Positions 1 to 41,917 of a DNA stretch of 41,917 nt are shown here, piece by piece. The notes under the pieces are model-generated. The model did not search any database. It worked only from the letters and a program-made list of their open reading frames with translations, and was not told the DNA's origin. The position numbers and the translations under genes are program-made. Position 1 is the first letter of the stretch. Each line of letters begins with the position of its first letter. Source of the DNA: a virus; the IMG/VR virus record IMGVR_UViG_3300037427_001752, positions 1-41,917 of that record, one strand, 5' to 3'.

Positions 1-1
1 A

Positions 2-388
2 GAAGTTACTAATCTATCTGTTACTAATAATAACAGTGTAGCAGTAACTTTATCAGAGGATGTAACTACTGTGACTGTAAATAATATGGCACTTCCAGCA
101 CAGTTTCAAGACGCAGCAAATATTGCCATAACACCCTACAATACAATTACTTCTTCTAATCTTCAAACTGCTTTACAACAATTAGCAGATCAAGATTTCA
201 GAGGGGCTTCTGCCCCTTCAGGCTCTACAGTAGCTGGAACTTCCACAGTTCAGGAAGGAGATACGTGGTACGATACAGACGACGATCAATTTAAAATCTA
301 TAGAGAAGTTTCTTCTAATGTCTATAATTGGGTTCCAATTTTAGTAGGCACAGGAGATTCCGATACTTTAGACGGCGGGTCTTACTAA
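2..388 (+). CDS. Phage structural protein, C-terminal part (truncated by window edge)
   Basis: The reading frame is already open at base 2 and runs to the stop at 386-388. The GTG at 71 is only the first start-like codon inside the window, so the gene almost certainly begins upstream. The visible 128 residues are rich in Thr, Asn, Ser and Ala, as in phage fibre and baseplate proteins. The stretch with ALQQLADQDF followed by GDTWYDTDDDQFKIYR looks like the short beta motif often found in fibre-attachment proteins. It is the first gene of a + strand array of fibre genes, which supports a virion role. The exact function is not recognised. Confidence 0.6.
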   Translation, partial: EVTNLSVTNNNSVAVTLSEDVTTVTVNNMALPAQFQDAANIAITPYNTITSSNLQTALQQLADQDFRGASAPSGSTVAGTSTVQEGDTWYDTDDDQFKIYREVSSNVYNWVPILVGTGDSDTLDGGSY

Positions 389-407
389 GACTCGATAGGC
401 TTTTATT

Positions 408-1325
408 ATGGCACAAGTAATTAAAATTAAACGCTCTACAGGGACCGGGGCGCCTAGCGCTCTCGCAGTGGGAGAATTAGCCTATAGTAAAGGTAGTGAC
501 ACTTTTTACATAGGAGACCCTGCTGCTGCTAATACTCCTATTGCTATTGGCCCCGCAATTAAAAATAACGCAGGTACTGCGGTACTTGCAACGGGAATTA
601 CTGCTGCAGAAATTCGTACTTTAGCAGGAGTAGATGCTGCGGGTACTGACAATTCTACAGTAGCAAATCTTCGCACAAATCTTACAGCTATTAGTACCAA
701 TACCACTATTGGAGATGCCACCGATGTAACTATTACTACTTCTGGAAACTTAACAGTTACTGGAGATTTATTAGTTAGTGGTGATACTACAACTGTTAAT
801 ACCGCAACAATGTCTGTAGAAGATCCTTTAATGATACTAGCTTCAAATAATGGGGCAGCCGATGCCGTTGATATTGGGTTTTATGGACTATATGATACTT
901 CTGGCTCACAAGATTTGTATAGTGGGTTATTTAGAGACGCTAATGATGGAGGAAAGTGGAAACTCTTTAAGGATAATCAAGTAGCTCCAACAACTACAGT
1001 TAATACAAGTGGTACTGGTTATACAGTTGCGTCTCTTGTAGCAAACTTAGAAGGTGATGTAATTGGTAATCTTACAATTGGTGGGCATACAGTAAATGAT
1101 ATTGATATTACTTCGGAAGTATCTGATGCAGATGATCATTTAATGACCGCTTTGGCTATTAAAAATAAAATTGAAGATTATGGTTACTCTACTACTGTAG
1201 GAGATATAATTTCCGTTCAAGTGTCTAGTACTGACTCAAGTATTACAGGAGTGGGTACTGCTAGTAGTGGGGCTGCAGTTTTCGATTTACAAGTAGGCAC
1301 TATAGATGGAGGTACATACTCCTAA
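408..1325 (+). CDS. Tail fibre protein with Mtd-N-like N-terminal domain
   Basis: This 305-aa protein starts with IKIKRSTGTGAPSALAVGEL followed by DTFYIGDP. That is the pattern (K-x-K/R-R-S ... P..L..GELA ... YIGD) seen at the N-terminus of many phage fibres and of the major tropism determinant (Mtd) family. The rest is Thr/Ser/Gly/Asp-rich beta sequence with repeated TTTVNTATMSVEDPLMIL-type segments, common in trimeric marine phage fibres. Its stop codon overlaps the next ATG by one base, so translation is probably coupled. The likely role is host-surface recognition or fibre shaft. The receptor cannot be told from sequence. Confidence 0.75.
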   Translation: MAQVIKIKRSTGTGAPSALAVGELAYSKGSDTFYIGDPAAANTPIAIGPAIKNNAGTAVLATGITAAEIRTLAGVDAAGTDNSTVANLRTNLTAISTNTTIGDATDVTITTSGNLTVTGDLLVSGDTTTVNTATMSVEDPLMILASNNGAADAVDIGFYGLYDTSGSQDLYSGLFRDANDGGKWKLFKDNQVAPTTTVNTSGTGYTVASLVANLEGDVIGNLTIGGHTVNDIDITSEVSDADDHLMTALAIKNKIEDYGYSTTVGDIISVQVSSTDSSITGVGTASSGAAVFDLQVGTIDGGTYS

Positions 1326-1531
1326 TGTCTCAGACAATTAAACTGAAACGTAAATTTACAAGCGGAGCACCTGGTACTGATGATTTAGTAGAAGGTGAGG
1401 TTGCTATTAACACTGCAGATCAAAAAATTTATATGCGGGATGCATCAAATAACATTGTAGAGGTTGCAAATGTAGCAGCAGCTGGAGCAACAGTGGATGA
1501 TGCCACAGCATTGGCAATCGCATTAGGATAA
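1325..1531 (+). CDS. Small stand-alone Mtd-N-like fibre domain protein
   Basis: This 68-aa protein consists almost entirely of one domain: IKLKRKFTSGAPGTDDLVEG followed by EVAINTADQKIYMRD. It is a paralogue of the first 45 residues of the preceding gene. The start overlaps the upstream stop by one base. It probably makes a small fibre or tip subunit, or is what remains of a longer fibre after loss of the C-terminal part. No enzymatic motif is present. A virion role is inferred from position and domain. Confidence 0.65.
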   Translation: MSQTIKLKRKFTSGAPGTDDLVEGEVAINTADQKIYMRDASNNIVEVANVAAAGATVDDATALAIALG

Positions 1532-1535
1532 AACT

Positions 1536-1871
1536 ATGGCAAATACATTTAAAAATGCTTTCGCAGCAAATGTAAATCACTCAGCCTATGTTGATTTATA
1601 TACTGTGGGCTCTAGTACAACTACTGTAATTCTTGGCATGGCAATTTGTAACAAGACAGCAAATGCGGTAGATGTTACAGTTCAAATGCAAGATACTTCT
1701 GCATCAAGCGCAGACTTTCAAGTACTAGACACTGTGAGTATTCCTGGACGTACTACACTAGAAATATTAGCGGGACAGAAATATATTTTAGAAACTACTG
1801 ATGTGCTTCGTGTTAAGTCAGGTACTGCGAATGCTATTGACGTAACCTTAGGAATTATGGAGATAACCTAG
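1536..1871 (+). CDS. Virion structural protein, small beta-rich
   Basis: This 111-aa protein has alternating hydrophobic and Thr/Val residues and no signal peptide or catalytic motif. Its pattern (a VDLYTVGSSTTTVILGMAI segment, then alternating strands ending in VTLGIMEIT) resembles small beta-sandwich structural proteins that occur beside fibre genes in marine phages. It lies 4 bases after the previous stop, and its own stop overlaps the GTG start of the next gene. It is probably a fibre-associated or head-tail decoration protein. Family recognition is by general likeness only. Confidence 0.55.
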   Translation: MANTFKNAFAANVNHSAYVDLYTVGSSTTTVILGMAICNKTANAVDVTVQMQDTSASSADFQVLDTVSIPGRTTLEILAGQKYILETTDVLRVKSGTANAIDVTLGIMEIT

Positions 1872-2323
1872 TGGCTATTACAAAATTAGTTGCTCGCGCT
1901 ATAGCTGACGATGCTGTAAATGAAGCAAGAATGCAAATTAGTAATACTCCTACTAATGGTTATTTTCTTTCCGCCCAATCAGGAAATACTGGAGGACTTA
2001 CCTGGGCTGAAACTTCGTCAGGGTTAACCTTAGATACTACTGTTAAAACTGCAAATTTTACAGCGGCAGCGGGCAGTCAGTATCTATGTAACACAACGGG
2101 CGGGGCATTTAACATGACTTTGCCAACTAGCCCAAGTGCTGGCGATACTATCGGAATCATTGATTACTTAGGGACTTTTGATACTAACAATCTGACGCTG
2201 GTGCAAGCGAGTAGTAAAAAGATTTTTAGGGCAGATGCCAACGGGACAGTAGACACTAAGAACTGGTCAACCAGCATCAAATTTATTGACGACACAGTGG
2301 GTTGGCTACCCGCAGGAGATTAG
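1871..2323 (+). CDS. Putative tail fibre/baseplate protein
   Basis: This 150-aa protein starts at a GTG that overlaps the upstream TAG by one base (TAGTG). The N-terminal LVARAIADDAVNEARMQI is a short helix typical of the start of marine phage fibres, where I-x-D-D-A-V-x-x-x-K/R patterns recur. The rest is beta-type (segments around TSSGLTLDTTVKTANFTAA and TLPTSPSAGDTIGIIDYLG), as in fibre head domains. There is no recognisable enzyme. From about base 2150 the base composition starts to look more GC-rich than upstream. Confidence 0.55.
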   Translation: MAITKLVARAIADDAVNEARMQISNTPTNGYFLSAQSGNTGGLTWAETSSGLTLDTTVKTANFTAAAGSQYLCNTTGGAFNMTLPTSPSAGDTIGIIDYLGTFDTNNLTLVQASSKKIFRADANGTVDTKNWSTSIKFIDDTVGWLPAGD

Positions 2324-2326
2324 AGA

Positions 2327-4198
2327 ATGGCATCAACATCAAGCTTATACGGCGGCTCTGGCGGCGTAAATGATATCTACACCGACTCAACAGCGACAGT
2401 CGGGACGGGTAGTGTTGTCGCTGGTGAATCGCTGAAGTTAGATTCGACCGGACAGTTACTCCCACTCACATATCAAAAGATAGCTAACGTAGAAAGAAGT
2501 TCGACGGATATCAACACCCCCACCAACAACTACTACAACGCATCTACATCTGCTCAATACGGTAACCCAGTGCTACCTGATGGGCGATCCATCTATTTTT
2601 TACAGTATAGCGGTGGTGATGCACATTGCGTATTGCTCGAAAAGGACGGTAAAACCCGAGCTGGGACTAGTTACACACTCCTTGATCAATCTGGAAATAC
2701 ATCAGGTAATCAGTTTGTCGTCTGGCAGGTGGGCGAGACTGCCAGTGTTTATATGATAGGAATTGCTTATCGCTCGTACTACAACAATTACACATATATC
2801 TATCAAAAGCTCTTCATAGTCACTGTCTCGAAAACAAGCAACACACTCAATAATTATGCGATGCCCACCAGTTATTACACGAACGCTGTTTATAGTAGTT
2901 ATTCAAATTGGGAACAGCGCCTCATCGATCATAGAGATGTAAATAGCTGGCAGACATGCAGGAGCGATGACATACATCTAATTCTCGCACCATACACATC
3001 GGATCTGAACTATAGAGCTACTGCTTTTGCTGTCCAATCCAATGGAAATTTCTATTCGTCTGGGGGAACAGATTATGAAGATTTAGCGCATGTTACTCCC
3101 CTAAGCGCTATAGACATAGTCAAAATAGATGACGCGGCTGGCATCTTTTTGGTTATGCACGAAACAGCCTCAGGGACACAGACTCTTACAAAACTAGTTG
3201 TGGGGTCTGATGCGTCGATCACTGCATCCACAGTCGCAACTATAAACAGCTCGTACTCCGGCATGCATTCCAACCTTAATAGAGCTAATACAAATATGGT
3301 TGGTCATGGCACAGGAAGTAAGAACCTATGCTTTTTCGACAATTACTCCGACACGGGTTCCCAGAAGAAAATTGACTTTCAGCCCTGCACTTATAACAGT
3401 TCGACTGATGCCCTAACGTGGGGGACTTATGCTGAGTTGGACACGCCAACTGTCAACGGCACTCAAGTTGAAATGTACAGCACTTACAGAAAACAACGCA
3501 GGTCGAGATGGACTTATGCCTCTGCCTCCAAAAAAATATTCTTCGCCGACATAACAAACGACAAGGGACCGGGATTAGTTCTCGACACGCAAAACAGTAC
3601 GCTTAAAGCAGCTAACCTGCTACCAGAGCTGTCGTCTACTTCGATTACCGCAGTGTTAACGGCGAGTAAGGACGGGACCGAATTAATCATGCTCAACGAG
3701 AACCCTAGTACTGTGCCGTACCTCTCTGTTCTATACCCTTTCGGTATAGATACTGGTTCGCTGGTGACTACTTCCGCTGCTGCTGTTGCGCGTGAAGCAG
3801 GGGTGATTGGCGAAACGATTAATGTATCACTGATTGATGGCATTACAAGCTCGTCTGATCTTCCAACGACTCATTATCTCAAGAAAAACGATTTGTTTTT
3901 CCCTTACACTACTTTTGTAGACGGTGTTGCCGTCGCAGGTGGTGGAGCAGCATCCGTCATCAAAAGTATACAAAGAGGTCTTGCTCTCGTGAACGCTAGT
4001 GCTGGCACTGAGGTTACTTTTAACGCGGTTGATCTCGATAAAACGTCCATCAATCTTTCTGGTGGTACTAACTACAATAACGCTATTGGTGTTTCGCCTT
4101 GGATAGATACTATTACCACAACATCTATGAAAATTAGAACGAGCAATTACAGCTCATCCACCGGTTATGTATATTGGGAGGTAACAGAATATGTCTGA
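2327..4198 (+). CDS. Large putative receptor-binding fibre protein
   Basis: This 623-aa protein has no signal peptide and no known catalytic motif. It begins with MASTSSLYGGSGGVNDIY, a Gly/Ser-rich anchor-like start. Many short aromatic beta segments follow (Tyr/Asn/Ser-rich, such as YYNNYTYIYQKLFIVTVSKT), consistent with a beta-propeller or beta-helix receptor-binding region. Near residues 490-500 comes TSAAAVAREAGVIGETINVS, typical of fibre collar regions. The last seven codons overlap the next gene, a predicted fibre chaperone, as expected for a fibre/chaperone pair. Codon use is visibly richer in C- and G-ending codons than in genes on either side, which suggests module exchange. The fibre role is inferred. 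Confidence 0.6.
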   Translation: MASTSSLYGGSGGVNDIYTDSTATVGTGSVVAGESLKLDSTGQLLPLTYQKIANVERSSTDINTPTNNYYNASTSAQYGNPVLPDGRSIYFLQYSGGDAHCVLLEKDGKTRAGTSYTLLDQSGNTSGNQFVVWQVGETASVYMIGIAYRSYYNNYTYIYQKLFIVTVSKTSNTLNNYAMPTSYYTNAVYSSYSNWEQRLIDHRDVNSWQTCRSDDIHLILAPYTSDLNYRATAFAVQSNGNFYSSGGTDYEDLAHVTPLSAIDIVKIDDAAGIFLVMHETASGTQTLTKLVVGSDASITASTVATINSSYSGMHSNLNRANTNMVGHGTGSKNLCFFDNYSDTGSQKKIDFQPCTYNSSTDALTWGTYAELDTPTVNGTQVEMYSTYRKQRRSRWTYASASKKIFFADITNDKGPGLVLDTQNSTLKAANLLPELSSTSITAVLTASKDGTELIMLNENPSTVPYLSVLYPFGIDTGSLVTTSAAAVAREAGVIGETINVSLIDGITSSSDLPTTHYLKKNDLFFPYTTFVDGVAVAGGGAASVIKSIQRGLALVNASAGTEVTFNAVDLDKTSINLSGGTNYNNAIGVSPWIDTITTTSMKIRTSNYSSSTGYVYWEVTEYV

Positions 4199-4532
4199 TC
4201 TAATTTATGCAAATATTGATGATAATGGTAACTGCGTAGGTATCGTCATATACCGGCAGCCTCTTCTTGAGGCTACGGATAATATGGTTCTTATAGAGGC
4301 TGTAGATGAGTCGCTGTTTAGCAAACGCTGGACAGGAGAGGCGTGGGAAGACGTTGCCGCTACACCTGAATCAGCTAGGGCATGGCGAGATGATGAGTTG
4401 ATGAAGACAGACTACATAGTGCCTCTGAGCGATCACCCACAACGTGCAGCTTATATGACATATAGAGCCGCTTTAAGAGATTGGCCTAGCACCAGTAATT
4501 TTCCTGCTACTAAACCAGAGGTAGGAGAATAG
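4191..4532 (+). CDS. Tail fibre assembly chaperone
   Basis: This 113-aa protein has a two-part build. The N-terminus (YANIDDNGNCVGIVIYRQPL, then a RWTGEAWED segment) is the small beta region of fibre-assembly proteins. The C-terminal helix carries ARAWRDDELMKTDYIVPL and YMTYRAALRDWP. The last pattern (R-D-x-L...DW/DY...YR-x-x-L-R-D-W-P) is characteristic of the phage tail assembly chaperone family (PF16778-like). It overlaps the 3' end of the large fibre gene by 8 bases, fitting a chaperone for that fibre. The C-terminus NFPATKPEVGE reappears in a broken copy near 6599-6643. Confidence 0.75.
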   Translation: MSDLIYANIDDNGNCVGIVIYRQPLLEATDNMVLIEAVDESLFSKRWTGEAWEDVAATPESARAWRDDELMKTDYIVPLSDHPQRAAYMTYRAALRDWPSTSNFPATKPEVGE

Positions 4533-4533
4533 A

Positions 4534-5340
4534 ATGCCTTTTATAGGACGAGGACAAGCCGCAGGTAAAAATAATGTATTATTAGATGCAATTACAGCAT
4601 CGGCTACGGCTACCTATAATTTAACTTCAGGAAGTGTAGCGTACACTCCTATAGATGCTCAGTCCTTAGTGGTTTCTTTAAACGGAGTAACCCAGGCTCC
4701 TATAGCAGGATATACTGTATCTGGTTCTCAGATTGTGTTTGCAACTGCCCTTACAAGTAATGACGTAATAGACTATATCATAGGGTTCGAAGCAGTTAGT
4801 AAGAATGTAACACTAACAGGAATAGTAACTACAGAGCAGCTAGCTAATGATGCGGTAACAGCTGGAAAAATAGCTGATGATGCAATTACAAGTGCTCTGA
4901 TAGCTGATGACGCAGTAGGCTCAGACCAACTGGCGGGAAGTTTAACCGTTGATATTAATGGAGGAACTGTAGATGGTGCAGTTATTGGAGCCAGTTCAGC
5001 GGCTGCAGGTACATTCACTACTGTAACGGATGGGGCAGGGGCTATTAGAGCGATACCTAAAAATACGCAAGGTAGTGCTTATTCTTTAGTAGTTGGAGAT
5101 GTTGGAAAAGTTATTGATGCTGCTGGGACTGTTACGATTCCTAATGCTACTTTTAGCGCTGGAGACGCAGTATCAATTTTTAACAATACAACAAGTAATC
5201 TAACTATTACTTGTACTATTACAACTGCTTATAAAGCAGGAACTAATGCCGATATTGCAACGGCAACTTTAGCAACTCGTGGAGTTGCAACTATTTTATT
5301 TATTAGCGGTACTGTTTGTGTCATAGCAGGAAACATCTAA
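4534..5340 (+). CDS. Tail fibre protein
   Basis: This 268-aa protein starts two bases after the chaperone stop, with GGAG eight bases upstream of its ATG. The N-terminus MPFIGRGQAAGKNN is shared in part with the 46-aa gene at 6645. Residues about 20-80 form a beta domain with SLNGVTQAPIAGYTVSGSQI, the typical 'N-G-V-x-Q-x-P-x-x-x-Y' fibre motif of marine phages. Then come short helical repeats (TEQLANDAVTAGKIADDAIT, ALIADDAVGSDQLAG), which are coiled shaft repeats. The C-terminal 100 residues are a beta head domain. The last base of its stop is the first base of the next ATG. Confidence 0.75.
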   Translation: MPFIGRGQAAGKNNVLLDAITASATATYNLTSGSVAYTPIDAQSLVVSLNGVTQAPIAGYTVSGSQIVFATALTSNDVIDYIIGFEAVSKNVTLTGIVTTEQLANDAVTAGKIADDAITSALIADDAVGSDQLAGSLTVDINGGTVDGAVIGASSAAAGTFTTVTDGAGAIRAIPKNTQGSAYSLVVGDVGKVIDAAGTVTIPNATFSAGDAVSIFNNTTSNLTITCTITTAYKAGTNADIATATLATRGVATILFISGTVCVIAGNI

Positions 5341-6233
5341 TGGCAGGAATAATGATGATGCTTGCTGCAGCATCTGGAGGAGGAGCCCCAATCGACATAA
5401 CATATCTTGTTATTGCTGGTGCTGGGGGCGGCGGTAAGCAAGGTGGTCAGGTCGGTTCGTGCGGTGCAGGCGGCGGAGGTGCTGGAGGGCATGTAACAGG
5501 CACAGCCACAGCTAATCCAGGTGCAATAACCATCACTGTAGGTGCGGGAGGCGCAGGAATTACTGGCTCTGGCACCGTACAAGGAAATGACGGAGCGTCT
5601 TCAACAATCGCTGGCATTAGTACATCTTCTGTTGGCGGGGGTGGAGGCGCGAGAGGCACTTGGCCCGCAAATATTAACGGAAATGATGGCGGTAGTGGCG
5701 GCGGCGGCAGTAACGCCAATAGTGGCACAGGCGCAGGCGGTTCAGGAACTTCAGGCCAAGGAAACGACGGAGGCAACGGTAGTGTTGCTGGTACCGAATA
5801 TGGTGGTGGGGGTGGAGGCGGTGCCGGTGCGGCAGGCCAAAACGGTAGTGGGTCAAAAGGAGGCGACGGCGGAGCAGGAACAAACACATATTCGGCGTGG
5901 GCTTCAGCAACGTCTACTGGTGATGGAGGACTCTACTGTGGCGGTGGCGGTGGCTCAGGATACCAAAGCTCTTCAGGTCAAGGCATTGGAGGCACAGGGG
6001 GTGGTGGACAAGGCGGTACGGACGCTGTTGTAGCTGCTCCTGGTGACGCAAATACTGGAGGAGGTGGCGGCGCTGGTGGTGGTCGTGAAGGAACATACCC
6101 CTCAAAAGCCGGTGGCTCAGGCGTTGTTATTATTCGATACGATGGGGCCACAGCTGCTACAGGTGGAACAATAGTTAATAGCGGTGGTTACACATATCAT
6201 ACATTCACATCTTCAGGAACTTTTACGGTTTAA
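5340..6233 (+). CDS. Glycine-rich tail-fibre adhesin
   Basis: The start chosen is the ATG at 5340, which overlaps the upstream TAA by one base; an in-frame ATG at 5316 would reach into the previous gene. The 297-aa product starts MAGIMMMLAAASGGG, a hydrophobic anchor common in marine phage fibres. It then enters a domain with ITYLVIAGAGGGG, and at the end SGVVIIRYDG and YTYHTFTSSGTFTV. Between these lie about a dozen Gly-rich stretches (GGGGGAGG type). This matches Gly-rich fibre-tip adhesins, where polyglycine-II helices display receptor-specific loops (as in T4-like gp38 adhesins). The antisense strand is proline-rich only as a result. Confidence 0.75.
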   Translation: MAGIMMMLAAASGGGAPIDITYLVIAGAGGGGKQGGQVGSCGAGGGGAGGHVTGTATANPGAITITVGAGGAGITGSGTVQGNDGASSTIAGISTSSVGGGGGARGTWPANINGNDGGSGGGGSNANSGTGAGGSGTSGQGNDGGNGSVAGTEYGGGGGGGAGAAGQNGSGSKGGDGGAGTNTYSAWASATSTGDGGLYCGGGGGSGYQSSSGQGIGGTGGGGQGGTDAVVAAPGDANTGGGGGAGGGREGTYPSKAGGSGVVIIRYDGATAATGGTIVNSGGYTYHTFTSSGTFTV

Positions 6234-6236
6234 ATT

Positions 6237-6596
6237 ATGGCTCATTTTGCAAAAGTTGAAAACGGGATCGTAACGACAGTTATTGTTGCAGAGCAAGACT
6301 TCATTGACGAGCACTGCGAAGGAACATGGGTGCAAACTAGCTACAACACCTTTAGCGGTGTTCATTATGGGCAGGACGGAAACCCAGATGGGGGTACAGC
6401 ATTACGAAAGAACTATGCAGGAATAGGTTTTACTTATGACGCTGGAAGAGATGCTTTTTATGAAGCTAAACCTTATCCGAGCTGGACGTTAAATGAAGAT
6501 AGCTGCATTTGGGAACCTCCAACAGCAATACCTGACGACGATAAACTATACAGATGGAACGAGGATACAACTTCTTGGGTTGTCTGGGAAAGATAG
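6237..6596 (+). CDS. Conserved fibre-region protein
   Basis: This 119-aa protein follows the adhesin by 3 bases. It has the pattern MAHFAKVENGIVTTVIVAEQ, then a 'GTWVQTSYN' segment, then KNYAGIGFTYDAGRDAFY, and PYPSWTLNEDSCIWEPP with a terminal YRWNEDTTSWVVW. This arrangement is familiar as a short conserved protein of cyanophage and other marine phage fibre regions. I know of no established function. A role in fibre assembly or as a small virion subunit is inferred only from position. It is acidic, has no transmembrane segment and looks intact. Confidence 0.6.
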   Translation: MAHFAKVENGIVTTVIVAEQDFIDEHCEGTWVQTSYNTFSGVHYGQDGNPDGGTALRKNYAGIGFTYDAGRDAFYEAKPYPSWTLNEDSCIWEPPTAIPDDDKLYRWNEDTTSWVVWER

Positions 6597-6598
6597 AA

Positions 6599-6643
6599 TA
6601 TGATAGAAATTTTCTGGTCACTAAACCAGTATTAGGAGAATAA
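6599..6643 (+). pseudogene. Remnant 3' end of a second fibre-assembly chaperone gene
   Basis: Frame 6599-6643 reads Y-D-R-N-F-L-V-T-K-P-V-L-G-E-stop. It aligns with the last residues of the intact chaperone at 4191-4532 (S-N-F-P-A-T-K-P-E-V-G-E-stop): N-F, T-K-P and G-E match, followed in both cases by a short spacer and a gene starting MPFIG. No start codon or N-terminal part is present here. It therefore looks like the tail end left by deletion or recombination of a duplicated chaperone gene. Confidence 0.6.
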
Positions 6644-6644
6644 G

Positions 6645-6785
6645 ATGCCATTTATAGGAGAACAGCCCACAATAGCAGGAAAGCTAACTATAGCAGCTAG
6701 GTCGGGTAATGTGGAAGTTGAAATTACAACCGGGGTTATCACGATAACAGCGCGGTCAGGAACAGTTGAAATAGGAGTAACATAG
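6645..6785 (+). CDS. 46-aa protein sharing a start with the upstream fibre gene
   Basis: The ATG at 6645 follows AGGAGAATAAG, a good ribosome binding site. The protein begins MPFIGEQPTIAGKLTI; the fibre gene at 4534 begins MPFIGRGQAAG. The rest contains two copies of a short beta unit (TIAARSGNVEVEI and TITARSGTVEIGV). It may be a real small fibre subunit, or the shortened copy of a duplicated fibre gene whose body was lost. It ends one base before the next ATG, so it is probably translated. Confidence 0.55.
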   Translation: MPFIGEQPTIAGKLTIAARSGNVEVEITTGVITITARSGTVEIGVT

Positions 6786-6786
6786 T

Positions 6787-7581
6787 ATGGCAAATAGATA
6801 CCCACTTATTGTAGACTCTACAATAAAAGAAATAGTGGCAGGAGATACTCTTGTTGCTGATAATTTACTCCTGTCTGGTACTACTCCTACGCTCACAATA
6901 GGAGATGCGGGTGCGGAAGATACAAAGATAGTCTTTGATGGACACGCGAAGGACTTTTACATTGGCCTAGATGATACAGCCGACAAGTTGGTTATAGGTG
7001 ACGGCTCGACGGTTGGCACTAACAGTATCCTCACTCTTACAGACGATTCGGTAACCATAGGTGATGGCGCAGCAGATGTTGATGCTAAGATCGTATTTGA
7101 CGGCAATGCCCAAGACTTTTATATTGGACTTGATGATTCAGCAGATGATTTAGTAATCGGGCTTGGTTCTGCAGTAGGAACAACACCGGCAATTCATATT
7201 GATGAAAATCAAGTTGTTAAATTTGATGCAGGAATTCAAGAAGAGTCTACAGCACTTACTTCAGGAACTACAGTTGCTCTGGATGTAAGAGATGGTAGTG
7301 TTTTTACTATTACGCTAGGTCACGATATAAGCACTTTTAATTGGTCTAATCATGCAACGTCAGGTTATTCCTCTTCTTTTATTATGAAAGTTACTCAAGA
7401 TGGCACAGGAGGCAGAACTATTGCATGGCCTGACGGCACTAATAGCGTCACAGTGCGATGGGCAGGAGATACAGCCCCTACTTTATCTTCAGGGGCTGGT
7501 GATATTGATGTATTTGCTTTCTTTACTGTAGATGGTGGAGCTAATTATTATGGCTTTACGGCTGGACAGGATATGCTATGA
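6787..7581 (+). CDS. Tail fibre protein with duplicated internal unit
   Basis: This 264-aa protein has two consecutive copies of a unit of about 53 residues, near 34-86 and 87-139. Both contain KIVFDG.A.DFYIGLDD.AD.LVIG followed by a G-T segment. Such units make up the shaft of many cyanophage and other marine phage fibres. The C-terminal 110 residues form a beta domain (TVALDVRDGSVFTITLGHDI, then a tryptophan-containing WPDGTNSVTVRW), a common fibre tip fold. The stop overlaps the next ATG by 4 bases. It probably forms a trimeric fibre segment. Confidence 0.7.
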   Translation: MANRYPLIVDSTIKEIVAGDTLVADNLLLSGTTPTLTIGDAGAEDTKIVFDGHAKDFYIGLDDTADKLVIGDGSTVGTNSILTLTDDSVTIGDGAADVDAKIVFDGNAQDFYIGLDDSADDLVIGLGSAVGTTPAIHIDENQVVKFDAGIQEESTALTSGTTVALDVRDGSVFTITLGHDISTFNWSNHATSGYSSSFIMKVTQDGTGGRTIAWPDGTNSVTVRWAGDTAPTLSSGAGDIDVFAFFTVDGGANYYGFTAGQDML

Positions 7582-10280
7582 GTTTTATAGCTAGAAAAAT
7601 TATGATGGGCAGTGGTGCTGTTGATGGTTACAAAATAGATCAGTCGTTGATATTTAGGAGAGCTGATACTGGTTATATGTACCGAACGCCCTCAGAAACA
7701 TCTAATCGAAATGTTTGGACTGTTAGTGCTTGGGTTAAACGAAGTAATGTCACTATAGCAGCTAACGATTACCACACTATATTTGGTCTTGACGATGGTT
7801 CTTATGGTGATACTACACACTTTGACCTTGTGTTTTATCGAGACATAATTGGAGCTTGGCTCTGGAATTCAGAAGCTCTAAGAACTAATCGTCTTTTTAG
7901 AGACGTATCAGCTTGGTATCATATTGTTTTAGCAGTAAATACTAATAACAGCACAGCAGGAAATCGTTGGCGACTTTACATTAACGGTGTTGAAGAAACG
8001 TCTTTTTCGGCAGACACTAATTATACTGGTCTTACTGCAAATAATATGAGCGGGACTAAACAGATAATTGGCAACAGTATATTCACTCATACTAACAACT
8101 ATTTTAACGGTAACATAGCAGAGTTTCATAATGTTGATGGTCAACAATTAAGTCCTAGTTCCTTTGGAGAAACTAACTCAGACACAGGCCAGTGGGTTCC
8201 AAAAGAATTCTCAGGCAGTCATGGCACTAATGGTTTTTATTTAAAGTTTGCAAGCGGGGCTTTAGGAACTGATAGCTCTGGTAATGGTAATAATTTTACT
8301 ACGTCTAATATCGCTAACACTGACGTTGTAACAGATTCTCCCACTAATAACTGCATGACATTAAATTCTTTAGAAACTAATTCCAGCACCATTACTGAAG
8401 GTAGTTTAAAATTAGTTACATCTAATCATAGTGACACGACAGGAACAATAAGAATTCCAAATACTGGCAAGTGGTACTGGGAAGTAACATGCACAGCAGT
8501 GGGTGGGGCTTATTTTGGAATTTACAAGACGAGCTATACAAAAGATGCTGGAGCTTGGGTTAACGGTTCTCACATCGTATTAGAGGCTAGTACAGGAAAA
8601 AAATACTCTTACCCCACAACAGCCGCAACGTACATGAGTGGGGCAGTAAGCAATGGCGATGTTGTTGGCGTAGCTGTAGATTGCGATAACGGAAAAATCT
8701 TTTTTGCAGACAGTAACACATGGGGAGACTCAGGAAATCCGGCAACAGGATCAAACCCCGCTGGAACTTTCACTGCTAGTGATGGTTGGAAGCCCGGATT
8801 TTATGGGCCGGGAGGCGGAAATGCTATTAACCTTTCGCTTAACTTTGGTCAAAAAACTTTTTCTTACACGCCTCCGTCAGGGTTTAGTGCTTTAACAGCT
8901 TCTAATCTCCCAGACCCAGCAATTGCTCTACCCGCAGAGCATTTTAATCCTCATATCTATACGGGTTCAAATAATACTAACGCAATCACGGGGGTTGGGT
9001 TTCAACCAGATTTAGTTTGGGTAAAGCAGAGAGATGTTGCTTACAACCATCAGTTACATGATGCGGTAAGAGGTGCGGCAGCGGGTCTTATAATGTCCGA
9101 CAATAGTGCAGGGGAAAACTCTAGTTATCCAATCGCAAGTTTTGACTCAGACGGGTTTACTCCAGCGTCAGGAAATGTAACGGGGGTAAACACCGGATCA
9201 ATGGTTGGCTGGTTTTGGAAAGCAGGTGGAACTGCCCCCAGTAAAACGTATGTAGTAAAAGTAGTAAGTGACAGCGGAAATAAATATAGATTTGATGATT
9301 TTGCAGCAAGTACACAAACTGTTGATTTACAAGAAGGGGGTACCTATACCTTTGATCAATCTGATTCTTCAAATAGCGGACACCCTCTTAGATTCTCTAC
9401 AACATCAAATGGAAGTCATGGTGGAGGAAGTGAATATACTACTGGAGTAACAACTTCTGGAACACCTGGAAGCGCTGGAGCATATACAAGAATTACAGTT
9501 GCAGCATCCACCGCAACTCTTTATTATTATTGTACTGCTCACTCAGGAATGGGAGGACAGGTAAATACAAATAGTACCTATGGCTCAAGTTATTTTGATG
9601 GAGATATAAAAGGTACCGTATCTGCAAATTCTACCTCTGGTTTTAGCATTGTTAATTGGATTCCTAATGGAACTGAAACCGCAACGATTCCTCATGGTTT
9701 GGGTGTTGCTCCTGATATGGTTTTTTACAAAAGGTATAACGGCACTAGCTCGTGGTTTTGTTGGACAACTGCCATTGACGGTTCAAACGATTATTTAGTT
9801 TTAAATGGCACAGATGCCGCTGTGGCTGTTAGTCAAGCTGGAGGCACTTCTTTTACTTCATCTTTTATCAGGGCTACTAACTACGGGGCTAGTGGAAGTC
9901 CAGAAGTTGTATCATATTGTTTTGCCTCAAAAGAAGGCTTCAGTAAGATTGGTGCTTACACCGGAAATGGATCCGGCACCGGAAACGCCGGTGGTCCAAC
10001 GATTGTAACGGGTTTCAAACCCGCTTTAGTTATAACAAAAAGAACTGATGCAACAGGTTATTGGGGTATTTTTGATGCTGCTCGCGCTCCGGGGAATGTT
10101 GCAGCATTTCCTGCTTTGTTTCCAAATACTAGTGATGCGGAAGTAACTGGTACTTATCTCGATTTATTAAGTAATGGTTTTAAGATAAGAATTGACAGTA
10201 CCCACTACAACGCTGATGGTGGAACTTACCTCTACATGGCTTTCGCAGAGTCACCCTTCAAATATGCAAATGCAAGATAA
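7578..10280 (+). CDS. Large multidomain fibre: LamG-like, SPRY-like and cupredoxin-like segments
   Basis: This 900-aa protein has several domains. Residues about 1-30 are a fibre anchor (MSFIARKIMMGSGAVDGY). Residues about 30-200 resemble a concanavalin/LamG-type lectin fold (WTVSAWVKRSNVT, WYHIVLAVNTNN, WRLYINGVE, IAEFHNVDGQ). Residues about 255-430 resemble a SPRY-type fold (GKWYWEVTC, YFGIYK, VGVAVDCDNGKIFFADS). Residues about 460-545 hold a beta domain with FQPDLVWVKQRD, copied again near the C-terminus (ATIPHGLGVAPDMVFYKRYN and PALVITKRTD). Residues about 555-670 have an amicyanin-like copper-site motif: H602, C652, H655 and M658 (C-x2-H-x2-M). It is the largest fibre here and a likely receptor-binding protein. 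Copper binding is inferred from motif spacing only. Confidence 0.7.
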   Translation: MSFIARKIMMGSGAVDGYKIDQSLIFRRADTGYMYRTPSETSNRNVWTVSAWVKRSNVTIAANDYHTIFGLDDGSYGDTTHFDLVFYRDIIGAWLWNSEALRTNRLFRDVSAWYHIVLAVNTNNSTAGNRWRLYINGVEETSFSADTNYTGLTANNMSGTKQIIGNSIFTHTNNYFNGNIAEFHNVDGQQLSPSSFGETNSDTGQWVPKEFSGSHGTNGFYLKFASGALGTDSSGNGNNFTTSNIANTDVVTDSPTNNCMTLNSLETNSSTITEGSLKLVTSNHSDTTGTIRIPNTGKWYWEVTCTAVGGAYFGIYKTSYTKDAGAWVNGSHIVLEASTGKKYSYPTTAATYMSGAVSNGDVVGVAVDCDNGKIFFADSNTWGDSGNPATGSNPAGTFTASDGWKPGFYGPGGGNAINLSLNFGQKTFSYTPPSGFSALTASNLPDPAIALPAEHFNPHIYTGSNNTNAITGVGFQPDLVWVKQRDVAYNHQLHDAVRGAAAGLIMSDNSAGENSSYPIASFDSDGFTPASGNVTGVNTGSMVGWFWKAGGTAPSKTYVVKVVSDSGNKYRFDDFAASTQTVDLQEGGTYTFDQSDSSNSGHPLRFSTTSNGSHGGGSEYTTGVTTSGTPGSAGAYTRITVAASTATLYYYCTAHSGMGGQVNTNSTYGSSYFDGDIKGTVSANSTSGFSIVNWIPNGTETATIPHGLGVAPDMVFYKRYNGTSSWFCWTTAIDGSNDYLVLNGTDAAVAVSQAGGTSFTSSFIRATNYGASGSPEVVSYCFASKEGFSKIGAYTGNGSGTGNAGGPTIVTGFKPALVITKRTDATGYWGIFDAARAPGNVAAFPALFPNTSDAEVTGTYLDLLSNGFKIRIDSTHYNADGGTYLYMAFAESPFKYANAR

Positions 10281-10292
10281 CAGGAGAAAACA

Positions 10293-10889
10293 ATGTTTGC
10301 AATAGTACAAGATGGAGCAATTACACGAACGGGATCATCTTTTCGACAATTGTTTCCAAATATAAGCTTTCCAGCTAACGGACCTAATTCCGCTTTCCGA
10401 AGCGAAAATGGAGTCATGGAAGTTGTAAACGCGGAGCAGAAAGACCGTAAGTATTACTATGTAACTCAAGGCGACATAGCTTTGGTGGATGGTGTACCGA
10501 CTCAGCAGTTTACCAACACCGCAATGAGGCTTGAAGATGAAGATGCTAAAGACTCAGACGGCGCTCAGTTGTATGTGCAAGTGTTTGATGCAAGCGCGAA
10601 TGGCGGCGAAGGCGGGATGGTTAACACTAGCGATAAGTTAATTAATCGTGGACTTAAGTACACCATGAATGCTCAAGTAAAGTCTCAAGCTAACAGCGCA
10701 TTAGCACCAACTGATTGGATGGTGATCCGCAAGGCAGAGCGAGATGTAGCGATACCTAGTGCAACTGCAACATATCGTGCAGCAGTCGTAACAGAATGTG
10801 CTAGGCTAGAAACTGCAATAGCGGGAGCAGCAAACGTAGATGCTCTGCAAGCGGTAATGCAAGCGCAGAACTGGCCCGAGGAAGCATGA
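10293..10889 (+). CDS. Tail-fibre-associated protein, possible chaperone
   Basis: This 198-aa protein has a ribosome binding site (CAGGAGAAAACA) before its ATG. The N-terminal part (MFAIVQDGAITRTGSSFRQL, then FPANGPNSAFRSENGVMEV) and C-terminal helix (DWMVIRKAERDVAIPSATAT, then a YRAAVVTECARLETAI stretch) have the build of fibre-assembly proteins: a small beta domain plus a terminal 'W-M-V-x-R...YR' helix. It lies right after the largest fibre gene, where a dedicated chaperone would be expected. Assignment rests on position and overall pattern, not on a specific family signature. Confidence 0.5.
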   Translation: MFAIVQDGAITRTGSSFRQLFPNISFPANGPNSAFRSENGVMEVVNAEQKDRKYYYVTQGDIALVDGVPTQQFTNTAMRLEDEDAKDSDGAQLYVQVFDASANGGEGGMVNTSDKLINRGLKYTMNAQVKSQANSALAPTDWMVIRKAERDVAIPSATATYRAAVVTECARLETAIAGAANVDALQAVMQAQNWPEEA

Positions 10890-10890
10890 A

Positions 10891-11181
10891 ATGGCGAAGA
10901 AAAGAGATCCTAGATTAAAGCGTGCTAGAGTGTCAGGGTATAACAAACCTAGACGTACACCTGGGCACAAAACAAAATCACACATAGTAGTTGCAAAAAC
11001 AGGCAATAAAGTTAAGACTATTCGATTTGGACAAAAAGGAGCAAAGACCGCAGGAAAACCAAAAGCGGGAGAATCTGAAGCTATGAAAGCTAAACGAAGA
11101 AGTTTTAAAGCGAGACACGCAAAGAACATTGCGAGAGGTAAAATGTCGGCAGCTTATTGGGCAGACAAGGTAAAATGGTAA
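10891..11181 (+). CDS. Small basic conserved marine phage protein
   Basis: This 96-aa protein is strongly basic. It contains KPRRTPGHKTKSHIVVAKTG, VKTIRFGQKG and, at the end, FKARHAKNIARGKMSAAYWA then DKVKW. The terminal block is a well-conserved signature of a small protein found beside structural genes in many cyanophages and other marine phages. I know of no proven function. The high Lys/Arg content suggests nucleic-acid contact, perhaps with packaged DNA. It is the last gene of the structural operon and is followed by a hairpin terminator. Confidence 0.65.
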   Translation: MAKKRDPRLKRARVSGYNKPRRTPGHKTKSHIVVAKTGNKVKTIRFGQKGAKTAGKPKAGESEAMKAKRRSFKARHAKNIARGKMSAAYWADKVKW

Positions 11182-11185
11182 TAAA

Positions 11186-11205
11186 AAAGGGGCTTTCGCC
11201 CCTTT
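11186..11205. terminator. Bidirectional rho-independent terminator between convergent operons
   Basis: AAAGGGGC (11186-11193), loop TTTC, then GCCCCTTT (11198-11205) make a perfect 8-bp stem. An A-run flanks it on the left, with T-rich sequence after it. It sits 5 bases after the stop of the last + strand gene and 3 bases beyond the stop of the - strand TonB receptor, so it can end transcription from both sides. Confidence 0.9.
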
Positions 11206-11208
11206 CTG

Positions 11209-13659
11209 TTAGAAGTTATACTGTATTCTAGCCGTATAGCTTCGCGGAAGTTCTGGAAGTACAATCGTACTACCAAACAAGTTAGGGAAGTTTGCTCGGA
11301 AGTACGTTTCATCCGTTAGATTCTTTCCATTCACACTAAATACCCAGTTAGTTGCTGCATATGAGAACCCTAAGTTTACTAGTGTATATGAAGGTAGCTC
11401 AATGCTGTTTGAGAAACCTGAGTAAGTCTCTTCTACATCAATTACGCTACCGTTTACAGTCCACCCATTACCGAAGTCATAAGTACCTGTAAATGATAGT
11501 ATGTTTTCTGGCATACCAGACCTTCTACTATTACTAGGAGCTGCAGAGACATTTCCCCCAAGCTGTCCTCCTAGCAGCGCACTACAAGGAATGTTCGGTA
11601 AGTCTTCACAGCCTATAAAGCTGAAACGATACCCATCATCCTGAGTGTTTAGATTTGTTACTTTAATGTTTGAATAGCCGAGTGTAAGCAATAGCTTCTC
11701 ATTTACAACCCATCGCACTTCTACTTCTGCACCTTCTGTCTCAGTTGACTGGTTAGTCACAATAGACTGTGCAGAGAAATCAGTACGCTCTTGCTTATAT
11801 CCAGATATAGCAAAATAGAGTGCATTATCGAGTAAACTTCCTTTTATCCCCGCTTCGAGCAACTCAGACTCATCAAAAGCCCTTCCTCGAAGTATATTCT
11901 TAACAGTAACTTCAGCACCTTGTCCTACGATCATTGTTGACTGTGTGGAAGCAGTAACGTAGGGAATCAAACCAATTGGTGTATCATAGCTCATACTGAA
12001 TGTCCATGAAACTCCGTCTACGTCATCTTTTGCTTCTAAATCAGCACATCCTGCAACAGGACAGAAATTGTTAGAGCTAGCAAAAAGAAGTTGGTCTTCT
12101 GGTTGCCTGCTTTCCATGTCAATGGTGTCGTAGCGTACTCCTGCAAGAATACTGAGACCATTGTTCCATACAAAATCTCCCATTACAGCAAATCCTAGGT
12201 TTGTGTACTCACCGATATAGTACTCGGTGTAATCATCATCAATTTGAGTAGCTAGAACTCTCTTTGAGACGGCGGTATTTTGCGCCTGTGATAAGTCACG
12301 TCGCCCAAAATACTCATTAGTGTAGTCATCTCCATGTTCGAAGTCAGTATGACGAATTGAAGGAGAAACTTGAACAGAGGCTGACATGCTATCAAAGTCA
12401 TATGTCTTTGACAGTATCAACTTGTTCTCAACTACCCAACTTTCATGAAACTGCGAGAAACCATACGCATTTTCATTCAAGTTGTCATAAGACTCATAGA
12501 ACAACTGGTTCTTGATTTCCCAGTCGTTGTCCAGTGCTACAATTACATCGAAATATAATGTAGTAACTGTATTTTCTAGTAAGTCTTCTGGATCTACTAA
12601 AACTTGGTTTCCTTTTAGTTTAGTAAGCCCAGGATTTATTAGTGCAAGTGCAGATGTATCACCTACAAACACTTCTAAATCCGTCAGAGTCTCTATAGAC
12701 CCCGGAGTGAGTGCTCCACCAGCGGCCCCGCTTAAAAAATCAAACCTAAAAGGATTGAAATTCGTAAATCCGCTACCATCCGTGTCGTACTCTTGGTGAG
12801 ATACCCTACCGTCTCCATTAACATCAAGAGAAGCGGGAGATCCGGTAATGTATGTCCCATTATCAATTAAGTCTTGGGTGATTCGGTTCCACCCTGCTAC
12901 TTGGTTACCCGAATAGTCATGATACATACCTCCGAACTGTAAGCGAACTCTATCTGTAATATCCATATCAAAGGATGTTTGAAATAGATTTTGCTCCACT
13001 CCAGAGTTGTCATAATAACTATCTGAGTCTTCTACTTCTGTGTAGACATAGTACCCTAGATCCCTACCTAATATAGTAGCTGGTCCACCTACTTCAGCAG
13101 TTAGAATACTCTTACCCCAACTACCTGTAGTATACGAAAAGCTACCTTCTGGTATGTCAATAAATTGTCCAGTCTCTTCTATACGCGCCGACTTAGGATT
13201 GAAGTTTAAGTAACCACCAATCTTAGAAGGGCCGTATATAGGAGAAGCTGGGCCTCTTACTATATCTACTCTATCCGAAGCACCAATAGGTGTTGGATAG
13301 TTTCCTGGATTGTCCAAACGACGCACACCTCTAAAGTATGTTTCGCCTGGAGTGCCTCGTACGTCTAAGCCGCCCGCAACTCCAAAAAATGATTGAGTAA
13401 AGCTGCCGGGGGCTAGTGCAACTAACTCATCGATGTCTTGCATGTTAAAACGATCCATCATCTCCTCTGAGATAGTAGAAGCAGATCGTGGAGTCTCTAG
13501 TATGGACTTATTAAATCCAAATACAGACTTTACACTCTCACCTGGTAAACTACCGAGATCGCCTTTAACTACAATTTCTACCATTTCTTGTGCAGAAACT
13601 TGGGAAATACTTCCTAGCAGTACTGCGCTTGCCATAAAACTTTTTACAAAGCCGTTCAT
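11209..13659 (-). CDS. TonB-dependent outer-membrane receptor (phage-borne)
   Basis: This 816-aa protein is a full-length TonB-dependent receptor. A Sec signal peptide covers residues 1-23 (hydrophobic SAVLLGSISQ, cleavage near VSA-Q). EMVEIVVKG at 25-33 is a plausible TonB box. The plug domain, about 45-155, has ETPRSASTIS, LDVRGTPGE, TYFRGVRR and DRVDIVRGPASPIYG. A 22-strand-type barrel follows to the terminal SYTARIQYNF, with C-terminal Phe for BAM insertion. D279-E290 (DVNGDGRVSHQE) is a canonical EF-hand-type loop, probably in an extracellular loop. Such receptors import Fe-siderophores, haem, B12 or glycans using host TonB-ExbBD; the plug resembles siderophore-receptor types. The gene has GGAGGAGG upstream of its ATG, overlaps the preceding gene by one base (TAATG), and lies last in the operon that carries nrdAB. 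It looks intact, not decayed. Confidence 0.93.
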   Translation of the reverse strand: MNGFVKSFMASAVLLGSISQVSAQEMVEIVVKGDLGSLPGESVKSVFGFNKSILETPRSASTISEEMMDRFNMQDIDELVALAPGSFTQSFFGVAGGLDVRGTPGETYFRGVRRLDNPGNYPTPIGASDRVDIVRGPASPIYGPSKIGGYLNFNPKSARIEETGQFIDIPEGSFSYTTGSWGKSILTAEVGGPATILGRDLGYYVYTEVEDSDSYYDNSGVEQNLFQTSFDMDITDRVRLQFGGMYHDYSGNQVAGWNRITQDLIDNGTYITGSPASLDVNGDGRVSHQEYDTDGSGFTNFNPFRFDFLSGAAGGALTPGSIETLTDLEVFVGDTSALALINPGLTKLKGNQVLVDPEDLLENTVTTLYFDVIVALDNDWEIKNQLFYESYDNLNENAYGFSQFHESWVVENKLILSKTYDFDSMSASVQVSPSIRHTDFEHGDDYTNEYFGRRDLSQAQNTAVSKRVLATQIDDDYTEYYIGEYTNLGFAVMGDFVWNNGLSILAGVRYDTIDMESRQPEDQLLFASSNNFCPVAGCADLEAKDDVDGVSWTFSMSYDTPIGLIPYVTASTQSTMIVGQGAEVTVKNILRGRAFDESELLEAGIKGSLLDNALYFAISGYKQERTDFSAQSIVTNQSTETEGAEVEVRWVVNEKLLLTLGYSNIKVTNLNTQDDGYRFSFIGCEDLPNIPCSALLGGQLGGNVSAAPSNSRRSGMPENILSFTGTYDFGNGWTVNGSVIDVEETYSGFSNSIELPSYTLVNLGFSYAATNWVFSVNGKNLTDETYFRANFPNLFGSTIVLPELPRSYTARIQYNF

Positions 13660-13826
13660 TATTGTGTCGCCTCCTCCTGCGATACTTGCGGCTGCATTTG
13701 TGTAGCCGCTTGATTTTGAATAGAAGTAATAAGACCCATACTTAGTTTAGCAGGAAGCTCCCCTAAACCTTGTAGAATCGTATTTATTTCTTCTATAGTT
13801 AGTTGTAACTCTAATTTGTCACTCAT
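13659..13826 (-). CDS. Conserved 55-aa phage protein upstream of the TonB receptor
   Basis: This short gene was found by reading the gap between nrdB and the receptor. Its ATG overlaps the nrdB stop (ATGA), and its stop overlaps the receptor start (TAATG), so all three are translationally coupled. The product begins MSDKLELQLTIEEINTILQG, followed by LGELPAKLSMGLITSIQNQA and a Gln-rich end. The pattern 'L-T-x-E-E-I-N-x-I-L-x-x-L-x-E-L-P' is common to small phage proteins encoded near structural or nucleotide genes. No function is known; a helical protein is predicted. Confidence 0.75.
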   Translation of the reverse strand: MSDKLELQLTIEEINTILQGLGELPAKLSMGLITSIQNQAATQMQPQVSQEEATQ

Positions 13827-14782
13827 TTAAATATATCCTGCCAGTTCCCTGTAGTGCTTGCCCGAGAATACTCGGTAGCTCTGTTCTCAAAGAAATTAGT
13901 GTGCTCTACTCCGTTTAGCATGTAGTCTAACCATGGTAAAGGGTTCGCCTCACTTCCAAAAATTTTCTTCAAACCCAGCCCTAATAACCTACGATCCGCA
14001 ATGTAGCGAATGTACTCTTTTATTTCTTCTGCTGTTAGATCAGGTACTTCTGCACCCTCAAAACAGAGGTTAATAAAAGCATCCTCTAGCTCTACCGTGC
14101 GTTCTGCTGCACAGTAAATTTCATACTTTAGATCATCTGTCCACAGTTGTGGGTTTTCCTGTACAAAAGATCGGAATAAGTGTGACATGCCTTCGACGTG
14201 TAAAGTCTCATCTCGAACTGACCATGTTACAATCTGTCCCATACCTTTCATAAGGTTATGTCTTGGAAAGTTCAATAGAATAGCAAAACTACTAAACAGT
14301 TGAACTCCTTCGGTAAACCCTGAGTATATTGCCATTGTTTTAGCAATATCCATAGGAGTTTTCATACCGAAGTTACCAAGATACTCGTGTTTATCAAGCA
14401 TTTCTTTATGCTCGAAAAACTTTTGGTACTCATCATCCCTAAAGCCTAATGTCTCTAGTAATAGTGAGTACGCTTCTTGATGCACCGCTTCCATAGCTGC
14501 AAAAGCGGAAAGCATCATTCTTACCTCAGGCTGCTTGAATGTAGGAAGGTAATGCTTTGCATACCCACAACATACATCTACGTCAGCCTGTGTAAAGAAT
14601 CTAAAAATCTGTCCTAATAATCTCTTATTAGCCGGAGACATCTTATCCCGATAGTCTCGTAAGTCATCCGCAAGGTTAACTTCATCAGGTAACCAATGCA
14701 TATGCTGTTGTTGTTTATAATACTCAAAAGCCCACGGATAATTGAAAGGCTTGTAATACTCTCGTTCTTCTAATAAATTCAT
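13823..14782 (-). CDS. nrdB: Ribonucleotide reductase class I, small subunit
   Basis: This 319-aa R2 subunit houses the di-iron/tyrosyl radical used with NrdA to reduce ribonucleoside diphosphates. The metal ligands are visible: Asp in FFTQADVDV; Glu and His in AFAAMEAVHQEAYSLL, followed by the radical Tyr at E-x2-H-x3-Y; Glu in GFTEGVQ; and Glu/His in VRDETLHVEG. The length is somewhat below that of E. coli NrdB (376). It lies 10 bases after a small membrane-protein gene that overlaps nrdA, so nrdA and nrdB are co-transcribed. It supplies dNTPs for phage replication and needs iron. The Tyr argues for a normal tyrosyl-radical enzyme. Confidence 0.95.
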   Translation of the reverse strand: MNLLEEREYYKPFNYPWAFEYYKQQQHMHWLPDEVNLADDLRDYRDKMSPANKRLLGQIFRFFTQADVDVCCGYAKHYLPTFKQPEVRMMLSAFAAMEAVHQEAYSLLLETLGFRDDEYQKFFEHKEMLDKHEYLGNFGMKTPMDIAKTMAIYSGFTEGVQLFSSFAILLNFPRHNLMKGMGQIVTWSVRDETLHVEGMSHLFRSFVQENPQLWTDDLKYEIYCAAERTVELEDAFINLCFEGAEVPDLTAEEIKEYIRYIADRRLLGLGLKKIFGSEANPLPWLDYMLNGVEHTNFFENRATEYSRASTTGNWQDIFK

Positions 14783-14792
14783 CTATTTCCTT

Positions 14793-14963
14793 CTACCAAT
14801 TATGTACTATGTTTGCCATTATTAAAAAAGCACACGACAAGTTTATAGACACAATAGCTGTTCTTATTGTTGCAACTGCATTGTCATTAGCAGGATCAAA
14901 TCCATCATTCTCGCTATATGACCCCAAAGCGTGCTTCCAGATTATCCAAACTTTAGCCTTCAC
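14793..14963 (-). CDS. Small conserved membrane protein between nrdA and nrdB
   Basis: The gene starts at a GTG (14963) that overlaps the nrdA 3' end by 11 bases; a longer frame from 15029 would overlap nrdA by far more. The 56-aa product begins MKAKVWIIWKHALGSYSEND, continues GFDPANDNAVATIRT, and has one transmembrane segment (AIVSINLSCAFLIMANIV) ending HNW. The pattern 'W-x-K-H-x-x-L-G-S-x-S-x-N-D-G' plus a C-terminal helix is familiar from small phage proteins. No function is known to me. Confidence 0.7.
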   Translation of the reverse strand: MKAKVWIIWKHALGSYSENDGFDPANDNAVATIRTAIVSINLSCAFLIMANIVHNW

Positions 14964-16722
14964 AAGCCAAGCATCCTTCGTCGTCAATACTATCAAATAT
15001 ATACTGTCGCAATACTTCGTCAGATACATTCTCTGCCCGTTTCATTGCTTCGCTTCTAAGATAGTATAGAGTCTTTACTTTCTTCTTCCAAGCCATCATG
15101 TGTATAGCGTGTAACTCTTGCTTTGACACATTAGACGGAAAGAATATATTCAAAGACTGACTCTGGCATATCTCCTCTTGTCTATCTGCTGCCATTTCAA
15201 TAACCCATCTTTGATCTATCTCAACGGCAGTTTTAAAGACTTCTTTTTTCCAGTCATCCAGAAAATCTAAATGCTGTACTGATCCACCGTTAGTAATGAT
15301 ACTTTTCCATACTTCATCAGTGTCTTGATCTATTTCTTGAAGCGCGTGTTCTAAGTACTCGTTCTTCAATAAAGAGGATCCCGATTTAGTTTTTTGTGTA
15401 AATGCGTTAGCCCTGTAAGGCTCAATGCTGGGAGAAGTATTACCACAAATAATACTACTGCTAGCGTTAGGAGCCACAGCCAACAAATGAGCATTCCTAA
15501 CATTAGCACTAAATCCGTCAGGACAAGCACCCCGCTCTTCAGCCAATTTTTCGGTTGCATGTTTTGCTTCTCCTTTAATATGCTTGAACATCTTAATGTT
15601 CCTGCTCTTTGCCATAGCACTCTCAAAGGGAATGTCCTGACGTTGTAAATACGCATGAAAACCCATAGCACCTAGTCCTAGGCTTCTCTCTGCTTTTGCA
15701 CTATTTACTGCTTTCCAGAGTTCTGGAGGTGCTGTATCACAGAAGTAAGTTATAACATTATCTAGCATACGGATAAGATCAGGAATGAAGTTTTTATTGT
15801 CTTTCCACTCATCGTACTCTTCTAAGTTTACACTTGATAGACAACATACTGCTGTACGCTCACTATTGGTTGCGAGTGTGATCTCGGAGCATAGGTTGGA
15901 GTGATTAACTTTCAAGCCTAAGTCTTTCTGAAATTCTGGCAGAGCGTCTTGTACCGTGTCTTTAAACATGATATAAGGCTCGCCTGTTTCAACTCTGTTC
16001 TGGATTAACTTCACCCATAACGTTTTAGCAGATACTCTCTTTGTAACTCTTCCTGAATGTGGGTCGATTAAGTCCCATGAATCGTCAAAACCTTCTATTC
16101 TGGTAGCTTGTTCTATGATATCCATAAATTTATCATCAATAATAATACCATGATGTAAATTAACAGATTTTCGGTTAACATCGCCGCCTGTAGGTTTACG
16201 AACATCCAAAAACTCTTCAACTTCTGGATGAGATATGTCCAAATACGCTGCATAACTTCCACGTCTTGTTACTCCTTGAGAAAATGCTAACATTTCTGCG
16301 TCTACTACCTTCATAAAAGGTATAACGCCTGTACTTTCTGATCCACTAGAGGTTTTTGAGCCTACTGAACGTATATCGCTCCAAGAGCCCCCAACGCCAC
16401 CACCCACACTAGATAAAAAGGCATTCTCAGTGTAATGCCCGGTAAGTCCTTGTCTGCTGTCCTCAACATAATTAAGAAAGCAACTAATAGGCAGCCCACG
16501 GGATGTTCCACCATTAGAAAGTATAGGAGTAGAAAACATGAACCAAAGTTTACTAGCATAATCGTATAGCCTCTGTGCGTGTGCGTCATCATCAGAAAAC
16601 GCCTTAGCTGCTCGTGCAAATGCATCTTGGGGAGATGTTTCCCCGTTCACTAAGTATCTGTCTTCTAGTGTTTTATGACTGAATTCAGACAGGTATTTGT
16701 CCCTGCTGTACATAATTTTCAT
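14953..16722 (-). CDS. nrdA: Ribonucleotide reductase class I, large subunit (compact, no ATP-cone)
   Basis: This 589-aa catalytic subunit keeps the active-site residues: C81 (in PISCFLNYVED), N276, C278 and E280 (NLCSE), the partner Cys in TAVCCLSSVNL, the Tyr pair in TLYYLRSEA, and the redox Cys pair C584/C587 at the C-terminus (GCLACEG). It is about 170 residues shorter than E. coli NrdA. Its first catalytic Cys comes at residue 81 rather than 225, so the N-terminal ATP-cone is missing. That loss should remove dATP feedback inhibition, useful to a phage that needs high dNTP levels. The start overlaps the flap endonuclease stop by 4 bases. Confidence 0.95.
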   Translation of the reverse strand: MKIMYSRDKYLSEFSHKTLEDRYLVNGETSPQDAFARAAKAFSDDDAHAQRLYDYASKLWFMFSTPILSNGGTSRGLPISCFLNYVEDSRQGLTGHYTENAFLSSVGGGVGGSWSDIRSVGSKTSSGSESTGVIPFMKVVDAEMLAFSQGVTRRGSYAAYLDISHPEVEEFLDVRKPTGGDVNRKSVNLHHGIIIDDKFMDIIEQATRIEGFDDSWDLIDPHSGRVTKRVSAKTLWVKLIQNRVETGEPYIMFKDTVQDALPEFQKDLGLKVNHSNLCSEITLATNSERTAVCCLSSVNLEEYDEWKDNKNFIPDLIRMLDNVITYFCDTAPPELWKAVNSAKAERSLGLGAMGFHAYLQRQDIPFESAMAKSRNIKMFKHIKGEAKHATEKLAEERGACPDGFSANVRNAHLLAVAPNASSSIICGNTSPSIEPYRANAFTQKTKSGSSLLKNEYLEHALQEIDQDTDEVWKSIITNGGSVQHLDFLDDWKKEVFKTAVEIDQRWVIEMAADRQEEICQSQSLNIFFPSNVSKQELHAIHMMAWKKKVKTLYYLRSEAMKRAENVSDEVLRQYIFDSIDDEGCLACEG

Positions 16723-17540
16723 ATAAATTTATCCTTAATCTCGGCAATATTCTGCTCACCAATAGCGTCATCACAATACGTTACCAGATCCATCAATTCA
16801 TAGTTCTGGAGTATCTGTTCATAATTCTCATTTAGAGATTCAATGTACTTGTACTTGCCAGGAATAGGAGCCGCGTCATAGATGCTAAATGCATCTCCAT
16901 ATTCTTTTATTAGAGTTAAAGCCCTCTTTGGGCCGATACCTGGAATCCCAGGAACATTATCTCCTTTATCTCCGGTAAGACACTTGAGAGATATAAACTC
17001 CTCTGGAGTAACCTCGTAGTGGTCTGACCAGTTATCTATAGTAACTTCCTTACGATTTACATAAGAAAACCTACTAACGCCTTCTTGAATAAGTAAGTCC
17101 CAGTCTCTATCACTAGAGATTAACCATACGTTATCCAGTCCGTAAGCATCTTTATTCTTTACTAAGTGTGCTGCTATATCATCTGCTTCTACGCCTGCGA
17201 ACTGTAATACAGGCCATGCTTCAGCTGCTACTTCAAGTGTGCACTTGTACTCTTCAAAAAACTCTTCAAACGCAATTTTTTCTTCTTCCGTCTGAGTAGC
17301 GTACTTCTCTTTTCTATTACCTTTGTAGTCTTCTCTTATATTTCTTCTATAGTCAGACGAGCCTCCATCTGCTGTGATTACTACTCTATCACACTTGTAG
17401 GAATCTGCCAAGGACTGAACTGTCTTCTGATAGTCATATCTAAAGTCTGTTCTTCCTTGGTGCTTCCATCGAAACGCTAAGTTCAATGCGTCGATCACAA
17501 GTGTTCCTTTCTTTCTTTGATCGTTGAAACTAAGTGCCAT
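16719..17540 (-). CDS. 5'-3' exonuclease / flap endonuclease (T5 D15-like)
   Basis: This 273-aa FEN-family nuclease removes 5' flaps and RNA primers. Visible acidic metal ligands are in TLVIDALNLAFRW, VVITADGGSSDYRR, GVEADDIAAHLV and WLISSDRDWDLL. The helix-3-turn-helix for DNA binding is GDKGDNVPGIPGIGPKRA. Length and motif order match stand-alone phage enzymes such as T5 D15 and T4 RNase H, and the 5' nuclease domain missing from the phage polymerase further along. It overlaps the upstream nuclease gene by 11 bases and nrdA by 4. Confidence 0.92.
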   Translation of the reverse strand: MALSFNDQRKKGTLVIDALNLAFRWKHQGRTDFRYDYQKTVQSLADSYKCDRVVITADGGSSDYRRNIREDYKGNRKEKYATQTEEEKIAFEEFFEEYKCTLEVAAEAWPVLQFAGVEADDIAAHLVKNKDAYGLDNVWLISSDRDWDLLIQEGVSRFSYVNRKEVTIDNWSDHYEVTPEEFISLKCLTGDKGDNVPGIPGIGPKRALTLIKEYGDAFSIYDAAPIPGKYKYIESLNENYEQILQNYELMDLVTYCDDAIGEQNIAEIKDKFI

Positions 17541-17973
17541 TTATAAATTTCACCTCTTCTTTATTTAACCACTCTTCTGCAAGAGAAACGTAGCAGTTTA
17601 AGTCACTAACGTATATATAAGGTATATTATCGGGTTTTACTTCTGTACCCACATATATCTTTGATCTATTATACTTAAAGAAGAGAAGAGGGGCTTGACC
17701 CCCTCCCTCTGCTTGTATAAGTAACTTTTTCCACCACTGGGTTAAATGATTAGTCTTCTTTTGTGTAAGTATTTTATCAGTGAGTGGTGACTCAGCGTAA
17801 TTCTTTACTTCAATACAAAAGAAGTTTTTCTCATTTGGAACATACAAGTCTCCTTTTAGATATTCCAGTGCGCCTGACATTGGCACTCTTTCAAACTGTA
17901 GTCCTGTATACTCTCGTAATAAGTCTCTTACTAGATATTCTCCTCTAGCTCCCTTCGCTCTGCTATCAACCAT
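17530..17973 (-). CDS. PDDEXK-type nuclease, possible Holliday junction resolvase
   Basis: This 147-aa protein has the small archaeal Hjc/phage resolvase pattern: KGARGEYLVRDLL (Glu of the first motif), a central LEYLKGDLYVP (Asp), and FFCIEVKNYAE (E-x-K). The second half has aromatic and basic residues (HLTQWWKKLLIQAEGG, LLFFKYNR). Together these suggest a restriction-endonuclease fold that cuts branched DNA. It is located between SbcC and the flap endonuclease, so a role in resolving recombination and replication intermediates before packaging is likely. The exact substrate is inferred. Confidence 0.75.
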   Translation of the reverse strand: MVDSRAKGARGEYLVRDLLREYTGLQFERVPMSGALEYLKGDLYVPNEKNFFCIEVKNYAESPLTDKILTQKKTNHLTQWWKKLLIQAEGGGQAPLLFFKYNRSKIYVGTEVKPDNIPYIYVSDLNCYVSLAEEWLNKEEVKFINGT

Positions 17974-17974
17974 T

Positions 17975-19768
17975 TTACTCCAATTTACTTATATTTTCTT
18001 CTTTCACTACTTCGATTTTATCGAGAAGTGGATGTGTCCATTCATGAGAGACTATATAAGTGTTCAAATCTTCATTGATAAGAACTTCTATCAGTTTCTC
18101 TCTGCCTGTGTCATCTAATACTGCAATGACTTCATCTAAGAAAAGTATATTGAGTTTAGACTTGGATATGCTACTCATTAACTTACGAATAGCTATCAGG
18201 GTGGCAGTATTTACTCTTGCTAGCTCTCCTGAAGAAAGTGCGAGAATATCTACTATTTTACCATTGTCTGTAACTTGTACATTTAACTTGTCATTAGATA
18301 CTACGAACTCGAGCGTAAACCTACCATCAGATAGCTCCGCTAGATAAGTATTCGCGAGTTCTTCCAACTCTTTTACAAGGTTTTCAATCTTGTACGCAAG
18401 CAAACCATTAGTACTAAACGCTTTCTTCAGTATATCCAAATTGGACGCAAGATCCTGCTGTGTATTTAGCTTCTCTTGCATTTCTGAAAGTTGGTTTAGA
18501 AACTCTTCTGTTTGCTCCTGTATTACTTGGATTCTTGTGTTGTGCTTTGTTCTTCTTTCATTTTCCTTTGCTGCGCTTGCCAAGTGCTCCTTGCGTTGAA
18601 GTAGCTCAGCTCGTACTCTCTCCAACCTTTCTTCAAGCTTTGCTTTCTCCAAGAGATGCTTAGGGAGACTCTTGTCAATACTTCGATAAATTTCTTTCCA
18701 ATCGTTTTCAAGGTTCTGAATACGAGTGAATTCGTTATTATCTCTTTTAATCTGTTTAATTCTTTGTTCAATTTCATAAATCTGCTTCTCCGATTCGAGC
18801 ATCTTTCGAGACTCTGTGTCTACAAGAGACTGTTTAAAACTTGGATCAACTTCTTGTTCACAAGTAGGACAAACATCTCCTAATTGTTCTAGTTTTGCTA
18901 CGAGGCGTTTAGACCCCGCTGCGATTTGAGAATAGTTTCCCATCTCTGTTTGTAAGTCGTCATAGGACTGTTGTTGCGTTACTGGTGTACTTTGTACTTC
19001 CTGTAAATTAATTTGTTCCAACATGTGAATCATTTGATTATTCTTAGAGATTTTTTTGTTTTTCTCCAAGATATTTTCAATTTCTTTCGTTAAAGTGTGG
19101 AACTCTTTCTCTTCTTCTTCCGTAGAAATTTCTAAATTTAACATAGGAAGTATATTGGTATCACTCAATTTGTTATCTGAGAGCCATTTTTCTACCGTAC
19201 TAACGGCGGATTGAACTACCATCATTTCCTGAGTTATATCTTTAGACTTCTCTTTGAACACTTCGAATAGGTTTACATACCCTTCAAGATGTAATAGATC
19301 AATCAAAAATTTCTTACGGTTTGTATCGGTCGCAGTTAAAAACTGTAGACTCGCATTAGTGCTTTGGTATACTAGCTGTGAGAAGGTTTTAAAGTCTACA
19401 CCTATAACATCTTGAATAGTCTTGTAGGTATTTGTAGCTGTATGGCTAGATATATCTTCACCATTCTTCTCCAACTTGACCTTTACCGTGGTTTTTCTAT
19501 CTATACTCACTGTATAGGTATCTTCGTCCTTGGTAAAGGTTAGTTGTATATTATACCCATTACCGACGTATCGGTTAGGTATGTCTGCTTTCTTAATTCC
19601 TTTTGAATTTTTATTGTACAGAGCTTCTTCTATAATTAAGGGTATAGAAGACTTGCCAGTACCGTTTGTACCAATAATTTGAGTTACAGTGTTATCATCT
19701 AAAACTAACGCGTTGTCGGAACCATAGCTAAAGCAATTATTCCAGTGTAGCTGTTTGAGAGTAATCAT
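17975..19768 (-). CDS. SbcC/Rad50-like ATPase (T4 gp46 / T5 D13 type)
   Basis: This 597-aa SMC-type ATPase has Walker A IIGTNGTGKSS at about 31-41, a long coiled coil of Leu/Glu/Lys heptads interrupted by a zinc hook CPTC near residue 300, the ABC signature LSSGELARVN near 511, and Walker B LNILFLDEV near 543 with a D-loop. It pairs with the SbcD-like nuclease encoded just upstream (32-base overlap) to resect DNA ends for recombination-dependent replication. It is shorter than bacterial SbcC (about 1000 aa), as usual for phage versions. Confidence 0.93.
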   Translation of the reverse strand: MITLKQLHWNNCFSYGSDNALVLDDNTVTQIIGTNGTGKSSIPLIIEEALYNKNSKGIKKADIPNRYVGNGYNIQLTFTKDEDTYTVSIDRKTTVKVKLEKNGEDISSHTATNTYKTIQDVIGVDFKTFSQLVYQSTNASLQFLTATDTNRKKFLIDLLHLEGYVNLFEVFKEKSKDITQEMMVVQSAVSTVEKWLSDNKLSDTNILPMLNLEISTEEEEKEFHTLTKEIENILEKNKKISKNNQMIHMLEQINLQEVQSTPVTQQQSYDDLQTEMGNYSQIAAGSKRLVAKLEQLGDVCPTCEQEVDPSFKQSLVDTESRKMLESEKQIYEIEQRIKQIKRDNNEFTRIQNLENDWKEIYRSIDKSLPKHLLEKAKLEERLERVRAELLQRKEHLASAAKENERRTKHNTRIQVIQEQTEEFLNQLSEMQEKLNTQQDLASNLDILKKAFSTNGLLAYKIENLVKELEELANTYLAELSDGRFTLEFVVSNDKLNVQVTDNGKIVDILALSSGELARVNTATLIAIRKLMSSISKSKLNILFLDEVIAVLDDTGREKLIEVLINEDLNTYIVSHEWTHPLLDKIEVVKEENISKLE

Positions 19769-20696
19769 TGTAAGTCCCTATAATGCTTGATATTTTGTCT
19801 TGTGGAAGTTCTAATATATAAGTAAAGTATTCTGCTAACTCTTCTTCTATGCTCATTTCTTTACTAAGAAGAAGCGTGGCTTCTGTACTCCGTTTAACTA
19901 CTTTCTTATCGAGTAGCTCTGAGTTTTTAACTTTAGATAAATCTTGTATATCTCCTTCCAGTTCATATATTGTGTGATGATATGTACTAGGTATCATCTC
20001 TGCTGGGTCTTGTACTGTTTTTCTCAGTAGTTGTGGCAGATCAAATCTGTCCCACATCCATGACCAGTCTTTGTCATTTATTAGTAGATAACCTGTTTCG
20101 ACTATGTTTCTATGAAACGAAGTTGTCATAGGGCTACCTGGGTATACAATGTTTTGTTGTGTATTGCTATGTGCATGTAAGTCGCCAGCAAATACTACGG
20201 GAAAGTCCTCGAATCTTTCTAGGTCAACTTCAGGCTTTACATGCGGAGGAATCTCTCCTCGTACATGAGTAAACAGAGGCCACTTAGTATCAAATGCCTC
20301 TATACTATTCTTTCTGTGTAAATCTGCGTAAGGCAGAACATTAAACCCTCTGTCTTTGTCCACATAGGATAAGTCTGCAATATGAATGAAAGGATTAATA
20401 TCCCTGCTCACTTGCTTTAGCTGACTAAAAAAGGTTTTATTCTTCTTTGTGGCTTCGTGATTCCCATCATAAATTAGAGTAGGTATTCCTACTTGCCTTA
20501 TGAATGTGAAGTACAACTCCAACTCTTCCATAGTTGGAAGACGATCAAAGAGATCGCCCCCAATTATGTGCATACTACACTCGTTTTCTATTTCATGAAT
20601 TTGGTTAAAGAAGGCTTCATACCTTCTCTTTGCCCAGTCAACTGGGACATTTTTCTGTCCCAGCTTTAAGTGCCAGTCTGCTGTGAATAAAATCAC
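19737..20696 (-). CDS. SbcD/Mre11-like nuclease (T4 gp47 / T5 D12 type)
   Basis: This 319-aa calcineurin-like phosphoesterase shows the Mre11 metal-binding motifs: D7-x-H9 (FTADWH), G-D48 (IIGGDLFDR), N79-H80 (YDGNHE), then VFAGDLHAHS (G-D-x-H-x-H). With the SbcC-like ATPase it forms the dimanganese nuclease that processes double-strand ends. The 3' end overlaps sbcC by 32 bases, and its start overlaps the putative SSB gene by 4 bases, so the three are probably made together. Confidence 0.93.
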   Translation of the reverse strand: MILFTADWHLKLGQKNVPVDWAKRRYEAFFNQIHEIENECSMHIIGGDLFDRLPTMEELELYFTFIRQVGIPTLIYDGNHEATKKNKTFFSQLKQVSRDINPFIHIADLSYVDKDRGFNVLPYADLHRKNSIEAFDTKWPLFTHVRGEIPPHVKPEVDLERFEDFPVVFAGDLHAHSNTQQNIVYPGSPMTTSFHRNIVETGYLLINDKDWSWMWDRFDLPQLLRKTVQDPAEMIPSTYHHTIYELEGDIQDLSKVKNSELLDKKVVKRSTEATLLLSKEMSIEEELAEYFTYILELPQDKISSIIGTYNDYSQTATLE

Positions 20697-21319
20697 CCTA
20701 CGTTAAACTCCGCTTCAAGAGTCTCGTCTACTTCCGTAGTGTTTGCCTGTCGTACACGATCCAATAGCTCCTTCTGAGCATCTGGAGTTGGTCGAGACAT
20801 TACTTCGTCCATAGATTTTACTGCAGCAGCAAGAGCTGCATCTGCGGCACTAAGAGCGGCAGGCTTGCACTTCAAAGGCTGAAGCTGGTACTCTACGTTA
20901 TAAGGCAGAGGGCCGGTCTTAACACGCTTGAACTTAATGTCCCATCCAGTTTCTGGGTCTGTAGGATCTCCTAAGTCTTCGGCAGCAGTAATAATCTGCT
21001 CCCAGAGCTTCTTCTTGAGATTGACAACTTTTACTTCGCCATTGTCAATACACTGTGTGGCATAGCTCCATCCACACTTAAGATCAGGGTAATACTCACG
21101 AACCCAATCTTTTTCTTGGTTTGTAAATGCTTCTGCATTCCTATCGAAGGACAGACACTCTAAAGGAATGTTCTTGTCGTTCTCGCCTTTCACCCAGTAT
21201 ACATAGCGAGCAAGAATATCACCTATGATACGCATTTGATTGTCGCCATCCTTGTATTGGAAAGTGCTGATAGAAGTCTTTTGTGCAGAACCTTTCTGCT
21301 GATTAAACGATATAGCCAT
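20693..21319 (-). CDS. Putative single-stranded DNA-binding protein
   Basis: This 208-aa protein has a central part (NQMRIIGDILARYVYWVKGE, PLECLSFDRNAEAF) that reads like an OB-type ssDNA-binding core. The C-terminus ends in an acidic tail (EVDETLEAEFNVG), the usual protein-interaction tail of phage SSBs. It is well placed, next to the SbcCD recombination nuclease genes, and has a GGAG ribosome binding site before its ATG. No cysteine zinc cluster like that of T4 gp32 is obvious. The call rests on build and context; a different recombination mediator is possible. Confidence 0.5.
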   Translation of the reverse strand: MAISFNQQKGSAQKTSISTFQYKDGDNQMRIIGDILARYVYWVKGENDKNIPLECLSFDRNAEAFTNQEKDWVREYYPDLKCGWSYATQCIDNGEVKVVNLKKKLWEQIITAAEDLGDPTDPETGWDIKFKRVKTGPLPYNVEYQLQPLKCKPAALSAADAALAAAVKSMDEVMSRPTPDAQKELLDRVRQANTTEVDETLEAEFNVG

Positions 21320-21320
21320 A

Positions 21321-21647
21321 TTAATTTATCTCCGTTGGAACTTCTTCATGTAAAAAATGTATTTCTCCATTCTCTATATAAAGTAGTTTATTGTTGTCTA
21401 AAAATAGTTGGGGATCTTCCTGTATATGCAGGGGATCTAGTGTTATCCTACCATTGACTTTGTACTCTCCATACGACCGCAATGAAGCAAGCGCAAGATA
21501 AATGCAAATGTCTCGGTAAGAGTATTTATATGAATTGTATAACAGAACATCTGGGTGTACTAAAAAACTCTGGCCGCTAAAGTCCATATCTGCATACTTA
21601 TACAGATTATCGTACCTATTTCGCGGGAGTTGTTTTTCCACCATCAT
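21321..21647 (-). CDS. Hypothetical protein, first gene of the P1 operon
   Basis: The open frame extends to an ATG at 21722, but that ATG directly abuts the -10 box of promoter P1 and would lie upstream of the transcript start. The tandem ATGs at 21647/21644, with AGG about eight bases upstream, are therefore the better start, giving 108 aa (MMVEKQLPRNRYDNLYKYAD ...). The product is Tyr-rich with no recognised domain. A middle part reads YSYRDICIYLALASLRSYGE and the end is acidic. It is the first gene before the SSB and recombination genes; function unknown. Confidence 0.65.
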   Translation of the reverse strand: MMVEKQLPRNRYDNLYKYADMDFSGQSFLVHPDVLLYNSYKYSYRDICIYLALASLRSYGEYKVNGRITLDPLHIQEDPQLFLDNNKLLYIENGEIHFLHEEVPTEIN

Positions 21648-21722
21648 TTTAAAGACCTGCACGATCTCGAAAGTATTCGCTTTGCAAGTTCTAAAGATTC
21701 TGTTCCAATTATATAAGAGCAT

Positions 21723-21751
21723 ATTATATCAAAAGTTGAAGTTAATGTCAA
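21723..21751 (-). promoter_or_regulatory. Promoter P1 (sigma70-type)
   Basis: On the - strand: TTGACA (21751-21746), 17-base spacer, TATAAT (21728-21723), both perfect consensus, preceded by the shared A-rich box AAATAGTTC. It drives the long operon that ends with the TonB receptor. Confidence 0.9.
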
Positions 21752-21762
21752 GAACTATTTTT

Positions 21763-23046
21763 TTATAGTTGGTCTATCTTGTATCCCTGTTTCATATAGT
21801 ATCCCATCCTATTGGAAGCCTGTCTTCGGGCGGTGTTTCCCTTTAGGTGGATATCTATCACTACAGGTGATCTTTTGTTTTCTTGCTTGCGTATGATACG
21901 CCCTATTAGCTGAGTCAATAGTGGCTCATTATTAACGGGAGTACCAAGAATCAAACAACTTAAGTTATCAACAGAGATACCTTCTGAGAAGATTGCTTGT
22001 GTACCGTATAGAATATCTTTTCTACCCGCACGAATCTCATCCAGAAGAGTTTCTCTATCTTCATGTGCTACTTCTCCGGTAACACAGATTGCTCTGTCTC
22101 CGGTAAGTTCAGCACAGGCTTGCAAGAAGTGTACTCTATCGCTGACCACTAAAACCTTGTGGCCTTTTGCAGCGTAGGCTGCCGCTATCATAGATACGCT
22201 ATGCCTATACTCATCTTGGTTCGCCAAGTGTGTAACTTTATTAGCCCAAGGAGTTCTTTGGCCGTCCATGAAGCGTATCTCCGAAGGATAGACTGTTATG
22301 GACGGAACCATATAGTTCTCTTTTGGTGGCTTAAATACTTTACTGCCAAAGTAATCTCGAAAGACTACATGCTTTCCATCCTTTCTTTCTATAGTTCCGG
22401 ACAATCCTATCTTATATCGAGCGTAGTTTGTGTCTATTACTTTAGAAAAGGTAGGCGAAGATACGTGATGCATTTCATCTAGTATGATAGTGCCGAACTC
22501 CTTATTTATCTTGAGAATATTTCTGTATAAACTTTGAGTATTGCCTATCACTATAGGAGCATCAATATCGAACTTTCCACTGCCTATAATGCCAGGAGAA
22601 ATTCCGTATACTTTTTCTACTTCTTTTGCCCACTGATTTCTTAGAGGCACAGTGTGAACAATAATAAGTGTTTTCTGTCCTAGCTTACCAGCTATCGCAA
22701 GACCTGTAAAAGTCTTTCCCCAACTAACCCAAGCGTTAATTATAGAGTTGTCTTCGATCTCATCGTAGACCTCCTGCTGGCTTGGTCGTAATGGAAACTT
22801 AAACTCAGGAAACTGCACCGGCTTATTGATACGCTTATCGACTATCTCGTAGTCATTTGGTATCAAATCCGTTCTTCCTATAGGTATACTCACCAGCGTA
22901 TCCCGTACTCGTGCCATATTCTTTATGACAAAAGGCGGATCTTTTGGATTGAACGAAGGAATAGTATAAGTAAGTTCCTTACTTAAAACTTCCTTGTATT
23001 CCTGCGTTACCTCAAGGTAAATGCGATTACTGATTAGTGCTTTTAT
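21763..23046 (-). CDS. Superfamily 2 DNA helicase (UvsW / T5 D10-like), likely AUA start
   Basis: The helicase motifs are clear: VSWGKTFTGLA (Walker A), ILDEMHHV (DEMH box), LSGTIERKDG (motif III), and a C-terminal TQLIGRIIRKQ (motif VI). Such enzymes reverse forks and unwind recombination intermediates. The first ATG in frame is at 22917, but the frame stays open for 43 more codons with convincing coding character (KALISNRIYLEV ... VLSKELTYTIPSFNPKDPPF). This is the usual N-terminal domain of the family. There is no ATG, GTG, TTG or CTG there. The best start is an ATA at 23046, overlapping the phoH TAA as ATAA, with AAGGA nine bases upstream. The product would be 427 aa. ATT/ATC starts or ribosomal slippage from phoH are alternatives. 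Confidence 0.85.
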   Translation of the reverse strand: MKALISNRIYLEVTQEYKEVLSKELTYTIPSFNPKDPPFVIKNMARVRDTLVSIPIGRTDLIPNDYEIVDKRINKPVQFPEFKFPLRPSQQEVYDEIEDNSIINAWVSWGKTFTGLAIAGKLGQKTLIIVHTVPLRNQWAKEVEKVYGISPGIIGSGKFDIDAPIVIGNTQSLYRNILKINKEFGTIILDEMHHVSSPTFSKVIDTNYARYKIGLSGTIERKDGKHVVFRDYFGSKVFKPPKENYMVPSITVYPSEIRFMDGQRTPWANKVTHLANQDEYRHSVSMIAAAYAAKGHKVLVVSDRVHFLQACAELTGDRAICVTGEVAHEDRETLLDEIRAGRKDILYGTQAIFSEGISVDNLSCLILGTPVNNEPLLTQLIGRIIRKQENKRSPVVIDIHLKGNTARRQASNRMGYYMKQGYKIDQL

Positions 23047-23702
23047 AGTCCTATTTCCTTTTTAGCTATTAGATATTCTTTTACGAAGTCACTCCGTACA
23101 ATGTCTTGTACTTCAAAGTTCACCATGTCAAAAGCACCCATTGTTTCCAGTATTCTTAGAAACGAAAGAAGTCCATTATTTTTGAGGTCAGACTGTTCAA
23201 AGTCTCCACAAAATATAACTCTACAGTACTTACCTACTCGTGTAATAATTGAGTCTAACTCTTGAAATGTCATATTCTGACACTCATCTATCAGTATGAC
23301 AGAGTCTTTTAGAGTTATACCTCTTATGTAAGAAGTAGTCATAAAGTGAACTAATCCTTTGGTCTTGAGTATTTGATATGCGTCTCCACGATTAAATAGC
23401 TCGTTTGCAACTTCTTTATACGGTTCTTCATAGACGGAAGCCTTATCCTTTTCACTACCTGGTAGGAAACCAATGTCCCTTGTAGGTACTGCACTTCGGA
23501 TTATAACTAAATTACTGTACTGCTTTTTAACCATATCATCGAAAGCTAAATAACAAGATATAAAAGTCTTTCCTGTTCCTGCGACCCCGTGGAGAACTAA
23601 GTTCTTCTCGGATTCAAATGCTATCAATTGATTCTTAGTTAAAGGTTCTATCTCTTCCAGTTGAAGACCGGAGCCGTTCAAAGTTTTACGCTTGTTACCC
23701 AT
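23043..23702 (-). CDS. phoH: PhoH-like ATPase
   Basis: This 219-aa P-loop NTPase has Walker A LHGVAGTGKTFIS and Walker B VILIDECQNMT. The SAVPTRDIGFLPGS segment and MTTSYIRGITLKDS are typical of the PhoH family. Phage PhoH proteins are widespread in marine viruses. Their biochemical role is unsettled; RNA helicase or ribosome-linked functions have been suggested, and the original phosphate-starvation link is weak. It is located between a hypothetical gene and the D10/UvsW-like helicase, whose start it overlaps. Confidence 0.9.
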   Translation of the reverse strand: MGNKRKTLNGSGLQLEEIEPLTKNQLIAFESEKNLVLHGVAGTGKTFISCYLAFDDMVKKQYSNLVIIRSAVPTRDIGFLPGSEKDKASVYEEPYKEVANELFNRGDAYQILKTKGLVHFMTTSYIRGITLKDSVILIDECQNMTFQELDSIITRVGKYCRVIFCGDFEQSDLKNNGLLSFLRILETMGAFDMVNFEVQDIVRSDFVKEYLIAKKEIGL

Positions 23703-23709
23703 ATATTCC

Positions 23710-24204
23710 TTATACCTTTCTTCGAGTGTCTTTAAGTTTTGTCTTAGAGTACTCGTATAACATCCAAGGTGTATCGCCTACATGTAATATCCCTGCCCAG
23801 TTCCTGCCATCCTCTGGTGGTCTAGGAATGGTAAAGGAAGTAGTAACGTGATGCACCCATAATAAAGAAGCAGTACCTTTACGATCAACTCTACGAATCT
23901 TGTAGTATTTTAGCTTGCAGAACGCAGTTTTCTCGTATGTAAAGGGAACGCCTCTTGAATCTATAAAATTTTTCTTTTTTTGTTTTAATAATCCTATGTG
24001 GCTTATAAGCGATCTTCTCAAAGGTAGGAGTTCCGTAAAAGGAGTCTGTAGCCTACGCATACCAAGAGTATCTCCAGGCATATTAGTATCGTCTACCAAT
24101 AGATCGTCTATAAACAACAGTCCGTCAGAATAGCTCCAGTTGTCGGAAGGTATCTGAAATACTGGAAACTTCAAGTCCTGGACGTCCCTGTATGTAATGA
24201 TCAA
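23710..24204 (-). CDS. Conserved phage protein of unknown function
   Basis: This 164-aa protein starts at TTG (24204) preceded by GGAG; an in-frame stop lies just upstream, so no longer version is possible. The N-terminus overlaps the 44-aa gene at 24125-24259 by 80 bases in another frame. It has a conserved-looking middle (RKGTASLLWVHHVTTSFTIP, RPPEDGRNWAGILHVGDTP) and a basic C-terminus. No domain is recognised; it resembles hypothetical proteins found next to phoH in marine phages. Confidence 0.6.
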   Translation of the reverse strand: MIITYRDVQDLKFPVFQIPSDNWSYSDGLLFIDDLLVDDTNMPGDTLGMRRLQTPFTELLPLRRSLISHIGLLKQKKKNFIDSRGVPFTYEKTAFCKLKYYKIRRVDRKGTASLLWVHHVTTSFTIPRPPEDGRNWAGILHVGDTPWMLYEYSKTKLKDTRRKV

Positions 24205-24259
24205 TTAAAACTCCATCGTAGTATACTTTTATCTCTACCTGTAATGCTTCGTGTAACAT
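24125..24259 (-). CDS. 44-aa microprotein
   Basis: The ATG at 24259 follows GGAGGTAAC, one of the best ribosome binding sites in the region. The product is MLHEALQVEIKVYYDGVLID followed by HYIQGRPGLEVSSISDTFRQ and LELF, hydrophilic with no known motif. It overlaps the next gene for 80 bases. The strong ribosome binding site is the main support, and it could mainly serve to couple translation to the downstream TTG start. Confidence 0.5.
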   Translation of the reverse strand: MLHEALQVEIKVYYDGVLIDHYIQGRPGLEVSSISDTFRQLELF

Positions 24260-24267
24260 GTTACCTC

Positions 24268-24366
24268 CTAGGTAATTAGTAGAATTGCAAATTCATACAA
24301 AAAATATATAACCGTAAGACCGGCTAAGCACTTTACTAGTTGTGTTATCCAATAGTCAAGATTCAC
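24268..24366 (-). CDS. 32-aa single-span membrane microprotein overlapping iscU
   Basis: A GTG at 24366 inside the last codons of iscU opens a frame for MNLDYWITQLVKCLAGLTVI and YFLYEFAILLIT, a single hydrophobic span. It ends 8 bases before the next ATG and otherwise fills the 100-base gap after iscU. The ribosome binding site is weak (AAAGAAC), so this is a candidate only. Confidence 0.35.
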   Translation of the reverse strand: MNLDYWITQLVKCLAGLTVIYFLYEFAILLIT

Positions 24367-24736
24367 CGTTCTTTTCTCTATAATCCTTTATAGCGGCTTT
24401 TATTGCATCTTCTGCAAGCACGCTACAATGAATCTTCACTGGGGGAAGGGCTAACTCTTCGGCTATCTCGGTGTTTTTTATTACACTTGCTTCGCTAAGA
24501 GTTCTACCTTTTACCCACTCCGTCAAAAGAGAAGAAGAAGCTATAGCACTACCACAGCCATAGGTTTTAAACTTGGCATCTTGTATAACGCCTTCTTCTA
24601 CTTTTATTTGTAGCCTCATCACATCGCCACAGGAAGGTGCTCCCACCATGCCTGTACCGACATCATCAGTCTCATCCATTTTGCCTACATTACGAGGATT
24701 CTCATAATGATCCATTACTTGGTTACTATATGCCAT
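24356..24736 (-). CDS. iscU: Iron-sulfur cluster assembly scaffold IscU
   Basis: This 126-aa protein is full length compared with E. coli IscU (128 aa). The [2Fe-2S] ligands are all kept: C36 (GAPSCGD), D38, C61 (KTYGCGSAIA), H103 and C104 (KIHCSVLAED). The LPPVK motif at 97-101, which the HscA chaperone binds, is intact. Long stretches such as DHYENPRNVG and SSSLLTEWVKG are almost those of proteobacterial IscU. No IscS, HscBA or ferredoxin gene is near, so it must work with host partners. It lies between a membrane-protein gene next to the polymerase and a microprotein, with GGAGG before its ATG. It is unusual cargo for a phage and probably came from a host. Confidence 0.95.
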   Translation of the reverse strand: MAYSNQVMDHYENPRNVGKMDETDDVGTGMVGAPSCGDVMRLQIKVEEGVIQDAKFKTYGCGSAIASSSLLTEWVKGRTLSEASVIKNTEIAEELALPPVKIHCSVLAEDAIKAAIKDYREKNGES

Positions 24737-24742
24737 ATTAAA

Positions 24743-24982
24743 TTACCTCCAAGGTAACATAGTCATGCCAATTACATTTAGCAATAACTCAAGTATAATA
24801 AAAAACAGTACACAAGGGCCTAACTGCCATGCCCACCATTTCCAACCTTCTAAACTATTGACCCAGGTAGCTAACTTACTTTCTCTTGCTTTATCGTAAG
24901 CTCCACTACTCTCACCGATTCTTTCAGCCCAATAATTAGGATCAACTGCGTTTTTTAATTTTCTTAGCATTTTTACTAACAT
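24743..24982 (-). CDS. Small membrane protein downstream of DNA polymerase
   Basis: This 79-aa protein's ATG overlaps the polymerase stop by one base (TAATG). The N-terminal half is hydrophilic (RKLKNAVDPNYWAERIGES). The C-terminal half has a Trp-rich interface (EGWKWWAWQLGP) and one strong transmembrane segment (CVLFFIILELLLNVIGMTML). It could be a small inner-membrane protein that anchors replication or alters the envelope; a holin role is possible but the gene is away from the lysis genes. No family recognised. Confidence 0.65.
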   Translation of the reverse strand: MLVKMLRKLKNAVDPNYWAERIGESSGAYDKARESKLATWVNSLEGWKWWAWQLGPCVLFFIILELLLNVIGMTMLPWR

Positions 24983-27252
24983 TATATATTTCCATACTGC
25001 TTGTCGAACTTACCCATGGAGTAGTCCTCTCCTACTTCAAAGTCACATCCTACAGGCGCTCCAGGAATTGAAAGTCCTCTATCCATTTGTATGTAGTATT
25101 CTAACTGATCGCAGTATTCATCTACTTCTGAGTAGGGTACTTCTGCAAGTATCGAGTCATGTACTAAAGCAAAGATTTTTGATTTAGACTTAGTAGCTTT
25201 TAAGTAGTTGTGCATATCTATAGCCCCAAGAAGGTTAATGTCACTAGCAGCAGACTGAACCAAAAAGTTAAGACCAGAACGAATGCTATGACTCTTGATG
25301 CCCGCGTCTGACGATTTGACATTTGGTAATCTCCTTTTTCTGCCAAAGTAGCTATACACAAAGCCGTTTTGCTCTATGAATCTGTGATTGCTTTCTATCC
25401 ACTTTTTAAGTTGGTGGAATGATTGAAAGTAATCATCAATAACTTCTTTAGCTTCATTCGGACTAAAAAATTTGCCCGAGTCTTTGGTTACTTGTTCACT
25501 AATCTTCTTCGGTCCTGCACCATACATGATACCGAAAGTTACTGCCTTTGCAGCCTGTCGTTGTGTGCCAAATAGCTCAGCTACTTCCGCTACTTCGCAG
25601 GGTAGTCTGAATACTGTCTTCGCAATGGTACTATGAAAGTTTCCGCCACTGCGGAATACATCCATAAGAGCTTTGTCCTCTGCTAGAATAGCAGCAACAT
25701 AAACCTCGGCAGTTGTTAAGTCCATAGCTACAATCTTGTGTCCTTCGGCAGCTCGTATACAGCCCTTTACTATAGGGTTATCCCTAGGCAACTGCTGCAT
25801 ATTAAGTTTGCCACTAGAACTAAGACGACCACTAGTGGTACTATGAAGGTTGAAGCCAGTACGAAGTCTACTATCTTTATCCAACTGCGGTATGATTTTG
25901 TCCAGATAAGTATTTTTAATTTTGGATCTTTGACGTATGTCAAGGATAAGTCCAGGAACTTCAGATTGGGATGCAAGCTCTCCGAGTACTTCCGCATCCG
26001 TTGAGTTAGCTCCCGTTCCTGTTTTCTTGCCAGTAGGATGTAGACCGAGAAAGTCAAAAAGGAGACCGCGAAGCTGCACAGTGCTATTAGGATTAAAATC
26101 TTTTCCATTTATTTTCTCAAACTTAGCTATCTCAGGGTTCTGATACAGTGTAGCCACGGACTTATCTATTTCTGTCTGCATCAGCTCTTGAGATACACAG
26201 AGCCTGTCCTTATCAAAGGGTACACCATTGTCCTGTGCATCTACTAAGAAACGAGTGCCAGGAATAAGAATCTCATCATACACTTTCTTGAGTTTAGGAT
26301 TCTGTTTAATTTTTACAAATTTTTCGTATAGAAGAAACGTGCATAGAGCATCCATAGCTGCATATGTTTTCATTACCTCAAACGGAATAGACTCCCACTG
26401 AAAGTCACTCTTGAGTATGCCGTGTTCTTTTCTATACTTATCCATCCACTCATACATAGGCTTCTCATAATCGCCATAGGGTGTGTACTTGATAGACAGT
26501 GGCTTAAGACCGTGCCCTCCCGGATTCTCGTCTATGAGATAATGGAGCAACATGGTGTCTTCTATTACAGGGAAATTAAAATTAAAATGATACTCAAAGA
26601 ACGCTACGTCAAACTTAGCGTTATGAAATATTACTGTTTTCTTCGTGAACAGTTCTTGTAGTAGCTTTTCAGTCTGCTCATCAAAGCATTCTGTATTAAT
26701 ATAAGCTCCTTTTTTACCATCATAACAAAGCGAAATGCCCAGTATATAGCCATCTCTAGGATATAAACCAGTAGTCTCCGAATCAAGCGCGATATATGTC
26801 CCGCTATGATCAATAGCTGCTTGTATAAAGGTATTACATTCTTCTGTCTCTTCGATTCCAATAGCAATGTTTTCATCAATAACTACCTCCTCTATTAAAC
26901 CTTTTATATGATTAATGATACTTTCTTTAGAAGTCTCCCACGTTTTACGAGCCTCAGGTTTAAATGTGAGCATCGCAGGATTAATTACTGGTAAAAATTT
27001 CTCATCTACTCTTTTACCGGAGTATTCGGTTACTGAATTGATTTTGGTAAAGTACTTGAGCGCGTCACTACCCACTAGAATAACCCAGTCGTAGTTGTCT
27101 GTGTTTATATCTATATCACAGTCTCGCTTTAATACTTTCTTAATTGTAGGGTCAGAACACAGTTGATATTGATCAAAATCAAACTCATTATCAAACTCTC
27201 TTGCAAAGTTTGTTCTACCCTTTTTAGTTTCTACTAAGGCAACTCTAGCCAT
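24982..27252 (-). CDS. polA: Family A DNA polymerase with 3'-5' exonuclease
   Basis: This 756-aa replicative polymerase has a proofreading domain at about 140-310: YIALDSETTGLYP (D-x-E), VIFHNAKFDVAFF and YAAMDALCTFLLY. The polymerase domain has motif A VAMDLTTAEVYVAAIL, the O-helix RQAAKAVTFGIMYG (R565, K569, F573, Y577) and motif C FALVHDSILAEVP. The residue at the position of E. coli Phe762 is Phe (F573). There is no 5' nuclease domain; that activity is a separate gene at 16719-17540. It overlaps the primase gene by 8 bases. Confidence 0.95.
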   Translation of the reverse strand: MARVALVETKKGRTNFAREFDNEFDFDQYQLCSDPTIKKVLKRDCDIDINTDNYDWVILVGSDALKYFTKINSVTEYSGKRVDEKFLPVINPAMLTFKPEARKTWETSKESIINHIKGLIEEVVIDENIAIGIEETEECNTFIQAAIDHSGTYIALDSETTGLYPRDGYILGISLCYDGKKGAYINTECFDEQTEKLLQELFTKKTVIFHNAKFDVAFFEYHFNFNFPVIEDTMLLHYLIDENPGGHGLKPLSIKYTPYGDYEKPMYEWMDKYRKEHGILKSDFQWESIPFEVMKTYAAMDALCTFLLYEKFVKIKQNPKLKKVYDEILIPGTRFLVDAQDNGVPFDKDRLCVSQELMQTEIDKSVATLYQNPEIAKFEKINGKDFNPNSTVQLRGLLFDFLGLHPTGKKTGTGANSTDAEVLGELASQSEVPGLILDIRQRSKIKNTYLDKIIPQLDKDSRLRTGFNLHSTTSGRLSSSGKLNMQQLPRDNPIVKGCIRAAEGHKIVAMDLTTAEVYVAAILAEDKALMDVFRSGGNFHSTIAKTVFRLPCEVAEVAELFGTQRQAAKAVTFGIMYGAGPKKISEQVTKDSGKFFSPNEAKEVIDDYFQSFHQLKKWIESNHRFIEQNGFVYSYFGRKRRLPNVKSSDAGIKSHSIRSGLNFLVQSAASDINLLGAIDMHNYLKATKSKSKIFALVHDSILAEVPYSEVDEYCDQLEYYIQMDRGLSIPGAPVGCDFEVGEDYSMGKFDKQYGNI

Positions 27253-28072
27253 ATAACTTCCTCTTTAATTTATCTACTGAAGTTTGGGATAATGCACCAG
27301 GATCTGTATCCTTAAAATGGATATTCCTAGCTACGAGACCAGCTTTCTCACACGCACCCTTTAAATTTTCTGCCGCAGTTTGGCCTGCGTCGTCTCCATC
27401 AAAAAAGACTTCTACATACTCTGCTCCTTGTACTCGGAGCATAGACAGTTTAGCCTCATTATAATTATTAGTTCCAAAGCAACATACCGCATTGGTGAGT
27501 CCTTTATCGTGCAAGTTTATCATATCATACATACCCTCCACTAATATAACAGAGCCTTGTATAAACTCTACTATAGGAAAGAAAGGTAGTCTTGCCCCAG
27601 GAGGGGAGAACTTGTACTTAGGAACACCGTTAGAGGTATGCCTTCCTTGAAACGCTACTATCTTACCCGATATATCACGAATCGGAAAGACAATTCTGCC
27701 CACATGATCTGTATGTGGGTGTTGAAAAGCCTCAAATCTTCTATAAGTTTCTGGACGAATATCTCTCCAGTTACCGACATAAGGCAATCTATTTTGGGGA
27801 AAGGACAAACCAACACTTTCGGAGCGTTTTTGTATAAGTTTTTTCTTAAAAAGGTCTCTCTGTTGCTGTAATTGATTTGCCCTTTCCCCAAAATGATTAA
27901 ATAAGTTACCCTTGTAACCACACGAAAAACAGTTAAAGATACCAGTAATCTGGTCAATTCTCATACTAGGATTTTTATCATCATGTTCAGGACTTAGACA
28001 GCGTACTAAATAGTCTGCACCCTTCTGCATAAAGTATATGTTCTTTTCCTGTAGTATTCGTTCTATTTCCAT
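27245..28072 (-). CDS. DnaG-type DNA primase
   Basis: This 275-aa primase has an N-terminal CHC2-like zinc finger (VRCLSPEHDDKNPSM then FNCFSCGYKGN) and a TOPRIM core (VILVEGMYDMINL with catalytic Glu, and VFFDGDDAGQTAA with the D-x-D pair). It is shorter than bacterial DnaG because the C-terminal helicase-binding domain is missing or reduced. It lays RNA primers for the polymerase encoded next to it and presumably works with the DnaB-like helicase at 28782-30134. The ATG overlaps the stop of a 42-aa gene (TAATG). Confidence 0.9.
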   Translation of the reverse strand: MEIERILQEKNIYFMQKGADYLVRCLSPEHDDKNPSMRIDQITGIFNCFSCGYKGNLFNHFGERANQLQQQRDLFKKKLIQKRSESVGLSFPQNRLPYVGNWRDIRPETYRRFEAFQHPHTDHVGRIVFPIRDISGKIVAFQGRHTSNGVPKYKFSPPGARLPFFPIVEFIQGSVILVEGMYDMINLHDKGLTNAVCCFGTNNYNEAKLSMLRVQGAEYVEVFFDGDDAGQTAAENLKGACEKAGLVARNIHFKDTDPGALSQTSVDKLKRKLYG

Positions 28073-28200
28073 TAAGCCCTTTCATGTGGTTTGTAGTCTG
28101 ATTCTTCTTCTTGACCGTCTGAATTAAGGTCAAGCATATCCCGCACTCTTTTCCTATAGCTTTCTATAAACTCTAATATTTCTTCTGTTTCTGATTCCAT
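28072..28200 (-). CDS. 42-aa acidic protein upstream of primase
   Basis: The frame starts at ATG 28200 and ends at a TAA that overlaps the primase ATG by one base (TAATG), a coupling used several times in this genome. The product, MESETEEILEFIESYRKRVR then DMLDLNSDGQEEESDYKPHE and RA, is highly charged and helical. No family is recognised; it may be a small partner of the primase. Confidence 0.6.
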   Translation of the reverse strand: MESETEEILEFIESYRKRVRDMLDLNSDGQEEESDYKPHERA

Positions 28201-28203
28201 GAA

Positions 28204-28428
28204 TTAGTCCCAAAACTTAGTAGTCTCTTTTACCATACTTGGTAAACAATATGCGGTTATGTTTCTAGTGCCATACGTGTAGATATATGATATGTCTTTA
28301 TCTTTGTACGTACCTGACTCTATTTTGTGTGCAAAATAATTACACCTGTTTATATTTTGAAAGTACATCTCATCTGTAGGAACGGCTGTTCCTCCAATAA
28401 ATACTTTCAATAAAAATGCCATTACCAT
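28204..28428 (-). CDS. Hypothetical small protein
   Basis: This 74-aa protein could start at the ATG at 28428 or the in-frame ATG at 28422 (MAFLLKVFIGGTAVPTDEMY). The middle reads NINRCNYFAHKIESGTYKDK, which resembles a small family in marine phages with an Asn-Cys-x-x-Phe-Ala core. It has a short hydrophobic N-terminus but no clear signal peptide. It lies between two other small genes of the P2 operon. Function unknown. Confidence 0.55.
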   Translation of the reverse strand: MVMAFLLKVFIGGTAVPTDEMYFQNINRCNYFAHKIESGTYKDKDISYIYTYGTRNITAYCLPSMVKETTKFWD

Positions 28429-28716
28429 TTATCTACCTATATCCTCAATACTTTCTTCACTAATTACTTGGTACGCGCCTTTGTTATATGCAGGTGCGAT
28501 TGTATAACTAGAAGAAACTTCTCTTTTGTACGTCTCGTCTTTTGCAGGACGATACGGTGTCATTGGAGCAGACGGGTAATAAGGAGTTTCTCTAATAACA
28601 GGCTCTTCTCTATTAAGAGAATGAAATATAACTTTCTCTTTTCTTCTTGCTGTGGAAATTTTCTTACGTCGTCTACCGCTCATAGTGTGCCTCATACTTC
28701 CTTGAATAATTGACAT
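28429..28716 (-). CDS. Hypothetical basic protein, first gene of the P2 operon
   Basis: This 95-aa protein follows promoter P2 with a leader of about 20 bases and a strong AAGGAGTCCGA before its ATG. The N-terminal half is basic (SGRRRKKISTARRKEKV). The middle is Pro/Tyr-rich (ETPYYPSAPMTPYRPAKDET), and the end has YNKGAYQVISEESIEDIG, a motif also found in small proteins of other marine phages. It is probably disordered and may bind nucleic acid; no function is known. Confidence 0.6.
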   Translation of the reverse strand: MSIIQGSMRHTMSGRRRKKISTARRKEKVIFHSLNREEPVIRETPYYPSAPMTPYRPAKDETYKREVSSSYTIAPAYNKGAYQVISEESIEDIGR

Positions 28717-28742
28717 TCGGACTCCTTGAAAATTGAAAGTAT

Positions 28743-28771
28743 ATTATACTAAATTTTGACATAAGTGTCAA
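28743..28771 (-). promoter_or_regulatory. Promoter P2 (sigma70-type) with perfect dyad at -35
   Basis: On the - strand: TTGACA (28771-28766), 17-base spacer, TATAAT (28748-28743). The -35 region reads TTGACACTTATGTCAA, a perfect inverted repeat with a 4-base centre, a plausible operator. It drives the primase-polymerase-iscU-phoH-helicase operon. Confidence 0.9.
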
Positions 28772-28781
28772 GATATATTTT

Positions 28782-30134
28782 CTACATGTCGTCTATGTCT
28801 TCATTAGTTTTTTGGTCGTTATCTGCTCTCTCTGTTGGAGTCAGCGCAGTGTCAGGGCCAATCTTTAAAGTTTCCCAGTCCATGGTCGAGGTGAAGGAAC
28901 GCATAGCGGCTGCTCTCATTTTAACACAGTTAAATGAAATACAATTATCTTCTTGACTCCATGGTTCCATAGAGTATGCGGCATCAGCAGCATCAAGAAT
29001 ACCTTTGGCAAAACGAGCTTCACCGCTAGCGTCTGTTTGATATGGCGAGAATATGGGGGTTTCATACTCCTGTGCCATGCTCTTCAATGCTTTACTAACT
29101 TCTATTTGTTCTGTCCAATCGTACTGCCCTCCACGAGAAGGTATACTAGAACGCTTTACTTGATTGATGTAGTCAACGATAATCACGCCAACATCCATCT
29201 TGCTTTTAACTTTTTTATCAAGCTCTGAGCGTATCTTTGCAATAGTAAGAGAGGGGTCATAGACTACATCTAGCTGTTGCTTGGGGTGAAGCTCACAGGT
29301 AGATTTTAGCTTATCGTGGAACTGCTCAAAGTTTCGATGCTCTCGATACTCTGCCAGTCGCTCTTGACTATTTTCATATCGGTTAGCCCACCAAGCTGCA
29401 ACCCTCTCCCACTCTGTTACGTTAAGATTCTTAGCGCGCAGACGGGAGAATGGTATAGCAGTTGCAATCGAACAACACCTTTGCAGTATCGCTCGACTGT
29501 CCATCTCAATAGTGAAATAGATTGCAGACTTTCCAGATTCATAGACATTATTAGCAATGTTAGAACAGGTGATAGATTTCCCTGCCCCTCGGCGACCGCC
29601 TACAAGAATTAAGTCTCGGGGGGAGAACGAAATCTCGTAGTCATTATCGGTATTCAGGCCAAGAGGCAGGTACTTTCCTAACTCCTCATCAGGTTCAAAC
29701 AAGGGAATACGTTGCATACTCTCTTGGGGTTCTTGAAGCTCTACTTTGTCTTCGATATCAAGAACGATCTGATGTAGGTGTCCTACAGATTCCTCTGCAT
29801 CCTCGAAGGATATAGAGTTATCAACGTAGTCCTCAAGGGATAGTAGTATCTCTTTCTGAGTATACTCATTTTTTAGGTACTGAAGAAGCATGTACGCATC
29901 TGCGTCAACTTCAACACCGTCTATGGCAAAGAGCAGTTCCTTTGTGGCACTATCTCTTAGCTCAAACTTGAGGTCTTCAAACGTAGGGAGCTTATGAAAT
30001 TTTTCACAGTGCTTGTCTATCTCAGAAAATAATCTGTGATAGTTTGTAGGCAAGTAGTGCTTACGCACGGCTGACCAAGACTCAAAATCTTGCAGCTCTA
30101 ATACTTGCTTTAGAAAAGCACTTGCTAAATTCAA
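28782..30134 (-). CDS. DnaB-like replicative helicase
   Basis: This 450-aa RecA-fold helicase has Walker A VGGRRGAGKSITC near 177-189, the following AIYFTIEMDSR, and Walker B VGVIIVDYINQVKR, then a Gln-containing FSPYQTDASGEARFA. The N-terminal 150 residues are helical, like the DnaB N-terminal domain. It begins at TTG (30134) with GGGGGAAC upstream. It should unwind the fork 5' to 3' and recruit the DnaG-type primase. It is the last gene of the P3 operon, after the multi-HTH gene. Confidence 0.88.
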   Translation of the reverse strand: MNLASAFLKQVLELQDFESWSAVRKHYLPTNYHRLFSEIDKHCEKFHKLPTFEDLKFELRDSATKELLFAIDGVEVDADAYMLLQYLKNEYTQKEILLSLEDYVDNSISFEDAEESVGHLHQIVLDIEDKVELQEPQESMQRIPLFEPDEELGKYLPLGLNTDNDYEISFSPRDLILVGGRRGAGKSITCSNIANNVYESGKSAIYFTIEMDSRAILQRCCSIATAIPFSRLRAKNLNVTEWERVAAWWANRYENSQERLAEYREHRNFEQFHDKLKSTCELHPKQQLDVVYDPSLTIAKIRSELDKKVKSKMDVGVIIVDYINQVKRSSIPSRGGQYDWTEQIEVSKALKSMAQEYETPIFSPYQTDASGEARFAKGILDAADAAYSMEPWSQEDNCISFNCVKMRAAAMRSFTSTMDWETLKIGPDTALTPTERADNDQKTNEDIDDM

Positions 30135-30198
30135 TAGTTCCCCCGAATGAAATGTAGCCAGAACAACCCCTTGTCCTGACTACAAAAGTTACCGCTTC

Positions 30199-30927
30199 TT
30201 AGGAAGCAGCTTTCTCTTTCTTTGCAGCTCCATCATAGTCTGACGCTGTCAGGCCACGACGGGTAAGCATAGTTTTGACGCCTCGTGCAGTTTTACCGAT
30301 TTGCTCTGCAATCGACTCAACTGTCATTTCAGACACATCGCCCAGCTCAGCCAAAGGATCTTCCTTTGCAGAGCCTTTTGTATGCTCCTGACGGGGGATA
30401 GCGTCAATGTCGCCGGAACGAAGAAGGCTAAGAGCCTTGCCTCGAATACTGTTTACAGTACGGTCTAACTTCTCTGCGATTGCTTCCACAAACGCTCCGT
30501 CGTTAACCATAGCTACGAAAGTCTCTTCTTCTGAAGGAGAGTAAGTTCGTACAGTCTCCACTTTGGGAGCAGCTTTGACATGGTCAGTAAGTTCCATAGA
30601 AAGAATCTTACCTTGGATAGACTTAGCACTAAATGCTCCGCCTTCAAAGTGAGATGCAATCTCTGCGTAGGTATACTGTCCGCTGTTGTCAGAGACAAAA
30701 GCAGAGAGAGTAGTTTCTTGGCTGTCGCTGAAAGCGCGAGCGCTCTTAGCTGAAGCAAGTTCTACGTCAAAACCCATCTTTCGCAGTTTGCTAGAAACTG
30801 ACCGTGTAGTTGTGTCAAGCTGGTCTGCAGCTTCTGCTACAGTAGCTTGAGAGACCGGAGTCTCATCACCGACAAAATTAGTGAGCTCGTCGGTACGCTC
30901 ATCAGTCCACTTAGGCAATGTTGCCAT
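30199..30927 (-). CDS. Multi-HTH DNA-binding protein, possible regulator
   Basis: This 242-aa protein is built from four related helix-turn-helix-like units: VAEAADQLDTTTRSVSSKLR; YAEIASHFEGGAFSAKSIQG; VEAIAEKLDRTVNSIRGKAL; VESIAEQIGKTARGVKTMLT. Each has the A-x-x-L/I...T/S-x-x-S-V/I-x-x-K/R pattern of recognition helices. The build and size (T5 D5, an abundant DNA-binding regulator, is of similar size) suggest a transcription or DNA-coating factor. Homology to D5 is not shown here and is only a suggestion. The 5' end overlaps the ligase C-terminal gene by 17 bases. Confidence 0.65.
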   Translation of the reverse strand: MATLPKWTDERTDELTNFVGDETPVSQATVAEAADQLDTTTRSVSSKLRKMGFDVELASAKSARAFSDSQETTLSAFVSDNSGQYTYAEIASHFEGGAFSAKSIQGKILSMELTDHVKAAPKVETVRTYSPSEEETFVAMVNDGAFVEAIAEKLDRTVNSIRGKALSLLRSGDIDAIPRQEHTKGSAKEDPLAELGDVSEMTVESIAEQIGKTARGVKTMLTRRGLTASDYDGAAKKEKAAS

Positions 30928-31681
30928 TTGTTTCTCCTAAAAAATTTAATAGATTGGTTACTATTGTTACGCCAGAGTCTCTGGCTTTCTTTGTTTTTGC
31001 ACTCTCTATACCACTCTCATTAACTAGAATGGTTACATCTTTTGTTACACTGCTTTTGACATTGTAACCTTGTAGGCAGAGAGCCGTGGTTGCAGCACTC
31101 TTAGTAGGAAAACTTTTTAACTTACCACTAATACATACTGTACCAACAGCCTCTACTCTTTCCTTAGCTTTAGCAAACTTAAAATCAAATGGTAAAAATT
31201 CAAAATTATTAATCCATTCATTTTCGTACCAATCCATTAAACTCTCAGCAGTCTTAGCTCCAAGACCCGCGTCACGACATTTGTCCATGCTAAGCTCATT
31301 GAGGCCGCTAATTGTTGTGGACAATTTCTCTGTTGCTGTTTTTCCTACTAAGGGTATACTAAAAGCTGGCAGTAATTGGTTTAATGTAGCTTTCTTACTA
31401 TGTTCAATCTCTACAAATAGCTTATCTGCTAGCCGTTCTGAGGAGAGAGCAATCTTTGTAAGGTCATAGTCAAGCGCATATAATTCCCATAAGGTGGTAA
31501 TTGACAGCTTTTCTATAGTCTTCGGCCCAAGTCCCTTGATTTTTAAGGTCTTGGCAAAATGCTCAATCTGCTTACTAATTTGTGCAGGACATCTAGAGTC
31601 CTCACAAAAAAGTAAGTCGTTTCTCCACACAAGTACAGAACCGCATGAACCACAAGTAGTGGGGGCTAGTATCGCTTGCAT
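30911..31681 (-). CDS. NAD-dependent DNA ligase, C-terminal half (Zn finger, HhH, BRCT)
   Basis: This 256-aa protein covers the back half of bacterial LigA as a separate gene. It has a tetracysteine zinc finger (CGSCGSVLVWRN ... CEDSRCPAQ), helix-hairpin-helix repeats (IKGLGPKTIEKL, ALVGK-type IPLVGKTATEKL, GLGAKTAESLMDWY) and a C-terminal BRCT domain (GTVCISGKLKSFPTKSAATT ... VTILVNESGIESAKTKKA). It has its own promoter (P3) and GGAG site. It must join the adenylation half encoded at 31746-32711. T5 also carries a two-gene NAD ligase. Confidence 0.92.
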   Translation of the reverse strand: MQAILAPTTCGSCGSVLVWRNDLLFCEDSRCPAQISKQIEHFAKTLKIKGLGPKTIEKLSITTLWELYALDYDLTKIALSSERLADKLFVEIEHSKKATLNQLLPAFSIPLVGKTATEKLSTTISGLNELSMDKCRDAGLGAKTAESLMDWYENEWINNFEFLPFDFKFAKAKERVEAVGTVCISGKLKSFPTKSAATTALCLQGYNVKSSVTKDVTILVNESGIESAKTKKARDSGVTIVTNLLNFLGETNGNIA

Positions 31682-31707
31682 TGAGACTCCTCTGAAATTG
31701 AAAGTAT

Positions 31708-31736
31708 ATTATATAGAATTTTGAGATTATTGTCAA
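31708..31736 (-). promoter_or_regulatory. Promoter P3 (sigma70-type)
   Basis: On the - strand: TTGACA (31736-31731), 17-base spacer, TATAAT (31713-31708). The sequence after the -10 (ATACTTTCAATTT) is the same as after P2. It sits between the two ligase halves and drives the C-terminal half, the multi-HTH gene and the helicase. Confidence 0.9.
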
Positions 31737-31745
31737 GATTTATTT

Positions 31746-32711
31746 TTAGTTAACTCGTCGGACAATACGCGGGATAATTTCACCACTGCGTATGACTTCG
31801 ACCTCGCAACCAATTTCTAATCCTAACTCTTCGATGTAAGACATATTATGCAGGGTTGCTCTTTGTACAAGCGCGTCACCAATCATTACAGGGCTAAGAA
31901 TTGCTACTGGTGTAACAACTCCTGATTTCCCTGTGTGCCACTCAACATCTTTTAGCGAAGTTATCTCACCTTCTTTCTGCTCTTTGAGAGCAATAGAACC
32001 CCGTGGATGGTGTGCAGTAAATCCTGCATCCTCCCAGTCTTTTAGATTATCAAGTCTGTAGACTACGCCATCTGTGGGGAACTTCTTTGACTCAAGGTCT
32101 GTAGTATCTGTATAAAACCCAAGATTGTAACAATAATTAAGTTTCTCACTCCAGTACTCAAAGTTAGTATCTGGTCGCATATCATGCACTACAAAAAATA
32201 AGTAAGGTCTTCGTTCTATGAACTCATCTTCGCTTTTGAGATTTAACGCACCCGCTGCAAAGTTTCTTGCATTTGGAATACTACTTGGTGCTACTACTTC
32301 ACCGTCAATCTGACAGTAATCACTATGATTAATTTTCCAAGGGACTGTTTTAAGATGTCGTACATTATTCAAAATGTCAACACCTGTTTTACCGTCCCCA
32401 CGGCTGGTAGCTCGTACTAGCATCCCCTTCTCATAAACGAGAGATATGGCAGCACCGTCTAGCTTGGGTGTAGCAACAACATTTTTGTCGCCCATCCAAT
32501 CCAAGACTTCTTGCTCTGAAAAAGATTTCTTCAAAGAATACATAGGAAAGATGTGGTCAACGCCTCGACTGGGAGTATAACCAACGTCTTTGTCAGTGCC
32601 TTCTAAAGCATCCCACTCTTCATCACTTAGAGGGCTTTCACCGTCTTCGTAATAAAGTTTGGCTATCTTGTTTCTGTATGCGTAATCTATATCTGTCATA
32701 GGTTCTCTCAT
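31746..32711 (-). CDS. NAD-dependent DNA ligase, adenylation and OB half
   Basis: This 321-aa protein matches the front of LigA: NAD-binding Ia-like start (YRNKIAKLYYEDGESPLSDE), the active-site lysine in ATPKLDGAAISLVYE (K-L-D-G), ATSRGDGKTGVDIL, QIDGEVV, DGVVYRLD, and the OB end (GCEVEVIRSGEIIPRIVRR). It stops before the zinc finger, which lies in the next gene. The first ATG (32711) would have a leader of only about 6 bases; an in-frame ATG at 32699 (MTDIDYAYRN) is an alternative start. Confidence 0.93.
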   Translation of the reverse strand: MREPMTDIDYAYRNKIAKLYYEDGESPLSDEEWDALEGTDKDVGYTPSRGVDHIFPMYSLKKSFSEQEVLDWMGDKNVVATPKLDGAAISLVYEKGMLVRATSRGDGKTGVDILNNVRHLKTVPWKINHSDYCQIDGEVVAPSSIPNARNFAAGALNLKSEDEFIERRPYLFFVVHDMRPDTNFEYWSEKLNYCYNLGFYTDTTDLESKKFPTDGVVYRLDNLKDWEDAGFTAHHPRGSIALKEQKEGEITSLKDVEWHTGKSGVVTPVAILSPVMIGDALVQRATLHNMSYIEELGLEIGCEVEVIRSGEIIPRIVRRVN

Positions 32712-32723
32712 TTATTAAAGTAT

Positions 32724-32752
32724 ATTATACTAGAGATTACCTATAATGTCAA
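32724..32752 (-). promoter_or_regulatory. Promoter P4 (sigma70-type)
   Basis: On the - strand: TTGACA (32752-32747), 17-base spacer, TATAAT (32729-32724). The TGA in the -35 box is the stop codon of the PC4-like gene. It drives the ligase adenylation gene alone. Confidence 0.88.
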
Positions 32753-33072
32753 GAATTATTTGCGGCTTCCTCTGGATAAATCTCTTTGATTAGCTCACCA
32801 AAGTTTTCTTCTATAATCTGCTTAGATTCAGCAAGGGATATAATTTCAGTCAAAGCACGGAACAACTCCTTAGAGTTATTAAAGTCGAGCGGTAGCGCTA
32901 TTCCAACAGGAGTAGGTTTCCATTCTTCTGTAAAATCCATGTAATACTTTCTAAGGTGTAGATATTCTACCCCTCTGAAAGTGTTCACAGTGAGTCGTAC
33001 TTGTTCTTGCTTCCCCTCATCGTAGTGAATTACATGTTCGTAGTGGCTAGCAGGTTCAGTTATATCTATCAT
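32749..33072 (-). CDS. PC4-like transcription coactivator / ssDNA-binding protein
   Basis: This 107-aa protein contains the PC4 core: QVRLTVNTFRGVEYLHLRKY, then YMDFTEEWKPTPVGIALPLD and a helix (SKELFRALTEIISLAE). The strand-turn pattern 'F-x-G-x-x-Y-L-x-L-R-x-Y-Y...W-x-P-T-x-x-G-I-x-L-P' matches eukaryotic PC4 and its phage T5 homologue, which dimerise and bind ssDNA and are linked to recombination-dependent replication. The C-terminal NNS is encoded by the P4 promoter box. It overlaps the preceding gene by 4 bases. Confidence 0.85.
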   Translation of the reverse strand: MIDITEPASHYEHVIHYDEGKQEQVRLTVNTFRGVEYLHLRKYYMDFTEEWKPTPVGIALPLDFNNSKELFRALTEIISLAESKQIIEENFGELIKEIYPEEAANNS

Positions 33073-33335
33073 GAGTCATTCTTTAGTACAGAAGCTAGCG
33101 GCACGACACTTGTTATATTGAAAGGTTTCAACAGACGATAAGAGTCTGTGTCCCAACAGAATAACAACAGCGTATCGCTAGATTCTTTGGCTCTATTTTT
33201 CTTGCTCTGAATATACGGCGTACTGAAGTCCAACGTGCAAACATTGTACTTCAGTTTCTTTGAATTCTCACTACGATAGGTAATGATTGCATCACCGTAC
33301 TCTCTCACAAGAGAGGCTAGTTCTTCCTTTTTCAC
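33069..33335 (-). CDS. Hypothetical protein
   Basis: The GTG at 33335 is chosen because AAGGAG lies five bases upstream; the TTG at 33338 would be too close. The 88-aa product reads MKKEELASLVREYGDAIITY, then YRSENSKKLKYNVCTLDFST and a hydrophobic DTLLLFCWDTDSYRLL. A WYL- or KTSC-like small beta protein is possible, but no family is recognised. It overlaps the PC4-like gene by 4 bases, suggesting joint expression. Confidence 0.55.
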   Translation of the reverse strand: MKKEELASLVREYGDAIITYRSENSKKLKYNVCTLDFSTPYIQSKKNRAKESSDTLLLFCWDTDSYRLLKPFNITSVVPLASVLKNDS

Positions 33336-33399
33336 CAATGCTCCTTAGGTTTAGGTGTGTAAAATCTTTTACTTTCCTACAACTCACGGGCATGATGCT

Positions 33400-33415
33400 C
33401 CCCCGCGTACGGGGG
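33400..33415. repeat. GC-rich hairpin in an intergenic gap
   Basis: CCCCCG, loop CGTA, CGGGGG form a perfect 6-bp GC stem, very unlike the AT-rich surroundings; a GCATGATGC palindrome lies right beside it (33390-33398). There is no T-tract on the - strand side, so it is not a standard terminator. It could attenuate or process the P5 transcript between the HTH gene and the two genes downstream. Confidence 0.55.
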
Positions 33416-33423
33416 GCTGTGGT

Positions 33424-33861
33424 TTAAACTTCGCTGTAAATTACTGAGGTAAAATAGATTGCTGCTTTACCTGTTAGTTTAGATATTATAGCAGCGTCTA
33501 CTTCTTTACCCATAGCTCTGATAGCTTCGGTTAGCTCGTCTTGGGCATCTTGCTTTGATACTCGTGTTCCACCACTAGATTTAGCGGCAGAGCCACCAGT
33601 AGCGGCTTCTTTCTTCACATACACACCAGCTTTGCTAAGAATCATACGAACCCCGTTAGGGCTTTCACCTAACTCGTCTGCAATGTCTTTTACAATCTCC
33701 ATAGATGTTTCTGGAGTTGGGCTTTCTGCTTCGTACATTTCTACTGCTTGTGCTTTCTTGTCGTCATCCCACGCCATTCTGCGTTTCCTTTTGTTAGTTG
33801 TTTTTAATCCGGGGCATGTACCCAGATACTGTATTTGCTCTTGATAAAATCGGTCGCCCAT
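33424..33861 (-). CDS. Small HTH-type DNA-binding protein
   Basis: The 145-aa frame starts at ATG 33861 with AGGAA and lies behind promoter P5. An internal ATG at 33777 (MAWDDDKKAQAVEMYEAESP) also has a good AGGA and may be the true start of the folded protein. A helix-turn-helix unit (IVKDIADELGESPNGVRMIL followed by SKAGVYVKK) resembles the units of the 30199-30927 protein. The C-terminal half (DAQDELTEAIRAMGKEVDAA) is helical. A phage transcription regulator is plausible. Confidence 0.6.
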   Translation of the reverse strand: MGDRFYQEQIQYLGTCPGLKTTNKRKRRMAWDDDKKAQAVEMYEAESPTPETSMEIVKDIADELGESPNGVRMILSKAGVYVKKEAATGGSAAKSSGGTRVSKQDAQDELTEAIRAMGKEVDAAIISKLTGKAAIYFTSVIYSEV

Positions 33862-33885
33862 TGGTTTCCTTAATTTTGAAATGAT

Positions 33886-33914
33886 ATTATATCGCGATTT
33901 AACATTTGTGTCAA
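33886..33914 (-). promoter_or_regulatory. Promoter P5 (sigma70-type)
   Basis: On the - strand: TTGACA (33914-33909), 17-base spacer, TATAAT (33891-33886). The TGA of TTGACA is the stop codon of the 2OG oxygenase gene. It drives the HTH, hypothetical and PC4-like genes. Confidence 0.9.
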
Positions 33915-34462
33915 GAATTATTTTTCACATCTGTCCAAATTGTTATAGCATACTTTTCACCTTCTACTATTTCTGTAGATAAGTGAGGGTGCGTTAGCTG
34001 GCTTGGCCATATTATTAAATCTCCAATTTCAACTTTTTCATTGCAGTATTTCTGTCTACGGAACTCTAGTACGCCTCCTTTATAGTTATTATTTAACTTA
34101 ATACTACCACTTATATGGCTTTGATCTACATGTTCTTTTAAAGCTATTTGAGTATCACTACTATACTTGACTGCAAATATATTATATGCTTCAGGTCTAT
34201 CACCAAAGTACCAGACATTCGACATTGCAGGTACCACCATATTATCAAACTGCTCTTTTATTAGATCATACATGTCAGGGTAATATTCATCTAAAGGAAT
34301 ATCATGTGTACCATACCTTCTATCGTATACTCCTTTTTTCCATCTTTTGTCCTCTTTTAGTAGGTCTGCTAAAGCTGTAGCGATTTCTTCATTCAGAAAC
34401 TTAGTATGAAATATATCAGTAGCAACTGTAGTTATACTTTGAGGGTGAAAAAATCTATCCAT
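33911..34462 (-). CDS. 2-oxoglutarate/Fe(II)-dependent oxygenase
   Basis: This 183-aa protein has the double-stranded beta-helix of the prolyl-4-hydroxylase type. The iron ligands are H-x-D in ALKEHVDQSHISGSI and a distal His in SQLTHPHLSTEIV, with a following basic residue (GEKYAITIW) for 2-oxoglutarate. FAVKYSSDT, GGVLEFRRQKYC and GDLIIWPSQ fit the fold. Such enzymes are frequent in marine phages and may hydroxylate protein, nucleic-acid or small-molecule targets; the target is unknown here. It overlaps the HNH gene by 8 bases. Confidence 0.85.
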   Translation of the reverse strand: MDRFFHPQSITTVATDIFHTKFLNEEIATALADLLKEDKRWKKGVYDRRYGTHDIPLDEYYPDMYDLIKEQFDNMVVPAMSNVWYFGDRPEAYNIFAVKYSSDTQIALKEHVDQSHISGSIKLNNNYKGGVLEFRRQKYCNEKVEIGDLIIWPSQLTHPHLSTEIVEGEKYAITIWTDVKNNS

Positions 34463-35168
34463 TTTTAGGGAGTCTGTTATGGTTTCTAAGTACTTTTGTA
34501 CAATGAGCTAAATAGTCCTCCATCTGCATTGAAGACTTTGACTGATTACACTCTTTATGGGTACAGCTAGTATTCTCTAAATGGTTCCCCGCTGAAGGGT
34601 CTATATGATCCATATGCCATATGTCATGTACAACATTTAACGATTCCCCACAAATAGTACAGTCTAAGTCATAAGTATCCGGATTGTATCCTTGTGTATC
34701 TTCCCATAATTTTAATACGTCTTTTGCGTAAAAACTACACTTATCTATTTTCATATGTTTTTTCTCTGTTCCTTTTCCGTGAAATTTAGAAATTCTACCA
34801 TTTATTACCCAGGACATGGCGGGTTCAACAGAATTAAATCTGGTTCTGGTGTCTCGGTTACTGTGCTCGTATTGCTCCCAGATCGAACGTCCTTGCTCTA
34901 TTCTTGGCGGTTTCGATTTAAATAGGTCTAAACGTCTTCCTACTATAACGGACGGGTTAGTCGTTCTGTACTTTACAGCCCTGGCTTTAATTTTTTCTCT
35001 CTCTGAGTCTCCGTGCCACCAGTACTGAAACGTAGATTTAGAGGGAGAGTTTCCGTACTCTGCTACCATGATCGCGCGTGCTGCCGCTCCTGTTCTTGGT
35101 ATTCCTGCATCTATAACATTTTTCCAATAAAAATCTATTACTTCTTGTGGGTACATAGATCCTTGCAT
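34455..35168 (-). CDS. HNH endonuclease (likely free-standing homing type)
   Basis: The ATG at 35168 with AAGGA eight bases upstream is preferred over ATG 35240, which has no ribosome binding site. The 237-aa product has an N-terminal helical region ending in an HTH-like GNSPSKSTFQYWW, then a C-terminal HNH domain: DCTICGESL, IWHMDHIDPSAGNHLENTSC (D-H and N) and THKECNQSKSSM. The two C-x2-C-type pairs would hold zinc. Free-standing HNH genes in phages are usually selfish homing enzymes; this one sits at the end of a conserved small-gene block. Confidence 0.8.
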   Translation of the reverse strand: MQGSMYPQEVIDFYWKNVIDAGIPRTGAAARAIMVAEYGNSPSKSTFQYWWHGDSEREKIKARAVKYRTTNPSVIVGRRLDLFKSKPPRIEQGRSIWEQYEHSNRDTRTRFNSVEPAMSWVINGRISKFHGKGTEKKHMKIDKCSFYAKDVLKLWEDTQGYNPDTYDLDCTICGESLNVVHDIWHMDHIDPSAGNHLENTSCTHKECNQSKSSMQMEDYLAHCTKVLRNHNRLPKNG

Positions 35169-35268
35169 TTGCTTTTTCCTTTTTTTATAGTAACCAATTA
35201 AACCAGCCTGACTGCTGCATATCGAATAAAATTTCTGCAATATGAAGGACTACTTCTAGGTACAACAG

Positions 35269-35282
35269 AAACAATATTGTTT
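35269..35282. repeat. 14-bp perfect AT palindrome
   Basis: AAACAATATTGTTT lies directly after the stop codon of the 75-aa gene, in the 114-base gap before the HNH gene. It may be an operator or a weak termination hairpin. Nothing else is seen in this gap. Confidence 0.5.
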
Positions 35283-35510
35283 TTATGACCCTAAACTCTT
35301 CCATTCTAGTATGCTGTCCTTTACGATGTCTTCGTACATATTTGTTTCAGTAGATACTGCCACCAGTCTATCACTGTAGTGATTACTTGGTGAGTTATAT
35401 CCACCTATTAGAGTATACGTGCCTTCGTGTATTTTATCCGAAGTTACACTTTTATACTTTATATAGCACTTTCCTACTGCTAGTGCTTTTGATAATTCGT
35501 CTATATTCAT
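35283..35510 (-). CDS. Hypothetical protein
   Basis: This 75-aa protein begins MNIDELSKALAVGKCYIKYK. A beta segment with EGTYTLIGGYNSPSNHYSDR follows, and the end is ATNMYEDIV-like (STETNMYEDIVKDSILEWKS). This suggests a small SH3-like fold, but no family is recognised. It overlaps the upstream HTH gene by 4 bases. Confidence 0.55.
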   Translation of the reverse strand: MNIDELSKALAVGKCYIKYKSVTSDKIHEGTYTLIGGYNSPSNHYSDRLVAVSTETNMYEDIVKDSILEWKSLGS

Positions 35511-36148
35511 ATCTTATTTAGATTAACTCCATACTCCTCTAAGTGAGAGAGCTTGCCCAGTTCACAGGCGAGGACAAAGGCATAATAGCCACCGATAGTA
35601 TCATTTTCTGTATTTTCCAGAATATATACTCGGTATCCTTTACTTTCATAGTTATTCTTTACTGTTATTTCTGCATCTACTATTGCAGGTGCGTGGTACT
35701 TTGCTGACCATACTTTCTCGCCAGGGTTAAACGTATCTGCTACACAGTTCTCAGGAATTATACTTGGATGAACGCGCTCCTCTTGGCTTGCAGGTCGTTG
35801 TGGTACTCCTACTCTATCGAGTATAGAGCGCACAAACCCTGCTGACCGATACAACCCCGCAGCTATTTCGGAGATAGACTCTCCTTGCAAATAGTTTGTT
35901 ATAGCTTCAGTTATCTCGTAAGCCTGAGCTTTTTTACCTTTGTTTGTAGCCTTTCGTTTTGCTACATACTCTTTATGATCTTGGAACTCTGTTATGATCT
36001 TATTCAATCTCGTAGTGTTGTACGAGATGTTAAGTATCTCACATGCCTCCTTTTTCGTGATGGCCTTTTCTTGTGAGAGGAGTCCTATCACTTTCTCTAT
36101 GTTCGTGTTCGTTAGGTTCTCGTAGTCCCTTTTCTTCACTCGCGGCAA
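35507..36148 (-). CDS. HTH-containing conserved phage protein
   Basis: This 213-aa protein starts at TTG (36148) with GGAGG nine bases upstream; a GTG at 36139 is an alternative. An N-terminal helix-turn-helix (ITKKEACEILNISYNTTRLN) and a second one (ESISEIAAGLYRSAGFVRSI) bracket a basic linker (KRKATNKGKKAQAYE). The C-terminal domain has FNPGEKVWSAKYHAPAIVDA, the pattern of a small KOW/SH3-like barrel, and VYILENTENDTIGGYYAFVL. It probably binds DNA. The first 110 bases overlap the upstream gene in another frame. Confidence 0.65.
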   Translation of the reverse strand: MPRVKKRDYENLTNTNIEKVIGLLSQEKAITKKEACEILNISYNTTRLNKIITEFQDHKEYVAKRKATNKGKKAQAYEITEAITNYLQGESISEIAAGLYRSAGFVRSILDRVGVPQRPASQEERVHPSIIPENCVADTFNPGEKVWSAKYHAPAIVDAEITVKNNYESKGYRVYILENTENDTIGGYYAFVLACELGKLSHLEEYGVNLNKI

Positions 36149-36425
36149 TTAATTCATCCTCCAATTTAAATAATAAACAACACATAGCATGTGCAAGGTG
36201 TGATAACCCTGTTTCTTCGTCTGCACTTTCACCATCTATGTGTGCGAAAATATGTCTCAAAGCAGCACTAGTATACCTATTCTGTAGGTCGTCTACTTTC
36301 CTCCAGTTGTGAGGATCGTACTTCTCTGCTCCAAATGTTAATACTTTTCCTACTTCGTTTATAGACTTAGGAGGCAACAAATACAACTGCGGCTTTCCTC
36401 CGTCATACTTCTTTCCTTCTGACAT
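36039..36425 (-). CDS. dATP/dGTP diphosphohydrolase-type protein
   Basis: This 128-aa protein has the signature of the all-alpha NTP-pyrophosphatase relatives labelled dATP/dGTP diphosphohydrolase: KKYDGGKPQLYLLPPKSINE, VGKVLTFGAEKYDPHNWRKV, ALRHIFAHIDGESADEETGL and SHLAHAMCCLLFKLED. The E-S-A-D-E-E-T-G-L-S-H-L-A-H motif holds metal-binding acids. The family degrades or balances purine dNTPs in phage infections, and includes MazZ of diaminopurine phages; no purZ is visible here, so ordinary dNTP control is more likely. The C-terminal tail is charged and overlaps the next gene by 110 bases. Confidence 0.8.
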   Translation of the reverse strand: MSEGKKYDGGKPQLYLLPPKSINEVGKVLTFGAEKYDPHNWRKVDDLQNRYTSAALRHIFAHIDGESADEETGLSHLAHAMCCLLFKLEDELIAASEEKGLREPNEHEHRESDRTPLTRKGHHEKGGM

Positions 36426-36625
36426 TACTCTCCCTTTCGTACTTGATCGTTGAGCAGTCTAGTAATTACCCACTCGGGGGCTTCCATAATTCTCAGGTAA
36501 TCTATAGCTTCGTTTTGAGACGCACCATCACCTATCATACCATTCATAGTTATGTACCAGTCAAAAAACTGATCTTCATGCGATCCTTGAAAAGGTTCGT
36601 ATTTGTAGCCCATTCCATTTATCAT
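36425..36625 (-). CDS. Hypothetical small protein
   Basis: This 66-aa protein's ATG (36625) overlaps the preceding stop (ATGA), and its stop overlaps the next start by one base. It reads MINGMGYKYEPFQGSHEDQF then FDWYITMNGMIGDGASQNEA and a helix (IDYLRIMEAPEWVITRLLND). No family is recognised. Confidence 0.6.
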   Translation of the reverse strand: MINGMGYKYEPFQGSHEDQFFDWYITMNGMIGDGASQNEAIDYLRIMEAPEWVITRLLNDQVRKGE

Positions 36626-37194
36626 CTAGTTATCCTCTGTTCATACTCTGCTTCGGTTTCATCCCACCAAAAAGGTTTGTCTCGGTACTTCCAAGACGCG
36701 AAGGTTGCTTTGTCTTTGAGATAGAACTTACGATATGCAGCTATTCCGTCTGAGCCTTTGAGTTCGTCTGGCATGGCTTGAGCAAAATCAGTGAGTCCGT
36801 CTCGTGGTAAGGATATGGGTTCAGGTAAGTTAAGTATAACTTCATGCACGCTTTTGTGCGATTTTCCATATCTGTATCTGTATTCTTCATTAAGGGCAAG
36901 TGCGTAGCAGAATAACCATTCGTAGTTATCCAGTGAGCTACGTGCCCAAATGGTACAAGGATGATTGTACATAGTAGGCAAATAAGGGAAATCTCTATCA
37001 GGGTTTGCCTTTGCTGTTTTAATGATTGCCCACTCTTCTTTCGTAAGTTTTCTAGGAACGAATCCAATGTATTTCTCTACCCAATGATTTGTGCACAGCA
37101 TCTGTGCTGCCTCTAAAGGCATTTTGACAATATGTTTGTCAACGTGATATTCTGCACACTTATCAATGTCTTTGTCTAATATAAAAATGTTCAT
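36622..37194 (-). CDS. Conserved marine phage protein, leaderless mRNA predicted
   Basis: This 190-aa protein begins MNIFILDKDIDKCAEYHVDK, then HIVKMPLEAAQMLCTNHW. This N-terminus is well conserved in cyanophage and other marine phage proteins (M-N-I-F-x-L-D-x-D...H-x-D-K-H-x-V-K-M). A pyrimidine-dimer glycosylase-like fold has sometimes been suggested for such proteins; I cannot confirm it. The gene starts exactly where transcription from P6 should begin: only 6 bases separate TATAAT from the ATG. The true start at this ATG is supported by the conserved first residues. Confidence 0.7.
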   Translation of the reverse strand: MNIFILDKDIDKCAEYHVDKHIVKMPLEAAQMLCTNHWVEKYIGFVPRKLTKEEWAIIKTAKANPDRDFPYLPTMYNHPCTIWARSSLDNYEWLFCYALALNEEYRYRYGKSHKSVHEVILNLPEPISLPRDGLTDFAQAMPDELKGSDGIAAYRKFYLKDKATFASWKYRDKPFWWDETEAEYEQRITR

Positions 37195-37200
37195 GAGCGT

Positions 37201-37229
37201 ATTATACTTCTTTTTAGTACTTGTGTCAA
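37201..37229 (-). promoter_or_regulatory. Promoter P6 (sigma70-type), predicted leaderless transcript
   Basis: On the - strand: TTGACA (37229-37224), 17-base spacer, TATAAT (37206-37201), then ACGCTC and the ATG at 37194. The expected transcript start is at or within one base of the ATG, leaving no room for a ribosome binding site. Confidence 0.88.
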
Positions 37230-37236
37230 GAACTAT

Positions 37237-37593
37237 TTACTCGTCTATGTCAGGTTGTGTATCATCTCCTACTGTCCCATCGTAGCCTTTGAACCTATAG
37301 TACACAGTTATTTCTTCTCCTCTCATAATAGGTTTAATAATGTGTAATACTCTGTCTCCTTTGTCGGTCGCAATATACCCATTCGGATCATCACTATGAT
37401 TAATAAAACCTCCTAGTGGAGTTCTAACCCATTCATGTCTATCCCTATTATGTACTAACACATGAGTTTCGCCTAGTACAGTTCCTGCGTACAGATACTC
37501 ACTAGCATGTAATCCTAACCCATCAATTGGGCTCGATTGGATAGTAGCTGCTTTGGGCAAGGGTCTGTACGTCTTTTCATTAAATGTCTTCAT
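37237..37593 (-). CDS. SET-domain protein, putative lysine methyltransferase
   Basis: This 118-aa protein is a compact SET domain: IQSSPIDGLGLHASEYLYAG (the G-x-G motif that binds S-adenosylmethionine), GGFINHSDDPNGYI (N-H-S-x-x-P-N) and IKPIMRGEEITVYY (G-E-E-I-x-x-x-Y). These are the three core SET motifs in the right order. There are no pre-SET or post-SET cysteines. Such proteins methylate lysines in histones or other proteins; a host or phage protein would be the target. It overlaps thyX by 14 bases and ends just before P6. Confidence 0.85.
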   Translation of the reverse strand: MKTFNEKTYRPLPKAATIQSSPIDGLGLHASEYLYAGTVLGETHVLVHNRDRHEWVRTPLGGFINHSDDPNGYIATDKGDRVLHIIKPIMRGEEITVYYRFKGYDGTVGDDTQPDIDE

Positions 37594-38248
37594 ATGCTTT
37601 AATTACACTTGGAAAGTGCGTTCCTATAATATCCCATGCACTTTCTGCAATAATCTGGTGCTCTTTCTGTGTTCCGTTTGCTTTTCTTAATTGACAGTAA
37701 TGTATCCAACTTCTCAATGTTCCAGCCATGTACAGTGTAGTGCCTGTCAGCCCTTCGGGAAGAACTGCCCTGGCTTGCTCTTTAGCAATACCTTGCTGTA
37801 AAGCCCACTCATATACTTCTCGAGTTTGTCGAAGAGCTTGAGTCTGCTTCATGTTCCACGTTTCTTGCAGCCTACGATCTTCCTGCACCCTACAGTCCAT
37901 ATCAATACTGTTCTGTCGGTTCTTTGGATCTTGATATCTAGCTTCTCTCTTCTTAAAAGTATTAGACACAGCGTATCGCTGGCTAAACTCTTGATAAGAG
38001 AAGCTACGGTGTCTTACTATCTGGTGAGAAATGTCTCTGGTTGTGTGAATTGCCATCGTTATAGATACCATTTCAAACGGACTCCAGTGTTCATTTTTGA
38101 TTAGATACTTAAGCAACCCCGCTGCGGTTTTACTGTTGTTCTGATTGTCAGGGTTACTTACTCTAGCGCAGTAAGCTATGAACTCATCTGCGGTGTGACA
38201 ATCTGTTAATGCTGATGGTTTACTGAGTGCTACTAATTCTACGTCCAC
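37580..38248 (-). CDS. thyX: Flavin-dependent thymidylate synthase
   Basis: This 222-aa protein has the ThyX signature RHRSFSYQEFSQRYA (R-H-R-x2-S-x5-S-Q-R-Y), preceded by TTRDISHQIV and followed by TLYMAGTLRSWIHYCQLR, the substrate and FAD region. It makes dTMP from dUMP with methylenetetrahydrofolate and NADPH via FAD. With NrdAB it supplies thymidine nucleotides for replication. It is in the P7 operon directly after the lysozyme gene, a mix of lysis and nucleotide genes. Confidence 0.95.
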   Translation of the reverse strand: MDVELVALSKPSALTDCHTADEFIAYCARVSNPDNQNNSKTAAGLLKYLIKNEHWSPFEMVSITMAIHTTRDISHQIVRHRSFSYQEFSQRYAVSNTFKKREARYQDPKNRQNSIDMDCRVQEDRRLQETWNMKQTQALRQTREVYEWALQQGIAKEQARAVLPEGLTGTTLYMAGTLRSWIHYCQLRKANGTQKEHQIIAESAWDIIGTHFPSVIKAYEDI

Positions 38249-38692
38249 TTATGCTACATTCTCCATTCGTGTCATTAATCTTTCGGCTCGATTTGTTACT
38301 TGTTGGTACCACTTTGAATCTCGCCCCTCTTCTGCTGCTTGTTTCCAATCCTGCTCATACAATGCCCGACTGAAGTTTTTGAACTTCGACAGGCGAGGCC
38401 TGCCCATGTTGAACATCATATTAATTAGTATTTCTTTTACTTCTTGTGGCGCACTCATAAACCAAGGATAGAGTATGGTGCATTCATTAGCTGCGGTATT
38501 TAAGTCTTGTTCTAGGCACTCTTCTACTCGTTCTTTGGATACTTTCTCTCCTTCTGGATAGTGATACTCTTTATCTGTGCGTAAAATTAGATGCCCTACT
38601 CCGAACGTAGGATATCCTAGATGATCCTTGTATATCTGGTACACCACACCTTCATCTAACTTGATCTGCTCTTTTAAATTTTGTGTTATCAT
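38249..38692 (-). CDS. GH24 phage lysozyme (T4-type endolysin)
   Basis: This 147-aa protein shows the T4 lysozyme catalytic triad pattern: Glu in IKLDEGVVYQIYKDHLGYPT with Asp nine residues on and Thr six after that (E-x8-D-x5-T), then FGVGHLI. NMMFNMGRPRLSKFKNFSRA and the terminal ...WYQQVTNRAERLMTRM are further hallmarks. It cleaves the MurNAc-GlcNAc bond of peptidoglycan. No signal peptide is present, so it needs a holin. It lies downstream of the spanin genes in the same operon. Confidence 0.92.
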   Translation of the reverse strand: MITQNLKEQIKLDEGVVYQIYKDHLGYPTFGVGHLILRTDKEYHYPEGEKVSKERVEECLEQDLNTAANECTILYPWFMSAPQEVKEILINMMFNMGRPRLSKFKNFSRALYEQDWKQAAEEGRDSKWYQQVTNRAERLMTRMENVA

Positions 38693-39000
38693 TAATATAC
38701 CTTTATTAAATCCCAGTTCATAGGTTCTTCTGACCGTATTTCTACGGGATGTTTTTCCATGTCCACAAACTTTATTAGTTTTGGACTTATTTTGTTTACT
38801 TTAATAGCTTTATAACTCTTAGCAACTCTACGATAGCTTGTGTTGCCTTCTGCATCTACTTCTTTTGCCGCTACAAACCAGATCGTTAAATGATATTCTT
38901 CATAGATTATCTTCTTCCACCATCTAACAAGCCAGTTTTCTTTTGGTACTGCTACTTGTACAGTGTTTTTTCGTGCTGGAAGTTCTACTCCTCCGCCCAT
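38692..39000 (-). CDS. Conserved phage protein in the lysis operon
   Basis: This 102-aa protein is coupled to both neighbours by one-base overlaps. It begins MGGGVELPARKNTVQVAVPK and then has a Trp-rich ENWLVRWWKKIIYEEYHLTI and a C-terminal FVDMEKHPVEIRSEEPMNWD. The pattern resembles small hypothetical proteins of marine myophages. No transmembrane segment is evident, so it is not an obvious holin. Function unknown. Confidence 0.6.
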   Translation of the reverse strand: MGGGVELPARKNTVQVAVPKENWLVRWWKKIIYEEYHLTIWFVAAKEVDAEGNTSYRRVAKSYKAIKVNKISPKLIKFVDMEKHPVEIRSEEPMNWDLIKVY

Positions 39001-39512
39001 TAATTTCCTCCGAACATCTTCGGGAGCTTAAAGCCACTTGTCTTCTCTGTGATAGCTTCCTTAAACTCTTCTTGGCTCGGAGCAGTTTCTTGGTCTGCCT
39101 GTAGCTCTGCATTCTTTTCAAGCCACTCTTCAGCTTCGTCAGCTGCATCTGTAGCCTTTCTGTAATACAGTATAATTTCTTTTTGCTGGCGAATAAACCT
39201 GCGTATCTCTTGCAAGTTATAGGCCATACTTTCATAGCCTGTAGGTGTGAGAGCGATTACTACGAACTCTGCACCCAATAGTTCTTCTACTCTTGCAACT
39301 GCTTCTTCGTAGTTATTTTTTGTAATAATAAACCACGTCACATCTTGCATAGTTATTTCTTGAGGTAAAGGAGGCTGATAGATGTCTAACTTGACTTCTT
39401 CAGTTATAACCTTTACAGGCGGTGGAGGTGTGAAATCTACGGTCGGTAGAACACTACATCCACTACTCAGGAGTATCGTAAGACAACTCGTCGCTAGTAT
39501 CGTCTGCTTCAT
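39000..39512 (-). CDS. Lipoprotein, probable outer-membrane spanin
   Basis: This 170-aa protein begins with a lipoprotein signal peptide (KQTILATSCLTILLSSGC, lipobox L-S-S-G-C) and then a Pro-rich stretch (TVDFTPPPPVKVITEEVKLD, QPPLPQE), as in Rz1-type o-spanins. A later helical part (YNLQEIRRFIRQQKEIILYY) may meet the i-spanin coiled coil. It overlaps the i-spanin gene by 50 bases, the classical Rz/Rz1 arrangement. It is longer than typical Rz1 proteins, which may have an additional domain. The role is to fuse the outer and inner membranes at lysis. Confidence 0.75.
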   Translation of the reverse strand: MKQTILATSCLTILLSSGCSVLPTVDFTPPPPVKVITEEVKLDIYQPPLPQEITMQDVTWFIITKNNYEEAVARVEELLGAEFVVIALTPTGYESMAYNLQEIRRFIRQQKEIILYYRKATDAADEAEEWLEKNAELQADQETAPSQEEFKEAITEKTSGFKLPKMFGGN

Positions 39513-39915
39513 CTAATTCCCTACTGTCTGCTTCCACTTGGCGAAATACTTTCGCCGTGCCATTATTAATTTTAGGCTCCATATACTCTGGTCTTGACCT
39601 TGCAGTCTTGGCTAGGCTATGTCGTTTAAATACATCTAAATACTTATTCTTCTCCATTTCTAAAGCACTTGCCTTTTTAGTAAGCTCACCAAAGGCTTGA
39701 GCCTGGGCTTTCATTTGCTTTTCCATGTTCTTAATAGTATTTATATTAGTTTGTGCAGCTGTTTGAAGAGCTACATTCTGCTGGGTTGCTGCTGCTATTT
39801 CCATTTGTTGTTGGTTGATACGGTTATCTTTTTCCTTTACTACTATCTTATGGTATCCAAACCCCGCACCTCCGACAATCAAAAGTATTGGCAGCATTTT
39901 AATCATTCCAAACAT
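39463..39915 (-). CDS. Probable inner-membrane spanin
   Basis: This 150-aa protein has an N-terminal transmembrane anchor (IKMLPILLIVGGAGFGYH) followed by a long periplasmic coiled coil rich in Gln, Ala and Asn (QQMEIAAATQQNVALQTAAQ, KNMEKQMKAQAQAFGELTKK). The end is KRHSLAKTARSRPEYMEPKI and an acidic tail. This is the Rz-like i-spanin plan. The last 50 bases overlap the lipoprotein gene. It belongs to the P7 operon. Confidence 0.75.
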   Translation of the reverse strand: MFGMIKMLPILLIVGGAGFGYHKIVVKEKDNRINQQQMEIAAATQQNVALQTAAQTNINTIKNMEKQMKAQAQAFGELTKKASALEMEKNKYLDVFKRHSLAKTARSRPEYMEPKINNGTAKVFRQVEADSRELDEADDTSDELSYDTPE

Positions 39916-39942
39916 AGTTTTTCCACTTCCTAGAGTATAACT

Positions 39943-40101
39943 CTACCTTGGCACTTCATCATCGACTTCTAGTAATCCACGTTCTACTAGATAGTTGACT
40001 GTACCTTCTATTCCCACTTTTTTACCCAGATGCCAGCAATGCGCTCCACACCCGATAAGGCAAAAAGCAAATACTATAAAGCCAGCAATTGTTGTTTCCA
40101 T
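39943..40101 (-). CDS. 52-aa membrane microprotein, first gene of the P7 operon
   Basis: The ATG at 40101 follows GGAGAACTAAT. The product, METTIAGFIVFAFCLIGCGA then HCWHLGKKVGIEGTVNYLVE and RGLLEVDDEVPR, has one transmembrane segment and a conserved-looking cytoplasmic tail (G-I-E-x-x-V-x-Y-L-V-E-x-G-x-L-E-V). The same build is common in marine phages. Being first in the lysis operon, it might be a small holin or antiholin, but this is a guess. Confidence 0.65.
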   Translation of the reverse strand: METTIAGFIVFAFCLIGCGAHCWHLGKKVGIEGTVNYLVERGLLEVDDEVPR

Positions 40102-40138
40102 ATTAGTTCTCCATTGGGTATTATTTTCAGATGGGTAT

Positions 40139-40167
40139 ATTATACTTCATATTAACACTCATGTCAA
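40139..40167 (-). promoter_or_regulatory. Promoter P7 (sigma70-type), divergent with P8
   Basis: On the - strand: TTGACA (40167-40162), 17-base spacer, TATAAT (40144-40139). It fires away from P8; their -35 boxes are only 35 bases apart, so a protein bound between them could control both. It drives the lysis, thyX and SET genes. Confidence 0.9.
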
Positions 40168-40202
40168 GAAACATTTTTGGCATGTGCAGTAAAAAATAGT
40201 TC

Positions 40203-40231
40203 TTGACATCAACGTCATTCTTTAGTATAAT
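40203..40231 (+). promoter_or_regulatory. Promoter P8 (sigma70-type), predicted leaderless transcript
   Basis: TTGACA (40203-40208), 17-base spacer, TATAAT (40226-40231), then AGTTGC and the ATG at 40238. Transcription should begin at about the A of the ATG. It is the only one of the eight promoters pointing right. Confidence 0.9.
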
Positions 40232-40237
40232 AGTTGC

Positions 40238-40423
40238 ATGAAAAATTATAAAAAGAAACCATGGAGTAAGCAAGAAAGGCTTCTATTAGTTAATAACTAT
40301 TATTTAGTTACTAAACAAAACCTATATGTAATCCTTCCAGATCGAACTCCTAACGCAATAACAAAGCAAGTTGCATACTTAAAGGCTAAGAGGTGGCCGT
40401 TTAAACGTGAAAGTAAAAGTTAG
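40238..40423 (+). CDS. Small HTH (SANT/Myb-like) protein, leaderless mRNA predicted
   Basis: This 61-aa protein begins KKKPWSKQERLLLVNNYYLV, then TKQNLYVILPDRTPNAITKQ and a basic end. The W-S-x-x-E...L-P-x-R-T-x-N-A-I pattern is a small Myb/SANT-like helix-turn-helix found in many phage regulators. The ATG lies 6 bases after the P8 -10 box, so no ribosome binding site can be in the transcript. It overlaps the bS21 gene by 17 bases. It may regulate phage promoters. Confidence 0.7.
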   Translation: MKNYKKKPWSKQERLLLVNNYYLVTKQNLYVILPDRTPNAITKQVAYLKAKRWPFKRESKS

Positions 40424-40607
40424 AAACAATAATATAGAAACTGCTCTGAGAGCCTTCAAGAAGAAAGCAAGTGAAATCGTGTTTGAATATCGAGAACGAC
40501 AGTACTACGATAGCCCAAGCGCAAAACGACATCGAGCTAAAAAAGCGGCACAAACTCGTGAGAAGAGACGCCAAGCTCAAGATAAAACACCAACAAGGAA
40601 ATACTAA
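40407..40607 (+). CDS. rpsU: Ribosomal protein bS21
   Basis: This 66-aa protein starts at GTG (40407). It matches bacterial S21 over its length: KVKVRNNNIETALRAFKKKA, then a VFEYRERQYYDSPSAKRHRA stretch and KKAAQTREKRRQ. Compare the bacterial pattern V-R-E-N-E...A-L-R-x-F-K-R...R-R-x-x-Y-E-x-P-x-x-x-R-x-R-K. bS21 sits on the 30S platform near the anti-Shine-Dalgarno end of 16S rRNA and affects initiation. Phage bS21 genes are known from marine viruses and are thought to exchange into host ribosomes. It is coupled to both neighbours, its stop overlapping the MazG-like start by one base. Confidence 0.88.
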   Translation: MKVKVRNNNIETALRAFKKKASEIVFEYRERQYYDSPSAKRHRAKKAAQTREKRRQAQDKTPTRKY

Positions 40608-40996
40608 TGACACAAGTACAAGGAACTAACTTCGAATTGGTCGGGGACTTTATGGAAGCAATGGGACAAGATATTGAAATGCGTCCTATTCTTCCAGAAG
40701 ATCATATACAAAAACTAAGGTTTGACCTGATTGAAGAAGAACTTGACGAGTTAAAACTTGGAATGGATAACCAAAATTTAATAGAAGTTGCTGACGCACT
40801 TACTGATCTACTTTATGTGATTTATGGGGCAGGACAAGCCTTTGGAATCGACTTAGATGAGTGCTTTCAAGAGGTACACTGTAGCAACATGAGTAAATTA
40901 GGGGAAGATGGACGACCAATAAAAAGGGAAGATGGCAAGGTATTAAAACCTGACACATACTTCCCTCCAAATTTAAAAGATATTTTGTACGAATAG
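40607..40996 (+). CDS. MazG-like nucleotide pyrophosphohydrolase
   Basis: This 129-aa all-alpha NTP pyrophosphohydrolase has the metal motif RFDLIEEELDELKLGMDNQN (E-E-x-x-E-L/E-x-x-x-G) and the second acidic pair VADALTDLLYVIYGAGQAFG (D-x-x-x-D). The C-terminal part (CSNMSKLGEDGRPIKREDGK, VLKPDTYFPPNL) is typical of the phage MazG/phosphoribosyl-ATP pyrophosphohydrolase-like group. It hydrolyses (d)NTPs or alarmones to monophosphates. It is the last gene of the P8 operon, abutting the tRNA that is read in the other direction. Confidence 0.9.
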   Translation: MTQVQGTNFELVGDFMEAMGQDIEMRPILPEDHIQKLRFDLIEEELDELKLGMDNQNLIEVADALTDLLYVIYGAGQAFGIDLDECFQEVHCSNMSKLGEDGRPIKREDGKVLKPDTYFPPNLKDILYE

Positions 40997-41070
40997 TGGC
41001 AGGTCAGTAGGGACTTGAACCCCAACGAACGGTTTTGGAGACCGCTATGCTACCATTACATCACTGACCT
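40997..41070 (-). tRNA. tRNA-Trp (anticodon CCA)
   Basis: The - strand folds into a full cloverleaf: acceptor AGGTCAG/CTGACCT (7 perfect pairs), D arm ATGT/GCAT with a GG-containing loop, anticodon stem GCGGT/ACCGT with loop CTCCAAA (anticodon CCA), T arm TGGGG/CCCTA with loop TTCAAGT, discriminator G and an encoded CCA end. Anticodon CCA reads UGG. The 5' end overlaps the stop of the hydrolase gene by 2 bases, and the 3' CCA abuts the MazG-like gene stop. Confidence 0.95.
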
Positions 41071-41521
41071 ATTTATCTGTATAGAATATATGGTCGCCTA
41101 TTACCGCTGTGCGGTGGTAAGCGTCAGCCCAGTACGGTTGTACTTTGTGGCTGTGATACCAGTATGTATCCTCTGGAACTGTACCCTGCCATCCTTGGCT
41201 CATCACTACATACGCTACTGTATAACATACGTTCCAGTAATACTTATCCTTAGGTCTGTCACTTTTACCATCACAAAACCAACTAAACTGACAGATCCAT
41301 TGATTTTGCACTACTTTTCGTTGCTTTACTACTGAACAAATGTCATTAGGCCAACGTCTATCGTTTACGCGGTTCAGAGTAACCTCTGCAACCGCATACA
41401 TGCCTAAAAAGTCTTGATTACGAGCTTCGTAGTAAATGTTCTTAGCGAGACATTCTACTTCATTTGCCTCTGCTGGTACTGCTATAAATGCACATATTAA
41501 CGCCGCAATTACTTTCCTCAT
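41069..41521 (-). CDS. Secreted SleB-type cell-wall hydrolase
   Basis: This 150-aa protein has an N-terminal Sec signal peptide (RKVIAALICAFIAVPAEA). The cell-wall hydrolase (PF07486, SleB) pattern follows: CLAKNIYYEARNQDFLGMYA with its catalytic Glu, VAEVTLNRVNDRRWPNDICS, and a C-terminal W-Y-H-S-H-K-V-x-P-x-W. It probably cuts peptidoglycan glycan strands. A signal peptide on a phage lysin means export by host Sec rather than through a holin. It is the second lysin in the window, away from the GH24 lysozyme. Confidence 0.88.
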   Translation of the reverse strand: MRKVIAALICAFIAVPAEANEVECLAKNIYYEARNQDFLGMYAVAEVTLNRVNDRRWPNDICSVVKQRKVVQNQWICQFSWFCDGKSDRPKDKYYWNVCYTVAYVVMSQGWQGTVPEDTYWYHSHKVQPYWADAYHRTAVIGDHIFYTDK

Positions 41522-41533
41522 ATAGTGACTCCA

Positions 41534-41806
41534 TTACTTTTTGGATTGAAATACCCTCCATAATGTTTCTATATCCCAGTTGGGACTGTTGTTCACTTCA
41601 AGTTGTCTTACTCTTCCCGAATAATTACTTCCGGGAGTTCTGCGTTTTTTCTCTGTCTCTATTCTACAGGCAAGTTCTGCCAGTTCCATACTAAAAAATA
41701 TGCCTATAATATAGGAGTGGTCAGAATGTTGGTACTCACCCTCCTCCGGCTCTCTTTCCTCACATGCTTCCGCAACCCATACTATCAAGCTACTTGCTGG
41801 CATTTC
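41534..41806 (-). CDS. Conserved phage hypothetical protein
   Basis: The frame is open to 41875, but the ATG at 41806 has AAGG six bases upstream and makes MPASSLIVWVAEACEEREPE, then GEYQHSDHSYIIGIFFSMEL. The V-W-V-x-E-A...H-S-Y-I-I-G-x-F start resembles small proteins widespread in phages. The earlier part would overlap the next upstream gene by 86 bases. The 90-aa product is acidic in its first half and basic at the end. No function is known. Confidence 0.6.
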   Translation of the reverse strand, partial: EMPASSLIVWVAEACEEREPEEGEYQHSDHSYIIGIFFSMELAELACRIETEKKRRTPGSNYSGRVRQLEVNNSPNWDIETLWRVFQSKK

Positions 41807-41917
41807 GTACCTTCGGGGAGTTAGGCTTTCTTTTCGCTCTATAACTACCGTGGGATACAGTCTTTCTGCCTTCACGTCTCATACGAATGGTTTCTTCTCT
41901 TGTCATCGGTCTAATCG
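41790..41917 (-). CDS. Partial small basic protein at the window edge
   Basis: The frame is open from the right edge of the window to the stop at 41790-41792. An internal ATG at 41906 gives MTREETIRMRREGRKTVSHG followed by SYRAKRKPNSPKVRNASK, but no ribosome binding site lies in the few bases visible before it, so the start may be outside. The product is strongly basic and could bind nucleic acid. It overlaps the next gene by 17 bases. Confidence 0.5.
   Translation of the reverse strand, partial: IRPMTREETIRMRREGRKTVSHGSYRAKRKPNSPKVRNASK

Follow-up and report, generated by a model that had tools for sequence, protein, structure and literature searches.

bS21 is the ribosomal protein that phages carry most often (PMC6375957, PMC9976891). 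The locus considered here belongs to a phage lineage in which bS21 is linked with a small protein, probably a regulator, and with a predicted leaderless start, pairing a phage-made part of the ribosome with an unusual translation route. Leaderless translation is a mode of initiation known on ribosomes that lack bS1 and bS21. The locus lies in a 41.9-kb linear virus fragment, analysed here over its whole length of 41,917 nt (the window), where bS21 is the second gene of a three-gene operon:

40203..40231, plus strand: perfect TTGACA-17-TATAAT promoter, a 12/12 match of the sigma-70 type, 6 nt before the ATG at 40238
40238..40423, plus strand: predicted HTH (Myb-like) protein of 61 aa, apparently the leaderless head of the operon, with an AlphaFold model and weak Myb and D5-repeat matches
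40407..40607, plus strand: bS21 gene starting at GTG and encoding 66 aa; scores exceed the PF01165 and TIGR00030 cut-offs, and PHROG 21469 is matched
40607..40996, plus strand: MazG-like nucleotide pyrophosphohydrolase, the third gene (PF01503, 68.2 bits; phrog_671, E 8e-37)

The reading frame at 40407–40607 is confirmed as a genuine bS21 gene. As the initial annotation had proposed, its 66-aa product matches the family over its full length. The PF01165 search that had been suggested as a check gave 38.9 bits (E 7e-10) against a curated cut-off of 27 bits and covered profile positions 1–54 of 55, and the NCBI equivalog TIGR00030 was matched end to end (positions 1–58 of 58) at 56.3 bits, the curated cut-off being 28.95 bits. 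The protein also matched PHROG 21469 (S21; E 6e-10) and solved bS21 chains, the latter down to E 1.1e-6. Since nearly the whole family model is covered, the match is not a chance one. Among those pairs of close relatives in which dS was measurable, the dN/dS of bS21 was 0.03–0.07, and the protein is therefore under strong purifying constraint. The carriage of bS21 by marine viruses, which the annotation took as known, had indeed been reported for aquatic viruses (PMC6375957, PMC9723584). By analogy with other phage bS21 proteins, it is reasonable to suppose that the window protein may change which mRNAs are started. The best cellular matches, in a pattern-limited scan, were at most 47% identical and do not resolve the host, and no bS21 match was found at E 0.01 in any cultured T5-like phage.

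Within the operon, the start codon of bS21 lies inside the 3' end of the 61-aa gene, giving a 17-nt overlap, with the sequence GAGGTG 11 nt upstream; the ATG of the MazG-like gene shares its first base with the end of the bS21 stop codon and has AAGGA 7 nt upstream. By a simple test on gene starts as listed, without curation, an SD-like core was present upstream of 41 of the 61 listed window genes, and it can therefore be deduced that the phage generally uses SDs.

A gap of 6 nt separates the promoter of the operon from the ATG of the 61-aa gene, so the mRNA should be leaderless. The predicted +1 is the A of that ATG, and the message appears, from the sequence, to begin exactly at the start codon. 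The earlier reading of the operon head as apparently leaderless is thus supported by the 12/12 promoter, by the 6-nt gap and by the relatives, since 88 of the 98 distinct ones retain this spacing. A second promoter of the same kind faces the other way:

40139..40167, minus strand: perfect TTGACA-17-TATAAT promoter that reads divergently towards the lysis-side genes, with an SD leader after it; found by promoter match and kept in relatives
39943..40101, minus strand: 52-aa gene heading the divergent lysis-side transcript, without a Pfam or PHROG family

Small proteins that resemble the 52-aa one by eye open the divergent transcript in the relatives G003 and G009 as well. In the whole window, eight exact TTGACA-17-TATAAT promoters were observed against 0.03 expected by chance. 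Two of the eight have leaderless spacing, to the ATG at 40238 and to that at 37194; one has a 12-nt gap, four precede leaders of normal length that contain SD-like sequences, and one has no clear start nearby. Most of the exact promoters between 21723 and 40231 carry an A/T-rich block before the -35 element, ending in TTC or ATC (AAATAnTTC-like). This shared block suggests one phage promoter class with a UP element or a regulator site. The gene at the second leaderless spacing (36622–37194, minus strand) begins 6 nt after its perfect promoter, and its product matches phrog_624, 'DNA binding protein', and Pyr_excise, the latter just above cut-off. A homologue of this gene is leaderless in G003 and leadered in G009.

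The arrangement is widespread among related viral contigs. A search with a profile of the 61-aa family, which was built mostly from bS21 neighbours and found relatives reaching down to ~39% identity, gave 77 loci, in 72 of which bS21 lay downstream on the same strand within 1.6 kb. The bS21 search, which shares contigs with the first set of loci and is not an independent sample, gave 80 loci; among the 77 new ones that were scored, the 61-aa gene was found in 60 and MazG nearby on the same strand in 58, while 15 were without both. For the leader analysis, 139 loci were reduced to 98 that were distinct by protein and upstream sequence. With the start codon chosen by the best promoter, an ATG at which the proteins share the same conserved first residues, the -10 element stood 5–8 nt before the start (leaderless) in 88 of these loci and 25–39 nt before it in nine, which have gained a leader; the one unclear case is a contig cut inside the gene. 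Clustering at 70% identity left 27 groups, 23 of them leaderless and four leadered. The intergenic gap itself is strongly conserved, and 93 of 97 distinct loci also have a divergent promoter of this class that matches at least 11/12 positions. In 71 of these 93 the divergent promoter is followed by an SD leader, as judged by a simple pattern test, and the locus therefore carries an internal control.

For the 61-aa protein we infer a DNA-binding role, from its sequence and from structural modelling. The AlphaFold model consists of three helices with a mean pLDDT of 88, and a Foldseek search with this model gave no significant fold match (best E 1.8). Myb-like profiles matched four of nine family members weakly (best E 0.011), and a weak match to solved Myb chains was obtained at E 0.004. 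One repeat of the D5 family phrog_323, known from T5-like phages, was also weakly matched (E 0.015), and in several relatives the corresponding small gene matched positions ~91–139 of the D5 profile at E ~1e-4 to 1e-6. The protein differs from D5 in having 61 aa and one predicted HTH, and the window encodes a separate full-length D5 at 30199–30927. In cultured phages, searched with the homologue from locus L014, the sole relative of the 61-aa protein was a weak match at E 0.2.

The D5-like regulator of the window shares 50% identity with its counterpart in Vibrio phage VCPH, which is classed in Demerecviridae, and the DNA polymerase is 44% identical to the VCPH enzyme; ligase, D5, helicase, primase and polymerase follow one another in the VCPH order. 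By D5 and the order of the replication genes, the window phage can be placed as T5-like (demerecvirus-like), a placement that makes no claim to formal membership of Demerecviridae. The fragment also encodes an NAD-dependent ligase, SbcC/D-like nuclease subunits, ribonucleotide reductase, tail-fibre genes and a lysis cassette; terminase and major capsid genes were not identified in its 41.9 kb. Counting strong, long matches only, as the D5 profile also matches control genomes, 16 of 18 tested records with the 61-aa gene matched D5 at E 4e-42 or better; in one of the other two, D5 is divided between the record ends, and the last gave weak matches only. Positions 20000–41917 of the window had no near DNA relatives among cultured phages. 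The phage is probably marine, judging from its relatives and the literature. In one relative, the IscU gene of the operon is close to bacterial IscU, a similarity that fits a proteobacterial host and does not prove it.

How might these elements work together? We give about an even chance to a model in which phage bS21 would join host ribosomes while the leaderless head would let the operon be started at any state of bS21 or the anti-SD. A host RNA polymerase of the sigma-70 type would make the leaderless transcript from the promoter at 40203–40231, and the HTH gene would be initiated through the 5'-terminal-AUG pathway, which needs no SD pairing and would work without bS1 and bS21. bS21 would be translated from its own SD and by coupling, the latter being proposed because its start codon falls within the HTH gene. 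The phage protein would then occupy the site of bS21 on 30S subunits, whether newly made or exchanged, and tune SD-dependent initiation towards phage mRNAs. The HTH protein, for its part, would be a small regulator that binds DNA and acts on promoters of this class, perhaps on the divergent pair at its own locus. All steps beyond the placement of the promoter are ones that we infer. The bS21 of pelagiphage HTVC008M does enter E. coli ribosomes (PMC6375957), leaderless mRNAs are selected by ribosomes lacking bS1, uS2 and bS21 (PMC4929434), and the level of bS21 feeds back on initiation in Flavobacterium (PMC9976891). With this pelagiphage bS21, E. coli ribosomes were left at ~5% activity (PMC6375957), and a benefit to phage translation is therefore putative. 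Many relatives have other, varying genes between the HTH gene and bS21, so translational coupling of these two genes is not general. A more specific version for this T5-like lineage, in our view tentative and somewhat doubtful, is that the leaderless head would allow bS21 to be made without SD recognition, re-equipping ribosomes when SD-dependent initiation is limiting, such that bS21 supply and leaderless translation would form a regulatory loop. With the divergent promoter of the same class as a control, the role of phage bS21 in mRNA choice is testable with two reporters.

It is a distinct possibility, if one that falls short of an even chance, that the leaderless start is unrelated to bS21 and provides a fixed, SD-independent supply of the HTH regulator, much as lambda cI is supplied from pRM, with bS21 and MazG as cargo behind a strong phage promoter. 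In four loci (L073, L074, L075 and L077, of which L075 ends 0.9 kb downstream) the leaderless HTH gene is retained and bS21 was not detected, and the variable genes between HTH and bS21 point the same way, as does the recurrence of leaderless spacing at 36622–37194 in the window and at further genes in other relatives. However, the HTH gene is accompanied by bS21, and bS21 by the HTH gene, in most loci of the reciprocal searches (72/77 and 60/77), and the HTH operon is the one that is leaderless in all three long relatives, the other leaderless genes varying by genome. The link between the HTH gene and bS21 is strong yet not obligatory.

The transcript might also not be truly leaderless, either starting a few bases upstream or acquiring a leader through processing or another promoter. 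The spacing of 7 or 8 nt seen in some relatives allows a leader of 1–2 nt, but the window has a 12/12 promoter at a 6-nt gap, no other plus-strand promoter of at least 10/12 was found between 31710 and 40203, and the gene upstream of the HTH gene is on the opposite strand. Among relatives, moreover, the spacing to the ATG is conserved despite variation in the sequence between the -35 and -10 elements, and we consider a leadered transcript improbable on these sequence grounds. Finally, phage bS21 could have a role away from the ribosome, such as RNA binding, rather than serve as a replacement subunit; an extra-ribosomal role of bS21 is reported for OLE RNA (PMC12054373). The end-to-end match to the TIGR00030 equivalog in a protein under strong constraint, and the finding of another phage's bS21 in ribosomes (PMC6375957), argue against this, and we hold it to be highly improbable.

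Phage bS21 is already known. As far as the literature searched shows, the conserved leaderless HTH-bS21(-MazG) cassette of T5-like phages is undescribed. No description of a T5-like setting for bS21 was found there, and titles and abstracts gave nothing relevant on leaderless starts in T5-like phages or in connection with phage bS21. Lambda cI, when expressed from pRM, is a DNA-binding regulator of a phage whose translation begins at an AUG at the very 5' end of the mRNA; in the present case, by contrast, the apparently leaderless gene is the first of an operon whose products include a ribosomal protein. The pelagiphage HTVC008M and uncultivated aquatic viruses carry phage bS21 of the same family and are likewise aquatic and mostly lytic (PMC6375957). 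HTVC008M is a myovirus, whereas here a T5-like phage has bS21 behind a leaderless HTH head gene; cultivated phages carrying bS21 exceeded 130 kb, and the words 'leaderless' and 'operon' are absent from the main text of that report (PMC6375957). In large Bacteroidetes phages, bS21 was similarly proposed to steer ribosomes to phage mRNAs and has a conserved neighbour gene (PMC9723584). There, bS21 is on the opposite strand beside structural genes and its neighbour is also on the opposite strand, while here bS21 is co-directional behind the HTH gene and most genes have SDs. Autoregulation of bS21 in Flavobacterium johnsoniae offers a further parallel, in that the bS21 state of the ribosome can choose among initiation routes (PMC9976891). 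That system relies on a very strong rpsU SD and an occluded anti-SD, in contrast to an operon head that is apparently without an SD.

The operon is followed by a tRNA gene on the other strand:

40997..41070, minus strand: tRNA-Trp (cca), a neighbour of the operon and probably outside the cassette

The initial annotation had drawn attention to the position of bS21 beside a phage tRNA gene. This holds for the window but not for the relatives in general: among the loci scanned, the adjacency is limited to the window and the near-identical L001, the others, several of them on short contigs, having no tRNA beside bS21, and in G003 the tRNA-Trp is located elsewhere. A functional linkage of tRNA and bS21 is thus unsupported, and the adjacency looks incidental.

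Various other genes were seen around bS21 in relatives. Between the 61-aa gene and bS21 there are IscU-like and IscA-like iron-sulphur assembly genes (L037:6596-7277 and L014:4584-5262; Pfam on L037 only) and 2OG-Fe(II) oxygenase genes (L035:6186-6863, on the same contig as L004, and L027:6180-6758). A basic protein of ~80 aa without a Pfam family is encoded just before bS21 and overlaps it (L039:930-1166, L007:4778-5026). Downstream of the leaderless 61-aa gene of L074, where bS21 was not detected, lies a serine hydroxymethyltransferase gene (L074:6780-7925). A PF07486 cell wall hydrolase gene adjoins the operon in the window (41069–41521, minus strand), and in L150 one is found within the operon (3382–3840), between the 61-aa gene and bS21.
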